From Acidobacteriota bacterium (GTDB taxonomy: Bacteria; Acidobacteriota; Terriglobia; Terriglobales; Acidobacteriaceae), in NCBI GenBank assembly GCA_021793405.1, contig JAJYSV010000011.1, positions 1 through 64,000 on the forward strand: DNA of 64,000 nucleotides, given 5' to 3'. Positions 1 to 64,000 of the stretch are shown here, piece by piece; the stretch's first letter is position 1; every line of letters starts with the position of its first letter. A program made the translations under genes and the position numbers. A model generated the notes under the pieces. It made no database searches and was not told where the DNA came from. It worked only from the letters and a program-made list of their open reading frames with translations.

Positions 1-127
1 CATCGCTCTCAATCTGCTCAAACAAGACAAGACTTCAAAACGCGGCATCCACGGAAAACGCCTCAAAGCCGGTTGGGACAATGACTACCTGCTCCGTCTG
101 CTCAAGAATTAAGATGCGTTTGCCCTG
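1..127 (+). mobile_element. Right end of an ISAs1-family insertion sequence (cut by window edge)
   Basis: The window opens inside the last 37 codons of an ISAs1-type transposase. The DNA just after its stop, ending near 127 with GCGTTTGCCCTG, looks like the terminal inverted repeat of such elements (its complement starts CAGGGCAAACGC). The left end and any target duplication lie outside the window, so the exact boundary is inferred. It lies inside the putative tRNA-Pro genomic island described below. Confidence 0.6.
2..112 (+). CDS. ISAs1-family transposase, C-terminal fragment
   Basis: Only the last 36 residues are in the window. They read IALNLLKQDKTSKRGI and then GKRLKAGWDNDYLLRLL before a TAA stop. 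This basic tail, with the K-x-L-x-AGWD-x-x-YLL pattern, is the usual end of ISAs1-family (COG5433) DDE transposases, which cut and paste their own element. The 5' part is beyond the left edge, so whether the gene is intact cannot be judged. It sits about 1 kb from a second, unrelated IS, as expected for an accessory island. Confidence 0.65.
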   Translation: MALNLLKQDKTSKRGIHGKRLKAGWDNDYLLRLLKN

Positions 128-133
128 TCTCTT

Positions 134-406
134 CAGGGGTTTCCTCATTTTTTGTGGGGTTTGCTCGGATCACTCACGATTGGTAGGCCCACCGGAGTGC
201 GGCGCTGATTTTCCTGTGGTGACGAACGCGCCTAAATGCTTGCAAAACCAGCGCCTGATGGGTTTGGATTGTGAGATTCCTGCTTGAGCCTCTTGTGTTT
301 CAGAAAGATATCCAGAGATCGAAACCTACCCACTTGTTAAACAAGATAAGTGCCTTTGTTTGGAGCGATTAGAAAGAAGCAACACGAGAAAATGAGGAAA
401 CTCCTG
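134..406. repeat. Imperfect inverted-repeat pair bounding a 273-bp non-coding segment
   Basis: The sequence at 134-154 (CAGGGGTTTCCTCATTTT...) and the complement of 386-406 (CAGGAGTTTCCTCATTTT...) match at 18 of 21 positions in inverted orientation. No convincing gene lies between or around them (128-449). The interval also holds the small palindrome CTTGTTAAACAAG. A perfect 16-bp palindrome GCGATGAATTCATCGC follows at 427-442. The arrangement could be a small non-autonomous element or an IS scar; no target duplication is obvious. Confidence 0.35.
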
Positions 407-449
407 ATAAATCTCTTTCCCTTTCTGCGATGAATTCATCGCGGCCTCA

Positions 450-839
450 TTGAAGCCGCGCAACTCAATGCTTTTCAGAATCAAACTGTCGCCGCTGATT
501 GGCGCGCCCCAGGATTGCTGTCAATTCATTGGGCGCAAACGGCAGCCAGATAATCGGGGGCACCTATTCGCATCGAATCCCGAGCTGGCCGCGCGCGAAA
601 GCCGCGATTACGAATCCGCCGAACAACTCCTCGAACGCATCCGCGCAGCGAGGGCCGAAGCGGACTCCAAGGAAAGGAATGGGCAAAGCAGGAAAATGTC
701 AGTGCCCAGCAAACGTACCGTGAGGCCCAGTTCGCTCAATCGAGACTTTCGCCTCGACGCTGCATTGAATCAGACGCCGTGCCGGATAGGAACGAATATC
801 TATTCCGCTGGCAGCGGATATTCGCGGCATTCAATCTGA
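450..839 (+). pseudogene. Possible remnant of a type I restriction specificity subunit (HsdS) tail
   Basis: An open frame of 129 codons contains GHLFASNPELAARESRDY followed by ESAEQLLERIRAARAE and a basic, serine-rich tail. This resembles the C-terminus of HsdS proteins, where a conserved ELA-x(n)-EGRDYE-x-AEQLLERI-like helix precedes a lysine/arginine-rich end. The upstream residues do not look like an HsdS target-recognition domain, and the last ~45 residues overlap the toxin gene on the other strand. If the match is real, it is a 3' relic of a restriction-modification operon lost from the island. The call rests on a short motif only and may be wrong. Confidence 0.33.
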
Positions 840-1064
840 TTGCCGAAATACTCAATTTCGAGGATCGCATTCACTGTTTCGCCGTGGCCGATATGCTTCA
901 GCGCAGCTTGAAACAGTTCCCGCTGACGAAGCGGCGTCACATTGGGGACGATGATGATGAGGCCCGCATGGACTGGCGCATGGCGGTACAGCGCGAGAAA
1001 ATCTGCCCGGTTATTGGTCACAAAGGTGTAGTCGTGCTCCAGAATCGTGTCCATCAACTGCTAG

Positions 1065-1874
1065 GGCGCGTTCACACTACGGTCAATCTGTGTTAATGTC
1101 TGTGAATGGAGATCACGGCAGCGCAGTATGAGCGGATCAAGGACGCCTTGCCGGTACAGCGTGGCAATGTTCGCTTGAGTAATTTGAGGTGCTGAACGCG
1201 GTGCTGTACGTTGCCGAACAGGGCTGCAAATGGCGGGGTCTTCCGAAGCGCTTCGGTCGCTGGCACACAATCTACACGCGGATGAATCGCTGGTCGAAGA
1301 ACGGGGTACTGGACCGGGTGTTCGAAAAGTTGCAGGCCGAGCAGATCGTGCGTATCAAGATCGAAGCGTTCGCGCTCGACTCGACCTCGATCAAGGTACA
1401 TCCGGATGGCACTGGCGCTCTAAAAAAAACGGACCCCAGGCCATCGGCAAGTCGCGCGGCGGATGGAACACCAAGGTTCATCTGGTTGCCGCGAATGCTC
1501 GAACGGCCATAACCTTCGCGTTGTCGCCCGGCAACGCTCACGACGCACCCGAAGGACGCGCTCTGTTGACCGAGCTTGGTTCCATGCCGGAGGGCTTGCC
1601 GATGCTGATGGATCGCGCCTACGAGGGCGACGAGACCAGGCAACTGGTGCTCAGCCTGGGCATGATCCCGGTGGTTCCGCCCAAGTCAAACCGCATCGAG
1701 CCATGGGGATACGATCGCGCACTCTACAAAAAACGCAACGAGATTGAGCGGCTGTTCAGAAGGCTCAAAGGCTTCCGCAGAATCTTCTCTCGCTTCGAGA
1801 AACTCGATGTCCTCTTCCTCGGCTTCCTCACCTTCACCCTCATCATCGAAGCCCTGCGTTAGTGTGAACACGCC
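1065..1874 (+). mobile_element. IS5-family (IS427-like) insertion sequence, ~810 bp
   Basis: The ends are inverted repeats: GGCGCGTTCACACTA at the left and the complement of the right end, GGCGTGTTCACACTA, one mismatch in 15. Both sides carry CTAG (1061-1064 and 1875-1878), which fits a 4-bp YTAR target duplication (or TA if the flanking G is counted in the element). The size, the single transposase split over frames and the target site fit the IS5 family, IS427-like group. The element has landed in the middle of a DUF5615-type toxin gene. Confidence 0.85.
1106..1862 (+). pseudogene. IS5-family transposase, two frame changes
   Basis: The protein can be followed across three frames. From ATG 1106 it reads MEITAAQYERIKDALPVQRG up to LSNL (~1186), where one base appears to be missing. 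It continues from LNAVLYVAEQGCKWRGLPKR through LDSTSIKVHPDGTGALKK to a run of eight A at 1422-1429. It then resumes one frame back as NGPQAIGKSRGGW...MDRAYEGDET...NEIERLFRRLKGFRRIFSRF to the stop at 1862. The A-run change is the usual place for programmed -1 frameshifting in IS427-type elements (established for the group). The upstream deletion is not, and probably inactivates this copy. The DDE residues (LDST, DRAYEGD, E of NEIERLF) are all visible. Confidence 0.8.
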
Positions 1875-1993
1875 CTAGCCTTTGGTGCTGCCCAACCCGA
1901 GAAAGTTCACGTGGTTCGCAGCGTGGCCCGTCGCATGTGCGAGTTCGACCAAAGAAGTGTGCAGGCATTCGTCGATGAGGAATTTCGCCACAA

Positions 1994-2605
1994 TCAGGCC
2001 ACCGCGCGACGCTGATGTGTCACGCGAACGGGTTTCTGCTTCGCCCAGGGACGCTGAGCCGGACGGCCGCGACGTGGGAACGCCATCATGTAGAGCGGTG
2101 CCAGTTCGACATGCTCGCGGCTCAGAGCAGGGTATCCCTCAAGGATCTCTCCGGCCGTAGCACCCTGAGCAACCATCTCTGCTACCAAGTCGACGGGGAT
2201 GCGGGTTCCCTGAAAAACCGGCGTGCCGCGCATGATCTCAGGATCTGAAACGACCATTCGCTGCACCTTCCGCAGCCGCTTCAATCCCTGTTCCACCTCG
2301 CGGCGCGCATTCTTCACCTCAATGACCAAAGCCGAACCGCCCGAGAGAACGATGGTGTTGATATCCGGCTCGGACACAAGGGCCCGCGCCACTTCGCGTC
2401 GCGTTGCCAGCGGCAGCAACCGTACACCTTCCGCTTCGAGTCTGAGATAGACCAGTTGTTCCGACGAGAGCAACCGCTGCGTTTCCCTTCCCCTGCGCAT
2501 CATCCGGGGACGGATCAGATGGCCATCGATCAGTTTGTTGACCGCTTTCAGGGATAGCTTCGCCACTGCGGAGGCCTGAGCCGGAGTATAGGAATCTTTC
2601 GTCAT
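1994..2605 (-). CDS. DUF433 antitoxin with N-terminal HTH-like domain
   Basis: The protein has 203 residues. The first ~75 (SYTPAQASAVAKLSLKAVNK...RRGRETQRLLSSEQLVYLRL) look like a MerR-type winged helix that reads DNA. Residues ~135-185 form a DUF433 domain: SDPEIMRGTPVFQGTRIPVD, LVAEMVAQGATAGEILEGYP and SREHVELA. DUF433 proteins are the usual partners of DUF5615/PIN-like toxins, and the remains of such a toxin start 3 nt downstream. The antitoxin reading frame is intact although its toxin is broken, so it now appears to be a solitary regulator. It lies inside the putative island, about 190 bp from the tRNA-Pro attachment scar. Confidence 0.8.
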   Translation of the reverse strand: MTKDSYTPAQASAVAKLSLKAVNKLIDGHLIRPRMMRRGRETQRLLSSEQLVYLRLEAEGVRLLPLATRREVARALVSEPDINTIVLSGGSALVIEVKNARREVEQGLKRLRKVQRMVVSDPEIMRGTPVFQGTRIPVDLVAEMVAQGATAGEILEGYPALSREHVELAPLYMMAFPRRGRPAQRPWAKQKPVRVTHQRRAVA

Positions 2606-2790
2606 GGAATAATTCTACCCCAAACAGGGACGATTTATCTGGAAATTGCCGCACTGTAGTCGATTTTGTAGCGGTCAAAGCATCCTGAAGCCACTAAGGA
2701 TCAACAGGGGGCAGACGGCAGGCTGTAACGCTTTCAATCCAAACCAGTTATTTTCTCCAGATTTCAACAGGCTTCCATAAACGGTCTGAC

Positions 2791-2839
2791 CTGCTTTGGG
2801 AGCAGAGGGTCGGGGGTTCGAATCCCTCCGCCCCGACCA
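2791..2839 (+). other. 3' half of tRNA-Pro(TGG): attachment-site scar of a genomic island
   Basis: The DNA reads CTGC-TTTGGGA-GCAG (anticodon arm, anticodon TGG at 2797-2799). It continues with a variable loop, the T arm GGGGG-TTCGAAT-CCCTC and CGCCCCG-A-CCA, i.e. positions ~28-76 of a bacterial tRNA-Pro with encoded CCA. The 5' acceptor strand and D arm, expected at ~2763-2789 (CGGGGCG...), are absent; that DNA is unrelated. A 3'-only tRNA copy is the classical product of integrase-mediated insertion into a tRNA gene. Given the strand, the island lies to the left and the intact tRNA-Pro should be at its far end, outside the window. Confidence 0.75.
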
Positions 2840-3270
2840 TTCGATATCGTTCGTCATCGACATGCCGCGCATCATGGACGCCCGATAGCGCTCTATCTGT
2901 GGATGGATTCCCGTCCGATTCCCGGCTGGGAACAGAGCGCGTATTTCAATACGCATACCTCTTTAGCCGATGCGAAATCCTCGCCATGGGACATAATGTC
3001 CCGTCAGCCTGTCGTCTGACGGTTACTAGTAACCGAAATTATGAGATCGGATGACTAATTTGCAAATAGACATGTGAATACACGCGATTCTTTGCGGGAA
3101 GATTCATTGGAATGATGCCGATGTGTGCGTGGTACGGTTCCTGTATCGTTCGGTTGTCGTCCTGGGGGGAACGGTCGCTGATTGAATCCATCTCCCATGG
3201 TCGCGGTCTAGCAAGCGAACGAAGTGAGACTCTTTATCACAGGTACCTAACCTGCATCACGAGAGGAAAT
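2840..3270. other. Gene-poor spacer with four clustered palindromes (2939-3034)
   Basis: No gene is supported here. Four short inverted repeats follow each other. GCGTATT/AATACGC is at 2939-2954. GGGACA-taa-TGTCCC is at 2988-3002. CCGTCAG/CTGACGG is at 3001-3022. The perfect palindrome GGTTACTAGTAACC is at 3021-3034; the last two share bases. They lie just outside the tRNA-Pro scar and 240 bp before the next gene. They could be protein-binding sites, an integration or recombination site, or structured RNA; nothing in the sequence decides. Confidence 0.5.
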
Positions 3271-3528
3271 ATGACAGTCAAAACCCTTGGTTCTCTTGTA
3301 CAACCGTTCATGAATGATCCTGAAAACACTCGCACGAGAAACATGAAACCCGTAAAACTCACCACTACTAACGCGCTTATCTCCGATGAAGCCATGACGT
3401 GCGTTCAGATATTTGCCGATACCACCGGTCTTCCCTTGGATTGCATTGTCAGCGAGGCGCTCTTGTACTGGTGGGATACAAATGCCGGAGATGTTGTGTC
3501 TCAATTAGAGCGTTGCTACATGAACTAG
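3271..3528 (+). CDS. Small hypothetical protein, RHH-like helical C-terminus
   Basis: This is an 85-residue protein. ATG 3271 was chosen because GAGAGGAAAT stands directly in front of it; the frame stays open upstream but lacks a comparable site. The N-terminal third is polar. The rest, ISDEAMTCVQIFADTTGLPL-DCIVSEALLYWWDT, has the spacing of two helices, as in ribbon-helix-helix (CopG/Arc-like) proteins, so a small DNA-binding protein is possible. That is inference only, and no family was recognised. It stands alone beside the island boundary, with an imperfect hairpin GGGCAGG/CCTGCCC (3560-3585) shortly after its stop. Confidence 0.55.
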   Translation: MTVKTLGSLVQPFMNDPENTRTRNMKPVKLTTTNALISDEAMTCVQIFADTTGLPLDCIVSEALLYWWDTNAGDVVSQLERCYMN

Positions 3529-3838
3529 CTGATGTGGGTATTGTGTACGGTTTCACAAGGGGCAGGGGCTATTTGAGACCTGCCCTTCGTGATGCGCCTA
3601 TTTGTCCTAGAACACAATGACATTCCCGCGCACGCTGTTTTGAATTGTTCCCGTTGTGCATAAATCTTACAGAGGTGCGCGGACAAATAGAATCCATTGC
3701 TTCGTGCCTTCCCGGGTAGCCATAAAAATTAGCGATGGCAATTCTTTAGTGAGATCAAAGAGCGTTGGCCAGTATCGAGGACCTCAATCGCACACCCGTA
3801 CTTGCCTGTTAGTCAATTTTCGCGGGTTGGAGATGCGG
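3529..3838. other. Spacer between the small ORF and the MFS gene
   Basis: This 310-bp stretch holds no supportable gene. The only structure seen is the hairpin at about 3559-3586 (AAGGGGCAGG...CCTGCCCTT, one bulge), without a clear T-run. It may end transcription of the small gene. The MFS gene converges on this region from the right. Confidence 0.4.
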
Positions 3839-5134
3839 CTAGACTCTGGGATCCCGATACACGTCTGTCGCAACCAGGGTCGCGCCGGCGACGCTTGGCA
3901 GCGGAAGGCGACCTGTCCAATTGGCCCAACCCCAGAAGATTGCGGTGGTGGAACTGAGCACTCCCGCAACTGTGCCGATGACGCGCGGGCTGTAGTGTGT
4001 GGAAGCGATGCCGGCACCCATCATCGATACCATCATCATGGTCCAGGTGAGCGTTTCGATGGTGGCGAAGACACGTCCGCGATAGCGGTTGGTGACAGTG
4101 CGCAGGAGATACGAGTAGTTCAGGATCGAGTTGACGGCGATGCCGCTGCGCGACACAAAGATGAAGAGCAACGCCATATCGAACCGCTGGGCGCGGCTGA
4201 AAGCCACATAGGCTGCTCCATGGATCAGGTAGTCGATGAAGACGATGAGTTTGTAAGCGTCGAACGAGAGCCATTTACCAAGCCAGTTCGCGAGAACTCC
4301 GCCGAACAGCAGGCCCAGGCCGGCGCAGCCCCAGATGATGCCAATCCCGGAAGCTCCGCGATTGAAGACCAGTTCGCCGAAGAGCGTGAAGAGTATTTGG
4401 GCCGCGCCGCCTCCCATGGCCCACCCCACGGAAAGCAGAGCGATGGCAAGCACCAGGGGCACGGAGCGCATGTAACGCAGGCCTTCGCGATACTCGTGCC
4501 AGGGCCGGATCACCTCATCTTCGACATGCGCCTTGTGCTGGGCGCGGAAGCCGTGGGCGTCGGGCGCTCGGAGATGCCAGATACACCAAGCGGAAAAGAC
4601 AAACGAGAGCGCGTTGAAGATGAATGCCCATTTGTAGCCGATGGCGACGACGGTGGCGCCAAGAAATGTTCCCACGGTGAGGGTCATCCACTGGGTGGTC
4701 TGGGTCAGCGAGTTGGCGGTGTGGATTTCATCCTCGTCGGCAATCGTCGGCAGGATGGCAGAGCGCCCCGCAGTGAAGAAGGGGGAGGCGACCATGAGCA
4801 GCGTGCTGAACAGGTACAGAACCCAAATGCGCTGCGTGGTCACAGAGAAGATGAAGCCGAGCGCCACCAGGGCCCGCATCAGATCGCTGGCAATCATGAT
4901 CTGTTTGCGATCCAGCCGATCGAGCAACACTCCAGCGACGGGGCCCATGGCGATGGCTGGGACCGCACGCGCCAACAGGACGCCGGTGACGACCATGCCC
5001 GAATGCGTGAGAGCCATGGCCAGCGCAAAGACAGCAATGTTGTTGAAATTGTCGCCAATTTCGCTGACAATCTGCCCCATCCAGGTGTAGCGATAGTTGC
5101 GATTTCGCCGGAGCAACTGGAAAAATTCGCGCAT
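3839..5134 (-). CDS. MFS transporter (EntS/MFS_3-like exporter)
   Basis: The protein has 431 residues with about 12 hydrophobic segments, typical of the major facilitator superfamily. The N-terminus FQLLRRNRNYRYTWMGQIVS and the loop GVLLDRLDRKQIMIASDLMR carry the MFS motif between helices 2 and 3 (D-R-x-x-R-K/R). A second related loop, NRYRGRVFATIETLTW, follows helix 8. This pattern fits the MFS_3/enterobactin-exporter-like group, which exports small molecules across the inner membrane. The substrate is unknown. It is transcribed away from the secreted protein gene at 5373, leaving a ~240-bp divergent promoter region. Nothing suggests an operon. Confidence 0.85.
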   Translation of the reverse strand: MREFFQLLRRNRNYRYTWMGQIVSEIGDNFNNIAVFALAMALTHSGMVVTGVLLARAVPAIAMGPVAGVLLDRLDRKQIMIASDLMRALVALGFIFSVTTQRIWVLYLFSTLLMVASPFFTAGRSAILPTIADEDEIHTANSLTQTTQWMTLTVGTFLGATVVAIGYKWAFIFNALSFVFSAWCIWHLRAPDAHGFRAQHKAHVEDEVIRPWHEYREGLRYMRSVPLVLAIALLSVGWAMGGGAAQILFTLFGELVFNRGASGIGIIWGCAGLGLLFGGVLANWLGKWLSFDAYKLIVFIDYLIHGAAYVAFSRAQRFDMALLFIFVSRSGIAVNSILNYSYLLRTVTNRYRGRVFATIETLTWTMMMVSMMGAGIASTHYSPRVIGTVAGVLSSTTAIFWGWANWTGRLPLPSVAGATLVATDVYRDPRV

Positions 5135-5372
5135 CAGCTGACTCGACTTCCCGAGGACGGAGTGGATCGCGTCGCGATTTCGTCATTCATTGCATCCAGC
5201 GTATCAAAGGTCAGAAAATGGGTCCGCATGGATTCTGTTGCCGGGTATCCTGGGCGCGAAGGGGCGCATATGGGGCGCATATTCCGGAGGGGCTGGTGGA
5301 CGCGGCGGTTGTTTTCCCTGGAATTGGTCAAGATAGAATTGGATAGAACCAAGGGTAGATCCTATTCTTACT

Positions 5373-6500
5373 TTGCGAAGCGCGTGTCCCCTGATATTCA
5401 CCGTCTTCCTGGCTGGGATGCATGGTCCCCGCATGCACGCGCAGTCTGCTCCGGAGCCATCCATTCCCTCAACTTCGTCTTCTACAACTGCGGTTGCGGC
5501 GGGGACTTCCAGCCAAGCGGCCACCTCCAACCTGGCGCCGGATAGCAATGAGCAGGCCGCGGCAGAACCTGCGTCGATGGGAAGCATTCGCGGAACCGTG
5601 ACAGCCTCGGATGGAGATGTCGTTGCGGGCGCCCTGGTCACGCTGGTGGCGGAAGCATCCAAATCGCAACGCACGGTCCTGACTGATGCCGCCGGAACCT
5701 TCAATTTCACTGGGCTGGGCGCAGGGACGTTTCAACTCACCGTGACGTCGAATGGATTTGCGCCTTGGGCCTGTACCAAAATTGTTCTGGAGCCGCGGCA
5801 AAATTATCAAGTGCCGCCGATTGCGCTGGCGGTCGCGACCGCCAGCACGACCGTCACGGCGGTGTTCACCGGGCACGATCTGGCGGAACAGCAAGTGCAT
5901 GTGGAGGAGAAGCAGCGGGTACTCGGGATCGTCCCCAACTTCTACACCACCTATGTGTGGAATGCGGAGCCGTTAACTTCGAAGCAGAAGTTCCAGCTCG
6001 CGTGGAGGACCTCGATCGATCCCGTGACTTTTCTGGGTTCCGGCGTGATCGCGGGAATTGAGCAGTGGCAAAACGATTTCAGCGGGTATGGTCCGGGCAT
6101 CGAGGGCTATGCCAAGCGGTATGGCGCGAACTATGCCGATGGCTTCATCGGGGTCATGATCGGCGGTGCAATTCTTCCATCGATCCTGCATCAGGACCCG
6201 CGCTATTTTTACAAAGGCACGGGCAGCATCCGCTCGCGGGCGCTGTATGCCATTTCGACGACTGCGATTTGCAAGGGAGACAATGGCCAATGGCAGCCGA
6301 ATTACTCCAATGTACTGGGCACGGTGGCCGCGGCGGGGATCTCAAACGCGTACTATCCCGCGAACGACCGCGGGGTACTATTGACCATCGACAATTCGTT
6401 GATCGGCTTGGCCGCAGGCGCAGGAACCGCATTGCTGCAAGAATTTCTTTTGCGCAAGATCTCGCGCGGGGTTCCGGCCTCGGCAGACGCTCAGCCGTAG
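5373..6500 (+). CDS. Secreted protein with carboxypeptidase-regulatory-like domain
   Basis: The protein has 375 residues. A signal peptide (hydrophobic core LIFTVFLAG, likely cut after HAQ at ~24) is followed by a low-complexity Ser/Thr/Ala linker. Next comes a carboxypeptidase-regulatory-like beta-sandwich at ~70-150 (GSIRGTVTASDGDVVAGALV...TDAAGTFNFTGLGAGTFQLT). This domain is very frequent at the front of acidobacterial surface proteins. The rest (~160-375) is glycine-rich with probable membrane-active segments (DGFIGVMIGGAILPSILHQD, GLAAGAGTALLQEF) and was not assigned. The start is TTG 5373, because an in-frame stop lies at 5334-5336 and no ATG precedes the signal peptide. A cell-envelope role is likely. 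Confidence 0.75.
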   Translation: MRSACPLIFTVFLAGMHGPRMHAQSAPEPSIPSTSSSTTAVAAGTSSQAATSNLAPDSNEQAAAEPASMGSIRGTVTASDGDVVAGALVTLVAEASKSQRTVLTDAAGTFNFTGLGAGTFQLTVTSNGFAPWACTKIVLEPRQNYQVPPIALAVATASTTVTAVFTGHDLAEQQVHVEEKQRVLGIVPNFYTTYVWNAEPLTSKQKFQLAWRTSIDPVTFLGSGVIAGIEQWQNDFSGYGPGIEGYAKRYGANYADGFIGVMIGGAILPSILHQDPRYFYKGTGSIRSRALYAISTTAICKGDNGQWQPNYSNVLGTVAAAGISNAYYPANDRGVLLTIDNSLIGLAAGAGTALLQEFLLRKISRGVPASADAQP

Positions 6501-6558
6501 AACGGGACGCGGACACAGAAACAGACCGGGGCTAGCTGCGCGGATCTGGGTCGCGCGG

Positions 6559-6847
6559 CTATTGCGACGGCGCGGGCAGGATTTCGAGCTGGTCTCCGGG
6601 TTGGATGCCTCGCCGCTGGATCGATCCGGCAGGCAATTCGACCACAGAATGGATCTTCCAACTCACTGGGCTGATCCTCCACGGACGAATCCTGGGCCAG
6701 ACCGCGCGGACCCTATGCTGGCGGTCGAGCGCGACTACGTCAAAGGCAAAGAGCATCCCCGAAGGTGTGCACGCCGGAGGACGGCCGAATCCACAGGCCG
6801 GCATCCGCATCCAGCCGCCTTCGGCCCAGCAATCCAATCAGGCGCAT
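6559..6847 (-). pseudogene. DUF192 family protein, frameshifted
   Basis: Two frames join into one DUF192 protein. From ATG 6847 the reading is MRLIGLLGRRRLDADAGLWI, then RPSSGVHTFG. At the four-base C run 6757-6760 (GGGG on the coding strand) one extra base shifts the frame. The protein then continues as MLFAFDVVALDRQHRVRAVW, followed by SVVELPAGSIQRRGIQPGD. Three G would restore it. The HTFGM-x-F-x-x-D-VVALD pattern is diagnostic of this small, probably periplasmic family of unknown function. The upstream frame stops at TGA just before the ATG, so the N-terminus may also be damaged. A sequencing error in the homopolymer is possible. Confidence 0.62.
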
Positions 6848-6918
6848 AAGGAACGTATCGGCCAGCCGTCAAAGCAGTTCGGCATCCAACGTGAAATTCA
6901 CGGTCTACCGTTAGGCGC

Positions 6919-8121
6919 TCAGCGCGTCAGCACCTCGCGCGCAATCACGAGCCGCTGGATTTCGCTGGTACCCTCGCCGATGGTGCACAGCTTGACATCG
7001 CGATAGAACTTCTCCGCGGGATAATCTTTGATGAAGCCATAGCCGCCGTGCAACTGAACGCCCTCGTCGCAAATCTTCACTGCGACCTCGCTCGCGTACA
7101 GCTTGGCCATGGCTGACTCCAGCGTGGTCTTCATGCCTGCGTCTTTCATCTGCGCGGCGCGAAAGGTGAGCAGCCTTGCCGCGTCTAGTTGCGTGGCCAT
7201 ATCGGCGATCTTCCACTGGATTCCTTGAAACTCGCTGATCGCCTTGCCGAATTGCCTTCTTTCCTTGGTATATTTCAATGCGGCGTCGAAGGCGCCCTGG
7301 GCCATGCCGAGGGACAACGCGGCAATGGAGATGCGACCGCCGTCCAGCACACGCATGGAATCGATGAACCCCTCGCCCTGCTGACCCAGCAGATTTTCCG
7401 CTGGAAGCTCGCAGTCTTCGAAGATCAGCTCCGAAGTGTCGCTGGCGCGCAGCCCCAGCTTGTTTTCCTTCTTGCCGGAGCGAAACCCTGGCGTGCCTTT
7501 CTCCACAATGAAGGCGGAAAATCCATGCGAACCCTTCGAGCGATCCGTGACGGCAATGACGACAGAAACATCCGCGTAGTGACCGTTGGTGATGAACGTC
7601 TTGTTGCCATTCAACACCCAGCGGTCACCCTTTTTCACTGCGGTGGTGCGCGCGCCGCCCGCGTCCGACCCGGAGCCCGGTTCGGTGAGACCCCACGCGC
7701 CCAGCCACTCTCCGCTGGCCAGCCGGGTCACATATTTTTTGCGCTGCTCTTCCGTGCCGGCAAGAAAAATATGGTTGGTCGCCAGTGAATTGTGAGACGC
7801 GACAATAATGCCGATCGAACCGTCCACACGGGATAGTTCTTCGATGGCAATGACATATTCCACATAGCCGAGGCCCGACCCGCCGAATTCCTCCGGGAAA
7901 ATAACACCCATCAATCCCATGCGACCGAGTTCTTTCACAAGGTCCACGGGAAATTCGCTGGCTTCATCCCAGCGGCTCACGTTGGGCGCAATCTCGCGAG
8001 CGGCAAAGTCGCGAATCTCCTGGCGCAGTTGCTGCTGCTCTTCAGTGAACAGATGGAAGTGCGGCGCGGACTGGCCAGACTGTTCGGGTGGACCAGACTG
8101 TTCGAGTGGATCTGTGCTCAT
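6919..8121 (-). CDS. Acyl-CoA dehydrogenase
   Basis: This 400-residue flavoprotein oxidises acyl-CoA to trans-2-enoyl-CoA and passes electrons to ETF. The N-terminal helical domain ([20 protein letters not shown]), the FAD-contacting stretch ([20 protein letters not shown]) and the C-terminal domain are all present. The catalytic base is the Glu in [16 protein letters not shown]. The [20 protein letters not shown] signature fits the short-chain/branched-chain branch; exact chain length cannot be read from sequence. ATG 8121 was chosen over an upstream start at 8160 because GAGGG stands at the right distance before it. It appears monocistronic, with the frameshifted DUF192 gene downstream on the same strand. 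Confidence 0.93.
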
Positions 8122-8265
8122 GAAAACCCTCGGGAAAATTACCGAGTGTTTATGATACATTCCGCAGTGGACTCTTCTCTTGACTGCATCGGTGTTCTAT
8201 TGGGTCGATCATGGAACTGTATGACTTGAGAAGTCGCATTCGTCCCGAAGGAAAAAACAACCACG

Positions 8266-10356
8266 ATGAAGAAATTTCTGCCCACGGTTTCGAGTGTCCT
8301 GTCTTCCCTGCTTGCGTTCCTGACATGTGCAATGTGCGTTTTGGCTTCGGCGCAGCAGTCTTCGCCGAAAACAGTCGCACCGCCTCCACCCATTCTGCTG
8401 GGCACTGCGTGGTATCCGGAGCAATGGCCGGAATCGCGTTGGCCCGCCGATCTCGACCTTATGCAGAAGGCCGGCATCCGCTTTGTGCGCGTGGGCGAGT
8501 TTGCGTGGAGCACGATGGAGCCGGCGGAAGGCGATTATCAATTCGACTGGCTGGAACGCGCCATCGACGAAGCCGGAAAGCGCGGCATCTACACCGTGCT
8601 GGGCACGCCTACCGCGGCGCCGCCCGCGTGGCTGACGCAGAAATATCCTGAGACGCTGCGCACGGAAGAGGATGGCCGCAAGGCTGAGCATGGAAACCGC
8701 CAGCAATTCAACTGGGACAATCCAAAATACCGCGAGCTGGCCCGAGACATCGCTACGCGCATGGCTAAGCGTTTCGGCCACAATCCCTATGTGATCGGGT
8801 GGCAGATCGACAACGAGTACGCTCAGGTTTCGTTCGACCCGCAGACGCGCAGCGACTTTCAGAACTGGGTGAAAGAACGCTACGGCACGTTGGACAACCT
8901 GAATACGCGCTGGACCACGGCCTACTGGAGCCAGACCTACAGCAACTGGAATCAGATCCCCATTGAAACGAGCAAAGGCAATCCTGGATTATTGCTGAGT
9001 TGGAAGCGTTTTGTGAGCGATACCTGGCGCAGCTACCAGAAGAACCAGCTCGACGCGATCCGCGAAAATGCTGCGCCGCGCCAGTTCATCACCACCAATA
9101 TGATGGGGTGGTTCCAGGGCTACGACCATTACGTTGTCGCCAAGGATCTCGACCTGGCGGCGTGGGACGACTATGTGGGCGAAGGCCACGTCGACCCCTA
9201 CAAGAACGGTTCCACGGATGACCTGACGCGCGGCTTCAAACAGAAAAACTTCTGGATCATGGAGACGCAGCCAGGCCACGTGAACTGGGCGCCCGTCAAC
9301 AACGATCTGAATCAGGGCGAAGTGCGCGCGCTCGCCTGGGAGAATGTTGGCCATGGTGCCGACGCGGTGAGCTACTGGCAGTGGCGCAGCGATCTGAACG
9401 GGCAGGAAGAGTACCACGGTACGCTGGTTGGCCCGGACGGGACGCCGGTTCCTCTCTATCCTGAGGTGGCACAACTCGGCAGAGACTTCATCAAAGCTGG
9501 ACCTGCGTTGGCGGGAACATCTTCGAAATCCGAGGTGGCCCTTCTGCACACATACCCCAGTGTGTGGGCCATCGACTGGCAGCGGCACAATAAAAATTAC
9601 GACCCGATTGCTGAGATTCTGAGCTATTACCAGCCATTGAAGGACATCGCGCAGTCGATCGACATCGTGCAGCCTACGGTTGCGCTGGACCAGTACAAAC
9701 TGGTGGTAGCGCCGGGGTTGAATGTGCTGTCGGAAGCGGCCGCGAAGAATCTCGTCGCATATGTGCGCCAGGGGGGCAACCTGGTCCTGGGTCAACGCAG
9801 TGGGATGAAGAACAGCGACAACGGCTTGCAGACGGAACGTCAGCCCGGACCGCTGGTTCCGTTGCTAGGCGGACGGGTGGACCAATACTATGCGTTGATC
9901 AATCCCGTCCCGGTGAGCGGCCAGTTTGGAGACAACACCAGCAAGCTGTGGGCGGAACTATTGAGCACGAGTTCGCCGGACACCAAGGTGCTGGAGACTT
10001 ACGGCAAAAGTAATGGCTGGCTCGATGGAAAACCCGCCATCATCACTCGCAAAGTGGGCAAAGGCAGCATCACCTACGTCGGCGTTTGGATGGATGAGGC
10101 CGGCATGGCGAAGCTGGCGCGGTGGATGACGGACATGAGCGGCGTCACTCCCGCATTGGCCGGTGTGCCAGCTGGGGTCGAGGTGGATCCGCGCTACGGT
10201 AAAGACCACAGGGTTTTTATTCTGGTAAATTGGGCTCCCGACCCGCAGACTGTCACCCTTCCCGGTTCCATGCGGGATGTGCTGAACGGCGGCTCGGTGC
10301 AGTCCGTCACATTGCCACAGTATGGTGTTTCAGTTCTTTCGGAGGCCAGCCACTGA
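8266..10356 (+). CDS. Secreted beta-galactosidase, GH42
   Basis: The protein has 696 residues with a signal peptide (cut near ASAQ, ~30). The TIM barrel of glycoside hydrolase family 42 spans ~45-400: GTAWYPEQWPESRWPADLDL, FVRVGEFAWSTMEP and APPAWL. The acid/base is Glu184 in WQIDNEY and the nucleophile is Glu333 in FWIMETQPG. The trimerisation/Rossmann-like domain (~440-590) and a small beta domain (~630-690) complete the family architecture at usual length. It removes terminal beta-galactose from oligosaccharides, here probably in the periplasm. Its stop is one base before the start of the next gene, an esterase, so the two form an operon for plant-polymer side-chain breakdown (inference). 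Confidence 0.92.
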   Translation: MKKFLPTVSSVLSSLLAFLTCAMCVLASAQQSSPKTVAPPPPILLGTAWYPEQWPESRWPADLDLMQKAGIRFVRVGEFAWSTMEPAEGDYQFDWLERAIDEAGKRGIYTVLGTPTAAPPAWLTQKYPETLRTEEDGRKAEHGNRQQFNWDNPKYRELARDIATRMAKRFGHNPYVIGWQIDNEYAQVSFDPQTRSDFQNWVKERYGTLDNLNTRWTTAYWSQTYSNWNQIPIETSKGNPGLLLSWKRFVSDTWRSYQKNQLDAIRENAAPRQFITTNMMGWFQGYDHYVVAKDLDLAAWDDYVGEGHVDPYKNGSTDDLTRGFKQKNFWIMETQPGHVNWAPVNNDLNQGEVRALAWENVGHGADAVSYWQWRSDLNGQEEYHGTLVGPDGTPVPLYPEVAQLGRDFIKAGPALAGTSSKSEVALLHTYPSVWAIDWQRHNKNYDPIAEILSYYQPLKDIAQSIDIVQPTVALDQYKLVVAPGLNVLSEAAAKNLVAYVRQGGNLVLGQRSGMKNSDNGLQTERQPGPLVPLLGGRVDQYYALINPVPVSGQFGDNTSKLWAELLSTSSPDTKVLETYGKSNGWLDGKPAIITRKVGKGSITYVGVWMDEAGMAKLARWMTDMSGVTPALAGVPAGVEVDPRYGKDHRVFILVNWAPDPQTVTLPGSMRDVLNGGSVQSVTLPQYGVSVLSEASH

Positions 10357-10357
10357 G

Positions 10358-11278
10358 ATGTCTTTTCTTCGCATGATCCCTCGCTTTACGGTTTGCCTGT
10401 TTGCCTGCGCCTCTCTTTTGGCGGCGCAATCTACTCCTGCGCCTTCGCCTACTACTGCGCCGACGGCGATTCTCCTGTGGCCGAACGGCGCTCCGGGAGC
10501 GGTCGGAGACATGCCGCTCGACAAGCCAATTCTCACTCCGTATCTGCCCGCCAAAAATCCTACGCAGACTGCTATTGTGATTTGTCCGGGCGGAGGGTAT
10601 GCCATGCTCGCAATGGATAAGGAAGGCACGCAGGTCGCCCATTGGCTGAATGCGCGCGGAGTCGCCGCATTCGTGCTGACCTATCGCTACGGCCCGCGGT
10701 ACCATCATCCGATTCCGCTGCTCGATGCCCAGCGCGCGATTCGTTATGTGCGCTCCCATGCTGCGGAGGATGGAATCGACCCAGATCACATCGGCATCTG
10801 GGGATTTTCCGCCGGTGGCCATTTGGCTTCGACTGTAGGCACACACTTCGATGCAGGCAATCGCGATGCAACGGACCCAATCGAGCGGGTGAGCAGCCGG
10901 CCAGATTTCATGGTGCTCGCCTACCCGGTCATCAGCATGGAGCCCGGAATTACGCATAACGGTTCCCTGCATAATCTGCTGGGTGAGGAGCCCAATCCTA
11001 CGCTGGAAAATGAACTTTCCAACGAAACGCAGGTGACGCCGCAAACGCCGCCGACGTTTTTATTCAGCACTACCAACGATGGGACAGTCCCAGTGATGAA
11101 CAGTGTCTTGTTCTACGAAGCGCTGCTGCATGCAGGTGTTCCGGCAGAGATGCATATTTTTGAGCAAGGTCGTCACGGGTCGGGCCTGGGCCAGGACAAT
11201 CCACAACTGGGCATGTGGCCAGTACTGCTGCAGAACTGGCTGCACCTGCACGGGTGGATGGCGTCGGGAGCCGAGTAG
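10358..11278 (+). CDS. Secreted alpha/beta hydrolase, acetyl-xylan-esterase-like
   Basis: The protein has 306 residues with a signal peptide (LFACASLLAAQS). The fold is a BD-FAE/Axe-type serine esterase. The oxyanion-hole segment is CPGGGY (~77-81), the nucleophile is Ser151 in GFSAGGH, the acid is probably Asp241 (TNDGTVP), and His273 lies in QGRHGSG. Relatives remove acetyl groups from xylan or other sugars. ATG 10358 begins one base after the GH42 stop, indicating translational coupling and a shared task on decorated oligosaccharides. The gene converges on murF, with only 12 bp between stops. Confidence 0.82.
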   Translation: MSFLRMIPRFTVCLFACASLLAAQSTPAPSPTTAPTAILLWPNGAPGAVGDMPLDKPILTPYLPAKNPTQTAIVICPGGGYAMLAMDKEGTQVAHWLNARGVAAFVLTYRYGPRYHHPIPLLDAQRAIRYVRSHAAEDGIDPDHIGIWGFSAGGHLASTVGTHFDAGNRDATDPIERVSSRPDFMVLAYPVISMEPGITHNGSLHNLLGEEPNPTLENELSNETQVTPQTPPTFLFSTTNDGTVPVMNSVLFYEALLHAGVPAEMHIFEQGRHGSGLGQDNPQLGMWPVLLQNWLHLHGWMASGAE

Positions 11279-11290
11279 GCAGAGAGATTT

Positions 11291-12697
11291 CTATCCCTCG
11301 CGCTGGAGGCCTTCCAGCATGCGCTCCAATCGCACGCCGCGTGAGGCTTTGAGGAGTACAGTGTCGCCCGGGAGCATATTTTCGTTGAGCCACGCGCCCG
11401 CGTCCTCGGGAGTGTCGACGAACATCGCCGTCGCGCCCGCGGACTTGGCTCCAGTCACGATCGATGCAGCTTCCCCACGCACGCCCAGAATGAAGTTCAC
11501 GCCGCGCTTCGCCATGTACTCGCCGCACTCACGATGCAGCTTCGAACTCTCAGGCCCCAGTTCCAGCATCTCGCCAGCAACCACGATGGTGCGCTCGGCG
11601 GGCAGGGTGAGGAGCGTGTCCACCATGGCGCGCAAGGCTTGCGGGTTGGAGTTGTAACAATCATTGATCAGGGTTGTGCCGCGAATCCGCAACGTCTGGC
11701 CACGTTTGTCCGGCGGGGTCATAGCCTCCACGGCGGCGGCGCATTCTTCGAGCGAAATGTCGCTGGCCAAGCCGACCGCGATGCCTGCCAGCGCATTGCG
11801 GACATTGTGTTCGCCCAGCAGATGGAGCTTGACTTCCGCGCGCTGCTCGTCCGCCAACACGGTAAAGGTTGTGCCTTCCGCACCCATCGGGGTAATCGAT
11901 TCCACGCGCGGATCGGCGCATGTTCCTTTGCCGAAGTAGATTGTCTTGCCGGGAAAGTCTCGACCAAACTGCCGCACATACGGGTCGTCGCAATTGAGGA
12001 TTGCAGTGCCAAGACGCGGCAGAGATGCGATCAGTTCGTACTTGGAGCGGGCGATGCCTGCCTGACCGTCGGGAAAATTTTCGGCATGGGCAGTGCCCAC
12101 GTTCGTCACCACGCCCCAGTCCGGCGCTGCGATTTTGCAGAGGGCGGCAATCTCGCCGGCGCGTGACATGCCCATCTCCAGGATGGCAACTTCATGCTCA
12201 GGCTGGAGCCGCAATAACTGAAGCGGCAGGCCGTAATGATTGTTCAAATTCCCCAGAGATTTGTGAACGCGAAAACGGCACTCCAATACCTGCGCGATGG
12301 CTTCCTTGGTGGTGGTTTTCCCGGCGCTGCCGGTAATGCCAATCACACGTTTACCCCAATGGCGACGCACGGAAGATGCCAGCCGCTGCATGGCGGCCAG
12401 CGGGTCATCGACGAGCAGCAGACGCTTGCGCATCGCATCGCTGTCGTAGCGCCCAAGTTGCGAACCAGCAATGACGGCAGCAATTGCGCCAGCCTCGATT
12501 GCTGCATGGACGAACTCATGGCCATCGAAGCGCTCTCCGTGTATGGCAAAGAAAAGGTCGCCGGGCTGAATCGTTCGCGAGTCGATGGAGTAGCCGGATG
12601 CGTTGGCCGCCGCAAGGCGAGGCGGAGGCGCATTCGATGGCCTCGGCGCGAACCCGGCAGTCATCCATTCGCGAATTTGTTCGAGGCTCAGTTGCAT
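11291..12697 (-). CDS. murF: UDP-MurNAc-tripeptide--D-alanyl-D-alanine ligase
   Basis: This 468-residue cytoplasmic ligase adds D-Ala-D-Ala to the UDP-MurNAc-tripeptide, the last soluble step of peptidoglycan precursor synthesis. The N-terminal uridine-binding domain holds DSRTIQPGDLFFAIHGERFD. The central ATPase domain carries the P-loop GITGSAGKTTTKE (~120-132), and NNHYGLPLQLLRL and EMGMSRAGEI are typical of MurF. The C-terminal Mur domain begins near LRIRGTTLINDCYNSNPQAL. Its start overlaps the murE stop by 10 nt, so translation is coupled. It is the last gene of the dcw run here; mraY, murD and ftsW do not follow. Confidence 0.96.
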   Translation of the reverse strand: MQLSLEQIREWMTAGFAPRPSNAPPPRLAAANASGYSIDSRTIQPGDLFFAIHGERFDGHEFVHAAIEAGAIAAVIAGSQLGRYDSDAMRKRLLLVDDPLAAMQRLASSVRRHWGKRVIGITGSAGKTTTKEAIAQVLECRFRVHKSLGNLNNHYGLPLQLLRLQPEHEVAILEMGMSRAGEIAALCKIAAPDWGVVTNVGTAHAENFPDGQAGIARSKYELIASLPRLGTAILNCDDPYVRQFGRDFPGKTIYFGKGTCADPRVESITPMGAEGTTFTVLADEQRAEVKLHLLGEHNVRNALAGIAVGLASDISLEECAAAVEAMTPPDKRGQTLRIRGTTLINDCYNSNPQALRAMVDTLLTLPAERTIVVAGEMLELGPESSKLHRECGEYMAKRGVNFILGVRGEAASIVTGAKSAGATAMFVDTPEDAGAWLNENMLPGDTVLLKASRGVRLERMLEGLQREG

Positions 12698-14238
12698 GGC
12701 AATCCTAACGGGACGCGTCTAGATTTTCCGTAACGCTCCAGCAACGCCTCTCTCGCCTCCTCAACATCATCGAACGGAATGATGGAGTGGTGAAGGATCT
12801 GGACTTTTTCGTGGCCTTTGCCGGCAATCACTACAACGTCATTCTCTCGCGCCTCGTCTACGGCCAGCCGAATGGCGTCGGCACGATCCGGCTCGACAGT
12901 AAACCTCACTCCGCTTGCCGTTAGACCCGGCAGAATTTCCGTCAGGATCGCATCGGGATTTTCCGAACGCGGATTGTCGCTGGTGGCGACAACAAAGTCG
13001 CTGCCGTCGCCGGCTGCGCGGCCCATTTTCGGGCGCTTGGCGCGGTCGCGATCTCCGCCACATCCGAAGACGGTGATGACGCGACCGTTGCGCGGAGCCG
13101 CCAACTGGCGCGCCAGGCGTGTGACATTGCGCAACGCGTCATCCGTGTGAGCGTAGTCGATAGCAACCGTGAAAGGCTGCCCGCAGTCTACGGTCTGGAA
13201 ACGGCCCGGGACGCAGGCAATGGATTCCACCCCGCGCACGATTTCTTCCCGCGTCAATCCGCGCGCCAATGCGGCTGCGGACGCAGCCAGCAGGTTCAGC
13301 ACATTCACCGGACCTGGCAGATAGGTATGCAGATCGATTTCTCCGTCCGGAGTGATCATACGGAAGCGCGTGCCGTTGGCTGCTAATTGGACATCTGTCG
13401 CACGAAAATCTCCGTCGTCCAACCCATAGGTGACGATTTCGCATCCAGTAGAGCGGGCCAGCGAGATGAGCCGCTGGCCGTAGTCGTCTGCAATGTGGAT
13501 CGCGGCGATCCGTGGCGGAGCCGAGCCTTCGCCGGTAAACATCTTCGCCTTCGCCTGAAAATACGATTCCATCGTTCCGTGATAATCCAGATGGTCCTGC
13601 GTCAAGTTGGTGAAGACTGCTGTGTCCCAATGCAGACCCCAGACACGGCCCTGGTCGAGCGCGTGAGAAGACACTTCCATCACCGCTTCAGTCGCGCCCG
13701 CGGCCACGCCTTCGGCAAACAACTGGAACAGATCGCGCGATTCTGGCGTGGTATGCGGAGAGGGTCGAATTTCCTCGGCAATGTGGTATTCAATGGTACC
13801 AACAAGAATGCACTTTCGGCCCGCACTGCGCAGCATCGACTCCAGCAGGTAGGTGGTTGTCGTTTTGCCATTCGTGCCGGTCACGCCGGATAACCGTAGA
13901 CGACGCTCCGGATGGTGAAAAAAATTGGCGCTGATTCCGGCGAGCGCGCGGCGGCCATGGTCTACCTGCGCGATGGCAAGGTTGGGATGGGTCGTGCGCA
14001 GCAATTGCCAGGTCCTCTCAGCGTCGGTGACCACTGCAATCGCGCCTTGGTGCAGCGCACCCAATACGAAGGAGTTGCCATCCGTCGTACCACCCTGCAT
14101 GGCAACGAACAGCGCGCCCGGAGCGGCATGGCGCGAGTCATACACCACATCGATGACAGGCGGATTCAATGCCGTGCGCTCTCGAATTTCGAGTCCGCGC
14201 AGGAGATCGTCAAACTGCATGGGTGAATTTGCGATCAT
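12688..14238 (-). CDS. murE: UDP-MurNAc-L-Ala-D-Glu--meso-diaminopimelate ligase
   Basis: The enzyme (516 residues from ATG 14238; ATG 14220 is an equal alternative) adds the third amino acid to the peptidoglycan stem. Visible features are DSRHAAPGALFVAMQG in the N-terminal domain and the P-loop SGVTGTNGKTTTTYLLES (~118-133). The carbamylated-lysine/metal region and AIDYAHTDDALRNVT follow. TSDNPRSENP is the DNPR motif that selects meso-diaminopimelate over lysine, so the cell wall is predicted to be of the mDAP type. It lies between ftsI and murF on the minus strand in normal dcw order. Confidence 0.96.
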   Translation of the reverse strand: MIANSPMQFDDLLRGLEIRERTALNPPVIDVVYDSRHAAPGALFVAMQGGTTDGNSFVLGALHQGAIAVVTDAERTWQLLRTTHPNLAIAQVDHGRRALAGISANFFHHPERRLRLSGVTGTNGKTTTTYLLESMLRSAGRKCILVGTIEYHIAEEIRPSPHTTPESRDLFQLFAEGVAAGATEAVMEVSSHALDQGRVWGLHWDTAVFTNLTQDHLDYHGTMESYFQAKAKMFTGEGSAPPRIAAIHIADDYGQRLISLARSTGCEIVTYGLDDGDFRATDVQLAANGTRFRMITPDGEIDLHTYLPGPVNVLNLLAASAAALARGLTREEIVRGVESIACVPGRFQTVDCGQPFTVAIDYAHTDDALRNVTRLARQLAAPRNGRVITVFGCGGDRDRAKRPKMGRAAGDGSDFVVATSDNPRSENPDAILTEILPGLTASGVRFTVEPDRADAIRLAVDEARENDVVVIAGKGHEKVQILHHSIIPFDDVEEAREALLERYGKSRRVPLGLPCN

Positions 14239-14311
14239 GGACCGGCCAAAATTGGTTCTTCTGCATTGAAGCATACTTCGATGCGTTTCAAGAACCTATC
14301 TTTCGCGGGAA

Positions 14312-16663
14312 TTATGGCTGGAAGCGCACAACAACTGTGGTGCCGGCGGGAACATGGGCACCGGCCGCGGGGGCCTGTGCGGACGCCACTCCGCTGCCAT
14401 AGACACGGAGATTTAAACCTAGGTTCGCGGCTGTCGCGACCACATCGCGCATCGGCTTGCCGACGAACCCTGGCATCGTCACCTGCGCTCCGGATCCCAC
14501 TGTCACGGCAGAGGAACTAGGGGCTTCGTGAGAAGACGAATCCCGGGCTGGAGCGGTTCTGTTTTGCTGGGGGAGATTTTCGACGGGCGGTGCGCTCGCC
14601 GGGGTGGAGACAGTTCCGCTGGCGGAGCCGTCTGTACCGGGGGGCGGAGCGGACATCGACGGATTGTCAGATACGGTTTGCATGTAGGCGCGCGCCTCAT
14701 CGGCATCGGCGGTGGCAATGGCGGTTGGCGCTTTGCTGGGCGGCGCGCGCAGAGGATCGTCTTGCGGCAGGTTGTTCACTTCGTCAAACAGGGAGTTCAG
14801 GTCGTCCAGATGTTCCTCCGGCGCATCGCCTGCTGGAGGATGTTTCTCCACTGCCGCCATCTCCTGCGACGACCTTATCGGCTCATCGTGCGGCACGCCC
14901 AGATATTCCAGGATTTGCTGCGCCAGCTCATGAAAGACCGGCGCACTGGCCTGAGTGCCATAATGCATCGAGTATTGCGGCGAGTCCATCACCACGACCA
15001 TCGCGATTGCCGGGTCGTTCACGGGCGCGAAGCCCGCAAATGACGCAATGTACTTCGTCTTGGAGTATGTATGGGTGCGTGGATCGATCTTCTGAGCCGT
15101 TCCCGTCTTGCCCGCGGCGCTGTATCCGTTCAGCTGTGCGGGAATGCCAGTCCCTTGCAGGACCACGCCTTCCATGATCTTGCGCATCTCCGCGGCCGTC
15201 AGTGTCGAGATTACTCGATGGGCGCCCTCGGGTTGCGGGTTCGGCAGTTCATGCTCGGGATGAAACGCCGCTGGAACAAGCTTCCCGCGCTTTGTCTCGT
15301 CCGAGCTTTGCAGAAGAATGTGCGGCGGCAGATATATGCCTCCATTCGCAATCGTCGAAACCATTGTCACCAATTGCACCGGCGTCACTCCAACCTCTTG
15401 CCCCATGGGAATGGAACCGATCGTTGTAGGATTCCACCTTTTTGGCGGCTTTAGCAACCCGCGGGTCTCTGCCGGAAGCTCGATCCCTGTGCGCTGGCCG
15501 AACCCGAAAGAGCGAATGTATTGATAAAAGCGGTCCTTCCCCAGTAGTTCCGCCAGTTCGATTGCCGCTACATCGCTCGATTGTTCCAGTGCCTGCGTCG
15601 CCGAAAGCACATTGCCGTAGTGGCTCTCGTAGCGGATGGCATCGCGGTCGTCGTGCACGATGCGGCCCGCAACATTGATCTGGCCACCCAGGGTATGGAT
15701 CATCGAGTCCGGTGTGATGACATGCTGATCCAGCGCCGCCGAGTAGGTGACCAGCTTGAATACCGATCCAGGCTCATACACGTCACTCACAGCCGAATCC
15801 TGCAGCATGGAGGGCCGAATGGCATGAATGTCGTTGGGGTCGAAGGTAGGTCGGACCGCCAGCGCCAGAATCTGCCCAGTATTCGGGTCCTGCACAACGA
15901 CCGTTCCACGCATCGCCTTGGTGCGAACCATCGCCTCATCCAATGCCTTTTCCGCGAGAAATTGAATGTGATTGTCGAGGGTGAGTACCAGGTTTTCGCC
16001 CGGTGTGGGCTCGCGGTCTACGCTGCTATAAGTTTGCCGGCGCGCATCCACCGCGGTCAGCACTCGGCCGGGAGTGCCGTGCAGGGAAGCATCGAATCGA
16101 TGCTCGACACCGCCCAGGCCATTGTCGTCCATGCTGACGTAGCCTAAAACCTGCGCCGCCAACTGATTGTCGGGATAGAAGCGCTTGAATTCCTTTTGGA
16201 AATAGACACCCTTCAGGCCAAGAGCGCGTACCCGAACCGCCACGCTGGCATCCACTTTGCGCGCAACCCATGCAAAGTCGCGCGAGCGATGCAGGCGGGC
16301 ATCGATGTCATGGGCAGTGGTGAAGCGGTCTTCCGGATCTTGGTGGACGATACGGGCCAATTGGTGGGACGTGGCATCTTTATCGGCGATTTCACTGGGA
16401 ACCGCGAAGACGGAGTCGACCAGCACCGTCATGGCCAGGGGTTGCAAATTACGGTCGTACAGCACGCCGCGCCGCGGAGCAATCTGAAACGAGCGCGATT
16501 GCTGGCGTAATTCGCGCTGCGCATAGTCCGCATGACGGAACACCTGAAGCCATACCAGGCGAGCCGCAATGATCACTACCCAGACGATGAGGACGGCAAT
16601 CAAGGCCACGAATCGCAACCTTGGGATGGGGGCGGAGAGCGCCTGCTTGGGTTTCCGGCTCAT
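14312..16663 (-). CDS. ftsI: Septal penicillin-binding protein with C-terminal PASTA domain
   Basis: This class B PBP (783 residues from ATG 16663) cross-links septal peptidoglycan. One N-terminal membrane anchor (FVALIAVLIVWVVIIAARLV) is followed by the dimerisation region (RGVLYDRNLQPLAMTV). The transpeptidase domain has nucleophile Ser in EPGSVFK, then SSD, and KTGT in AAGKTGTAQK. After it come ~130 residues of Pro/Ala/Ser-rich linker. A PASTA repeat ends the protein (VTMPGFVGKPMRDVVATAAN...VPAGTTVVVRF). The extra PASTA and long linker make it longer than the ~590-residue E. coli FtsI. The position between ftsL and murE supports the septal role. Confidence 0.94.
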   Translation of the reverse strand: MSRKPKQALSAPIPRLRFVALIAVLIVWVVIIAARLVWLQVFRHADYAQRELRQQSRSFQIAPRRGVLYDRNLQPLAMTVLVDSVFAVPSEIADKDATSHQLARIVHQDPEDRFTTAHDIDARLHRSRDFAWVARKVDASVAVRVRALGLKGVYFQKEFKRFYPDNQLAAQVLGYVSMDDNGLGGVEHRFDASLHGTPGRVLTAVDARRQTYSSVDREPTPGENLVLTLDNHIQFLAEKALDEAMVRTKAMRGTVVVQDPNTGQILALAVRPTFDPNDIHAIRPSMLQDSAVSDVYEPGSVFKLVTYSAALDQHVITPDSMIHTLGGQINVAGRIVHDDRDAIRYESHYGNVLSATQALEQSSDVAAIELAELLGKDRFYQYIRSFGFGQRTGIELPAETRGLLKPPKRWNPTTIGSIPMGQEVGVTPVQLVTMVSTIANGGIYLPPHILLQSSDETKRGKLVPAAFHPEHELPNPQPEGAHRVISTLTAAEMRKIMEGVVLQGTGIPAQLNGYSAAGKTGTAQKIDPRTHTYSKTKYIASFAGFAPVNDPAIAMVVVMDSPQYSMHYGTQASAPVFHELAQQILEYLGVPHDEPIRSSQEMAAVEKHPPAGDAPEEHLDDLNSLFDEVNNLPQDDPLRAPPSKAPTAIATADADEARAYMQTVSDNPSMSAPPPGTDGSASGTVSTPASAPPVENLPQQNRTAPARDSSSHEAPSSSAVTVGSGAQVTMPGFVGKPMRDVVATAANLGLNLRVYGSGVASAQAPAAGAHVPAGTTVVVRFQP

Positions 16664-16734
16664 ACCGTGTTTCGATCCTGCATGCTGGATGGGCCTTACG
16701 GCCACTCAACACTGCGTGGCCGATGAAGAATAGT

Positions 16735-17253
16735 TTATCGGATCGCCTGCACAACCGGAATGGTCATCGCTGCCAGAACCGGCGTACCCGCATTGGAATC
16801 CATCGTGCCAGGAGTGACAATCTGTCCAGGCTGCGGCGACTGCATACCGATCTGGTGGGCCAGGCGATCGATCCGCTCGGACCGGGTCAGTTGAGCTTCC
16901 GTCAATCCCAATTGATGGTTTTCCTCTTGCAGGTGCTGCAACTGCGCCTTCTCGGTTTCGATACGATATCCATACTCGATGGAACTGAAGTGCTGCCAGC
17001 TATAGCCCATCAGCAGAGCAAAAAAGAAGACCGCCGCAGCCGCGAAACTTCGCATCTCACGCTTACGCACCGGATCCTCTGCCTTGACCAAGCGGGAATT
17101 GTCGAGACGCTTATCGAAAAAAACCTCGGGAGTGGGTCCGCGACGGGCGCGCTGTTGTGCCGCGAACAGCCAGCGATTGTGTTCCATCACTGCTTCGGCA
17201 CTCCACTGACCCTTCTCCCGAAGTCTATCAATTACGACGCCTGCTGCTGCCAT
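16735..17253 (-). CDS. ftsL: FtsL-like cell-division protein
   Basis: The protein has 172 residues. A charged cytoplasmic region of ~65 residues precedes a single membrane helix (SFAAAAVFFFALLMGYSW, ~69-86). A heptad-rich stretch follows (AQLQHLQEENHQLGLTEAQL, ~100-125), giving the short coiled coil of FtsL, which pairs with FtsB/FtsQ in the divisome. Sequence identity in this family is low, so the assignment rests on topology and on position between rsmH and ftsI. The cytoplasmic part is longer than in E. coli. Confidence 0.8.
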   Translation of the reverse strand: MAAAGVVIDRLREKGQWSAEAVMEHNRWLFAAQQRARRGPTPEVFFDKRLDNSRLVKAEDPVRKREMRSFAAAAVFFFALLMGYSWQHFSSIEYGYRIETEKAQLQHLQEENHQLGLTEAQLTRSERIDRLAHQIGMQSPQPGQIVTPGTMDSNAGTPVLAAMTIPVVQAIR

Positions 17254-17328
17254 AGCATTTCCTTTACTGTGTGGTTCCTGGTTGACCTGCGGGCTGATGA
17301 ATACCGCTTCGCCCGGAAGCGGTACGGA

Positions 17329-17448
17329 CTAGAGCATTCCGTTGAGCGCAGCTGCCACGGCGACACAGGCTGCAACGGCAAAAATCCCAAACAGAACTGC
17401 TCCCCATGTTTCCATGTGATTGTCGAAAAAATCATAGATATGCGACAT
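17329..17448 (-). CDS. 39-residue single-pass membrane microprotein in the dcw cluster
   Basis: A 40-codon frame starts with ATG 17448 directly behind a strong ribosome site, GAGGAGGAACAGC. It encodes MSHIYDFFDNHMETWGAVLF followed by GIFAVAACVAVAAALNGML. That is an amphipathic start and one membrane helix of ~22 residues, with almost no tail. It ends 75 bp before the ftsL start. No family was recognised. The Shine-Dalgarno quality, the clean helix and the setting between rsmH and ftsL argue for a real gene. A role as a small divisome or membrane accessory factor is speculation. Confidence 0.6.
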   Translation of the reverse strand: MSHIYDFFDNHMETWGAVLFGIFAVAACVAVAAALNGML

Positions 17449-17710
17449 GCTGTTCCTCCTCGAATGATTGGTTGAAGTTGAACGATGGGGCCGGCACCGC
17501 TACCGACTGCCCTCTCGTTGCGACCGCTGGCCATGTGCCGTTGCACTGGCCTTCATTTCGTTTGCTGCCACTTCCGTCGTCCTCACCCTCAGGCATCCCC
17601 CTCACCACTCGGGCCAGGCTCGTTGAGCTGGTGGGATTGGGGACGTTCACTGTATGCTGTTCTTTCGCCTGAAAGAAGGGTGGGACGAGCCCGGCCCGAT
17701 CTTGTTCGGC

Positions 17711-18709
17711 TTAGCCGCCACTCCAGCTGCGCCGCAAAATTTTGTCCTGCTGTTTCACCGGCTGCTTACCGCCTTTTGCCGGCATTTCTGCCCGTTCCGC
17801 CGCCCGTAACTTGGCGCTGCGAGCGCGCGGATTCTTGCGAATTTCTTCTTCCGTCGCGGTCACTGGTTTCGGTGTCAACACCTTCCAGATGCCGCTGGTC
17901 TTTCCCGCTCGGAAGGCATCTTTGACAATGCGATCTTCGAGCGAGTGGAAACTGATGGCCACCATTCTTCCTGCCGGCCGCAATAACTGCGGCGCCTGCT
18001 GCAGCAAGGAAGCGATCTGATCGAGTTCCCCGTTAACATAAATTCGGAGGGCCTGAAACACCCGTGTCGCGGGATGAATCCGATCGCTGTGTATTGCCGG
18101 GGCGCTGCTTGTAACCACTTTGGCGAGTTGTGCCGTCGTTGTTACCGGCCGCGCCCTGACAATTGCTCTGGCGATTCTCCGCGACCTCCTCTCTTCTCCG
18201 AATTCGTAAATCAAATTTGCGAGATCCTCTTCGCTCACCTGATTTACCACTTGTTCGGCAGTCACTCCGCTGCGCGGGTCCATCCGCATGTCGAGCGGTG
18301 CGTCTGCCTGAAAACTGAATCCTCTCTGTACCGTGTCCAGTTGGAGCGAGCTGACCCCAAAGTCGGCCAAAATTCCGTCGAGGCTTTGTGGTTCCACCCA
18401 GCTCGCCGCTTCCGCGAAAGCTGCCGCGTGGATCGTGATGCGGGGCATCTGGTCGTTCATTTCCGCCCGCAATGCCGCGAATCTCGCTCGTGCGCTTTCG
18501 ATGGCCTCCGGATCGCGATCGAATGCGATCAGGTGGCCTCCCGGACCCAGCAGGCGCGCAATAGCTGTGCTATGCCCACCCAGGCCAAGCGTTGCATCCA
18601 TGTAGGTGCCGCCCGGCAGGATTCGTAAATATTCGATTGCTTCTTCTAAAAGAACCGGCACATGTCGTCGACTTCGACCGTGCGCCCCCTGGGGGGCGAT
18701 TTCTTCCAC
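17711..18709 (-). CDS. rsmH: 16S rRNA m4C1402 methyltransferase
   Basis: RsmH (MraW) N4-methylates C1402 of 16S rRNA in the decoding centre. The motif HVPVLLEEAIEYL opens the domain. The SAM site is YMDATLGLGGHSTAIARLL followed by LIAFDRDPEA. The family signatures GILADFGVSSLQLDTVQRGF, LDMRMDP, TRVFQALRIYVNGEL and ISFHSLEDRIVKDAF are all present. The start is taken as GTG 18709, three bases after the mraZ stop (332 residues). The frame stays open further upstream but runs through mraZ and has no family similarity there. It follows mraZ, as is normal in dcw clusters. Confidence 0.95.
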   Translation of the reverse strand: MEEIAPQGAHGRSRRHVPVLLEEAIEYLRILPGGTYMDATLGLGGHSTAIARLLGPGGHLIAFDRDPEAIESARARFAALRAEMNDQMPRITIHAAAFAEAASWVEPQSLDGILADFGVSSLQLDTVQRGFSFQADAPLDMRMDPRSGVTAEQVVNQVSEEDLANLIYEFGEERRSRRIARAIVRARPVTTTAQLAKVVTSSAPAIHSDRIHPATRVFQALRIYVNGELDQIASLLQQAPQLLRPAGRMVAISFHSLEDRIVKDAFRAGKTSGIWKVLTPKPVTATEEEIRKNPRARSAKLRAAERAEMPAKGGKQPVKQQDKILRRSWSGG

Positions 18710-18711
18710 TG

Positions 18712-19152
18712 CTATAACCCGAACTTGGCCAGCGCTTCCGCATCCGACTCCGTCAGCGGATTGGCTTCCATGTTCTGGCGGAAGGCATCCAGGTTGGTGA
18801 CTTCGAGGTAGGTCAGTTTCCCGAACACCACCACGTCGCCGATCACCTTGGCCGACTCCCGCAAAATCTGTGGCACCAACACCCGGCCCTGCGTATCCAT
18901 TTCCGCCATCTGGCCGTAGTAGCTGACCAGATCCAGGAATTTTTTCTTCGACGGATTGGAGTTGGGCATCAGAGCCAGTTTTTGTTCGATCTTTTCCCAT
19001 TCCTCGATGGGATGAACTTCCGCTGTTTTTCCGTCCTTGCTGGTGATGTAGAACTTGTTCCCGTACTTCTCTTCAATGTGGCGCTTGAATTCCGCAGGCA
19101 GCTTCAGACGACCCTTCTCATCAACCCGGGTTGGATGATTGCCGCGAAACAT
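18712..19152 (-). CDS. mraZ: Transcriptional regulator MraZ
   Basis: The protein has 146 residues with the two tandem AbrB-like SpoVT repeats of MraZ: MFRGNHPTRVDEKGRLKLPA at the start and YYGQMAEMDTQGRVLVPQIL at ~75-95. Each contains the D-x-K/Q-GR core. MraZ binds repeated boxes in its own promoter and tunes dcw transcription. Such boxes are visible ~100 bp upstream (19248-19271). It is the first gene of the minus-strand dcw run. The ~230 bp between its promoter and the preceding DUF2127 stop (19529) hold nothing recognisable. Confidence 0.95.
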   Translation of the reverse strand: MFRGNHPTRVDEKGRLKLPAEFKRHIEEKYGNKFYITSKDGKTAEVHPIEEWEKIEQKLALMPNSNPSKKKFLDLVSYYGQMAEMDTQGRVLVPQILRESAKVIGDVVVFGKLTYLEVTNLDAFRQNMEANPLTESDAEALAKFGL

Positions 19153-19247
19153 GCCATGTGCCTCTTCCCTACATCCGGTAGAAATCGAGAGATCTCGAAC
19201 CCGGCTCCACTTTTCACCAGGACCGCACGAGCTTCAATCTCACATAA

Positions 19248-19271
19248 CCACTTTAGACCACTTTCGTCCAC
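19248..19271 (-). promoter_or_regulatory. MraZ-box direct repeats
   Basis: On the minus strand the DNA reads GTGG-acgAAAGTGG-tctAAAGTGG: three GTGG cores 10 bp apart, two of them in the full AAAGTGG-N3 form reported for MraZ boxes. A further AAAGTGG lies at 19207-19213. The repeats sit just downstream of the -10 element, so bound MraZ would block initiation. The link is inferred from motif and position. Confidence 0.75.
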
Positions 19272-19272
19272 A

Positions 19273-19301
19273 ACTGTATCGCAAAGACTGCGGTTGTCCA
19301 A
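19273..19301 (-). promoter_or_regulatory. Predicted sigma-70-type promoter of the dcw cluster
   Basis: On the minus strand, TTGGAC (19301-19296) and TACAGT (19278-19273) are separated by exactly 17 bp. They lie immediately upstream of the MraZ boxes and ~120 bp before the mraZ start. Three of four most-conserved -35 positions and the TA...T of the -10 match consensus. Confidence 0.6.
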
Positions 19302-19528
19302 CAAAAAATTCTGTTGACGAAAGAATTTATTTGTGTTGGGTCTAGGAAAACTCCGGAAATTGTGGCTTTGGCTGCGAACTAGCCCCGCCGATGGTGTTGA
19401 CAAGTCAGGTTCTGCCAGTGCCTTTGAGCTTGCATCGAGTCATCTGCAGGACGACCTGGATGGATAGGAAAAGGGACGACAAGTTTGGAGAGCGGGTTTG
19501 CAATGGTGCGCTCTCGCGAGCCGCAGAC

Positions 19529-20089
19529 TCAGTGGATGGAAGACTGACCGGCGGAGGGTCGCTGTGGCAATACCAGCCAGGCAAGATAGATGGCAATCAG
19601 AATGTTTGCCAACAGGAGGAACAGGGTCCAGTGATTGGGATGACGGATCAGCTTGATCGCTTCCAGCGGCAACAGAGCCACCGTCAGGACCAGGGTGAAG
19701 TATTCTGCCCAGCGCTTTTCAAGCACCAATCCTGTGCCCTCAATGAAATCCAGCGCGGCGTAGATAAAAACCAGGGCGCTCAACTGCTTCAGCCGATGAA
19801 CGTTCAGCAGGGACGCCTTTTCCAGCAGCCTGGCTATCGCGATTCGATCGGGATCCAGGTGCAGCGCCTCGACCATCTGCAAAGCAAACATATACAGATC
19901 GCGATGGATCATGCGCAGCAGTCCAAAGCCCAGCGCCACAAAGAATGCGCCCTTCAGCAGCTTGAGTGCGCCAATCAGCTCCAGCCAGCGATGGTGCTCG
20001 AGATGACTCGGCGCCGGCGGTCGGGGCGAGCTTGTCGTGCCGGTCGTCCCCAGGCCGGTTGCAGCACGGTTGGGTCCCTGGGGAGGCAA
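19529..20089 (-). CDS. DUF2127 family membrane protein
   Basis: The protein has 186 residues with four predicted membrane segments (LELIGALKLLKGAFFVALGF, LSALVFIYAALDFIEGTG, FTLVLTVALLPLEAIKL, TLFLLLANILIAIYLAWLV). The pattern GALKLLKG...H-x-D...EGTGL-x-L-x-x-RWAEYFT is that of DUF2127, inner-membrane proteins of unknown function. No ATG is available at the front, so TTG 20089 was taken; it lies just 2 bp after the stop of the outer-membrane protein gene, suggesting co-transcription. The C-terminus is short and polar. Confidence 0.72.
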   Translation of the reverse strand: MPPQGPNRAATGLGTTGTTSSPRPPAPSHLEHHRWLELIGALKLLKGAFFVALGFGLLRMIHRDLYMFALQMVEALHLDPDRIAIARLLEKASLLNVHRLKQLSALVFIYAALDFIEGTGLVLEKRWAEYFTLVLTVALLPLEAIKLIRHPNHWTLFLLLANILIAIYLAWLVLPQRPSAGQSSIH

Positions 20090-20091
20090 GA

Positions 20092-20844
20092 CTAGAACTT
20101 GAACACCAGGCCCACCTGCGGCTCGGCAATGTTGATCAAACTATTCGTGGCGAGAAGCGGATTGCGGTAGCCTGGCGCATGACCCACCAAGCCGCGATAC
20201 TGAAACCTCATCGACATCATCGCGGGAAATTGCGAGGGGTGATAATCGGCCCCAAATCCATATTCAGCCACAGGATTCATGATCGGCTTGACCGCCAAGG
20301 AAGGCGCCCCCGGGGGCGATTCAACGTAGCTGGAGATATTGTAGGAAATAAATCCGGCCCCGCCGAGAGCGAATGGCTGGAAGCCATGAAATAGATGCGG
20401 CATAGTTACGACGTAGTCGAAGGTAAGCGGTTTGGCGTGAGAGTACACCGGCCCATCCTGATTGGGCGTGGCGCCAGAGAAATGCTGGGTCGCGGGGTTA
20501 TAGCCGAAGTTGAACTCCAGGCCAAAAATAGGGCTGAAGATGTGGCGCACCCCAATTCTGAATCCCGGAGCCGGGTCGGCGGATTGCTTCAGGGCTGTGG
20601 TGCCCGGAATCGGCTGGCCGGTCGTGCTGTCCACGGGAACAGATCCGGTTGCCGTCATCGGGAAAGCCCCGTATAGGTTGATGTTGATGTCAGTATTTCG
20701 AACGATCGCATCCGTCTTTTGAACCAACGTTTTTTGTGCGAACGAAGAAGACGGGACGAAGAAAAACCCCGCGGCACAGAGCAGTGCACTCCAATAAGCA
20801 TGCCGCAGCAAATGTTTGCGAACCATGCCCATATTGTCATGCAT
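20092..20844 (-). CDS. Outer-membrane beta-barrel protein
   Basis: The protein has ~250 residues. A signal peptide (SALLCAAGFFFVPSSSFAQ) is followed by alternating hydrophobic strands and ends in GLVFKF, the aromatic C-terminus that outer-membrane barrels use for insertion. Segments such as GFRIGVRHIFSPIFGLEFNF and FQPFALGGAGFISYNISSY resemble OmpW/OmpA-type 8-strand barrels in which the barrel faces lipid. The start is uncertain: ATG 20844, 20832 and 20826 are in frame; 20826 gives the tightest signal peptide. Function unknown; cargo could be small hydrophobic compounds. Probably in an operon with the DUF2127 gene 2 bp downstream. Confidence 0.68.
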   Translation of the reverse strand: MHDNMGMVRKHLLRHAYWSALLCAAGFFFVPSSSFAQKTLVQKTDAIVRNTDININLYGAFPMTATGSVPVDSTTGQPIPGTTALKQSADPAPGFRIGVRHIFSPIFGLEFNFGYNPATQHFSGATPNQDGPVYSHAKPLTFDYVVTMPHLFHGFQPFALGGAGFISYNISSYVESPPGAPSLAVKPIMNPVAEYGFGADYHPSQFPAMMSMRFQYRGLVGHAPGYRNPLLATNSLINIAEPQVGLVFKF

Positions 20845-21109
20845 GGCGAGCCGATTCGCCAAATCGCGGACTGAGTGTCTTGATGGATTGCTTCCGGTTT
20901 CCCATTGACTCGAGGATAACGAACCAAAGCGAACCCGCCGCCCGGCGTCCGCCGCGTCCGCACACAGCGGCTTCGTCCAAGTCGATTTAGCGTCAATTCA
21001 GAATGAGCAAGTCAGAATAGCTTCCGGATTGCCGGCCATACACCAACAATCGGTCACGCGTATCTGAAATGGCCCTTAGCTATAATTCGAGGAAAGACAA
21101 AAAGCAGCT

Positions 21110-22087
21110 ATGAGAAAGGACATCGTGCCTGTGAGTCGCATCTCCCAAACGCCCGCTCTCTATGCAGCACTTATCGTGATGACCGTGTCATGTTCCGGGT
21201 ACAGACCAACAAACTACTTCGTTCGCGAAATGAAGATCGACACCGAACAGCACCTCATTCCCGTTGGCCCCAAATCGCTGCGACATCCAGCCACCGGCTC
21301 GTACTACATGTTTTTCCATACTGCGACCGGGCTCACGCTTGTCAACCACCTCACCTGGCAAGACCGGAGCGCAGACGTGCGGAGGCTTCTGTATCTGGAG
21401 GCGGATCGGGATGTCCTCGAAAGGACGGTAAAAGATGACCAGATCGTAACCGGGCCCTTCGGTGCGATCATTGTTGAGAAGGAGTGCCGCTATAATCGCC
21501 CCGTTGCAACCTATTGGTCCTCGATCCAGGTTCTTCTTCAAAGCGCGCATCCAGACATCGGGCGCGAAATTCCGGACCCAGTTCCCGCTGTCCCCGCCAA
21601 CGTTCCTCCGCTAACCTCCATCTCGATCGTGCGGATCTTCCGCGCCGGTCCGCAGTTCGTCTTTGGGTCGGGGAATTATGAGACGAACGGCACTCTGGGC
21701 AGCATTCAGAGTGGAAGGATTAGGAATGGCGATGTCCAGTATCCCGCACCGATCACGATGGCGCCTCGGCCGCAAGACGATCTGATGAGGCCACGGTTCA
21801 ATGAGATCCGGCAAGCCTCCGGTCTCCCGCCGCGCGTTGAAATAGAGAAATACCTGCGCCTGAAGCGATTGCCACTGTTAACCACTTCGAATCCGGAAGG
21901 CCGCACGATAGTGGTTCTTGTCTATGGATTCGGCCAACTCGTGCGGCAGGATTCCCTAGACGAGGGCGTTGTTACTTCATCCCGCTACCTGAGGCCAGTG
22001 GTGACTGAGGAGGAAGGCATCATCGGTCCGGAATGTGACGCGCGTTTTCGCCAACAGGAGTCAACGGGGAGACCGACGGTTCAATAG
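21110..22087 (+). CDS. Hypothetical exported protein, possible lipoprotein
   Basis: The protein has 325 residues. Its N-terminus is hydrophobic (ALYAALIVMTVSCSGYRPTN). A cysteine following VMTVS could be a lipobox cysteine, so a lipid-anchored periplasmic protein is possible. The mature part has no motif I recognise; it contains a run of short strands with EIEKYLRLKRLPLLTTS and IVVLVYGFGQLVR near the end. A TATAAT hexamer (21081-21086) stands ~24 bp before the ATG, without a good -35 box. It is transcribed alone, facing the gntR gene tail-to-tail across ~210 bp that holds nothing recognisable. Confidence 0.5.
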   Translation: MRKDIVPVSRISQTPALYAALIVMTVSCSGYRPTNYFVREMKIDTEQHLIPVGPKSLRHPATGSYYMFFHTATGLTLVNHLTWQDRSADVRRLLYLEADRDVLERTVKDDQIVTGPFGAIIVEKECRYNRPVATYWSSIQVLLQSAHPDIGREIPDPVPAVPANVPPLTSISIVRIFRAGPQFVFGSGNYETNGTLGSIQSGRIRNGDVQYPAPITMAPRPQDDLMRPRFNEIRQASGLPPRVEIEKYLRLKRLPLLTTSNPEGRTIVVLVYGFGQLVRQDSLDEGVVTSSRYLRPVVTEEEGIIGPECDARFRQQESTGRPTVQ

Positions 22088-22295
22088 CAGGTGTCCCTTA
22101 GTAGGTTATCCAATCTCATCATCAGGCTCAGGATTCGTTCTTGGCGGTTTACGGACAAACCGGAAGTAATCCTCAGTTGGCGATATCAGGGCATTTCGCG
22201 AACTGTGAATTGCCAGTTCCGGATTGTCGCTATTCGGAAGTTGCTATTGCCGATAATGAAAACCAGTAAACTCGGCCCCAACCTCGGCAGTTCTA

Positions 22296-23402
22296 TCAAG
22301 TGCCGCAGGATGCTCGCACCACCAACTGGCAATCCAGAAGAATATCGCGGGGGAGCATATGGGGATGATGGATTCGATCGAGCATGGCCGCCATCGCCGC
22401 TTGACCGATTTCGCGGCAGGGCTGGCGCACCGTGGTCAGAGGTACAGGCAATAACTGCGCGTACTCCACGTCATCAATTCCCACCATTTTAAAATCGCTG
22501 GGCACATGGTACCCCAAGGCCAGCAGGGCCTGCATGAGCCGTCCCGCGGTGCGATCGTTGACGCAGATAAAGCCGTCCGGACGCAGCGACTCCAACATCT
22601 CCTTCAACGCGCCATTTGCAATAGAAGGTAGACATTGAACAGAATGCGTTGTTACAGGTAGATCGTGCCTAAGCAGCGTCTCGCGAAAGCCCGCGATTCT
22701 GTCTTCAACTGTGGATGCCGCGCTCAAATCCGCAACAAATAGGAGTTGTCGGCAGCCGCGATTGAGCAGATGTTGCGTGGCCAGGCTGCCCGCGCGCCGG
22801 TTGTTGATGCCTACCAGGTCGTAGCGATTCGGCTCGGGAAATGGCAGGATGGCACGGTCGAGCAGGATGATGGGAATATGCGCCCGATCAAGGGCCGTGA
22901 CGATGGACAGATTGGTTTCATTTTTCCCAGGCGGGAGCTCCAGGGGCGCGAAGAACACGCCCGAGACTTTTCGCTCGATGAATTGACGGCATAAGCTGAG
23001 CCCCTGTTCTTCTTTCGTTGCGCCAACGGAATTCACCTGCCCCCAGAGCAAACCATATCGAGAAGATTCAGGCGCGGCGGCCATCCCCTGGCAGATCGGT
23101 CCAAAGATTTCGGTTTCTCCGAGATCCGGAATCAACAAACCGAAGAGCGCACCCGAGTCTCCGATGGGATGGGTTTGCACATAGGTGCCGGAACCCGCGA
23201 CTCGCTGCACCAGTCCATGGTCTTTGAGTTCGCGGACGGCGCGGCCCACCGTAATGCGGGATGCTCCAAACTGGCGCACCAGGGTGGCCTCGCTGGGAAG
23301 TTTCTGACCTTCCACGTATTTGCCGGAGGCAATGTCGCGAGCCAGGCGCTTAAAAATCTGACGGTATTTGGGAGTGTCCCGGACAATCGCGTGATCCGCC
23401 AT
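22296..23402 (-). CDS. GntR-type regulator with LacI-like sensor domain
   Basis: The protein has 368 residues from ATG 23402; a longer open frame adds 29 residues without a ribosome site. The GntR winged helix is at ~8-75 (PKYRQIFKRLARDIASGKYV, GQKLPSEATLVRQFGASRIT and VGRAVRELKDHGLVQRV). The rest is a periplasmic-binding-like effector domain of the LacI/GalR type (FGLLIPDLGETEIFGPICQG, KVSGVFFAPLE, DGFICVNDRTAGRLMQALLA, LTTVRQPCREIGQAAM). Such hybrids (AraR-like) respond to sugars or derivatives. Three copies of a 13-bp motif lie in the 356-bp divergent region shared with the HAD phosphatase, so the regulator probably controls that pair and itself (inference). Confidence 0.88.
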   Translation of the reverse strand: MADHAIVRDTPKYRQIFKRLARDIASGKYVEGQKLPSEATLVRQFGASRITVGRAVRELKDHGLVQRVAGSGTYVQTHPIGDSGALFGLLIPDLGETEIFGPICQGMAAAPESSRYGLLWGQVNSVGATKEEQGLSLCRQFIERKVSGVFFAPLELPPGKNETNLSIVTALDRAHIPIILLDRAILPFPEPNRYDLVGINNRRAGSLATQHLLNRGCRQLLFVADLSAASTVEDRIAGFRETLLRHDLPVTTHSVQCLPSIANGALKEMLESLRPDGFICVNDRTAGRLMQALLALGYHVPSDFKMVGIDDVEYAQLLPVPLTTVRQPCREIGQAAMAAMLDRIHHPHMLPRDILLDCQLVVRASCGT

Positions 23403-23417
23403 CCTAAAATAATACAA

Positions 23418-23697
23418 CTTATATAGCAACTTTTTCAAGACGCGGGAGTGGCGGACAGGTTTCCAGCTACTTTCGGTGAGGCCGCACAAATGACGCGGCT
23501 AAGCGAAGGATCATCTGACGAGAATGATCTTTATCTAATATTCACAGCTATATCGCAAGGAAATGACATTGATTCTAAAGAGGCATAAATGTTTGTGGCA
23601 GCATTTTCACAAGCCGTGCGCAGATTATTCTCGACAGCGAGAAGCGAAGCCGGTAGAGTAGCTTCAAGACACTTTTCTTCCAAGCTGATATAGCAAC
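23418..23697. promoter_or_regulatory. Three copies of a 13-bp motif: candidate operators of the GntR regulator
   Basis: CTTATATAGCAAC (23418-23430), GCTATATCGCAAG (23547-23559) and CTGATATAGCAAC (23685-23697) share ATAT-[AC]-GCAA. The outer two differ at a single base. The first begins 16 bp before the gntR start, the last ends 62 bp before the HAD start, and the middle one lies between. Repetition at both divergent promoters suggests cooperative binding or looping by the adjacent regulator. The rest of the 23403-23758 spacer holds no gene. Confidence 0.5.
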
Positions 23698-23758
23698 ATT
23701 GAGACCGTGTACGATCCGAAGGCGGCAGAGACACCCATTCGGAAAACTAGGAGGTCAC

Positions 23759-24586
23759 ATGACAAGCGAGCAAAGTGCCGGAAAACGAGAGATGCTTCTG
23801 GTCAGCGACTTCGACCAGACGCTCAGCTTCAACGATTCTGGAATCGTCCTCAGCGACATGCTGGGCATCGGCGATTTCGAGCAGCGGGTCGCAGGGTTAT
23901 CCAAGATCCACCTGATCCAACAGGGTGGGGAGCTGCCCTATCTGCTTCTGCACGATCCGGAATACCGCCGGGTGCGCAGGGAGCATCTGACGGCAGTTGG
24001 AAAGCGCATCCGCCTCAAGGAAAATATCCAGCTCATGCTGGAACTGCTGCAGCAGCTCGAAGACTATCATTTTTCCTTCTATGTGGTTTCGGCCGCGCCG
24101 GAAGAAGTCATCATGTCGGCGCTCGAAGGCATTGTCGCGCCGGAGAATATCTACGGCACGCAGTTCCGCTACGATCCCGACACCGGTGAGATTCAGTCGA
24201 TTATCCGGGTTCCAGCCGGGTACGGCAAAGTGGTGGTGGTGGAGGAACTGCGGGCAAAGCTGGCGCTCGGTCACGACCGCATCGTCTATGTCGGCGATGG
24301 AAGCTCCGACGTAAATGTGATGCTGCACGTCAACCGGCTGGATGGATTGACCATCGCGGTTTCAGAAAATCCATTCATCACGCAGATTGCAAAGCGCACT
24401 ATCCTCAGCGACGACGCATTGGGAGTCCTGGTGCCCATTTTGCAGGATGTCGCCGGGTGGACCTCGATGCAGGTCCGTTCCTTCTTCAATTCGGGAGGGT
24501 TCCTGTTGCAGAACTGGGACCGGGTGCGCACAGACTGGCTCACGATTCGCAACGCCGCCTCCGAATACGAGGGAGAACTGCAGTGA
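23759..24586 (+). CDS. HAD-superfamily phosphatase (phosphoserine-phosphatase-like)
   Basis: The protein has 275 residues; ATG 23759 follows AGGAGGTCAC. HAD motif I is VSDFDQTLS (nucleophile Asp and acid Asp two residues on), motif II is the Ser in VVSAAPEE, and motif III/IV is [14 protein letters not shown] helical C1-type cap lies between I and II ([20 protein letters not shown]...). This is subclass IB, whose members hydrolyse phosphoserine, sugar phosphates or related metabolites; the substrate cannot be read out. Its stop overlaps the start of a SemiSWEET-like gene. It is divergent from a sugar-type GntR regulator, so a sugar-phosphate substrate is a reasonable guess. Confidence 0.8.
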
Positions 24587-24855
24587 CAGTCGCATGGTTT
24601 GGATGGATCGCGACCGCGGTGCAGACCGCCTCGTATTTCGTGCCAAGCACATCGATGCTGAAGAAAACTCAGGCGGCGGCCGCCTTGTTGTGGCTCGCAT
24701 ACGGAATAAGGATGGGCGCGAACCCGGTGATCGTGGCCAACCTGATTGTGGGCGGGGCGGCGCTTCTTACCGCGCTGCGGACCAGGAATGCAACTACAAA
24801 TTCGCCGCAATTTCTCACCCGTCCTGAAACCGAAGCGACGCTGAGCGGCGACTGA
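24583..24855 (+). CDS. SemiSWEET/PQ-loop-like small membrane protein
   Basis: The protein has 90 residues from GTG 24583, which overlaps the HAD stop (GTGA), so translation is coupled. Three hydrophobic segments are seen: [35 protein letters not shown] and [20 protein letters not shown]. The order 'GWIATA...LLWLAYG...P-x-I-x-AN' matches SemiSWEET sugar transporters, which act as dimers of three-helix bundles. The usual PQ pair after helix 1 reads VP here, and the loop before helix 2 is short. A transport partner for the phosphatase product (or its supply) is inferred from the overlap. Confidence 0.6.
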
Positions 24856-25131
24856 GAGAGTTGCCCGCGAGCCGCCCGTGACAGCAGTGCACCGTGCGCG
24901 ACAAATGTTTGCAACGGGTCACGCACGGCGCACCAATTTTCTGAATCCTGCCAACCTACGAGCGGCGACAACGCGACAAACGGAGCCCCAAGGGTGGGTG
25001 CCCGAAGCGACACCTGCCATGAGGTCCGTCTAATGGATTTTCACTGTTACTGTGACGTGGGCACCGTTCTATCCCATTCTAGCTGCGCCGGGATGGGTCG
25101 CCCAAAACATTACACTACCCGTGAAAATGCT

Positions 25132-25674
25132 CTAACGGATGACCTTGGCTGAGTCGGGAGAGATACCCTGGCAGTCAGATCCCTGGTATGCGCTGTCGAA
25201 GCTCATATCCATCAAGATCGGTTGAGCCTGTGACTGGACAATCGTCTCGATGTGCGCTTTTCCGTGCATCTTCTCAGTGCCCGAGAAGCTTACGTCGATG
25301 TGGCCTATGGAGTGGGCACCCATCCTGCTGTCGCCTGACGTGCAAGCCATATCGGCTGACATGCTGTCCGACGTCTGATGCAAGTTCGTGAAGTGGCAAT
25401 CGTGGTCCCGCTGCATGTCGGTAAAGATGTTTTTCCACTTTTCAGTTGTCAGGCAGGATTGGGTAACAACTGTGCGTGGCTGCGCTGTGGGCAACGGCCT
25501 GCCCATCGCCTGAAGGCGCGCAGCGACATCCGGGGGCATTTGAATGCCGGACACCGTGATGGTGTTGGTCGTCTGCCATAGGCCTATTTTGACTGGCGGC
25601 GGCGTAGGTGTTTGCGCCAGCGCCGCGCCCGACAGCGCCAGCAATGCCACCATGGAACAGAACTGCTTCTGCAT
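25132..25674 (-). CDS. DUF3617 family exported protein
   Basis: The protein has 180 residues; ATG 25674 follows GGGGAGGATACG. The signal peptide is QKQFCSMVALLALSGAALAQ. The mature part begins with VKIGLWQTTNTITVSGIQMP, the 'G-x-W-x-x-T' opening of DUF3617. It carries paired cysteines (QSCLTTEKW, DHDCHF, MACTSGDS, SDCQGISPD) that probably form disulfides in the periplasm, and a beta-rich end. The function of the family is unknown. The 276 bp before it (24856-25131) hold nothing recognisable. dxs follows ~110 bp away on the same strand. Confidence 0.78.
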   Translation of the reverse strand: MQKQFCSMVALLALSGAALAQTPTPPPVKIGLWQTTNTITVSGIQMPPDVAARLQAMGRPLPTAQPRTVVTQSCLTTEKWKNIFTDMQRDHDCHFTNLHQTSDSMSADMACTSGDSRMGAHSIGHIDVSFSGTEKMHGKAHIETIVQSQAQPILMDMSFDSAYQGSDCQGISPDSAKVIR

Positions 25675-25810
25675 CGTATCCTCCCCTTCCCCTGAGGCTG
25701 GTTTCAATGGAGCGCTGCCAGTATCGACCGGGAAGGATGCGGAAGTAAATAAAAAAGTTGTCCATGCCACGTTAAGAAAGGGTTTGCCTGGTCTGTTGTT
25801 TCACGACACC

Positions 25811-27703
25811 TCAGCCAGTGACGGCGAAGCGTTTGCGGGCGAGGGATTTCAGAAATGGGCGCGATTGCTCCAGCGCCGCTGCGACGGAGAGGCCATACTT
25901 CTCGCGCAATTGATCGACCTTGCCATGCTCGATGAAGGCATCGGGCCATCCGATCCGCACTACAGGCACACGCAGGTTGCGGCTCGACAGATACTCAAGC
26001 ACGGCGCTGCCAAAACCGCCCATCAACACGTGATCTTCAAAGGTGACGATCAATCCGACGCGGCGGGCGAAGTCCTCCAGCAGATCCGTATCGAGCGGCT
26101 TGGCGAAGCGGGCGTTGATCAGCGCGGCGGAATATCCTTCGCGTTCCAACTGGTTGCGAAAGGCAGTCGCCATGGGAACGAGCGCGCCGAGGCCCCAGAC
26201 GGCGATTTGGCTGCCCTCATGCAGCACCTCGGCCTTGCCGATGGGGAGCGCAACCGGCTGCTCTTTGACGGCGACGCCAGGACCGGTCCCACGCGGATAG
26301 CGAATCGCGGAGGGGCCGTCGTGTTCCACGCCGGTCTGTAACATGTCGGCTAATTCGTCTTCATCTTTCGGCGCCATGATGATGATGTTCGGCACGCCGC
26401 GCAAGTAGCTAATGTCGAAGAGTCCATGATGTGTAGGCCCATCGTCGCCGGAAAGTCCGGCGCGGTCCATGCAAAAGACGACGGGCAGATTCTGCAGGCA
26501 TACATCGTGAATGATGGGGTCGTAGGCGCGCTGCAAAAACGTGGAGTAGATCGCGCAGAATGGACGCAGGCCTTTTGTGGCCATCCCGGCCGCGAAGATG
26601 ACGGCGTGCTCTTCCGCGATGCCCACATCGAAATAGCGCTTGGGGTGATGGGGACGGAAGAGATCGAGCGCGGTGCCATTCGGCATCGCGGCGGTGATGG
26701 CAACCACTTTGTCGTTGCGATCGGCCAGCTTGACCATCGTTTCCGCAAACACTTCCGAGTAGGCCTTCTGGCCGGTGGGCATGGTTTCGCCGGTCTCAGG
26801 ATCGTATGGCCCCAGTCCATGAAATTTCTTCTGTTTGTCGAGCGCAGGCTGAAAGCCTCGTCCCTTCTGGGTAAGCGCGTGCAGAATGACAGGGCGATTC
26901 TGGGTCTTGAGGAAGCGGAAGGTTTCAATCAACAGACCTAGATTGTGACCGTCGATGGGGCCGTAATACGTGAGGCCAAATTCCTCAAAGATCAAGGATG
27001 GCAGCAACAACCCTTTCGCGGCTTCTTCAGCGCGGCGGACAACATGGCCGACCGTTTTGCCGCCGATCTTTTCAATCAAGCGTCCAGCGCGATCATGCAG
27101 GTAGGCGTAGCGTTCATTGGTGACGATGCGATGCAGGTAGGAGGAAATGGCGCCCACATTACGATCGATCGACCATTCATTGTCATTCAGCACGATGATC
27201 AGCCGCTTGGTTTGGCTGGCAACATTGTTCAGCGCCTCGTAGGAAATGCCGTTGGTAAATGCCGCATCTCCGGCCAGCGCGATGACGTGCTCTTTGCCGC
27301 CGCTCATGTCGCGAGCGACTGCCATCCCCAGGGCCGCCGACAAGGCCGTGCCCGCGTGGCCAGCGCCATAGACGTCATGCTCGCTTTCGGTGCGCAGCAT
27401 AAAGCCATTCAGCCCGGCGGGCTGGCGCATGGTTTCAAAGCGATCGCGCCGCCCGGTCAGCAGCTTGTGGATGTAGGCCTGATGACTAACGTCAAAAACG
27501 AAATGGTCCCTGGGAGTATCGAAGACAACATGCAAGGCTAGGGTCAGCTCCACCACGCCCAGATTGGGACCAAGATGGCCGCCGGTCTTGGCGAGGACCG
27601 CAATCATACGATCGCGAATCTCTTGCGCCAGCTGTTCCAACTGTGGCAGGCTGAGCTGCTTGACATCGGATGGAGAATGAATGGTATCGAGAATGTTGCC
27701 CAT
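25811..27703 (-). CDS. dxs: 1-deoxy-D-xylulose-5-phosphate synthase
   Basis: The enzyme has 630 residues and joins pyruvate and glyceraldehyde-3-phosphate to DXP, the first step of the MEP isoprenoid route, using thiamine diphosphate. The N-terminal domain has GGHLGPNLGVVELTLALHVV and the ThDP-binding GDAAFTNG...NDNEWSID. The central domain contains the catalytic region KRYFDVGIAEEHAVIFAAGM and DRAGLSGDDGPTHHG. The C-terminal domain ends normally. SHQAY replaces the more common GHQAY, and GHAGTALSAALG replaces GHSSTSISAALG; both look tolerable. It is on the same strand as the acyltransferase upstream, ~120 bp apart. Confidence 0.95.
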   Translation of the reverse strand: MGNILDTIHSPSDVKQLSLPQLEQLAQEIRDRMIAVLAKTGGHLGPNLGVVELTLALHVVFDTPRDHFVFDVSHQAYIHKLLTGRRDRFETMRQPAGLNGFMLRTESEHDVYGAGHAGTALSAALGMAVARDMSGGKEHVIALAGDAAFTNGISYEALNNVASQTKRLIIVLNDNEWSIDRNVGAISSYLHRIVTNERYAYLHDRAGRLIEKIGGKTVGHVVRRAEEAAKGLLLPSLIFEEFGLTYYGPIDGHNLGLLIETFRFLKTQNRPVILHALTQKGRGFQPALDKQKKFHGLGPYDPETGETMPTGQKAYSEVFAETMVKLADRNDKVVAITAAMPNGTALDLFRPHHPKRYFDVGIAEEHAVIFAAGMATKGLRPFCAIYSTFLQRAYDPIIHDVCLQNLPVVFCMDRAGLSGDDGPTHHGLFDISYLRGVPNIIIMAPKDEDELADMLQTGVEHDGPSAIRYPRGTGPGVAVKEQPVALPIGKAEVLHEGSQIAVWGLGALVPMATAFRNQLEREGYSAALINARFAKPLDTDLLEDFARRVGLIVTFEDHVLMGGFGSAVLEYLSSRNLRVPVVRIGWPDAFIEHGKVDQLREKYGLSVAAALEQSRPFLKSLARKRFAVTG

Positions 27704-27825
27704 GGTGGTTTAGGACGAGAGCCATCTTCCGGCGCCCACATAAGCAGATGCGCTGAGTTGGCAGGAGATTCTTCCCATAGGGAAGTATAGCTGAGGAGTG
27801 GGCACAGGTTGTGTCGGCAAGCAAC

Positions 27826-29103
27826 CTATTCCGCTGCAACTCTTTTAGAGGCCACGGTTTGTCTGGGCGTCCCACGGTAGCCAAAATATCGTTTCAGCCG
27901 CAGAAAGTGAACTTCGTACAGGTTGTAGCTAAGATAGGCGACCAGATATACCGCGGCAGCATTGACGCAAAACTCCAACACCACGGCCAGCGGCCTGGAA
28001 TGCAAATATGGCGTGAGGAAAATGCGCAAGCTGGTGCCGAGCATCTGGGATGTCAGCACCGCAATCAGACGGGCGACGAATATGTGCAGCACGTAGATGC
28101 CATAGCTGTACTTGCCCAGGCTACGGAGAAACGGCCAACGAAAAATCCGATTCGCGACGGTTGCCGGCTCCAGCGCCGCAACCAGGAGGCCAAGGCAACC
28201 GACCGCGATGACCGTGTAACCGAAGGTGGCGCCGAAGAAAAAATCGCGCATATCACCGGCCAAGTGCCACAGGGTGTAGGCGGCAATGATGCCTGCACAT
28301 GCCAGCGCCAGCGGAACCATCCCCCGGCGCGGAAGCCAGGCGCTATTGCCGCGAATCAGCAGCGCCACGCAGCCGCCCAGCAGCAGCGTGTCCATACGGC
28401 AGGGCGTGAACATAAAGATCAGCAGCGGCGACGTGCCACGCAGATAGAGCGCGATCCGCAGCAGAAGCGCAACAGCAGAGAGCGTCAGAGCAAGCGCGAT
28501 CAGCCAGCGGCGTCCGCGCACCAGAAATACCAGTAGCGGCCAGAACAGATAAAACTGCTCTTCCACCGCGAGCGACCAGAAATGGTCGAGGTCCGCCCAC
28601 ACGCCAGGATGAAAATCCGTCACTGGAAACCACAGGCTGGTGTTTTGCATGTAGGCGAGCAGCACATATTGCCGTCCACCCCAGGCAAAATGCAGCCAGT
28701 GCCCAAGGATCAGCAAGAAGAACAAGAATCCATAGTAGAGGGGAAAAATGCGCAAAAAACGCCGCACGTAAAAACTGCGGAAGTATTGCGGGTCGTGGAG
28801 CGTGTCATACAGAATCCCGGTAATAAGAAATCCGGAAAGAACAAAGAAGAGATCGACGCCAACCCAGCCCAGGCCACGCAGCGCGGAGAGCGAATCGCCG
28901 AACCGACTGCCGGTGTGGTTGTTGAACAGCATGAGGTGCGCGACCAGCACCAGGAGAATCGCCAGCCCGCGCAGGCCGTCCAACGCAGGCAGATGACTGC
29001 GGGAAGGGCCTGCAATTTCCACCGGCGACTTTGACTTCACTCGGGAGAGACTCCAATCCTTCGCAGTATAAAGTGCTCGCGATTGGATTTCCGGTTTTTG
29101 CAT
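27826..29103 (-). CDS. Acyltransferase family 3 (OafA/YrhL-like) membrane protein
   Basis: The protein has 425 residues from ATG 29103; a longer frame uses TTG 29163. About ten membrane helices follow a cytoplasmic start. The family signature is HLPALDGLRGLAILLVLVAH (with catalytic His), then GWVGVDLFFVLSGFLITGIL and SFYVRRFLRIFPLYYGF. FWSLAVEEQFYLFWPLLVFL is the second hallmark. These enzymes move acetyl or other acyl groups onto cell-surface polysaccharides or lipids. The acceptor is unknown. It is divergent from the secreted hydrolase gene at 29178. Confidence 0.9.
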   Translation of the reverse strand: MQKPEIQSRALYTAKDWSLSRVKSKSPVEIAGPSRSHLPALDGLRGLAILLVLVAHLMLFNNHTGSRFGDSLSALRGLGWVGVDLFFVLSGFLITGILYDTLHDPQYFRSFYVRRFLRIFPLYYGFLFFLLILGHWLHFAWGGRQYVLLAYMQNTSLWFPVTDFHPGVWADLDHFWSLAVEEQFYLFWPLLVFLVRGRRWLIALALTLSAVALLLRIALYLRGTSPLLIFMFTPCRMDTLLLGGCVALLIRGNSAWLPRRGMVPLALACAGIIAAYTLWHLAGDMRDFFFGATFGYTVIAVGCLGLLVAALEPATVANRIFRWPFLRSLGKYSYGIYVLHIFVARLIAVLTSQMLGTSLRIFLTPYLHSRPLAVVLEFCVNAAAVYLVAYLSYNLYEVHFLRLKRYFGYRGTPRQTVASKRVAAE

Positions 29104-29177
29104 CTCTCTGGATAGACTGAGAGCAACCTTATCCACATCCACGGTACCCGAGCACCTTGTCAACAGGAGAGCTAGCT

Positions 29178-31211
29178 ATGAAGTTTTCTATGGTCCGTTT
29201 TCTCCTGGCAGCCTTGATTACGATTTGCGTGGCCGGCGCCGCCCACGCGCAGGCGGATGGCACGCTGGTGCGGCCACTGCTGAGCCAACACCTGCAGTCG
29301 CCCGATCTCTTATCCGATGAACTGCGGCACTTCATGCTAAAAAAAGTGCCTCCGCTGGAGTTGCCCGCGACGACGCAGCAGTGGGATGCGCAGGCGGCGC
29401 GTATCCGGGCGCATGAACTTTCCGTTCTCTATCACGGATGGCCGCAGTCATGGGTTGAGTCTGCGCCGCAGTTTGAGAAGACAGGCGTGATTGAAGGCAA
29501 TGGCTATCGAATTGTCAAGCTGCGCTATGAGATCGTTCCGGGGTTTTTCTCGACGGCATTGCTCTATGAACCCGAACACATGTCCGGCAAGATGCCGGCG
29601 ATTTTGAATGTGAATGGACACGGAGCCGGAGGCAAGGCGGTTGCGCACAAGCAGAAGCGATGCATCAACTATGCGCGCCGCGGAATCCTGGCACTCAGCC
29701 TGGAATGGTTTGACTTTGGCGAACTCGACCAACCGGGAAATGCACACGACAATATCAAATTGCTCGACCTCGCTGGCTATAACGGAGCGGGCCTGTTTTA
29801 CCTTGAAATGCGCCGCGGCCTCGACTATCTCTATGATGACCCGGAGGTAGACCGCACCCGCATCGGTGTCACGGGAGTTTCCGGCGGCGGCTGGCAGACC
29901 ATCATGCTCAGCTCGCTCGACACGCGGGTAGGGCCCTCGGTTCCAGTGGCTGGATTCAGTTCCTTGACAACGTCGATCGAACATCCCGAATATGCCGGAG
30001 ACGACGCGGAGCAGAACCCCCCTGATTTTCGTGAGGGGGTGGACTACGCACAGCTGATGGCGACGCGCGCACCACGGCCAACACTGCTGATCTATAACGC
30101 GATGGACGATTGCTGCTTCCGAGCCGGGATTGTCAAGCAGGGGGTCTATACCGACATCCAGCCATTCTTCAAGCTATACGGCAAGCCCGAGAATCTGCAG
30201 TGGCACTTGAACCTGGACCCGGGCACCCACAACTATGGGCGCGACAATCGCGAAGCGTCGTATAAATTCTTCGATTCTGTATTTCACATCGATGCGTCGC
30301 CCGATGAGCTTCCCAACACGGATACGGATGTCTTAAGCCTCGAGGATCTTGTTGTTGGGATTCCGAAAGATAATCTCACCATTCTGTCGCTGGCGCAATC
30401 CCTGGCAAAACAGATCCATCATGAAGTTCCTGTACAACCCGGCGCTCAGTGGGCCGACTCGCAGCGAATGCTATTGAAGAAGGTCGTGCGCTACGATCCC
30501 GTCACAGTAACGCACGCATGGGCGATCAGTGCGACCCATGAAAAGGGGTTGGAAAGCCATGCCTATCGTTTCGAATTCAGCAACGGGCTCAGCGCTGCCG
30601 GGGTGCTGTTCCGTGCGATTACAGACCCGGAAACCTCGCCAACAACCATCATGATTTCGGATTCCGGCATGCCGTCGACAGTGGTGGACGTTGCCGATGC
30701 AGTGGACCGCGGACAGCGTGTGCTGGTGCTCGATCCGCTGTTTTTTGGGGTGGATCCCGCCGCCGCACACAAGCTCCGCGTGGGAGCTCTCGCGCTGCTT
30801 TTAGATGCACTCGGCGAACGTTCGCTGGGCCTGGAATCAGCACAGATCAACGCGGTGGTTGGCTGGCTCGGTAAGGATCTGGATCATGGATCCTCCACCC
30901 CGAACAACTATGCGACGCACGTCGACTCGCGTGTACCGCCTGTCCGCCTCATCACCACGGGGCCGCGCTCTGAAACGATTGCCATGGTGGCCGCGGCGAT
31001 TCAGCCCGCACTGTTTTCGAAGCTGGAAGCGCGAGACTCGATCCACAGTTTCCAGTATGCCTTTGACCATCCGCTCACCTTCGATGAAGCTCCTGAGCTG
31101 ATGTGTCTCGACCTCTATCGCGACTTCGACTACAACACATTGACGGCGATTGCTTCGCCGGTGAAAGTGGACCTGTCGGCAACCGCGCCCCAGCCCATTT
31201 ACTGGCATTGA
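29178..31211 (+). CDS. Secreted two-domain alpha/beta hydrolase
   Basis: The protein has 677 residues; ATG 29178 follows AGGAGAGC. The signal peptide is VRFLLAALITICVAGAAHAQ. Domain 1 (~100-390) is an acetyl-xylan-esterase/X-Pro-peptidase-type hydrolase. It has NVNGHGAGG (oxyanion side), Ser in GVTGVSGGGWQTI, LIYNAMDDCCF (acid) and DPGTHNYG (His). Domain 2 (~470-677) has a similar strand order (TTIMISDSGMPSTVVDVADA, GQRVLVLDPLFFG) but no G-x-S-x-G. It looks like a degenerate second hydrolase domain that may bind substrate. It likely acts on carbohydrate esters in the periplasm; its neighbours give no further clue. Confidence 0.72.
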   Translation: MKFSMVRFLLAALITICVAGAAHAQADGTLVRPLLSQHLQSPDLLSDELRHFMLKKVPPLELPATTQQWDAQAARIRAHELSVLYHGWPQSWVESAPQFEKTGVIEGNGYRIVKLRYEIVPGFFSTALLYEPEHMSGKMPAILNVNGHGAGGKAVAHKQKRCINYARRGILALSLEWFDFGELDQPGNAHDNIKLLDLAGYNGAGLFYLEMRRGLDYLYDDPEVDRTRIGVTGVSGGGWQTIMLSSLDTRVGPSVPVAGFSSLTTSIEHPEYAGDDAEQNPPDFREGVDYAQLMATRAPRPTLLIYNAMDDCCFRAGIVKQGVYTDIQPFFKLYGKPENLQWHLNLDPGTHNYGRDNREASYKFFDSVFHIDASPDELPNTDTDVLSLEDLVVGIPKDNLTILSLAQSLAKQIHHEVPVQPGAQWADSQRMLLKKVVRYDPVTVTHAWAISATHEKGLESHAYRFEFSNGLSAAGVLFRAITDPETSPTTIMISDSGMPSTVVDVADAVDRGQRVLVLDPLFFGVDPAAAHKLRVGALALLLDALGERSLGLESAQINAVVGWLGKDLDHGSSTPNNYATHVDSRVPPVRLITTGPRSETIAMVAAAIQPALFSKLEARDSIHSFQYAFDHPLTFDEAPELMCLDLYRDFDYNTLTAIASPVKVDLSATAPQPIYWH

Positions 31212-31232
31212 TGCGGAGCAGGCGGTGTTGGG

Positions 31233-33191
31233 CTATTCTTCCTGTTCCCGCAAGCGCGCGAGGATGCCAAGGTCTTCCAGAGTCGTGGTGTCACCCTTCA
31301 CCTCGCCGGTTTCGGCCAGTTCGCGCAGCAGCCGCCGCATAATTTTTCCGGAGCGCGTTTTCGGCAGACTGTCGGTGAAACGAAGATCGTCCGGGCGGGC
31401 CAGCGCGCCAATCTCTTTTGCGACCCATGCGCGCAATTCATCTTTCAAGGGGATCGATGGCTTGTACTGTGACTCCAGCGTCACGAAGGCCGCAATCGCC
31501 TGCCCCTTGAGCGCATCGGGTCGGCCCACCACAGCGGCTTCCGCCACCTTGGGATGCGCCACCAGCGCCGATTCGATCTCCATGGTTCCCAGCCGATGCC
31601 CGGAAACATTGATCACATCATCGACGCGACCCATCAGCCAGTAGTAGCCATCTGCATCGCAGCGGGCGCCATCGCCGGTGAAATACGCACCGGGAATGGT
31701 AGACCAATATTGCTTTACGTAGCGATCCGGGTCGTTGTAGAGGGTGCGCGCCATGCCAGGCCATGGCTTACGAATGATGAGCAGGCCGCCATTGCCTTCC
31801 GACACCGGCTGTCCGTCCTGATTCACGATATCGGGCACGATGCCGAAGAAAGGCTTGCTGGCCGAGCCCGGTTTGTTGGGGACGGCCCCCGGAATGGAGG
31901 CAATCATGATGCCGCCTGTTTCGGTCTGCCACCATGTGTCCACAATGGGGCAGCGGCTCTTGCCAATCACGGAGGAATACCACATCCATGTCTCGGGATT
32001 GATGGGCTCTCCCACGCTGCCCAGCAGGCGCAGGCTGGTGAGTTTGTGGCGATTGGGAAATTCGTCGCCCCACTTAATAAAGGCGCGAATGGCCGTCGGC
32101 GCGGTATAGAAAACACTCACTTGATGGTCGTCGATGATCTTCCAGAAGCGGTCATTCTCGGGATAGTTTGGCGCGCCTTCGTACATCACCGAGGTAACAC
32201 CGTTCTGCAAAATACCGTACACCACATAGGAGTGCCCCGTGACCCAGCCGATGTCCGCGGTACACCAGTAGATGTCGTCGTCCTTGAGATCGAAGACCAG
32301 CTTGCTGGTCAGATACGTGTGCACAGCATAGCCGCCGGTAGTGTGCACAATTCCCTTTGGCTTTCCGGTGGTCCCGGAAGTATAGAGGATATACAGGGGA
32401 TGTTCGGCATCGAGCGGCTCGGCGGGGCAAACGGCGCTGGCCTGCTCCATTTCTGCATGCCACCAGAGATCGCGGCCCGCCTGCATTGCTATCTTGGTTC
32501 CTGTCCTGCGCAATACGATTGCTTTGCGGACTGATGGACATTTTTCCAGCGCCTCATCCACCGTGGTTTTCAGCGGAATTTCCTGGCCGCGTCGCCATGC
32601 CGCATCCTGCGTAATGACCACGACCGATTGTGCATCGTTGATGCGATCCACCAGAGCGCTGGCGGCGAATCCGCCGAAGATGACAGAATGCACAGCGCCG
32701 ATGCGGGCGCAGGCGAGGATTGCGATGGCCAACTCCGGAACCATTCCCATGTAGAGGGCGACACACTCTCCTTTCTGAACGCCGTTCAAGCGCAAGACAT
32801 TGGCGAAGCGCTGGACTTGATCCAGCAACTGCTGAAAGGTTAATTTGCGAACTTCGCCCGTTTCGCTTTCCCACAGGATGGCTGTCTTGCCGCCATGCCC
32901 GCGCTCGACCTGAAGATCGAGACAATTGTAGGCGAGGTTCATCTTGCCGCCGACGAACCATTTCGCCCAGGGTTCGTTCCATTCCAGAACCTTGGTCCAC
33001 GGCTCAAACCAATGCAGCTCATTGGCGGCGGCGGCCCAGAATTCTTCCGGATCTTCGACGGAGCGGCGGTAGAGCGACTCATAATCCTGCAGGCTGCGTA
33101 TGTGCGCCTTGGAGGCAAACTCTTCCGGCGGAGGAATGACACGGAGTTCGTGCAAAAGGGACTGAAAGCTTGTATCGCGCTGGTCTGTCAT
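31233..33191 (-). CDS. acs: Acetyl-CoA synthetase
   Basis: The protein has 652 residues, the usual length. It activates acetate to acetyl-CoA through acetyl-AMP. Features are [20 protein letters not shown], the AMP-binding P-loop [20 protein letters not shown] and the adenine-binding [13 protein letters not shown]. The hinge lies near [21 protein letters not shown]. The catalytic, acetylation-regulated lysine is in [16 protein letters not shown]. It is convergent with the secreted hydrolase (21 bp between stops) and stands upstream of nothing obvious on its own strand. Confidence 0.97.
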
Positions 33192-33214
33192 CGGCAGAAG
33201 TTCACTCCACAGGA

Positions 33215-34261
33215 TTATTGCACGGCTTCGTAGACGATCATCTTGGCCACAGGCTTGCCGTTTTCCTGTTGCTCCGGTGTGTACACGCGGTGCGTCACAG
33301 GATCGACGGCAAGACTATGGACTTTCGCCTGCACGGGAAAGTCCTGCAGCTTGCGATAATGGTTTGGGTCGACCTCATGAAACACGGAGATGGCGCCGCT
33401 GAAGCAGGCCACATAAATGCGGCGCAGACCCGGATCGTATTTGATGACATCCGCCCCGGCGGCCATGGGCAGATACGCGATGGCCTTGTGGGTGTCGAGA
33501 TTGAAGACAGTCATCAGGCTGTTCTTTTCGCAAGACAGGAATGCGCGATGATGGATGGGATCAAGTGTCATGCCGTGGTTACCGCGACATTCTCCTACCG
33601 GGTAGCTGGCTATGACATGGTCCGTGGCCGGATCGATTTCGGCGAAAAGGTTTTGGTCCTGAAGATTGACATAAATACGACGGGCAACCGGATCGTATTG
33701 CGGCATGCCGGTTTCGCTGTCGAAATGCAGCGTCTTGATGATCCGATCCGTCTGCACATCGATGACGGCCTCGGCCTTTCCGCGTTCATCGGAAACATAT
33801 ACTTTACCGAATGGAGCGGCATAGGCGCTCCCGTCCGGCTTGGATTCCGTGGGCAGTTTGGCGATGACCTTCATCTGCTTCAGATCGACAACGCCAATTT
33901 TACTTTCCATCCAGTCCGATGTATACACTCGATGCAGCTCCGGCACGTAGACTACGCCTTCCACGCCGGGCACTCCGGAAATCGCGTGAACCACCGTGTT
34001 CGTCTTCATGTCGATGACATACAGAATGCCCGCGCCAAGATAAGCGGACAGAAGATAGTGGTCCGGTTTGTCGATGGCCAGGTAATCGAAACGGTTTCCC
34101 TTCGGCCCGGGCAAGTCGATCGTGGCGATCTGCCGCAATGTGTTTCCAACGCTCCCTGGCCGTGCCTGCGCGCCGGTTGGCGGGGCAACAGTGGCCGCAA
34201 CCAGGGCGATACCAGCCAGGGACCGCAGTCTCCACATGGTTTGTCGCAAGTCATATGCCAT
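33215..34261 (-). CDS. YncE-like seven-bladed beta-propeller, exported
   Basis: The protein has 348 residues from ATG 34261; ATG 34237 is also possible. A signal peptide ([19 protein letters not shown]) is followed by repeats of ~45 residues of the type '[20 protein letters not shown]', '[20 protein letters not shown]', '[20 protein letters not shown]' and '[20 protein letters not shown]'. These are the YVTN/YncE blade pattern of periplasmic propellers that bind ligands or DNA. The ligand is unknown. It follows the DUF421 gene on the same strand, ~107 bp apart. Confidence 0.82.
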
Positions 34262-34368
34262 ACCCAACGCCCCCTTTTTCTGCACGGTAACGATTTTCGC
34301 ACCTTTCGCAGCATCCCTAAAATTTGCGACCTGTGTTCGCGCCGGACATGCGAACCCATCGTCTCCGC

Positions 34369-34929
34369 TCATCTGGCTGAAAGTTGCGTCCGCATCTGCC
34401 CCAGTTCGCGCTGGATATCTTCGAGGCGGTGCACAATGTCGCCATGATACTGTTCCGCTTCGCTCGGGGTATGGCCTTCAATGTAGAAGGAGCCATTCGG
34501 TCCCAGCACGCATTTTTTTACGCTTTTAAATCCACGAAAACCCTGGCGATGCACAACGGCCAGCAATTCCTCTTCCGTCAGCAGTTCCTGGCGCAGCGCC
34601 TTGTGGTCCACAACGCCGTTCGCGATCAGCACCTGCTCGGCGCCACCGACCACGCGGTTTGCCTTCGGCGAGCTATAGAGAAAGCGCACCACCAGCCAAT
34701 TGATGCTCAAAAGAGAAAATGCGCCCACAATGCCGCCGGTAACAGAATTATCGTTGCCGATCAGCGCGTTCTGCACCACGTTCGACAGAGAGAGCAAAAC
34801 GATCAGGTCAAAGGGATTGAGCTGTGCCAACTCGCGTTTGCCAAAGATGCGCAACATAAAAATCAGGAAAAAATAGACGACCATGGGCCGAAGAATCTTT
34901 TCCAGAAGCGGAATTTGCAAATGGAACAT
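34369..34929 (-). CDS. DUF421 (YetF-like) membrane protein
   Basis: The protein has 186 residues from ATG 34929; the frame extends to a GTG at 35001 that would add 24 polar residues. Three membrane helices (MVVYFFLIFMLRIFG; FDLIVLLSLSNVVQNAL; GGIVGAFSLLSINWLVVRFL) precede a cytoplasmic DUF421 domain with QVLIANGVVDHKALRQELLT, EEELLAVVHRQGFRGFKSVK and LGPNGSFYI. The motif FGKRELAQLNPFD is typical of the family (YetF/YcaP), whose biochemical role is unknown. The C-terminal ~25 residues (EDIQRELGQMRTQL) may form a short coiled coil. Confidence 0.85.
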   Translation of the reverse strand: MFHLQIPLLEKILRPMVVYFFLIFMLRIFGKRELAQLNPFDLIVLLSLSNVVQNALIGNDNSVTGGIVGAFSLLSINWLVVRFLYSSPKANRVVGGAEQVLIANGVVDHKALRQELLTEEELLAVVHRQGFRGFKSVKKCVLGPNGSFYIEGHTPSEAEQYHGDIVHRLEDIQRELGQMRTQLSAR

Positions 34930-35158
34930 GCTCTGAAACACAGCTGTAATCTCCCTTCGGAATTCTATGTTCTTCTCTTCATACACGTTCCAATCGAACA
35001 CGGGAAGCGGGTTCGCAGTTGACTACCATTGTGAGCCTGGCTGATTTTTCGCCCTTCTTGCGTCGGATTCTGGCATAATCGAAATTGCTCTGGTGTCTCT
35101 GGCATTGGGTAGACGGCGACAATTCTGTCGGCTTTCGCTCCGTGTTCAAAGCGCCCCC

Positions 35159-37696
35159 ATGAATGTAGTTGAACGCATCTTTTCACCGACCAGAAACCGT
35201 CGGCTGAATGAGCTGATCGGCCTGCTTCTGCTGGCCTGTGCCCTCCTCTTGCTCCTCGCGCTCGCGTCCTACACCCCGCTGGATCCTTCGCTGGACACCG
35301 CCGGAGGCTATCTGGCAGGGCGTCCGGCCCATAACTGGGTGGGCCTGCTGGGCGCTGGACTGAGCGACCTCCTGCTGCAAACAGAAGGCGTAGCTGCGTT
35401 TCTGGTGCCGCTGCTGGTGGTTGGGTGGGGTTGGCTCTGGCTGCGCTCGCGACCTGCCGGTTCGCCCCTTTCCAAGTTGATCGGCGCTCTCCTGTGCCTG
35501 ATCTTCGTACCAGCACTGACGGGATTGTTACCGGGGAACTTACATTGGATGCATATCATTCCAATTGAAGGACTTACAGGCCGAGCCATCGCCGATCTGC
35601 TGGTGCATTATCTGAACTATCCGGGCGCGTGCGTCCTGTCGATGGCCCTGGTGGCAGCGGCGCTCTATTTGACCACGACCTTCAGCGTTGGCAGCCTGCG
35701 CCAGTGGCTTACGATGCGGTTCGCGTTTCTGGCCGCGTGGCGGGACCGCTGGAACAATGCCCGTGCCCGACGAGCGGAGCGCAAAGCTGCTCGAATCGCA
35801 GCTCGCGCCCTGGCGAAGGAAGAAGCCGCACTGGCGAATCATCCAGAGAACGATCCGCGCATTTTTGAGGACACTCGCAAAGACTCAGTGCCGACCCGGG
35901 TCCGGAAGCGTCCTGACTTCTGGGAGGAGCCGGTTCCCGCCCCGCCGCCGCAGCAACTGATGCGCGGTGTCCCCATTCAGGACGAGGCTGATGACGAGAT
36001 GAATGCTGGATACGAAGAGGATATCGCGTGCTCGGGAGTATCCGCACCCCGGCAAAACTTCGCCCGAAACCCGGATGACATAGACTTTCCCCGTCCCGTT
36101 ACTTCTCTCCGGGAGCTACAACCCGCGGCTGGACATGCATCTGGTGAGCCGGCATCGCTGCGGGTCGAGATTGGCACCCGCGCCGATGCCGAGGTCAAAC
36201 CGGTTACGGTGACTGCCAAAGCCGTCGAGGGTTACCGCCTGCCGCCCAGCACGCTGCTGCATCGCAGCGACGAAAAACAGGTCGTTCGCGAAGACGATCT
36301 ACTGAAAGAAGCGCGCGTTCTGGTAGAAAAGTACGCCGAATTCGACGTCCATGGACAGGTCGTCCAGATCAATCCCGGACCAGTGGTGACCACGTTTGAG
36401 TTTCGTCCCGATGCCGGGGTGAAATATAGCCGCGTGGTGGGCCTGCAAGACGATCTGTGCCTGGCTATGCGGGCCGAGAGCATCCTGATCGAGCGCATGG
36501 CGGGTAAGAGCACGGTGGGGCTGCAGGTGCCGAATGCCGAGCGCGAAACCATCTGGCTGCGCGACATGATTGAAGCCGACAGCTTCCTGCACAGCAAATC
36601 CAGGTTGACGCTGGCCATGGGAAAAGACATCAATGGCCGTATCATCCACGCCGACCTGACCACCATGCCGCACGTGCTGATTGCCGGGTCCACAGGCAGC
36701 GGCAAATCGGTGGCCATCAACGCCATGATCATGTCGGTCTTGTTCAAGGCCACTCCAGAGCAGGTTCGCCTGATTCTCGTCGACCCGAAGCGTGTGGAAT
36801 TGGGCATGTATGAAGGCGTGCCGCACCTGTTCACGCCGATCATCACGGAGCCGAAACTAGCGGCCAACGCGCTGCGCAACGCGGTGCGGGAGATGGAGCG
36901 GCGGCTGAAGCTGCTGGCCTCGCGCAGCGTTCGCAACCTGGAGCAATACAACAAGCTGTTCGAGAGTACGCCCAGCCTGTTCGAGGACGACAATCCGGAC
37001 GAGAAGCCGCTGCCGCTGATCGTCATCATCATCGACGAACTGGCGGATCTAATGATGCTCGACCGCGCCAACGTGGAAGAATCCATCACCCGCCTGGCGC
37101 AGATGGCGCGGGCTGTCGGGATTCATCTGGTGCTGGCCACGCAACGCCCATCCGTCGACGTGATTACCGGCCTGATCAAGGCCAATGTACCGACGCGCAT
37201 GTCCTTCCGCCTGGCCACCAAGGTGGACTCGCGCACCATTCTCGACTCCAACGGAGCCGAATCTCTGCTGGGACGCGGCGACATGCTCTTTCTGGCGCCT
37301 GGCACGGCACGGCTGCAGCGGCTCCACGCGCCGTTCGTGACGGAGAAGGAAATCACAGCCGTCGTCGACTTCTGGAAAACGCAGGGCACGGCGGATTATG
37401 TCGAGGGGTTCCTGGAAGCTCCACATGACGACAAGAGCCGCGATGGCGCTGAGGGCGGGGGAAATGTCGAGGAGAACGATGAGTTGTTTGAGGATGCGGT
37501 TCGCCTGGTGTTGGAGTTCGGGAAGGCGTCCACATCCCTGTTGCAGCGCCGCATGCGCATCGGGTATGGCCGTGCGGCGCACCTGATTGACCTGATGGAA
37601 CGCGATGGCATCGTCGGGCCTGCCGACGGCTCGCGTCCACGCGAGATTCTGAAGCCCGCCGGTTGGCTGCAAGAGGTTGAGCAGTCGATTCGCTAA
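35159..37696 (+). CDS. ftsK: DNA translocase FtsK/SpoIIIE
   Basis: The protein has 845 residues from ATG 35159. Four N-terminal membrane segments (e.g. LIGLLLLACALLLLLALASY) anchor it at the septum. A ~200-residue charged linker follows. The motor has the alpha domain (LLKEARVLVEKYAEFDVHGQ), Walker A GSTGSGKSVAINAM (~513-520) and Walker B LIVIIIDELADLMM. The C-terminal winged-helix gamma domain (LLQRRMRIGYGRAAHLIDLM) reads KOPS-type polarity sequences. It pumps chromosome DNA during division and helps dimer resolution. It is monocistronic and ends at a strong bidirectional terminator. Confidence 0.96.
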   Translation: MNVVERIFSPTRNRRLNELIGLLLLACALLLLLALASYTPLDPSLDTAGGYLAGRPAHNWVGLLGAGLSDLLLQTEGVAAFLVPLLVVGWGWLWLRSRPAGSPLSKLIGALLCLIFVPALTGLLPGNLHWMHIIPIEGLTGRAIADLLVHYLNYPGACVLSMALVAAALYLTTTFSVGSLRQWLTMRFAFLAAWRDRWNNARARRAERKAARIAARALAKEEAALANHPENDPRIFEDTRKDSVPTRVRKRPDFWEEPVPAPPPQQLMRGVPIQDEADDEMNAGYEEDIACSGVSAPRQNFARNPDDIDFPRPVTSLRELQPAAGHASGEPASLRVEIGTRADAEVKPVTVTAKAVEGYRLPPSTLLHRSDEKQVVREDDLLKEARVLVEKYAEFDVHGQVVQINPGPVVTTFEFRPDAGVKYSRVVGLQDDLCLAMRAESILIERMAGKSTVGLQVPNAERETIWLRDMIEADSFLHSKSRLTLAMGKDINGRIIHADLTTMPHVLIAGSTGSGKSVAINAMIMSVLFKATPEQVRLILVDPKRVELGMYEGVPHLFTPIITEPKLAANALRNAVREMERRLKLLASRSVRNLEQYNKLFESTPSLFEDDNPDEKPLPLIVIIIDELADLMMLDRANVEESITRLAQMARAVGIHLVLATQRPSVDVITGLIKANVPTRMSFRLATKVDSRTILDSNGAESLLGRGDMLFLAPGTARLQRLHAPFVTEKEITAVVDFWKTQGTADYVEGFLEAPHDDKSRDGAEGGGNVEENDELFEDAVRLVLEFGKASTSLLQRRMRIGYGRAAHLIDLMERDGIVGPADGSRPREILKPAGWLQEVEQSIR

Positions 37697-37759
37697 AGGC
37701 TAAGGCCGACGCTTATCTGCCTAATCCTGCGATCCTTTGGGACATGGCATTGAAATTAC

Positions 37760-37801
37760 AAGTGAAAAGGGCAGGCCCGCGAGGGCCTGCCCTTTTCACT
37801 T
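37760..37801. terminator. Bidirectional transcription terminator, 19-bp perfect stem
   Basis: Arms 37760-37778 (AAGTGAAAAGGGCAGGCCC) and 37783-37801 are exact complements around a GCGA loop, a GNRA tetraloop. The stem has A-rich and T-rich flanks on both sides. It lies between the convergent ftsK and Ysc84 genes and can serve both strands. Confidence 0.9.
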
Positions 37802-37816
37802 GGGATGGACGGCGTT

Positions 37817-38503
37817 TTACTGCGCCGACCTAAAGTATTTCGCCACAGTGCGTACAAAGGGCCGCGCCGCAATGGGCGTGACTTTGTTGCCTTCCAGAAT
37901 GGTTGCAAAGGGCACGTCGGAGCCGTAAAACGTGCGGGTGTCCTCTGTATTCTGGTTGACCACTGTACCGTTCAAGTCGACGCCGGCGAAGAGCCCCTGA
38001 CTACGCGAATAGGTCAGCAACTCGGACTTCAAGGTCAAGTTCGTTGCCGCACCCGCATTGCGTCCCACCGGTCCGGCGGAAGCAGCGGCATCGCCGCCAA
38101 TCTTAAACTTGCTCTTCAGCAGGTCCTGCATACCGCGTTGGTTTACCGCGATGAGCACCAAATCGGTCGCCTGACCGCCAATCTGAAACCCGAAGCTGCC
38201 GCCCGCCATTTGGATGAACGCAGGAGCGCTCCAGCCGTGTGAAGTTCTGCAGGTAACAACCCCCTGACCATAACTGCCGCCGACCACGAATGCGGCCTTT
38301 TTGTAACTCGGCACGACGGCCACGCAGGTTGCATTGGACAGGATACTGGTGGGAATCGACTTATCGGGAGTCGCCTCGATTTCAGTGATGACCCGCGAGG
38401 CAGCATTCAAGCGGTCTACCAGTTTTGCACGATCGTTTGCAGCAAACCCTTGCGAACCCACTAGAGTTACGGCACAAATCCCCAAAATAAATTTTTTCAT
38501 CAT
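37817..38503 (-). CDS. Ysc84/SYLF-domain lipid-binding protein
   Basis: The protein has 228 residues with signal peptide MKKFILGICAVTLVGSQGFA. The SYLF domain fills ~40-225: RVITEIEATPDKSIPTSILS, AVVPSYKKAAFVVGGSYGQG, GWSAPAFIQMAGGSFGFQIG, AGAATNLTLKSELLTYSRSQ and GLFAGVDLNGTVV. In eukaryotes this domain binds phosphoinositides; in bacteria it is an exported, probably membrane-associated protein of unknown function. It is monocistronic, with the perfect hairpin at its 3' end. Confidence 0.9.
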   Translation of the reverse strand: MMKKFILGICAVTLVGSQGFAANDRAKLVDRLNAASRVITEIEATPDKSIPTSILSNATCVAVVPSYKKAAFVVGGSYGQGVVTCRTSHGWSAPAFIQMAGGSFGFQIGGQATDLVLIAVNQRGMQDLLKSKFKIGGDAAASAGPVGRNAGAATNLTLKSELLTYSRSQGLFAGVDLNGTVVNQNTEDTRTFYGSDVPFATILEGNKVTPIAARPFVRTVAKYFRSAQ

Positions 38504-38861
38504 AAAGTTATGTCAAGCCTTTCTTGCTCGCATGTTTTGAAATATCCACGATATCAATGGCGGTTTCACGCAATCATTGCCGACGCCAATGATTCCAGTG
38601 TACTAGGATGCCAGAAAAGCGAATTCGAGTTGATAAAAAATCGGCTCAGGGGAAAAAAAGGGGCTGCAATCGGCGGTTTCGCGCCCATTGCAGCCCTGGA
38701 TTCTCCCAAATCCAAGATCGTTAGGGTTATTAGAACCCGGAAAAGCGGATCGGGAAAGAGTACCGATGTCCCCCGCCTTCTGTAACGGTACCTAGGTGTT
38801 GGAACCGGTTGAAAACGTGACGCATATCTGGCCGAGGCTGGCAGGAGCAGCAGAATGCCGT
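38504..38861. other. Spacer between the Ysc84 and LuxR-type genes
   Basis: This 358-bp stretch holds no supportable gene. The only clear structure is the terminator of the LuxR-type gene at 38652-38696. The rest would carry the promoter of the Ysc84 gene, which is not obvious by eye. Confidence 0.5.
38652..38696 (-). terminator. Rho-independent terminator of the LuxR-type gene
   Basis: On the minus strand the arms GGGCTGCAAT (38696-38687) and ATTGCAGCCC (38670-38661) form a perfect 10-bp stem, followed at once by CCTTTTTTT (38660-38652). It lies ~165 bp after the stop of the LuxR-type regulator. Confidence 0.75.
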
Positions 38862-39587
38862 CTATAGACCTTGCGCCCGCACCGAGAGTGCGATGCGGTT
38901 CGTGACGCCCATCTTCCTCATCAGCTTGGTGACATAGGATTTCACGGTGCGCTCTTCAATCTTTAAGTTGCGGGCGATCTCCCGGTTGGATTGCCCGTCG
39001 AGCAACAAATTCAGTACCTGCTGCTCTCGGTCAGTAAAGCTGACGCGAGCGACGGGGCCATGCCCCTCGGAATCGCGGCCGGCGAGCAGTCGCTGTATCA
39101 GCTCTGCCTGAATGCGGCGTGGCGCCCATATCGAGCCGGAGGCGACCATATGGAGAGCTTTTTCAAACTCGCGCGGCGAACTGGATTCGTGGAGAAAACC
39201 CTTCGCTCCCATCATCAACACTTTCAGGATGGCCTCTTCCCCCGAGGTATGGGACATTACCAGGACAGGCAGAGCGGGATGGGCAGCGCGAATAGAGCCA
39301 ATCCTCTTGAGTGGATCGGTGACGCCCTGAGTACCCACGAGAACCATGTTGATCGTAGAATCCGACCCTCGGTCGGAGGAAGGCAACGATGAGGCATCCC
39401 CCAACACAATGTCGACGGCTGAATTTTTTTCAAAGATCGCCTGTAAACCGGCAGCCCGCAGAGCATCCAGTCCAATGACATACACGCAAATGCGTGCGGT
39501 TGGAAATCTGGCCACTGCTCGCCGATCCCCATCCCCCCGGGAAGTTGGCGTCACCGCATGCAGTGAGGATGAATTCGACTGGGCCAC
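38862..39587 (-). CDS. LuxR-family response regulator with degenerate receiver
   Basis: The protein has 241 residues starting at GTG 39587. Residues ~32-150 have the fold of a CheY-like receiver, but the acidic pair after strand 1 is missing (ICVYVIGLD). The phospho-acceptor position at the end of strand 3 reads MVLVGTQG instead of an Asp; the lysine of GAKGFLHE is kept. Residues ~178-241 are a LuxR/NarL helix-turn-helix (FTDREQQVLNLLLDGQSNRE...TVKSYVTKLMRKMGVTNRI). Such a protein cannot be switched by normal aspartate phosphorylation and may act constitutively or through ligand or protein contacts. No sensor kinase is nearby. Confidence 0.85.
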   Translation of the reverse strand: MAQSNSSSLHAVTPTSRGDGDRRAVARFPTARICVYVIGLDALRAAGLQAIFEKNSAVDIVLGDASSLPSSDRGSDSTINMVLVGTQGVTDPLKRIGSIRAAHPALPVLVMSHTSGEEAILKVLMMGAKGFLHESSSPREFEKALHMVASGSIWAPRRIQAELIQRLLAGRDSEGHGPVARVSFTDREQQVLNLLLDGQSNREIARNLKIEERTVKSYVTKLMRKMGVTNRIALSVRAQGL

Positions 39588-39638
39588 GATTCGTCGTCTT
39601 TCGTTGCGTTCGGTAAAGAGGGTCGTGCATCGGACAAT

Positions 39639-40193
39639 TTATAGCTTGGGCAGCACGATTCCCTGCTGGTTCTGGTATTTTCCCTTGCGATCTGCATAGC
39701 TGATTTCGCAGATCTCATCCGACTCGAAAAACAATATCTGGCACAAGCCTTCCATGGCATAGATGCGCGCCGGCAGCGGCGTGGTATTGGAAATCTCGAG
39801 GGTCACGAACCCTTCCCACTCCGGTTCAAACGGCGTCACGTTGACGATGATGCCGCAGCGAGCATATGTCGACTTGCCAACGCAGATGGTGAGCACATTG
39901 CGCGGAATCTTGAAATATTCCACCGAGCGCGCCAGCGCGAACGAATTTGGGGGGATCACCACAGAGTCCGCCTGGGTGGTAACAAACGAGCGTTCATCGA
40001 AATTTTTGGGATCGATGACCGTGCTGTTGACATTTGTAAAAATCTTGAATTCGTCGGAAACGCGCAGGTCATATCCATAGGAAGAAAGTCCGTAGGAAAT
40101 GACGCCCTCGCGGACTTGCTTCTCGCTAAATGGCGTAATCATTTGGTTCTTGAGTGCGTTTTCTCGAATCCAGCGATCACTCTTAATCGACAT
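39639..40193 (-). CDS. dcd: dCTP deaminase
   Basis: The enzyme (184 residues; ATG 40193 follows GAGGAGACGG) deaminates dCTP to dUTP, feeding thymidylate synthesis. Family motifs are SDRWIRENA at the start, [35 protein letters not shown] and [20 protein letters not shown], containing the substrate-binding Ser-Arg and the catalytic Glu region ([12 protein letters not shown]). [17 protein letters not shown] closes the trimer. An upstream frame extension lacks similarity and was rejected. The HU-like gene lies divergently 176 bp away. Confidence 0.94.
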
Positions 40194-40369
40194 CCGTCTC
40201 CTCGTACCGTAGGCTGCATCTTTCGGATTCCCGCGCCGCCGACTGTTGCAAATAGGTTGCTTTAGGCCGAGTGTACGAGAGTGGCGCTCCATTGACAATC
40301 ACGAAAACTCGATCCTAGCATGGGTATACGCGAAGGCGCGTGCATCCAACAGCCGAAGGAGAAACTCAT

Positions 40370-40639
40370 TTGATCAAACAAGATGTGGTGCATAAAGTCG
40401 CGGAGCGGACAGGGTTGCCTCGCGTGAAAGCAGAGGCGGCGGTAGATACCGTCTTCGCAAGTATGAAAAATGCGCTCGCTTCCGGAGATCGCATCGAACT
40501 GCGCGGCTTTGGCGTGTTCAGCGTCAAGCCCAGGAAAACCGGCATTGGACGCAACCCGCGAACGGGCGCCGAAGTTCCAATCGCGCCGGGACGCGCCGTC
40601 CGCTTCAAGCCAGGGAAGGAATTGCATCTGCTCGACTAG
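40370..40639 (+). CDS. HU/IHF-family DNA-binding protein
   Basis: The protein has 89 residues. TTG 40370 was chosen because AAGGAGAA lies just before it; an earlier GTG at 40340 would put that site inside the gene. The HU fold is clear: IKQDVVHKVAERTGLPRVKA, AVDTVFASMKNALASGDRIE, LRGFGVFSVKPRKTGIGRNP and RTGAEVPIAPGRAVRFKPGK. The arm carries the conserved RNPRTG and proline that bend DNA. It may be HU or an IHF-like subunit. A 9-bp stem terminator follows. Confidence 0.92.
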   Translation: MIKQDVVHKVAERTGLPRVKAEAAVDTVFASMKNALASGDRIELRGFGVFSVKPRKTGIGRNPRTGAEVPIAPGRAVRFKPGKELHLLD

Positions 40640-40668
40640 ATCTGGCGACTGGACCCGACGATTGTGTC

Positions 40669-40705
40669 CGCGCGATCGGCATTTTTCGATCGCGCAAGCG
40701 TTTTC
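40669..40705 (+). terminator. Probable terminator after the HU-like gene
   Basis: GCGCGATCG (40670-40678) pairs perfectly with CGATCGCGC (40687-40695) around an 8-base loop. A short T-run (40701-40704) follows. It begins ~30 bp after the HU stop. The rest of the 40640-40968 gap shows no gene; it should contain the promoter for the following plus-strand run. Confidence 0.5.
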
Positions 40706-40968
40706 CGTCCCTGTCGATTTTTGGCGACGTGCGTTTTGCCGGTCCATGCGACGCGAACATTGCGATGCGGCAATGCATACCTTGCAGTGCGCGCTTACTT
40801 GTGTCGTCCAGAATGACGCCCATCCGCTACAATCATGGGCGTGCCCCAGCCGCAACGGAAACCGCAACGGGATCGAAAATCTCAGCCGGCCGTGAGCCGC
40901 GATCGATGCCGGTCGCGCGACGATAGCTCTCGCAGCCGTATGCCGGACTGGCGCATCCGGGGCAAAGC

Positions 40969-42822
40969 ATGAAACTGTTCCTTCGCCTGTTAGCGTACGC
41001 CCGCCCCTACTCGTTGCAGGCGTTCGCTTCGGTCGTGCTCATGGCTACGGTTGGCCTGCTAGACGCCTTCCGGGTATTGCTGATCAAGCCCATCTTCGAC
41101 CAGGTATTGAAACCTTCCGACGTCACCCCGCACTTACCGCTGTTTCACATTGCCGTTGGTCATCGGATTGTGCAGCTCAATCTGGAGCAGCTGGTTCCAG
41201 GACATTTTCACAACGCGTGGACCATGGTTGCCTTCGCCATGGTTGCCTCCACAGCGTTGAAAAGCCTTTGCGATTATCTGGGCACATATTTGTCGAACTT
41301 CGCTGGATACGGAATGATTACCGACCTGCGCAACGACTTGTATGAAAGCATTCTGCGGCGTTCGGTCTCTTTTTTCCAGAAGCACTCGACTGGCACGATC
41401 CTCTCCACCTTGATCAACGATGTGGAGCGGGTGCAGTTTGCCATGTCCACCGTGATGTCGGATTTCCTGCAACAATTTTTTACCTTCCTGTCGCTCATCG
41501 CGGTCGTCATACTGTATGGGGGAGAACTGGCCTGGGTGCTGCTGCTGTTTGTTCCGGTGGTCATGTCCTCGGCGCGGCGCATCGGGCGCAGTGTCCGCAC
41601 AACGACGCGAAGTGGACAGGACAAGCTGGCGGAAATCCAGAATATTCTGCACGAAACGGTCACCGGCAATCGCATCGTCAAGGCCTTCAATATGGAGGTG
41701 TGGGAGCTGGTCAGGTTCCGCACCGCGGCGCGCCGGCTGTTCCACGCCAATCTTCGCTCGGTCAGCGCGCAGGCCATCAGTTCGCCCTTGATGGACTTGA
41801 TCGGCGCCATCGCCATTGCCATGCTGTTGTTGCTGGGCCGCACCCGCATTCAGCAGCACGCCATGACGGAAGGCGCCTTCATTGCCTTTATCTTCGCCTC
41901 GTTCAAACTCTATGATCCGGTGCGGAAGTTCGCGCTTTTCTACAATAATTTTCAGCAGGCATTCGGCGCGTCCTCGTCCATTTTCGATTTTATGGACGCA
42001 CAGGATGACGTGCTCGAAAAGCCGCATGCGGTGCAGCTGAAAACATTTCAACAGGCCGTATGCTTCAACCATGTCAGCTTTGCCTATTCCGATGACGAAG
42101 GTACCAAACAAGTGCTGCACGACATTACCCTGACCGTGAATCAGGGCGAGGTGATTGCGCTGGTGGGACCCAGCGGCGCCGGCAAGACCACCATTGTCAA
42201 CTTGATTCCGCGATTTTTCGACGTATCCAGCGGACAGATCACCATCGACGGCCACGACCTGCGGGACGTCACGCTGCACTCCCTGCGCACCCAAATCGCC
42301 AAGGTGACGCAGGAAACGATTCTGTTCAATGACACGGTGCGGAACAACATCGCGTATGGTCAGCCCGACGTGCCCAAACAACAGATCATCGATGCCGCTA
42401 AAGCGGCGCTGGCACACGATTTTATCGAGCAGATGCCGGAGGGCTATGACACCATCATCGGAGAGAAGGGATTCCGCATGTCGGGCGGGGAACGCCAACG
42501 CCTGGCCATCGCCCGCGCGCTGCTGAAAGATGCTCCCATCCTGATTCTGGATGAGGCCACCTCGGCCCTGGATGCGGAGAGTGAGTCGCTGGTTCAGGCG
42601 GCGTTGGCGAACCTGATGCGTCGCCGCACCGTGTTTGTCATCGCCCATCGCCTCTCTACGGTGAGAAGAGCGAACAGAATCGCGGTCATCGAGGACGGCT
42701 CCATCACCGCCATCGGAACCTACGAGGAGCTACTCATGACGTCTCCAACGTTTCAGAAACTTCATCAACTACAGTTTTTCGATATTTCCGAGGCCGCGGT
42801 GGCCGCGCGGAATCATCGATGA
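40969..42822 (+). CDS. MsbA-like ABC transporter, fused permease-ATPase
   Basis: The protein has 617 residues. Six membrane helices (~15-330) of the exporter type are followed by a nucleotide-binding domain. That domain has Walker A GPSGAGKTTIVNL, Q-loop VTQETILFNDTV, signature MSGGERQRLAIARAL, Walker B PILILDEATSALD and the H-loop IAHRLST. Length and features fit lipid A flippase MsbA, which turns lipid A-core to the outer leaf of the inner membrane. Other lipid or drug exporters cannot be excluded. It heads a plus-strand run; its stop overlaps yicC by 4 nt (ATGA). Confidence 0.85.
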   Translation: MKLFLRLLAYARPYSLQAFASVVLMATVGLLDAFRVLLIKPIFDQVLKPSDVTPHLPLFHIAVGHRIVQLNLEQLVPGHFHNAWTMVAFAMVASTALKSLCDYLGTYLSNFAGYGMITDLRNDLYESILRRSVSFFQKHSTGTILSTLINDVERVQFAMSTVMSDFLQQFFTFLSLIAVVILYGGELAWVLLLFVPVVMSSARRIGRSVRTTTRSGQDKLAEIQNILHETVTGNRIVKAFNMEVWELVRFRTAARRLFHANLRSVSAQAISSPLMDLIGAIAIAMLLLLGRTRIQQHAMTEGAFIAFIFASFKLYDPVRKFALFYNNFQQAFGASSSIFDFMDAQDDVLEKPHAVQLKTFQQAVCFNHVSFAYSDDEGTKQVLHDITLTVNQGEVIALVGPSGAGKTTIVNLIPRFFDVSSGQITIDGHDLRDVTLHSLRTQIAKVTQETILFNDTVRNNIAYGQPDVPKQQIIDAAKAALAHDFIEQMPEGYDTIIGEKGFRMSGGERQRLAIARALLKDAPILILDEATSALDAESESLVQAALANLMRRRTVFVIAHRLSTVRRANRIAVIEDGSITAIGTYEELLMTSPTFQKLHQLQFFDISEAAVAARNHR

Positions 42823-43739
42823 GTGACCTGCCCATCCGCTCCATGACTGGCTTTGCGCGCATTACAGCAACCGCAGTCGCCAACATCGACTTTGTGTTAA
42901 CGGTGAAGAGCGTTAACCACCGCTACCTGGATTTGCAGTTTTTTCTGCCTGGTGGCATGGACGCACTCGAAATGCTGTGGCGCAAAACCATTAAGGAACA
43001 TGTGGTCCGCGGGCATGTCGAAGTGCGTCTGTCGGTGCATCGAGACAACGCGGCGCCAGTGCCTCAATACAATTCTGCCATCATCCAAGCGTACGTGGAT
43101 GCCTTTCGAGCTGCCTCCCGCGAGCATAAGTTGAGGGGAGCGCAGCCGGACTTGAACGCCGCCCTGCGTCTTCCTGGCGTGTGGTCGATGGAAACCGCCC
43201 GTCCCGAGGAAGTAGAGCTGGCTGGCATCGAACTCGCAGCCGCAGCCGCCATGGTGCCAGCCATGGAAAGCTTGAACGCGATGCGCGCGCAGGAAGGCCA
43301 AGCACTGGCTGCGGAACTGGAGCGTACCCTGGGGCGCCTGCGGGAGCACGTGGATGAGCTGGCCAGCTTGCGCGCGGGCATGCAACTGGCACAAACCGAG
43401 CGACTCGAACAGAAAATGCGCGAAATGCTTGGCGACTCGTTCGCTCTGGATCGGGACCGCATCCTGCAGGAGGCCGCTCTGCTGGCCGAGCGCAGCGATG
43501 TGGAAGAAGAACTGGCCCGGCTTCGCGCCCACATCGACCAATTTCTTCGCCTGTTGCAGCAGGGAGGCGAACTGGGAAAGAAGCTCGATTTTCTGCTGCA
43601 GGAAATGACCCGCGAAGCCAACACGACGCTTTCCAAGACCGGAAGCATCGCCACCCGGAGCCTGAACATTACGGAGTTGGGCCTGGCGATGAAGTCGGAA
43701 ATCGAAAAGACACGCGAGCAGGTCCAGAATCTCGAGTAG
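42819..43739 (+). CDS. yicC: YicC-family endoribonuclease
   Basis: The protein has 306 residues. Signatures are IRSMTGFARI at the start and VKSVNHRYLDLQFFLPGGMD. The C-terminal DUF1732 part has ALLAERSDVEEELARLRAHI, GKKLDFLLQEMTREANTTLS and ELGLAMKSEIEKTREQVQNL. YicC proteins form hexamers and cleave certain RNAs; in E. coli the protein is linked to RyhB degradation. It lies between the ABC transporter (4-nt overlap) and gmk, a neighbourhood conserved in many bacteria. Confidence 0.93.
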   Translation: MSDLPIRSMTGFARITATAVANIDFVLTVKSVNHRYLDLQFFLPGGMDALEMLWRKTIKEHVVRGHVEVRLSVHRDNAAPVPQYNSAIIQAYVDAFRAASREHKLRGAQPDLNAALRLPGVWSMETARPEEVELAGIELAAAAAMVPAMESLNAMRAQEGQALAAELERTLGRLREHVDELASLRAGMQLAQTERLEQKMREMLGDSFALDRDRILQEAALLAERSDVEEELARLRAHIDQFLRLLQQGGELGKKLDFLLQEMTREANTTLSKTGSIATRSLNITELGLAMKSEIEKTREQVQNLE

Positions 43740-43784
43740 TCTTGAAACAATCCATTCTGTTGTATCTCAGGAGATTCCCTGCAC

Positions 43785-44492
43785 GTGGCAGGACTTTTAT
43801 TTATTCTTTCCGCGCCCTCCGGTTCGGGAAAATCCACGCTGGTGAGCCAGCTACGTTCCATGGTTCCGAACCTGGATTTCTCTGTGTCCTGGACCACGCG
43901 CGCGCCGCGCGGATCGGAACAGGAAGGCCGCGAATATCACTTCATCCATCGCGAAGAGTTTCAGCGGATGATCGCAGCCAATGATTTTCTAGAACATGCC
44001 GACGTGTTCGGGAACTACTATGGCACAGCCAGGACCAGCCTGGCGCAGGCGGCAGCGCGCGGCAACGATCTGCTGCTCGACATTGACGTGCAGGGTGCGG
44101 CACAGGTGCGGCGAAACATGCCGCAAGCGGTCAGCATCTTTATTCTTCCTCCCAATCCGGATGTCCTGGAACGGCGGCTCCGCAACCGCAGCCGTGCGGA
44201 AGGCGGCGTCGATGAATCCGTCGTCCAGAAACGGCTTGCCACCGCCCGTCAGGAAATAGAAAAGTATCACGAGTATCGCTATGTTCTGGTCAACGATGTT
44301 TTGGAAAGGGCGGCGGAGGAGTTGAGCGCGATCGTACTGGCCGAACGCAGCTACGCCGAAGCAAGGGAGGACGTCGGCCAACCGGAGAACCCGGAATTGC
44401 AACGCGCCAGAACCCTGGCTCGGCAATGCCTGCTGGAAAACTCTGCCGAACGGCTGCAACCAGTTCTGGCGTCTTTCGGTTTCTCCCTGTAA
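43785..44492 (+). CDS. gmk: Guanylate kinase
   Basis: The enzyme has 235 residues from GTG 43785 and phosphorylates GMP to GDP. It shows the P-loop LSAPSGSGKSTLVSQL, the GMP-binding segment SVSWTTRAPRGSEQEGREYHFI, and NYYGTARTSLAQAA. DLLLDIDVQGAAQVRRNM is the Walker B region. The arginine-rich lid is LERRLRNRSRAEGGVDESVV. About 30 residues beyond the usual end (ENPELQRARTLARQCLLENS...) form an extra C-terminal tail. It follows yicC by 45 bp and precedes rpoZ. Confidence 0.95.
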   Translation: MAGLLFILSAPSGSGKSTLVSQLRSMVPNLDFSVSWTTRAPRGSEQEGREYHFIHREEFQRMIAANDFLEHADVFGNYYGTARTSLAQAAARGNDLLLDIDVQGAAQVRRNMPQAVSIFILPPNPDVLERRLRNRSRAEGGVDESVVQKRLATARQEIEKYHEYRYVLVNDVLERAAEELSAIVLAERSYAEAREDVGQPENPELQRARTLARQCLLENSAERLQPVLASFGFSL

Positions 44493-44569
44493 GCTGGACT
44501 TACTCTGCACCTGTCCTAGATTGCATCCGAAGCAGCAGCCGGCTCAGCCGCATTGCAGGAGGTCGCACC

Positions 44570-44803
44570 ATGGAAGAACTTGCTGTTACAGAAAGTAAAT
44601 ATAGAGCGGTCCACGTAGCCGCCCGTCGCGCGCGACAGTTACAGTCCGGATCGAGCCCGATGGTTCCCAACCGTTCCACCAAGGCCGTCCGCATCGCGCA
44701 AGATGAATTGCAGGCGGGCCTGATCAGCTATATCGTCCCGGAAGGTCCCTCTCGGAAAGAGATGGGGTTGCCTGCGGGCTATACTCCGATTTTGCACACA
44801 TAA
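44570..44803 (+). CDS. rpoZ: RNA polymerase omega subunit
   Basis: The subunit has 77 residues; ATG 44570 follows GCAGGAGGTCG. Omega helps fold and retain the beta' subunit and, in many species, contributes to ppGpp binding. The conserved part is SKYRAVHVAARRARQLQSGS...AVRIAQDELQAGLISY. It stands between gmk and coaBC, the usual place. It is shorter than E. coli omega (91 residues) but covers the core. Confidence 0.88.
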   Translation: MEELAVTESKYRAVHVAARRARQLQSGSSPMVPNRSTKAVRIAQDELQAGLISYIVPEGPSRKEMGLPAGYTPILHT

Positions 44804-44900
44804 AAGCCCTTGGCGCACCGGCGAAAGCCGGACGCTGAAGTTGGTTTGCGCCGCTTGGCGAAAAGGCAACGAACTCGCAGCCAGAGGTAGAATCAGACCT

Positions 44901-46145
44901 ATGAAGGTCACGGTCGGCGTTACCGGAGGGATTGCCGCCTATAAAGCGGCGGAGCTGGTGCGAGCGCTGCAGCAGCAGGCGCTCGATGTGCATGTCGTGA
45001 TGACTGCGGCAGCGCAGCAGTTCATTACACCGTTGACCTTTGCGGGCATCACTGGCCATCGCGTCATCACTGGCTTGTGGGACAGCGACGGCCAGGTCCC
45101 CAACGCGAATTCCGCCATCGAACACATTTCCGAAGCGCAATCGACCGAAGCCCTGATCATCGCGCCCGCCACCGCGGACATCCTAGCCCGGCTGGCGCAC
45201 GGCATGGCCGACGATTTCCTGACCACCATGGCGCTGGCCACTCCCGCGCCTCTGATTCTTGCTCCCGCCATGAACGTGCAAATGTGGGAGAACCCTGCCA
45301 CGCAGGCCAATCTTGAGATCCTGCGCCAACGCGGCGCAACGATTGTTGCGCCGGAAAGCGGTTACCTGGCCTGCGGCATGCTTGGCGAAGGTCGCATGGC
45401 AAAGATCGAGGACCTGGTACGCACTATTCTGGATGTTCTGCACCATCGTCATGACATGGCCAACGAAATTGTCCTGGTAACAGCGGGCGGCACGCGCGAG
45501 CCGATCGACCCGGTGCGGTACATCGGCAATCGATCCAGCGGCAAGATGGGCTACGCGCTCGCCGAGGCGGCATTGTTCCGCGGCGCTCGCGTGATCTTAA
45601 TCAGCGCGCCGACACGCCTGAATCCTCCATCCGGCTGCAAGTTCGTTTCCATTACCACCGCAGAGGAAATGCGGCAGGCCGTGCTGAAGCATCTCCCGGA
45701 AGCAACCCTGGTGATGAAGGCGGCGGCAGTCGCGGATTACCGGCCGCGCCTTCGTGCGGAGCAGAAGATTAAGCGCACTGGCCCAATTACCATCGAGTTG
45801 GAACCCACGGAAGACATCCTGGCTGAGATCAGTAGCCTCCGCAAACCCGGTACATTAGTCATTGGGTTTGCCGCGGAAACGGAACGACCGCTGGAGCACG
45901 CCCGCAACAAGCTGGCCCGCAAAGGCGTCGACGCGATTGTGCTCAACGACGTAGCCCGTCCGCACATTGGCTTCGACTCCGATCGCAATGCTGTCACTTT
46001 TCTTACATCCACATCATCGCAGGAACTGCCGGAGATGCCGAAGCGGATGCTGGCCGATCGCATTCTGGATGAAGCCCTGCGATTGCACCGGCCGAGTCAA
46101 GTCATGGCCGAAATGAACGCAGTTTCCGTCCTCGCCAACCGCTAG
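44901..46145 (+). CDS. coaBC: Phosphopantothenoylcysteine decarboxylase/synthase
   Basis: This 414-residue bifunctional enzyme makes 4'-phosphopantetheine for coenzyme A. The N-terminal CoaC half binds FMN (VTVGVTGGIAAYKAAELVRA; IAPATADILARLAHGMADDF). It has the PXMNxxMW motif as APAMNVQMWENP and the catalytic cysteine in GYLACGMLGEGRM. The CoaB half (~190-414) has VLVTAGGTREPIDPVRYIGN, RSSGKMGYALAEAA, MKAAAVADYRP and KIKRT. ATG 44901 matches the family start. It forms one transcription run with rpoZ and gmk. Confidence 0.95.
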   Translation: MKVTVGVTGGIAAYKAAELVRALQQQALDVHVVMTAAAQQFITPLTFAGITGHRVITGLWDSDGQVPNANSAIEHISEAQSTEALIIAPATADILARLAHGMADDFLTTMALATPAPLILAPAMNVQMWENPATQANLEILRQRGATIVAPESGYLACGMLGEGRMAKIEDLVRTILDVLHHRHDMANEIVLVTAGGTREPIDPVRYIGNRSSGKMGYALAEAALFRGARVILISAPTRLNPPSGCKFVSITTAEEMRQAVLKHLPEATLVMKAAAVADYRPRLRAEQKIKRTGPITIELEPTEDILAEISSLRKPGTLVIGFAAETERPLEHARNKLARKGVDAIVLNDVARPHIGFDSDRNAVTFLTSTSSQELPEMPKRMLADRILDEALRLHRPSQVMAEMNAVSVLANR

Positions 46146-46170
46146 AGTTTCCGGCACCGATCTTCCATCC

Positions 46171-47013
46171 ATGAAAACGCCTCTCTCCGCAGAACAGCGC
46201 CATCAACTCGCCACCGTACTCGCCTATTGCCGGGAGATGGGCGGAGTTGATTTTTATCGCGGCGAGCACGACCTATCGGCGCAGGCTCCCGGTGGAATTC
46301 CATCGCTGCCGGAAATGAATTCTGCACCCAATCCTTTACCCCTTGAGACGCTGCCCATCATGCCGCCCAAATCCAGTCTTCTCGTGTCGCCCGTAGCCAT
46401 CGATTTTTCCTCGCCTGCCATCACGCCCGAGGCCCGTGTCGCGGCACTCGCAGCCATTCGCCAGGAAATTGGAGACTGCACGCGCTGCCAGCTTGCATTC
46501 GAAGGGCGTCACAAGATTGTCTTCGGCGACGGCGATCCAAATGCCGAATTGCTCTTCGTCGGCGAAGGCCCCGGAGCGGACGAAGACGCGCAGGGCATCC
46601 CCTTTGTCGGCCGCGCCGGGCAGCTGCTGAATAACATGATCACGGCGATGGGCCTGAGCCGCCAGCGCGTCTATATTGCGAACATCGTGAAATGCCGGCC
46701 GCCGAAGAATCGTGTACCCGAGCCGGTCGAAGCAAACACCTGTACCCAATTTCTATTTCAGCAAATTGGCGTCGTGCGTCCCAAGCTCATCGTCGCGCTG
46801 GGAGCGACCGCAGCTACCTATCTGCTAGGCACCAAGGCCTCGCTTTCCGTACTGCGCGGAAAGGTGCATGATTGCATGGGGACGAAGTTGATTGTCACCT
46901 ACCACCCGGCTTATCTGCTGCGCGATCCGCGGCAGAAAGCGGAAACATGGAAGGACCTGCAACAGGCCATGAAATTTCTCAACCTGGCACCGCCCAAACG
47001 CGGTGAAAGCTGA
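46171..47013 (+). CDS. Uracil-DNA glycosylase, family 4 (iron-sulfur type)
   Basis: The protein has 280 residues. The first ~95 are Pro-rich and variable. The domain starts with the cysteine pair [20 protein letters not shown]; the other two cluster cysteines are in [20 protein letters not shown]. Motif A is [20 protein letters not shown] and motif B is [13 protein letters not shown]. Family 4 enzymes remove uracil from DNA at the start of base-excision repair and carry a 4Fe-4S cluster. It follows coaBC by 25 bp in the same direction. Confidence 0.92.
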
Positions 47014-47079
47014 ATCCTGAAGAGGCTGTAGTCGACATTGGCGCGGCGACTGCATCTTAAAAAATGACGAGGAGAAAAA

Positions 47080-47763
47080 ATGTCGCAGCATACCCAATTG
47101 CAGGCCGCCGACGGCCACAAGCTTGATGCCTACATCGCACAGCCGACAGGCGAACCCAAGGCTGGAATTGTAGTTTTGCAGGAAATCTTCGGTGTCAACG
47201 CGCACATCCGTTCGGTCGCCGACGGATTCGCCCGCGCCGGATATCTGACCATCGCGCCGGCACTGTTTGATCGCGCTCAGCGCGATGTGGAACTGCCGTA
47301 TGACCCCGAAGGCGGCAAACAGGGCATGCAGATCGTGCAGCGCATTCCGATCGATCAAACGCTGGCCGACATTGCCGCGGCCATCCAATACCTACGCGAG
47401 CACGGCGCGCGCAAAGTAGGTGTCGTCGGCTACTGCTGGGGCGGCACGCTGGCCTGGGTCAGCAATACACGTCTCCATCCCGATGCGACTGTCTCGTATT
47501 ATCCCGGCGGAATTCAAAATTACATCCACGAAAAATCCACCTGCCCAGCCATCTTTCACTTCGGCCTCGAGGACAATCACATTCCGCAAAGCGTGGTGGA
47601 ACAGGTGCGGCACGAGTATCCAGGCTTCTCCGTCTTCACCTATCCGGGAGCCGGACATGCCTTCAACCGCGATATAGGCGCCAGCTACAACCCGGCCGCC
47701 GCCAAGCTGGCGCTGCAACGAACCCTGGCACATTTCGATGAGTACCTGGTGGCCGCGCGCTAG
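47080..47763 (+). CDS. Dienelactone hydrolase family protein
   Basis: The protein has 227 residues; ATG 47080 follows GAGGAGAAAAA. It is a cytoplasmic alpha/beta hydrolase with cysteine nucleophile in VGYCWGGTLAW (~117), the acid in FHFGLEDNHIP and His in YPGAGHAFNRD. The first strand region, KAGIVVLQEIFGVNAHIRSV, carries the conserved Glu that activates the cysteine. Classical members open dienelactone in chlorocatechol breakdown. Many, as probably here, have unknown ester substrates. No other aromatic-degradation gene is near. Confidence 0.9.
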   Translation: MSQHTQLQAADGHKLDAYIAQPTGEPKAGIVVLQEIFGVNAHIRSVADGFARAGYLTIAPALFDRAQRDVELPYDPEGGKQGMQIVQRIPIDQTLADIAAAIQYLREHGARKVGVVGYCWGGTLAWVSNTRLHPDATVSYYPGGIQNYIHEKSTCPAIFHFGLEDNHIPQSVVEQVRHEYPGFSVFTYPGAGHAFNRDIGASYNPAAAKLALQRTLAHFDEYLVAAR

Positions 47764-47838
47764 AAAATATTATGCGGGCGGGGTGAACAATTCGAGCGAT
47801 GTCATGACGCGTCGTCCCCATCGTGATACAGATTCCTT

Positions 47839-50328
47839 ATGAGGTTTTCCTGTGACGTCGCGTTGCCCGTGCCGGTGGATCGCGTGTTCACGTACTCCAG
47901 TGACGGCGCATCGCCCGTTGTAGGCGGGCGCGTTCTCGTTCCCTTCCGGCGCGAGCAACTCCAGGGCGTTGTCGTTGCGCTGCACGATCAGGCCGCGGTT
48001 ACCGCCGATGCTTCCACAGCAAAGATCCGTCCAATCCTGCGCGTGCTCGATCAAGAGCCAGTACTCTCTGAACATCTTCTGCAGCTAGGTCAGTGGCTTG
48101 CCGAATACTACCTCGCTCCGCTGGGAGAAGTATTGCGCACCATGCTTCCGCTGAGCGCTGAGGTGCGGCGGGAGACAGCGTATTCCATCACTGGCCGTGG
48201 CACTGCGGCCCTCGAAGCTCCGCAGCAACAATCGCTCAATGCGAATGCTACAGAACAAGCCGAACATGTGGTGCTGGCCTTTCTCGCCGAGCATGGCCAG
48301 TCGCGCGCTGCTACGCTACGAAGCAAGACCTCCGCCAGCACCGCCATGCTGCATCAACTGGTCTCCAAGCGCATGATTGAACGCGAATCCACGGCCATAG
48401 CGCGTGAACAGCGCACGACGGTTCGCATTGCCATTCTGGTACCCGATGCGCGATTGCCGAGGCTAAACGAAAATCAGCAGCGTTTGCTGGCGGAGCTGGC
48501 CAGCGCGGGCGGACGTCTGCCCGTCACGGAAATCCGGCAACTTTCCTTGCCAGATTCCACGCTGGGCACACTGGTCCGGCGCGAACTGGTGCGCATCGAA
48601 GAGATGCCCGCTGAAGACGCCCTCGGCGGCTTCGCTCTCTCAGGTGACCTCCCGTCCTCCTCGGTTCCGGTTGAGGCCATGCTGAACGACGCGCAGCGCG
48701 AAACCATGTTGCAGATTGCCGCCAGCGTCCGCTCCAGAAAATTCCAACCGTTTCTGCTGCATGGTGTCACCGGCTCCGGCAAAACAGCCGTCTACATCGC
48801 GGCTATGCGCCGCGCCCTGGATGCCGGATTGTCGAGCCTATTGCTGGTGCCGGAAATTGGACTCACACCGGCGATGCTGGCACAGTTGCGATTCACCTTC
48901 GGCGATCAAGTTGCGCTTCTTCACTCCGCGCTGACCGGTTCCGAACGCACCGCGCAATGGCACCGCATCCGCCGCGGCGAAGCCCATGTGGTCGTCGGCA
49001 CGCGCTCGGCCGTCTTCGCGCCCATTGCCGACCTTGCGCTTATCGTCATCGACGAGGAACACGATACTTCCTACAAGCAGGCGGAACTGCCGCGCTACCA
49101 TGCACGCGATGTCGCGGTGATGCGCGCCAAGCTGGCGGGCGCGACCATTATCCTCGGCTCGGCCACGCCTTCGCTCGAATCGTGGGCCAACGCCCAGCGC
49201 GGAAAATATTCTCTGCTCACGTTGAAACAGCGCGTCGGCAACCGTCCGTTGCCGGAAGTTTCTCTGATCGACATGCGCCAGGAGTTTGCCGAAACCGGGC
49301 AGGATCCCCTGCTTTCGCGCGGGATGATGCAAGAGATCGAAGCGACACTGGGGCGCGGGGAGCAGGCCATGCTGCTGTTGAATCGGCGCGGTTATTCCTT
49401 TGTAGTGATGTGCCGGGCCTGCGGGGAAAAGTTGGAATGTGAGAACTGCGCCATCGCATTGACCCATCACAAGTCCGCCGCGGAAGACGATTTGCGCTCG
49501 CCCGTCCATCAACGCATGGAGTGCCACTACTGCGGCTTTCGCCGCACCGTTCCCAAACTTTGCCCGAAGTGCGAGAGCGAGCATCTCTACTTTTTTGGCG
49601 TGGGATCGCAGCAGGGTGAAGAGCGGTTGCAGGAATTATTTCCGCACGCCCGCATTGCCCGCATGGATCGCGACACCATGCGCCATCATCGCGACTATGA
49701 ACGCATTCTCGCCCGCCTGCACAGCGGCGAAGTCAATCTGCTGGTCGGCACGCAGATGATCGCCAAGGGCCATGACATCCACGGCGTCACCTTGGTCGGC
49801 GTGCTCGGCGTCGATCATGCGCTCAGCCTGCCCGACTTCCGCTCCGCCGAGCGCGTTTTTCAACTTCTCACACAAGTCGCTGGTCGTGCCGGGCGTGGCG
49901 AGTTGCCGGGACGCGTGCTGGTGCAGACGCACCACATGGACCACTACGCCATCCGTTCCGCCGCCGAGCATAACTACCTCGGTTTCGTCGAACAGGAATT
50001 GCGTTATCGCCGCTTGCTGCACTATCCGCCCGCAGCCATGCTGACGAACATTTTGATCGGACACACCGATCCCGCGAAAGCCTCGCAGTGGGCCAGTCAA
50101 ATCGGCCAGTGGTTTCAGATCCAGACATTTCCCGGTGTTCGCGTGCTGGGTCCGGCAGCCGCGCCGATCGCGCGCATCAAGCGCATCCATCGCTTTCATC
50201 TGATTGTGAAAGCATCGTCTCGCAAACAACTCGCCGCCGCCGTGCGGCAGATGCTCGCCTTCGCCGATGCGGCGGAAATTCCCCGCCGCCAAATCATTGT
50301 GGATGTCGACGCCGTGCAACTGATGTAG
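47839..50328 (+). CDS. priA: Primosomal helicase PriA
   Basis: The protein has 829 residues. The 3'-OH-binding domain opens it (FSCDVALPVPVDRVFTYSSD; GRVLVPFRREQLQGVVVAL). The helicase core has Walker A LHGVTGSGKTAVYIAAM, DEEH in LIVIDEEHDTSYKQAELPRY, and SATPSLESW. The zinc region carries eight cysteines (CRACGEKLECENCAI and CHYCGF...CPKCESEH). MIAKGHDIHGVTLVGVLGVD and LTQVAGRAGRGELPGRVLVQ complete it. PriA restarts stalled replication forks. It ends the plus-strand run and converges on rapZ with 14 bp between. Confidence 0.96.
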   Translation: MRFSCDVALPVPVDRVFTYSSDGASPVVGGRVLVPFRREQLQGVVVALHDQAAVTADASTAKIRPILRVLDQEPVLSEHLLQLGQWLAEYYLAPLGEVLRTMLPLSAEVRRETAYSITGRGTAALEAPQQQSLNANATEQAEHVVLAFLAEHGQSRAATLRSKTSASTAMLHQLVSKRMIERESTAIAREQRTTVRIAILVPDARLPRLNENQQRLLAELASAGGRLPVTEIRQLSLPDSTLGTLVRRELVRIEEMPAEDALGGFALSGDLPSSSVPVEAMLNDAQRETMLQIAASVRSRKFQPFLLHGVTGSGKTAVYIAAMRRALDAGLSSLLLVPEIGLTPAMLAQLRFTFGDQVALLHSALTGSERTAQWHRIRRGEAHVVVGTRSAVFAPIADLALIVIDEEHDTSYKQAELPRYHARDVAVMRAKLAGATIILGSATPSLESWANAQRGKYSLLTLKQRVGNRPLPEVSLIDMRQEFAETGQDPLLSRGMMQEIEATLGRGEQAMLLLNRRGYSFVVMCRACGEKLECENCAIALTHHKSAAEDDLRSPVHQRMECHYCGFRRTVPKLCPKCESEHLYFFGVGSQQGEERLQELFPHARIARMDRDTMRHHRDYERILARLHSGEVNLLVGTQMIAKGHDIHGVTLVGVLGVDHALSLPDFRSAERVFQLLTQVAGRAGRGELPGRVLVQTHHMDHYAIRSAAEHNYLGFVEQELRYRRLLHYPPAAMLTNILIGHTDPAKASQWASQIGQWFQIQTFPGVRVLGPAAAPIARIKRIHRFHLIVKASSRKQLAAAVRQMLAFADAAEIPRRQIIVDVDAVQLM

Positions 50329-50342
50329 GCACCACGTCGCTG

Positions 50343-51323
50343 CTATCGCGGCATATCGCGGTGGAGGCATTTCACCTGGTAGCCATCGGCCTGCAGCAGC
50401 GCCTGCATCCTTTCCGCGATCATCACCGAGCGATGCTGGCCCCCAGTGCAGCCAAACGCCACGCTCAGGTAGCTCTTGCCTTCCTGCACGTAATGCGGCA
50501 GCAGAAATACAAGCAAGTCGTGGACCTTCTGGATAAATTCCTTCGTCTCCGGGAACCGGTTGATATAGCGGACGACTTTCTGGTCCTGACCGGTCAGCGG
50601 GCGAAATTCCGGAATGAAGTGCGGGTTGGGCAGAAAGCGCACATCGAAGACCAAGTCAGCTTCCTGCGGCACGCCATTTTTGTAGCCGAAGCTGATCGAA
50701 GAAATCAGCAGATTCTTCTCGCCGCTCTCCGGCTGAAATAGACCATTGATGTGGGCACGCAGTTCGTGCACATTGAAATTCGTCGTATCGATGCACACGT
50801 CCGCAATGTTCCGCAGCGGCTCCAGCAATTTCCGCTCCGACTGGATCGACCGCCGTATTGTGTCAATGCGGCCCAGCGGATGAGGGCGCCGCGTCTCGGA
50901 ATACCGCCGCAGCAGCGCTTCGTCGGAAGCTTCCAGAAACAGCAGGCGCGTCGAAGTTGTTTGCCGCACTTTGCGCAATATCGCCGGGAAGTGATCGAGG
51001 TGCGAGCCCTCGCGCACATCCACCACCAGCGCCGCGCGGTTCGTCTCAGGAGATTGGCGGATAAGATCGGCAAACGCTGGGATCAAGTCGATCGGGAGGT
51101 TGTCGACGGAATAATATCCCAGATCTTCAAATGCCTTGAGCGCGGACAATTTTCCCGAACCTGACATTCCTGTCAAGATCACCAGTTCGTTGTCGCCCAA
51201 GGGTCGTTTTGCTTCGGGGCTGCGAACGCGCCTAGATGCGGGGGCAACTGCTCGCGACCGTTTCTCCGGGCCGGGCTTGGCGGGATTTTGCCTGGATGGT
51301 TTCTTGCCTGCAATGCGCGTCAT
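50343..51323 (-). CDS. rapZ: RNase adapter / nucleotide-binding protein RapZ
   Basis: The protein has 326 residues. The N-terminal ~45 are basic (KKPSRQNPAKPGPEKRSRAV). The P-loop is ILTGMSGSGKLSALKAFEDL, with Leu where most Walker A motifs have Ser or Thr, though a Ser follows. YYSVDNLPIDLIPAFADL and TRLLFLEASDEALLRRYSET are family marks, as is the end FGCTGGQHRSVMIAERM, where the ligand-binding pocket lies. RapZ steers RNase E to GlmZ in enterics; elsewhere the homologue (YvcJ) has other roles. It stands downstream of hpf and rpoN, as in proteobacteria, but ptsN is absent. Confidence 0.93.
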   Translation of the reverse strand: MTRIAGKKPSRQNPAKPGPEKRSRAVAPASRRVRSPEAKRPLGDNELVILTGMSGSGKLSALKAFEDLGYYSVDNLPIDLIPAFADLIRQSPETNRAALVVDVREGSHLDHFPAILRKVRQTTSTRLLFLEASDEALLRRYSETRRPHPLGRIDTIRRSIQSERKLLEPLRNIADVCIDTTNFNVHELRAHINGLFQPESGEKNLLISSISFGYKNGVPQEADLVFDVRFLPNPHFIPEFRPLTGQDQKVVRYINRFPETKEFIQKVHDLLVFLLPHYVQEGKSYLSVAFGCTGGQHRSVMIAERMQALLQADGYQVKCLHRDMPR

Positions 51324-51433
51324 CGATCTTCTTCAGCTCCGCGGCAGTTCTCTAGACAGATGCCTACGTGAACCAAGATTGTACGTTCAAACAGCGCCGC
51401 GGAGCCGCAGAATTTTGATGCGACGCTCGTTGA

Positions 51434-52015
51434 TCAAGAAACTTCCGTCAGCCGCACCAGGCCATCGCCCGTGCAATGTAGCACTTTTACATCCCCTGTA
51501 AGGTCGCGAAAGATGAATACCTGACGATTGAGAGACTCTGCCTCTTTGACCGCTTCTTCAATCGTCATCGGACGCGGGGCCATCGCTTCCGGAGCCGCTA
51601 CAATATGCACCCCCGTCGACTTTCTCTTCTCCGGCACGGGGAGCCTGCCATTCCCGCGGACCGCGGGGGGCGTTTTCTGCTCCGAGGGAACAGCGGGTAA
51701 CACAGTGCTGATGGGCTTGGCCTGGCGCTTCTTCTCTACCCTCGTTTTCCTGCGCCGAATCGCCTGCTTCTCCGTCTTCTCAAGTGCCGTTCGCAAGGCA
51801 ATGGCCAGGTCTGGCGCCTCGGCCAGCCCCACCACGGTGTGTTGACGCGCAGACACGGTAATCTCCGCAGTCGAAAGATGCCGCTGAGAACTGAAAATAA
51901 TGCGCGCGGTGGCGCCACTACCCACGATCTTCTCGATGCGGGCCAAACCTTCGTCCGCCATCGCTCGCAGATTCTTCGTGATGGTTACGTTTCTGCCGGT
52001 GAGTTCGCAATCCAT
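51434..52015 (-). CDS. hpf: Ribosome hibernation promoting factor, long form
   Basis: The protein has 193 residues; ATG 52015 follows GAGGAAGCGA. The N-terminal domain (~1-95) is MDCELTGRNVTITKNLRAMA, ARIEKIVGSGATARIIFSSQ and QHTVVGLAEAPDLAIALRTA. It binds the decoding centre of idle ribosomes. A ~40-residue linker leads to the C-terminal domain (PMTIEEAVKEAESLNRQVFI, FRDLTGDVKVLHCTGDGLVR) that dimerises to give 100S ribosomes. Thus it is of the long type, not the short HPF. It directly follows rpoN, 45 bp apart. Confidence 0.93.
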   Translation of the reverse strand: MDCELTGRNVTITKNLRAMADEGLARIEKIVGSGATARIIFSSQRHLSTAEITVSARQHTVVGLAEAPDLAIALRTALEKTEKQAIRRRKTRVEKKRQAKPISTVLPAVPSEQKTPPAVRGNGRLPVPEKRKSTGVHIVAAPEAMAPRPMTIEEAVKEAESLNRQVFIFRDLTGDVKVLHCTGDGLVRLTEVS

Positions 52016-52060
52016 TCGCTTCCTCCCTGACGTCAATTTTCCGGATAATCCCCTACTCCA

Positions 52061-53836
52061 TCAGATGCGAACGCGACGCTGGTGGGTGCTGGGGATTCCC
52101 ATGTCTTCGCGGTACTTGGCCACAGTGCGGCGGTTGACCGCGATTCCATGCGATTGCAGCAAGTGGGCGATGGCATCGTCGGTCAACGGCTTGCTGGAAT
52201 CTTCTTCCTCAATCATCTTCTTCACCTTGCGCTTCAGCAGCAGCAGCGGCGTGTCCGATCCTTCGGGACCATTCACACCCTCCGAGAAAAAGAAGCGCAG
52301 TTCGAAGACTCCCTGCGGCGTATGCACGTACTTGTTGGCGACGGCACGGCTCACGGTCGACGCATGTACACCAATTTCTTCGGCGACGTCCTTGATCATC
52401 ATCGGCTTCAGCGCGTCGACGCCTTGCTCCAGAAACTCGTGCTGGCGGCGAACAATCACTTCGCAGGTGCGTAGAATTGTATTCTTCCTCTGCTCAATGT
52501 TGCGCATCAGTTGAATGGCCGAGCGGTAACGCTCTTTGACATAGTCCCGCACCTCGCGCTCGGTGCCTTCCTGGCTCAACATGCGGCGATACCCCTGATT
52601 CAAGCGCAGCGTCGGCATTTCCTCATCATTGATGAGAATCACGTATTCATCATCGCGCATTTGGAAAGCGACATCGGGCTCAATCAGGCGTGGCTGCTCG
52701 CGGTTATAGCGCTGGCCCGGCTTCGGATCCAGCGCGCGAATCGACTCAATCGCCAACTGTACCCTGGGCTGCGGGCTACCTGTAAACCGGGAGAGCTCGC
52801 GGATGTCCCGCTTTAACAAATGCGGCAAAAATTCGTCGATGATACGCCGTGCCAGCGCCATGATCGCACCAGCTTCCGACTGAACCCGTTCCGGCACTGT
52901 ATCGGCAGGGGGCAGATCTGACTCGTCCGCAGCTGCAGACAGCCGAATCCCCTCGGCCAATTCTCCGGCCTGCTGGGAACGCACATCCAGCTGGGTCAAC
53001 AAACACTCTCGTAAATCGCGCGCGGCTATGCCAACAGGATCGAACCTTCGCACAATATCGACAGCCTCGGCCAGATCGCGCTTCAACGCGGGCGAATATG
53101 CGGGCGAATATTCGGTGGAAGGCGCGCATCCGTCGGTTTTATCTTTGCGATCGCCGGTCGCTCCATCTGTCCCATGCGTATCCGAGGGTTGGCTTAGCCC
53201 GTTCAACCCATCTAGGCTGTTCCATCCATTCGCAATCGCGTGCGGGGTAACCGAAGCCACGCGGCCATTCTTTTCGGCAACCCCATCGACAGGCGGAGCA
53301 GTAGGCCCCGGACGCGGGCTTTGCCGGGCCAGCACGTCGAGCATTTCTTCATCGCTGGCAGTCAGATATCCATCTTCATCCAAGTTGCCAATCACCAGCT
53401 CAGCAGCCTCGCGAACGCCTGGGGTAAGATGCAGCGAGCCTAACTGCCACATCAAATGATCGGTCAGAGTCGTGGGCTTGGAAAGAAAATTTTCGAACGA
53501 GGGCTTTTCGTTAATCTCGGTGCTCTGCGGCGTGCGGTAACCCGGATCCAGATAGTCCTGGAAATAGGAGCCAAAGTCGATCTCGTCGAACGGATCGCGT
53601 TCCTCAGTTTTTTCCGTGACCGTCGGGGCCGCTTCTTCCGGAGTGCGAACATCCTCCACTAGCGGGACGGTCTCCTCCATGTCCTCCAACAAAGGATTCT
53701 CCAGCAACTCGGCGTCGATCATCTCTTTCAGTTCCTGCTTGTTCAAGGCCAACAGGCTGACCATCTGAACCAGGCCCGGAGTCAGAATCTGCTTCTGCGA
53801 GACCTTCAAATTAAGCCGGGGTTGAAGTAGAGCCAT
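52061..53836 (-). CDS. rpoN: RNA polymerase sigma-54 factor
   Basis: The factor has 591 residues. Region I is at the N-terminus (LNLKVSQKQILTPGLVQMVS, ELKEMIDAELLENPLLEDME), rich in Gln and Leu. An acidic region II has a long insertion (~175-260). The core-binding and HTH domain is at ~440-510 (EIGVHASTVSRAVANKYVHT). The RpoN box reads VNRRTVAKYREDMGIPSTHQ at the end. Sigma-54 needs AAA+ activators and reads -24/-12 promoters. It lies between lptB and hpf in the conserved order lptC/A-lptB-rpoN-hpf. The region II insertion makes it longer than the ~480-residue norm. Confidence 0.96.
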   Translation of the reverse strand: MALLQPRLNLKVSQKQILTPGLVQMVSLLALNKQELKEMIDAELLENPLLEDMEETVPLVEDVRTPEEAAPTVTEKTEERDPFDEIDFGSYFQDYLDPGYRTPQSTEINEKPSFENFLSKPTTLTDHLMWQLGSLHLTPGVREAAELVIGNLDEDGYLTASDEEMLDVLARQSPRPGPTAPPVDGVAEKNGRVASVTPHAIANGWNSLDGLNGLSQPSDTHGTDGATGDRKDKTDGCAPSTEYSPAYSPALKRDLAEAVDIVRRFDPVGIAARDLRECLLTQLDVRSQQAGELAEGIRLSAAADESDLPPADTVPERVQSEAGAIMALARRIIDEFLPHLLKRDIRELSRFTGSPQPRVQLAIESIRALDPKPGQRYNREQPRLIEPDVAFQMRDDEYVILINDEEMPTLRLNQGYRRMLSQEGTEREVRDYVKERYRSAIQLMRNIEQRKNTILRTCEVIVRRQHEFLEQGVDALKPMMIKDVAEEIGVHASTVSRAVANKYVHTPQGVFELRFFFSEGVNGPEGSDTPLLLLKRKVKKMIEEEDSSKPLTDDAIAHLLQSHGIAVNRRTVAKYREDMGIPSTHQRRVRI

Positions 53837-54058
53837 GGCAGAGTTCCAGTGGAAGGATGAGGTTAGGTTCAGTGTACACGGGGCAGATTAGCCGAAAGCG
53901 TTTCTGGGTCGACAAACGACCAATATCAACTTTGTTTTGTAATATTTAGAACATTTGCATTCAAATTGCAGGCAGTGTTCTTCTCGGGTTGGTCGTTCTT
54001 CTTTCGTCGACTCAGCCGCGCCAATGAGATTTCTGGACACATGCTGGCTGAACCCCTT

Positions 54059-54787
54059 CTAGCCCAGTGTGAAACCTTCCCCAAGATATACGCGCCGCAC
54101 TTCCGGATCCTGACCCAACTCCTCCGGCGTGCCGGTGCGAAAAATCTTCCCCTCATTGATGATGTAGGCCCGGTCGGTGACGGTCAGCGTCTCACGCACG
54201 TTGTGGTCTGTGATCAACACGCCATATCCGCTGGCTTTCAGGTCGAAGATAATGTCCTGTAGATCATGCACTGCAATCGGGTCGATTCCTGAGAACGGTT
54301 CGTCCAGCAAAATGAAATTCGGCTCGATGCAAAGGCAGCGGGCGATTTCCACGCGTCTCCGCTCCCCGCCGGACAGCGCATAGCCGCGGGTTTTCCTCAC
54401 GTGCCCAAGACTCAGCTGTTCAATCAGCCGCTCCATGCGGGTCCGTCGCTGCTCCCACCCGCCGGGCTGCACTTCCAACACGGCCAGGATGTTTTCCTCC
54501 ACCGTGAGCTTGCGAAAAATCGAGGGTTCCTGCGGCAGGTAGCTGATTCCGAAATTGCGGGCCCGCAGATACATAGGCAGGCGCGTGATGTCACGATCTC
54601 CGACCAGTACCCTGCCGGAGTCCGGCTGCACCAGGCCGACGATCATGTAAAAGGTCGTCGTCTTCCCCGCGCCATTCGGTCCCAGCAGACCGACCACTTC
54701 GCCCTTGTGGATCTCCAGGCAGACACCTCGCACCACCTGTCTCCCGCGATAATTCTTGGCCAGCTGGTCCGTCGTCAGTCTCTGCAT
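54059..54787 (-). CDS. lptB: LPS export ATPase LptB
   Basis: The ATPase has 242 residues and powers LPS extraction from the inner membrane as LptB2FGC. Walker A is [20 protein letters not shown], the Q-loop region is [19 protein letters not shown], the signature is [16 protein letters not shown], and Walker B is [20 protein letters not shown]. The switch is [18 protein letters not shown]. Its start shares one base with the stop of lptC/A (TAATG). 222 bp separate it from rpoN downstream. Confidence 0.96.
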
Positions 54788-57357
54788 TATTTCTTTTGAA
54801 CCCGTGTCTTCGTCGTGGTTGAATCGTTGGCTGTTCCGCTTACTATTATCGCCTGTGTCTGCGCTGCAAACGTCAGAGCTTGTCCGGTCACGCTTCCCTG
54901 ACTCGCATCCTCCACCTTGGGAGGATTGCCGCCGTCTCCCGTCAGCACAAAATGTCCGTCGCTCGCCGTATACACGAGCCGAGACCCAGTTCCGCGCCTT
55001 CCGGGCTGCACCACAACGACATGTCCGGTAGCTACAATCCGTTCGACGGAGGATTGCGAGACAGAGTTGCGCTGGGAAAAAGCTTTTTGTTCCTTTTCCG
55101 CGGAAGTAGGCACCCCCACCGACGAGGATTGCGCGGCGACAGGCGTCAGGAAGACTTCCGCATGCTCGGCGAAGACATCGCCATCCGAGTTGATGACCTC
55201 GACATGGTTGTCAAAGCTGGCTTTGCGTTCCGCGTCGGAGTATAGAAGCCTCTGGCTGAGTACCCGTGTTGCGGAAGGTCCATGGCTGCTGTCCGTATCG
55301 TGATTGCTGGGCCGGTTGGCTTTCGATGCCTTCTCGGTTCCCTGCTGCAATGGTTCGGTGGATTGTTCCAGGAACGTGCTGTGCACGCACTGGATACAGG
55401 TTCCAATACCGTATGCGGAGAGGGTCTGCATTTTCTGAGATACCTCGATCACAGGAGCTTCGATGATGTTGTCGCCTTGCCATAACCGGGCCTGTCCGGT
55501 GAAGATGGCTTTCTGAGTCTCGTGCAGCAGAACGGCTTTCCGAGCGATGACATGGGTCGGTTGTTCTCCACTCAACAGAGGTCCCGGCGAAGCCTGAGTC
55601 TGGCTGTTCGAACGGAGTGTCGTCTCGACGGCACCGAAAGCCAGCACTTCTCCAGCGGCACGCTGCACCTCGAATCGGTTGGCGGTCATCTCCATGGTGG
55701 CGTCGCGAAATTCGGGTGCTCCCGTCAGCATCAACGTATCCGTCCTGCCATCGTATTCTGCGCGGGCCGCGGTCGCGGTCGAGATCTGCGAACCTGGTGC
55801 GGCGCCGGCGCCACCGGTCCCGTTGGTCGCCGTTTGTTGCAACACCACGTTGCCCGTCTGCACCGCGGTCCGTATCGATTGCGCCGTCAGCCCCTCGCCT
55901 GCGCCAGCTTTCGCGCCGTTCGCTGGATTTGGGGCCGAAGCCGCGGATGCTCGACGCAGCGCCGGAGGTTTGGCGGCCTTCGCTATGGGTGACTCCGGAG
56001 TCCCAGTGACAAAGTCGACACTGAGCGCATCTCCGGTGCTGGTGTCGATGTCCCCATTGGTTGCGACCATGCGCATCCGCGTGTCAGTTGTGCCGTCGAG
56101 ATGCTGCAATTCATTCCCGGCAAGAAACTTTGCGTTCAAGGTTTGTGCGGCAAGACTGGTCGCTTGCGACGGATGACCACGCTCCATGCTTTGAGAAGTA
56201 AAGACCGCGTTGCCGGTCGCATCCGCTGTCTCCAACTGCGCCTGACCGCTCGGGGATGGACACAAATGCAGGACCAAGAGGTTTGCTGTCAGCGTGCGAT
56301 GGAGATGATCCTTGTCTCGATCCACCTGTTGCTGAAATTTCACTTCGCCATCGATGGTGATGCGGTCCGCGTGGCCAGCCGAGTCAAAGTCCACGAGAGC
56401 CTGCTGGCCGCCACCGACAGTCTGCTGCGTTGGCTGATTTTGCATGAACAGCACACCGCCGAGAAAATGCGCTTGCCTTGGCTGATTCTTTTCGTTCAGC
56501 TGGACCGTCATCACAGCGGAACGCACGTCAGTCCCGTCAGCAGATGCAAGCTCAACGGCATTCTGCGCATCCAGTCGTTCCGCCGAGCCGTCCCCTCGCA
56601 GATACACGGTCGCCGTTCCCGCGCTTCCTTGATCGTTCCCTCGCGGTGCGTGGGAAGAGTAGCGCGGCTCCAGCAAGTGGACCTGACTTTCATCGCGATC
56701 ATACGTGGCCTGGGATGCGCGCACCACTGCGGGATGATCCCGCATCTGTGTCGTCAACACAACCTGAGATCGCAACAATAGACGTCCTTGCTTCGAATCG
56801 TATTCCGCTCCCATCGCCTGACCGCTGGAGTTGGAAAATTGAAAATCCACTTCGCCGCTGCATGTCGCCGTGCCGTTTTTTTGATTAAAAACGAGGCCGT
56901 GCGTGGTGACGTACACGACCTGCGGCCCCTGATTGTTCGCTGTCCCCGGGCGAATACTGGACTGGGGAACATGGAGCACAATGTGGGCTTCCCCTTGCGC
57001 GGTGACAATCTGGCTCTCCCGGTCGTATTCGAAATCCTTTCCGGCGATAGTATCGGCGTTGTCGTCCTGCCGGTGGTACATATCGATTTCAACGTCATGC
57101 AACATGACCCGACCACCGGTCTTGAAAGCGACGGCTCGGGCTGCATGCAGGGTAAAGATTTTGCGGCCCTGCTCGGTCTTCGATAGTACGAATCCCTGGG
57201 TCGTTTGCTGAATCTGGATTCCCAATCGCGCCGGTAGATCCTGGGTCGCCTGACGAAGCCGCCAGCGTCCGTAAAAAATCGATCCCACGATGGACACCAG
57301 CAGCGCCGCAGCCGCCACGATGATTGCCAGGCGCAGTTTCTCGATTGTCCAACGCAT
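54787..57357 (-). CDS. Fused LptC/LptA (OstA-domain) LPS transport protein
   Basis: The protein has 856 residues. A single N-terminal helix ([20 protein letters not shown]) anchors it. An LptC-like region then follows ([20 protein letters not shown]...[20 protein letters not shown]). Long stretches of OstA/LptA-type beta-jellyroll sequence come after it (e.g. [64 protein letters not shown]). E. coli LptC and LptA are separate proteins of ~190 residues each, so this single chain could span the periplasm by itself. The Ala/Pro-rich linker near residues 450-500 may separate two units. The overlap with lptB supports the role. Confidence 0.8.
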
Positions 57358-57414
57358 ACCATCATCTTCTCATTTCGCGCCATTCACCGAGAGCGCAGCA
57401 ACTACAATAAGAGG

Positions 57415-58017
57415 ATGGCCGATCCTCTCTATTACAGCCTGTGGTTCCCCAAGTTTCGCTTGGCCGCGCTGCCGGAAAAGCTCATCCAGGTGATGCATCA
57501 GCTTCCCCACGCCCTGGTCACCGCCGCGTCCGTGTATCCGTTGGACTGGCAGCAGTCGCCGACGTTCCAGCGCGTTTACCTTGCCGAACACGATGAGCCC
57601 GCCACGCCGGAGATGGCCGTGGCCGAGGCAACGGAAATCCTGCATGAAGACAGCGCGTATGAGTTCGAGCTGCCGTGGAAACTTTGGTACCCGGAGAGCG
57701 ATGGACTGCTCGACCCAATCTGGAAAGAGGAAGTTCGCACGGTGCGCGTTGTTGGCCTGGGACCTGAATTCGACGAGGGCAGTTACGCACAGAATGGCCA
57801 CATTCGCGTGGATCTGGGACTGGATGCGCCGTTTCTCTGCGAGGACATTCCGCTGCACGAAGACGACCAGCTTTTCGTGAAAAAGAATGTGGAGCAGCTG
57901 GTCGCGTTCACCACGGAAGTGGAAAGGAATTGTGGAGTAGAGACACGCCTGCTGTGGACTGAGAGCGAAGAAAATCTGGCGCAAAAGCTGATTGCGCGCT
58001 TGCAGAAACTGAATTAA
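57415..58017 (+). CDS. Conserved hypothetical protein
   Basis: The protein has 200 residues, without signal peptide or membrane segment. It is rich in acidic and aromatic residues (LYYSLWFPKFRLAALPEKLI, LPWKLWYPESDGLLDPIWKE, CEDIPLHEDDQLFVKKNVEQ). Two-part alternation of strands and helices suggests a compact cytoplasmic alpha/beta protein. No motif was recognised. It starts 57 bp from lptC/A on the opposite strand. Its stop shares TTA with the glyS stop, so the genes converge without a spacer. Such tight packing supports a real gene. Confidence 0.6.
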   Translation: MADPLYYSLWFPKFRLAALPEKLIQVMHQLPHALVTAASVYPLDWQQSPTFQRVYLAEHDEPATPEMAVAEATEILHEDSAYEFELPWKLWYPESDGLLDPIWKEEVRTVRVVGLGPEFDEGSYAQNGHIRVDLGLDAPFLCEDIPLHEDDQLFVKKNVEQLVAFTTEVERNCGVETRLLWTESEENLAQKLIARLQKLN

Positions 58018-60182
58018 ATCGACGCCAGCTCAGAAAAATCCGCCGCCCATCGAACCACAGATTCCGTGCGCGATAACAGCGCAAGACGATTGTCGCGCAA
58101 TGATTCGTCCTCCACCATCACCATGACGGAATCGAAAAATGCGTTGAGAGGCGGCTGCAATCCTGCAATCGCGGCAATCACATCGTTGTAATTTCCCTGG
58201 CGATAGCTGTGCTGGATTGCTTCGTTCACCTCGGTCACCTTGCGGGACAATTCCCGTTCTGCTGGCTCGCGAAACAAGTCTTCGGATTCATTACCGGAGA
58301 AAGCAATTCTCTTCTCTCGCGCCTGTCGCAGAATATTTGCAGTCCTCTTGAGTAATTCCGCAACCGCCAGCACGTTGGGTGAACCCACCTGGTCGTGCAG
58401 TGCCGTAGCAAAGCCTGCGATTTTTCCATAACCAATCAGTTGGCAACCGACTTCGTAATCGCTGCCGGTCGTGCCAGCCTTCCGTATGGCGCGAGCTACT
58501 TGCGAATTAATTTTCCTGGTCTCGCGAAGGTAAAACTCAAAGCGATCGAGTAAGAAGTCATAAATCGATCCGCGTAATTCAGCATCCTCCATTGCCTTCG
58601 TATTCTGCATCGCGGCAAAACAGACGTAGGAAAGATGCAATCTGTCGTTCAGCCTGGCGTCTTCCGCAAGAATGCGAACCACGCCGTTGCCCGCTCTGCG
58701 CAAGGCAAACGGGTCCTTCGATCCTGTGGGTTGCAGCCCAATTGCGAACATATCGACAATCGTGCTGATCTTATCTGCAAGGGCCACGACAGAACCCGCA
58801 GGAAGACCCGGAATTGTATCCGTTTGCGATGCGGGTTTGTAGTGGTCATAAATGGCTCTCGCGACGCCGTCCGGGAGACGCTGCGCCCTGGCATACAATC
58901 CGCCAACTACGCCTTGCAGCTCAGTAAATTCTTTGACCATTTCTGTCGTCAGATCGGTCTTTGCCAACAAAGCCGCCTGGTCCACTCCGCCGCAAAATGT
59001 TTCGAATTTCACCTCTGAATCGAACAGTGGCGGATCACATCGATCGATAATCCTTCGCGCGACCGCACGGTTTCTTTGCGTTTTATTCCAGTAGCTGCCC
59101 AAATCCTTCTGGAACGTCACGCTCTTCAGCATCTCCACGCGATCGACCAGTGGAATCTTCTGGTCCACATCCCAGAAGAAGCGAGCGTCATTGAATCGTG
59201 CGCGCAGAACGCGTTCATTTCCATGACGAATGGTGGCGGCTCCCGCATCGTCGACTTCCAGGTTCAATACCGCCAGAAAATTCGGCAGCAATTTTTCTTC
59301 CGCATCTTCCAGAGCAAAATACTTCTGATGATCGCGCATCACAGTCACCAAAATTTCATCGGGCAATGTCAGATACTCCTGCTCGAAGTTGCCAAGCACC
59401 ACCGTCGGCCATTCGGTCAGGTTGGTCACGGTATCCACTAGCTCTTCGTTCTCTCGCCAGCGCGCGCCGGGAACCTGCCGGGTCGCCGCATCCAGCGCCT
59501 TGCGGATGCGATGTTTTCTGGCTTCCGGATCGACCTGCACATAGGCCGAGTCTAGCTTTTCCGCATATTCGTGTGGCGCGCGAATGACGACTGGCTTGTC
59601 TCCATGCAGCACGCGATGACCATAGCTGAATCGATCCGCGATGACGCCGGCGAATTCCAGCGGCAAGATTTCCTCGTCGAGCAGCGCCAGCAACCACCGC
59701 ACCGGACGCACAAAACGTTCCGGCTTCCCTGCCCGCCAGTACATGTTCTTCGGCCAATAGATTCCGCCAATCTCGGCAGGCAGGCTACTGGTCAGCACTT
59801 CCGCGGCGGTGCGCCCACGACGATGCACGGTGGCTGAGACATATTCGCCCTTGGCATTCTGAATCGTCTTGAGCGCCGAAACATCTACTCCGGATTTTTT
59901 TGCAAACGCCATCGCGGCCGAGGTGGGTACGCCGTCTCTGTACGCTACTTTTGTCGACGGCCCGACAATTTCTTCTTCCATGTCGGGTTGCTTCGGCAAC
60001 AAGCCTTCTGCCAGAACAGCCAGGCGGCGCGGCGTGGAATAGCTCGTCAGTCGCAGAATGTCCGTTCCAAGACGCTCGCGCGTCAGTAGTTTTTCCACGC
60101 GCTGGGCCAACTCTGTCTGCGCAGCGAAAATCATGCTGGCGGGGATTTCTTCCAATCCAATTTCAAGCAAAAAAGCAGGCAT
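58014..60182 (-). CDS. glyS: Glycyl-tRNA synthetase beta subunit
   Basis: The subunit has 722 residues, close to the E. coli length. It opens with FLLEIGLEEIPASMI, and carries the GYGHRV-like SYGHRVLHGDKPVV, the core DHQKYFALED and the HD-type segment LAKTDLTTEMVKEFTELQGV. The C-terminal part ends with the DALR-type anticodon-binding helices (FLLDRFEFYLRETRKINSQV; FDSVMVMVEDESLRDNRLAL). It recognises tRNA-Gly and pairs with the alpha subunit encoded just upstream, with 35 bp between them. Confidence 0.96.
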   Translation of the reverse strand: MPAFLLEIGLEEIPASMIFAAQTELAQRVEKLLTRERLGTDILRLTSYSTPRRLAVLAEGLLPKQPDMEEEIVGPSTKVAYRDGVPTSAAMAFAKKSGVDVSALKTIQNAKGEYVSATVHRRGRTAAEVLTSSLPAEIGGIYWPKNMYWRAGKPERFVRPVRWLLALLDEEILPLEFAGVIADRFSYGHRVLHGDKPVVIRAPHEYAEKLDSAYVQVDPEARKHRIRKALDAATRQVPGARWRENEELVDTVTNLTEWPTVVLGNFEQEYLTLPDEILVTVMRDHQKYFALEDAEEKLLPNFLAVLNLEVDDAGAATIRHGNERVLRARFNDARFFWDVDQKIPLVDRVEMLKSVTFQKDLGSYWNKTQRNRAVARRIIDRCDPPLFDSEVKFETFCGGVDQAALLAKTDLTTEMVKEFTELQGVVGGLYARAQRLPDGVARAIYDHYKPASQTDTIPGLPAGSVVALADKISTIVDMFAIGLQPTGSKDPFALRRAGNGVVRILAEDARLNDRLHLSYVCFAAMQNTKAMEDAELRGSIYDFLLDRFEFYLRETRKINSQVARAIRKAGTTGSDYEVGCQLIGYGKIAGFATALHDQVGSPNVLAVAELLKRTANILRQAREKRIAFSGNESEDLFREPAERELSRKVTEVNEAIQHSYRQGNYNDVIAAIAGLQPPLNAFFDSVMVMVEDESLRDNRLALLSRTESVVRWAADFSELASI

Positions 60183-60217
60183 TCGACTCGATTCCTAACA
60201 TTTCGTATCAAAATACT

Positions 60218-61189
60218 TTATGCGACTGCAGCCTGCATTTGTTGCGCTCCGTATGCTTTGGCCACTCCGACAGCCAATGCGCGAATCCTTGCAATCACGC
60301 CGACCCGCTCCGTCACGGAAATGGCCCCGCGCGCGTCCAGCAGATTGAAGAGGTGCGAACACTTCAGGCATAAGTCAAACGCAGCCAACAGCGGTAGACG
60401 ACTGCGCGCCTCAACATCGGCGCCTTCCGGCAACGCGCGCGCTTCCGCCAGCAACGCCTGGCATTCTTCCTCATACAACTTGAAATGCTGCCACAGCTTT
60501 TCTACATCGGCCTTTTCAAAGTTGTAGACGGAGAACTGCACTTCCTCTGCGAACCGGACTTCTCCGTACGTCACTTCCTCGCCGCTTTCCGGCTCGCGCG
60601 CCCACACAATGTCGTAGATGGAATCGACATCCTGCAAAAATGCGGCGATGCGCTCCAGGCCATAGGTGATTTCGCCCGCAATGGGATCGAGATCGATGCC
60701 GCCGCACTGCTGGAAGTAGGTGAACTGCGTAATCTCCAGACCGTCCAACATCACCTGCCAGCCGATGCCCCAGGCACCCAGCGTCGGCGACTCCCAATTG
60801 TCCTCTTCGAACTTCACGTCGTGCTGACGCAGGTCGATTCCGATTGCCTGCAAAGATTCCAGATACAGTGCTTGAATATTCTCGGGCGGCGGCTTCAGAA
60901 TCACTTGGAGTTGCGTGTGCTTGAAGAGCCGGTTGGGGTTTTGCCCATAGCGGCCGTCCGCGGGCCGCCGCGATGGCTGCGCATACGCCACGCGAAAAGG
61001 CTTCGGCCCCAGCACGCGCAGAAACGTCTCCGGCGACATGGTGCCCGCGCCCACTTCCACGTCATATGCCTGCTGCAAAATGCAACCTCGGCTGGCCCAG
61101 AATTGTTGCAGCTGAAACAGCAATTCCTGAAACGTAAGGGGAGCTTTTCGGTCGTCGAGGTTATTCGATGCCACAGGTGGAAACTCCAT
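60218..61189 (-). CDS. glyQ: Glycyl-tRNA synthetase alpha subunit
   Basis: The subunit has 323 residues and carries the class II catalytic core of the alpha2-beta2 enzyme that charges tRNA-Gly. Marks are [60 protein letters not shown] and [40 protein letters not shown] and [20 protein letters not shown] follow. It stands directly before glyS on the minus strand. Confidence 0.97.
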
Positions 61190-61254
61190 TCAAGAAAATA
61201 CGGATGCGTTGATGCTGATTGTATCGAATCTATCGAGACTAGCCTCGAAACCGA

Positions 61255-61998
61255 TCATCCCCCGAGGCGAGACAATGCCACCGCGGAGTTCAGCCGCCGC
61301 TCTATGTGGCGTTCCAGTGTACGCACTAGAAAGCGGCGCAGGTCCTGTCCGGATTTCCGTGTCCACGGCTCGCCGCCCATCGCGTGAATCGGATCGCGCA
61401 ATATCCGCCGCGCCAACTCCAGCGAATCGCGGCCGAGCATGCTGCTGTTCGGCTTCTTGTGACGCGCGCAGCTCAGCCCGTCGGCCGACGCGTGAAAATA
61501 GGCAGCCTCACCCACGAAGGACTGGCCACAGTCCGTGCAACGGTCCGTCTCCGGCAACCAGCCGATCAAACGCGTGATCCACATGGAAAAGTACGTGAGC
61601 GGCATCCAGCAATGATCCACTCGGCTTTGTTCCAGCACCGCCAGCGTCAATCGGAAGATGGCATCCTGCGGATCATGGTCCGGCAGCACATTCTCCAACA
61701 CCTCCGCATAATAGCCAAGCGTGGCGGCGCGAAGATAATCAATTGGGTCCGCGAGCGGCGATGCGATCACCTCAAAATGATCCATCCGTACCAATTCCTG
61801 CCGTGGCCTCTCCGCGTACGTCGCATGGACGTAGGTCATCGGCTCCAGCGCTCCGCCAAAGCGTTTTCTCGACTTCAGAGCGGCCTTGGCTACGCCGCGC
61901 ACCTTACCTAAATCGCGGGTCAGCAGGGAAACCAGCAGGTCCGATTCCCGCAACGGCCAGTTTCGCAGTACGATCGCCTCAGATTCATGCAGGATCAT
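61255..61998 (-). CDS. recO: DNA repair protein RecO
   Basis: The protein has 247 residues from ATG 61998; an open extension to 62055 runs through the ferredoxin terminator and was rejected. RecO loads RecA on SSB-coated DNA with RecR. The OB domain is at the start (HESEAIVLRNWPLRESDLLV, SLLTRDLGKVRGVAKAALKS). The C-terminal half carries four cysteine/histidine zinc candidates (DRCTDCGQSF ... LSCARHKK). It lies upstream of glyQ with 65 bp between. Confidence 0.9.
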   Translation of the reverse strand: MILHESEAIVLRNWPLRESDLLVSLLTRDLGKVRGVAKAALKSRKRFGGALEPMTYVHATYAERPRQELVRMDHFEVIASPLADPIDYLRAATLGYYAEVLENVLPDHDPQDAIFRLTLAVLEQSRVDHCWMPLTYFSMWITRLIGWLPETDRCTDCGQSFVGEAAYFHASADGLSCARHKKPNSSMLGRDSLELARRILRDPIHAMGGEPWTRKSGQDLRRFLVRTLERHIERRLNSAVALSRLGG

Positions 61999-62056
61999 GA
62001 CGTGGAAGAGAGAACTGTTCGAGGTGCTTGAATCGCTTCCGAAAGCAGCGGCCAAT

Positions 62057-62086
62057 GAAAAACGCGCAGCCCTGGGGCTGCGCGTT
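62057..62086 (-). terminator. Rho-independent terminator after the ferredoxin gene
   Basis: Arms 62061-62071 (AACGCGCAGCC) and 62076-62086 are perfect complements around a 4-base loop. On the minus strand the stem is followed by GTTTTTC. It lies 20 bp after the ferredoxin stop and just before recO. Confidence 0.7.
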
Positions 62087-62106
62087 CTCCCGCGATAGAA
62101 ACAGAA

Positions 62107-62367
62107 TTAGCGGCCGAAATGCTCGGCGTTGATCTGTTCGTAATTCTTCCATTTTTCCGGCAAATCATCGGCGGTGAAAATGGCCGACACTGGGCAGACC
62201 GGCACGCATGCGCCACAATCGATACATTCCACTGGATCGATGAAAAGCTGATTGGATTCCGCATAACCTTCTTCATCCTTTTTAGGATGAATGCAATCCA
62301 CCGGACAGGCATCGACGCAGGCGGTATCTTTCGTGCCGATGCAGGGTTCTGCAATTACGTAAGCCAT
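62107..62367 (-). CDS. 7Fe-type ferredoxin
   Basis: The protein has 86 residues; ATG 62367 follows GTGAGGAG. Two cluster motifs are visible: C-x7-C-x3-CP (CIGTKDTACVDACPVDCIHP) for a 3Fe-4S site, and CIDCGACVPVCPVSAIF for 4Fe-4S. The tail LPEKWKNYEQINAEHF matches the helical end of Azotobacter FdI-type (FdxA) ferredoxins. It is a soluble one-electron carrier at low potential; partners are unknown. It is monocistronic, ending at a clear terminator. Confidence 0.92.
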   Translation of the reverse strand: MAYVIAEPCIGTKDTACVDACPVDCIHPKKDEEGYAESNQLFIDPVECIDCGACVPVCPVSAIFTADDLPEKWKNYEQINAEHFGR

Positions 62368-62480
62368 GGGTGAAAATCTCCTCACAGGGACTAGCAAGTC
62401 AACTCGATTGTAGCAGCACAGCTAGAGAAATTTCTCAGCGACAGAGCAAAAATGGCGCAAGCGCGCGGCTTTGTCGGCCA

Positions 62481-63380
62481 TCATCTGTCCGCTGAGGAAG
62501 CCTGCCCAGTCCGCAGGACGGCGAACTCTCGTGCAGACGGGATGGGCTCCAGATTGCGTCCGGCAAACATGTCTTGAAACAGACCTACCAGCGGCGCATG
62601 GATCTTTCCATTGGTGGCAAGGACCTCCGCGCTGGCGAGATGGAATGGACTGCCGTCGACGTACGTGACGGTCCCTCCCGCTTCCCGCACCAGCAGAACA
62701 CCCGCCGACGTGTCCCAAGGGTTCAGGTTGAACTCCCAATAGCCATCGAGGCGACCGCAGGCTGTATACGCCAGGTCGAGCGCGGCGGAACCCGCCCGGC
62801 GCACTCCATGCGAGCGTAACGTGATTTCCTGATAGAAATGCACGTTCGGATTTGCGTGCCGTTTGCGGCTGGGAAAGCCAGTCGCGATCAGCGATTCGGC
62901 CAGCGTTTCCGCCGACGAAACATGAATTGGCTTGCCATTCAAATATGCGCCACGACCCTTTTCCGCCACAAACATCTGATCCCGCAAAGGATCGTAAATC
63001 ACCCCGGCCACCAGCTCTCCGTCCACGTCCGGAGGTGTGCCGGGGGGGCGATGTTCCAGCCCCATGGAGACGCAAAATGCCGGGAAACCATGGGCAAAAT
63101 TCGTGGTGCCGTCCAGCGGATCGATATACCAGCGATACTCACAATCCATGTGTGAGCGGGTGCCTTCTTCGCCCACAATGCCGTAGTCTGGCCATTCGGC
63201 GTGGAGCCGGTCGACCAGCAGCGCTTCACTCTCCCGGTCGGCAACAGTCACCAGATCGGCTTCGCCTTTATATTCGGTGGCGACCCCGCGTTCATAATGC
63301 GAGCGCAGCAGCGCCCCTGCGGAGCGCGCCATCTCAGACGCCGGGCCTGCATGAGGAAGGTGGAGATCGACCGCGCTCAT
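62481..63380 (-). CDS. Inositol monophosphatase family protein (SuhB-like)
   Basis: The protein has 299 residues. Magnesium ligands are seen in IVGEEGTRS (Glu), WYIDPLDGTTNFAHGFPAF (Asp, Asp) and LNPWDTSAGVLLVREAGGTV (Asp). The family splits phosphate from inositol-1-phosphate, fructose-1,6-bisphosphate or histidinol phosphate; SuhB additionally acts in rRNA antitermination. Sequence alone does not decide between them. Its start overlaps the hfq-like stop by 4 nt (ATGA), so the two are translationally coupled. Confidence 0.9.
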   Translation of the reverse strand: MSAVDLHLPHAGPASEMARSAGALLRSHYERGVATEYKGEADLVTVADRESEALLVDRLHAEWPDYGIVGEEGTRSHMDCEYRWYIDPLDGTTNFAHGFPAFCVSMGLEHRPPGTPPDVDGELVAGVIYDPLRDQMFVAEKGRGAYLNGKPIHVSSAETLAESLIATGFPSRKRHANPNVHFYQEITLRSHGVRRAGSAALDLAYTACGRLDGYWEFNLNPWDTSAGVLLVREAGGTVTYVDGSPFHLASAEVLATNGKIHAPLVGLFQDMFAGRNLEPIPSAREFAVLRTGQASSADR

Positions 63381-63700
63381 GCCATGGATTCCCCGTTGGC
63401 TTCTTTGTCTTTCCGTGGCGCGGGTCGTCGGGTCTGTTCCGTAATGGTCAAAATCTGGCGCTTGTAAATGAAGAGATTCGGCTTGCCTTCCCGGGTGAGG
63501 CGAATCATGCGGTCGTCAAAATATTCGATCCAGCCATGCAGCGACTCGCCATCCCGCAGTTGCACCATGACGGGCGTCTGCCGCTCGCTCAAAGTGCGCA
63601 GGTAGATCGCTTCCTGCCCTGTTTCCGTTTGAGGATGATGGGATTTTTGTTTGCGCCGGCCGCTGCCAGGGGTGTTCACGAGGGTAGTATATCGTCTCAC
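63377..63700 (-). CDS. hfq: Hfq-like Sm-fold RNA chaperone, divergent
   Basis: The protein has 107 residues from GTG 63700, which overlaps the preceding stop (GTGA); GTG 63679 is an alternative. The Sm core spans ~30-90: QEAIYLRTLSERQTPVMVQL, RDGESLHGWIEYFDDRMIRL and KPNLFIYKRQILTITEQ. The Sm2 motif YKHAIST of classical Hfq is replaced by YKRQILT. An N-terminal basic extension of ~28 residues and a basic tail flank the core. Hfq hexamers bind sRNA and mRNA; here the assignment as Hfq rests on the fold pattern and size. It is coupled to the VWFA gene before and suhB-like gene after it. Confidence 0.75.
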   Translation of the reverse strand: MRRYTTLVNTPGSGRRKQKSHHPQTETGQEAIYLRTLSERQTPVMVQLRDGESLHGWIEYFDDRMIRLTREGKPNLFIYKRQILTITEQTRRPAPRKDKEANGESMA

Positions 63701-64000
63701 TGCGCGGGTTGGGCGTAATAACCGGTGCGGTAATCGAGGTGATAGACCAGATTCAAGGCCGGCTTAGTCATCCGCACCTGAATCCGGCGAAACCCGCCGG
63801 GCTGGGATTCCATCCCCGCCTCGGCCCCCGCAGGATAGTAGCCCAGCAAATACTCCGAGCGAAGGGCAAGAGAGAGATGCGCCATGGCGCCTTGCAACGG
63901 GTTGGAGGCATCGACATAAAAGTACTGACCGCCAGTATCTCGGGAAAGCTGAATCAGAGCATGTTCGCCGCCCAGATCGCGACCAGCGTCGGCGTCAATG
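63697..64000 (-). CDS. VWFA-related Acidobacterial domain protein, C-terminal part
   Basis: The last 100 residues are in the window; the start lies to the right. GGEHALIQLSRDTGGQYFYV is the end of the von Willebrand A-like domain of acidobacterial proteins (TIGR03436). RSEYLLGYYPAGAEAG and FRRIQVRMTKP are the usual strand pair before the end. Members are exported proteins of unknown function, expanded in Acidobacteria. The stop overlaps the hfq start by 4 nt, an unusual partnership between a surface protein and an RNA chaperone. Confidence 0.82.
   Translation of the reverse strand, partial: IDADAGRDLGGEHALIQLSRDTGGQYFYVDASNPLQGAMAHLSLALRSEYLLGYYPAGAEAGMESQPGGFRRIQVRMTKPALNLVYHLDYRTGYYAQPAQ

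Follow-up and report, generated by a model that had tools for sequence, protein, structure and literature searches.

The window analyzed here comprises the leftmost 64 kb of contig C69 in an Acidobacteriota genome assembly (G000; 4.6 Mb in 137 contigs). Read from its left end, it first holds the 3' tail of a type I restriction specificity gene, hsdS (546-710, plus strand), the rest of which is missing; the tail is 61% identical over 46 aa to the HsdS C-terminus of an element in a related genome, G172 (E 3e-14). Next come two pieces of a DUF5615 toxin-like gene on the minus strand, one at 810-1064 (79% DNA identity to an element of genome G393) and one at 1879-1993, where the DNA match to the G393 element resumes from 1898; DUF5615 was identified in the uninterrupted G172 homolog. 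An IS5-type insertion (1065-1874, plus strand) sits between the two G393-like blocks and thus splits the gene. Its transposase, in two frames, matches PF13340 and PF01609, and its inverted ends and a CTAG repeated at both edges can be read in the sequence. A DUF433 (COG2442-like antitoxin) gene follows (1994-2605, minus strand; PF04255, E 2.3e-18), then a conserved arm (2654-2790) and a 49-bp tRNA fragment (2791-2839). The original prediction had listed an IS element, a broken toxin gene and a possible restriction remnant beside this fragment, and all three are present. The right flank (2840-6890), with an MFS transporter gene (3839-5134, minus strand), lies outside the element and is variable within the genus. 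The sole ARAGORN call in the window is a 101-nt "tRNA-His" (tRNA-His(ATG), 1446-1546) inside the IS transposase gene, which is spurious.

The fragment at 2791-2839 (plus strand) is a displaced 3' half of tRNA-Pro(TGG), from the anticodon arm to CCA. A search of the genome with the 49-mer found a second, identical copy inside an intact tRNA-Pro(TGG) gene on another contig, C42 (gene at C42:15027-15103; 49/49 bases against C42:15055-15103). The first base of the repeat coincides with that of the 5' strand of the anticodon stem, and its last bases are CCA. No tRNA was called by ARAGORN at the window site and no 5' half was found there, as expected of the isolated tRNA-Pro half that had been described. 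Exact identity over 49 bases is far beyond chance.

Immediately left of this core is a 137-bp conserved recombination arm, the P arm (2654-2790, plus strand; nhmmer E 2e-43), the first bases of which are TGTAGTCGATTTTGTAGCGGT. It starts with an arm-type repeat, TGTAGTCGATTTTGTAGCGGTCAAAG, from 2655 on (2655-2676). On C42 the repeat recurs about 70 bases past the intact tRNA-Pro, and on C60 it flanks a diverged tRNA-Pro 3' half on either side. Arm sites of an integrase would be arranged in this way. The P arm plus core of the window would be attR, the core plus P' arm of C42 would be attL, and the P-core-P' arrangement on C60 would be an attP-like site or a tandem junction. G000 keeps both attL and attR, with the P' half at C42:15078-15208 and the P half plus core at window positions 2654-2839. 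Given the conserved P arm left of the copy and the matching arm after the intact tRNA gene, 2791-2839 is very probably the attR of a tRNA island and thus a real island scar. That the two ends are on different contigs of G000 counts against this model.

A scan of 84,980 species genomes for the repeat motif returned 12 stretches, 11 of them from Acidobacteriota, and these relatives assign the window to that phylum as well. When the full att site was compared with 398 genomes of the family, arm-bearing matches were seen in about 38, a set compiled by hand from the match listing. With models of the two att halves, 31 different P sites were detected, whose arm blocks are strongly conserved; 23 of the sites run on into the tRNA 3' half. 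In the other eight (L090, L097, L132, L091, L131, C60:10386, and G317 2741 and 10713) the anticodon arm is retained but is followed by DNA that does not belong to a tRNA and shows partial similarity from genome to genome; candidate readings are a second type of P' half and a shared secondary target.

The same arms also flank fragments of tRNA-Pro(CGG), which is thus a second target. In G000, a tRNA-Pro(CGG) 3' fragment lacking a P arm lies at C33:11793 (L203), and no intact tRNA-Pro(CGG) was found in the assembly with up to 2 mismatches, perhaps owing to an assembly gap. Two further att sites of the family are on C60 (10386-10536 and 21843-22107; L008, L007), one a P-core-P' site whose 3' half is of the tRNA-Pro(CGG) type, the other a P arm with a truncated core. 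Both are beside toxin-antitoxin-like genes, with no tRNA gene nearby. A sister system is found on contig C7 of genome G317 (L205, L208, L210), where an intact tRNA-Pro(CGG) with a P' arm lies at 153.5 kb and P-core sites at 118.4 and 94.6 kb delimit two units in tandem, about 35 kb and 24 kb long; its integrase, 51% identical, is at 135.6 kb, inside the first unit.

The DNA left of 2790, which had been predicted to be island DNA throughout, is element DNA: two blocks of the window (810-1064 and 1898-2834) align at 77-79% identity with the DNA at the attR end of the element in G393. Read towards attR, the right end of the G393 element consists of hsdR-hsdM-hsdS, a DUF5615/DUF433 pair, the P arm and the core. 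The window keeps that end as an hsdS tail, the IS-cut toxin gene, the antitoxin gene, the arm and the core. DUF433 was present in 9 of 42 proteins sampled beside P arms. In Synechocystis, pairs of a DUF433 (COG2442) protein and a PIN toxin have been shown to work as toxin-antitoxin systems (PMC3834315). As in those PIN-COG2442 VapBC loci, a DUF433 antitoxin-type protein here adjoins a toxin-type gene, but the partner in the window is DUF5615, its gene is broken and the two form a putative toxin-antitoxin pair.

Related genomes contain complete elements bounded by two copies of the core: 2328 bp in G144, 2407 bp in G302, 2707 bp in G367, 16514 bp in G172, 32967 bp in G307 and 33825 bp in G393. 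In each of the six the two ends share a replicon and are correctly oriented and spaced. The scar had been attributed to an integrase acting in tRNA-Pro, and every related attL end that was checked does lie within that gene: an intact tRNA-Pro(TGG) is present at all 18 distinct loci of attL pattern (22 sequences), and in most of them tRNA-His(GTG) is next to it, an arrangement also seen on C42. The tRNA halves of element and host are not identical in G367. There, comparison of attL with attR narrows the crossover to a stretch of about 19 bp that lies between CTG[C/T] and the T stem, in the region of the anticodon arm. P-core-P' junctions were seen in G172, L099, C60 and others, which suggests tandem accretion. 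Both 33-kb elements, those of G307 and G393, encode a tyrosine integrase and contain type I restriction genes, and the one in G393 also has a DUF433/DUF5615 pair at its attR end. Other genes of these two elements (L139, L140, L145, L146) accompany the type I restriction genes and include a CapP-like gene, BilC/BilD-like and E1-E2-like proteins and a large serine recombinase.

The tyrosine integrase of G307 and G393 (PF00589, 373-391 aa) is encoded in mid-element and not at the tRNA gene. Homologs of this cognate integrase (64-79% identity) were found in 5 of the 398 genomes, and all five have arm-bearing att sites (Fisher P 6e-6, computed with the hand-compiled genome set). In G228 and G181 the integrase is on the same contig as attL and downstream of it. 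An integrase encoded upstream of a tRNA-Pro (L092) was considered as the cognate enzyme; it gave weak matches in G000 and was replaced by the mid-element integrase. In G000 itself, PF00589 had no match on C42, C60 or C69, and no relative of the cognate integrase was detected in the assembly at E <= 1e-40, the island interior being incompletely assembled. The prediction of an intact tRNA-Pro(TGG) accompanied by an integrase gene further left therefore fared unevenly: an identical intact gene exists, on C42, but an integrase adjoining it was rejected, as none was found. Since the predicted integrase is absent and the assembly has no close homolog of the cognate one, the G000 copy of the element is probably decayed.

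We consider it highly probable that integrase-mediated insertion of an island into tRNA-Pro(TGG), with the window fragment as attR, accounts for the locus as a whole. A tyrosine integrase would have put the island into the gene by recombination in the anticodon arm. The element's own tRNA 3' half would have restored the intact gene at attL, now on C42 and followed by the P' arm, and the original 3' half would have been displaced to the far end, beside the P arm, as attR in the window. C42 and C69 would hold the two ends of one element, the right end of which would comprise, left of the core, the hsdS tail, the DUF433/DUF5615 toxin-antitoxin pair and the P arm. With its toxin gene split by an IS, only a tail of hsdS and no cognate integrase found, the G000 copy has probably decayed and would now be immobile.

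A refinement of this explanation, not opposed to it, is that the element is a cis-mobilizable remnant (CIME), in which the middle of a larger integrase-bearing island was lost and the att sites were kept, so that only a related element could move it. We lean towards this reading. Both att halves are present in G000 and the cognate integrase was not found there, the long G393 element has a DUF433 pair at its P-arm end, and short integrase-less elements with both att sites exist in G144, G302 and G367 (2.3-2.7 kb; two of the three have PIN toxin genes at the P-arm end). A fourth short candidate, in G290, has a mutated right core. However, the middle of the element is outside the G000 assembly and the integrase may sit in the missing stretch.

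The position of the fragment in the present chromosome is a separate question. Synteny of the window with three members of its genus, G062, G172 and G114, begins only near 6890, at a place unlinked to tRNA-Pro in G062. From there on C69 is core DNA syntenic with G062:C27 and not with the tRNA-Pro contig, G062:C73, and C42 beyond about 28 kb is likewise core DNA located elsewhere in G062; rearrangement has therefore occurred. Past island DNA and IS elements, C42:28020-33075 carries fad genes that in G062 are on C49, 15-20 kb from tRNA-Pro(CGG), which suggests rearrangement between the two tRNA-Pro regions. Comparison with relatives gave no clean empty site in G062, G114, G138 or G186, and window positions 2840-3900 had no match to the sequence right after tRNA-Pro in G062, G114 or G138. 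A join of C42 and C69 through their shared 127-bp right ends was rejected: both contigs end at this repeat in the same direction, and we read it as an assembly repeat rather than an overlap.

These data raise the possibility that the fragment is an att site now away from its native tRNA-Pro, a piece of attR or of a tandem junction moved by IS-mediated or homologous rearrangement, in which case 2839 would be no present-day boundary. The synteny of C69 with G062:C27, the link on C42 between island DNA and the fad genes of G062:C49, and the P-core sites of C60 with no tRNA gene nearby all speak for such a move. We nevertheless think it unlikely, as the MFS gene, which begins 1 kb to the right of the fragment, has an ortholog that neighbors tRNA-Pro in G062. 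A single contig of this sister species holds both the MFS ortholog and the DUF4112-tRNA-Pro block, 4.2 kb from each other, and in G019 they are about 80 kb apart on one contig in the same order and orientation. This proximity supports insertion at tRNA-Pro. In G062, however, the intervening 4.2 kb is different DNA, in which there are PIN/Phd toxin-antitoxin genes resembling those of the small elements. The description of the fragment as the outer boundary of an island is thus correct as far as the att architecture goes; it is unproven for the chromosome as it now stands, in which 2840 to about 6890 is variable within the genus and the locus has been rearranged.

The short elements are simply explained by internal deletion, and active cassette shuffling by them is possible. 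That they are trans-mobilized units, with a resident integrase moving toxin-antitoxin cassettes into and out of tRNA-Pro(TGG) and the sister tRNA-Pro(CGG) system doing likewise with its own diverged integrase, seems to us quite doubtful. For the 49-mer, origins that have nothing to do with integration (a tRNA pseudogene or a duplication) or an artefact of assembly are most improbable: the window is at a contig end adjoining IS elements, but the repeat has the same first base in other elements and adjoins the conserved arm present at 30 other sites, an architecture that already contradicts such an origin.

Insertion by an integrase, the reading we prefer, places the locus among the anticodon-centered tDNA islands of Islander, a database that holds 2083 islands with such sites (PMC4383910), and the anticodon-arm part of the mechanism is thus already established. 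As in those islands, there is an intact tRNA gene at one end and an identical displaced 3' fragment at the other, here on C42 and in the window of the same genome, the crossover falls in a known tRNA sublocation, the anticodon arm, and the complete members have a tyrosine integrase. Unlike in those islands, the integrase of the complete relatives is in mid-element rather than beside the tRNA. Islander would not call the G000 island, as the integrase was not found and the ends are on different contigs. Islands that have att sites but no integrase are a known type, the CIMEs, covered in a review of IMEs that cites Pavlovic 2004 (PMC5704250). CIMEs as described there likewise have attL and attR without integration genes and form tandem arrays with attP-like junctions, comparable to the P-core-P' sites of G172, L099 and C60; the present elements, which are putatively mobile, differ from them in their Acidobacteriota host, tRNA-Pro target, integrase and arm sequence. 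In Dehalococcoides, tandem integrase-less islands occupy ssrA (PMC3146451). Those are also tandem and bounded by copies of an RNA gene end, many of them without an integration module, but they involve a serine recombinase and ssrA rather than a tyrosine integrase and tRNA-Pro. A Tycheposon is a cargo element that starts with a complete tRNA gene and has its own tyrosine recombinase (PMC10872708); by that description the present elements would differ, having a displaced 3' fragment and the intact tRNA at the chromosomal side.

Among the open-access papers searched, none brings together tRNA-Pro, a genomic island, an integrase and Acidobacteria. The tRNA-Pro island family is apparently undescribed but conventional, tandem integrase-less tRNA islands being already known. 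For the Acidobacteriota, on which we found little published about such elements, it adds a well-delimited island family with a named target, an arm sequence, a crossover region and a candidate integrase, by which its islands, integrase-less ones included, can be precisely found and delimited. As the long elements carry defence-type genes and toxin-antitoxin pairs, tRNA-Pro appears to be a hot spot for defence in this group.
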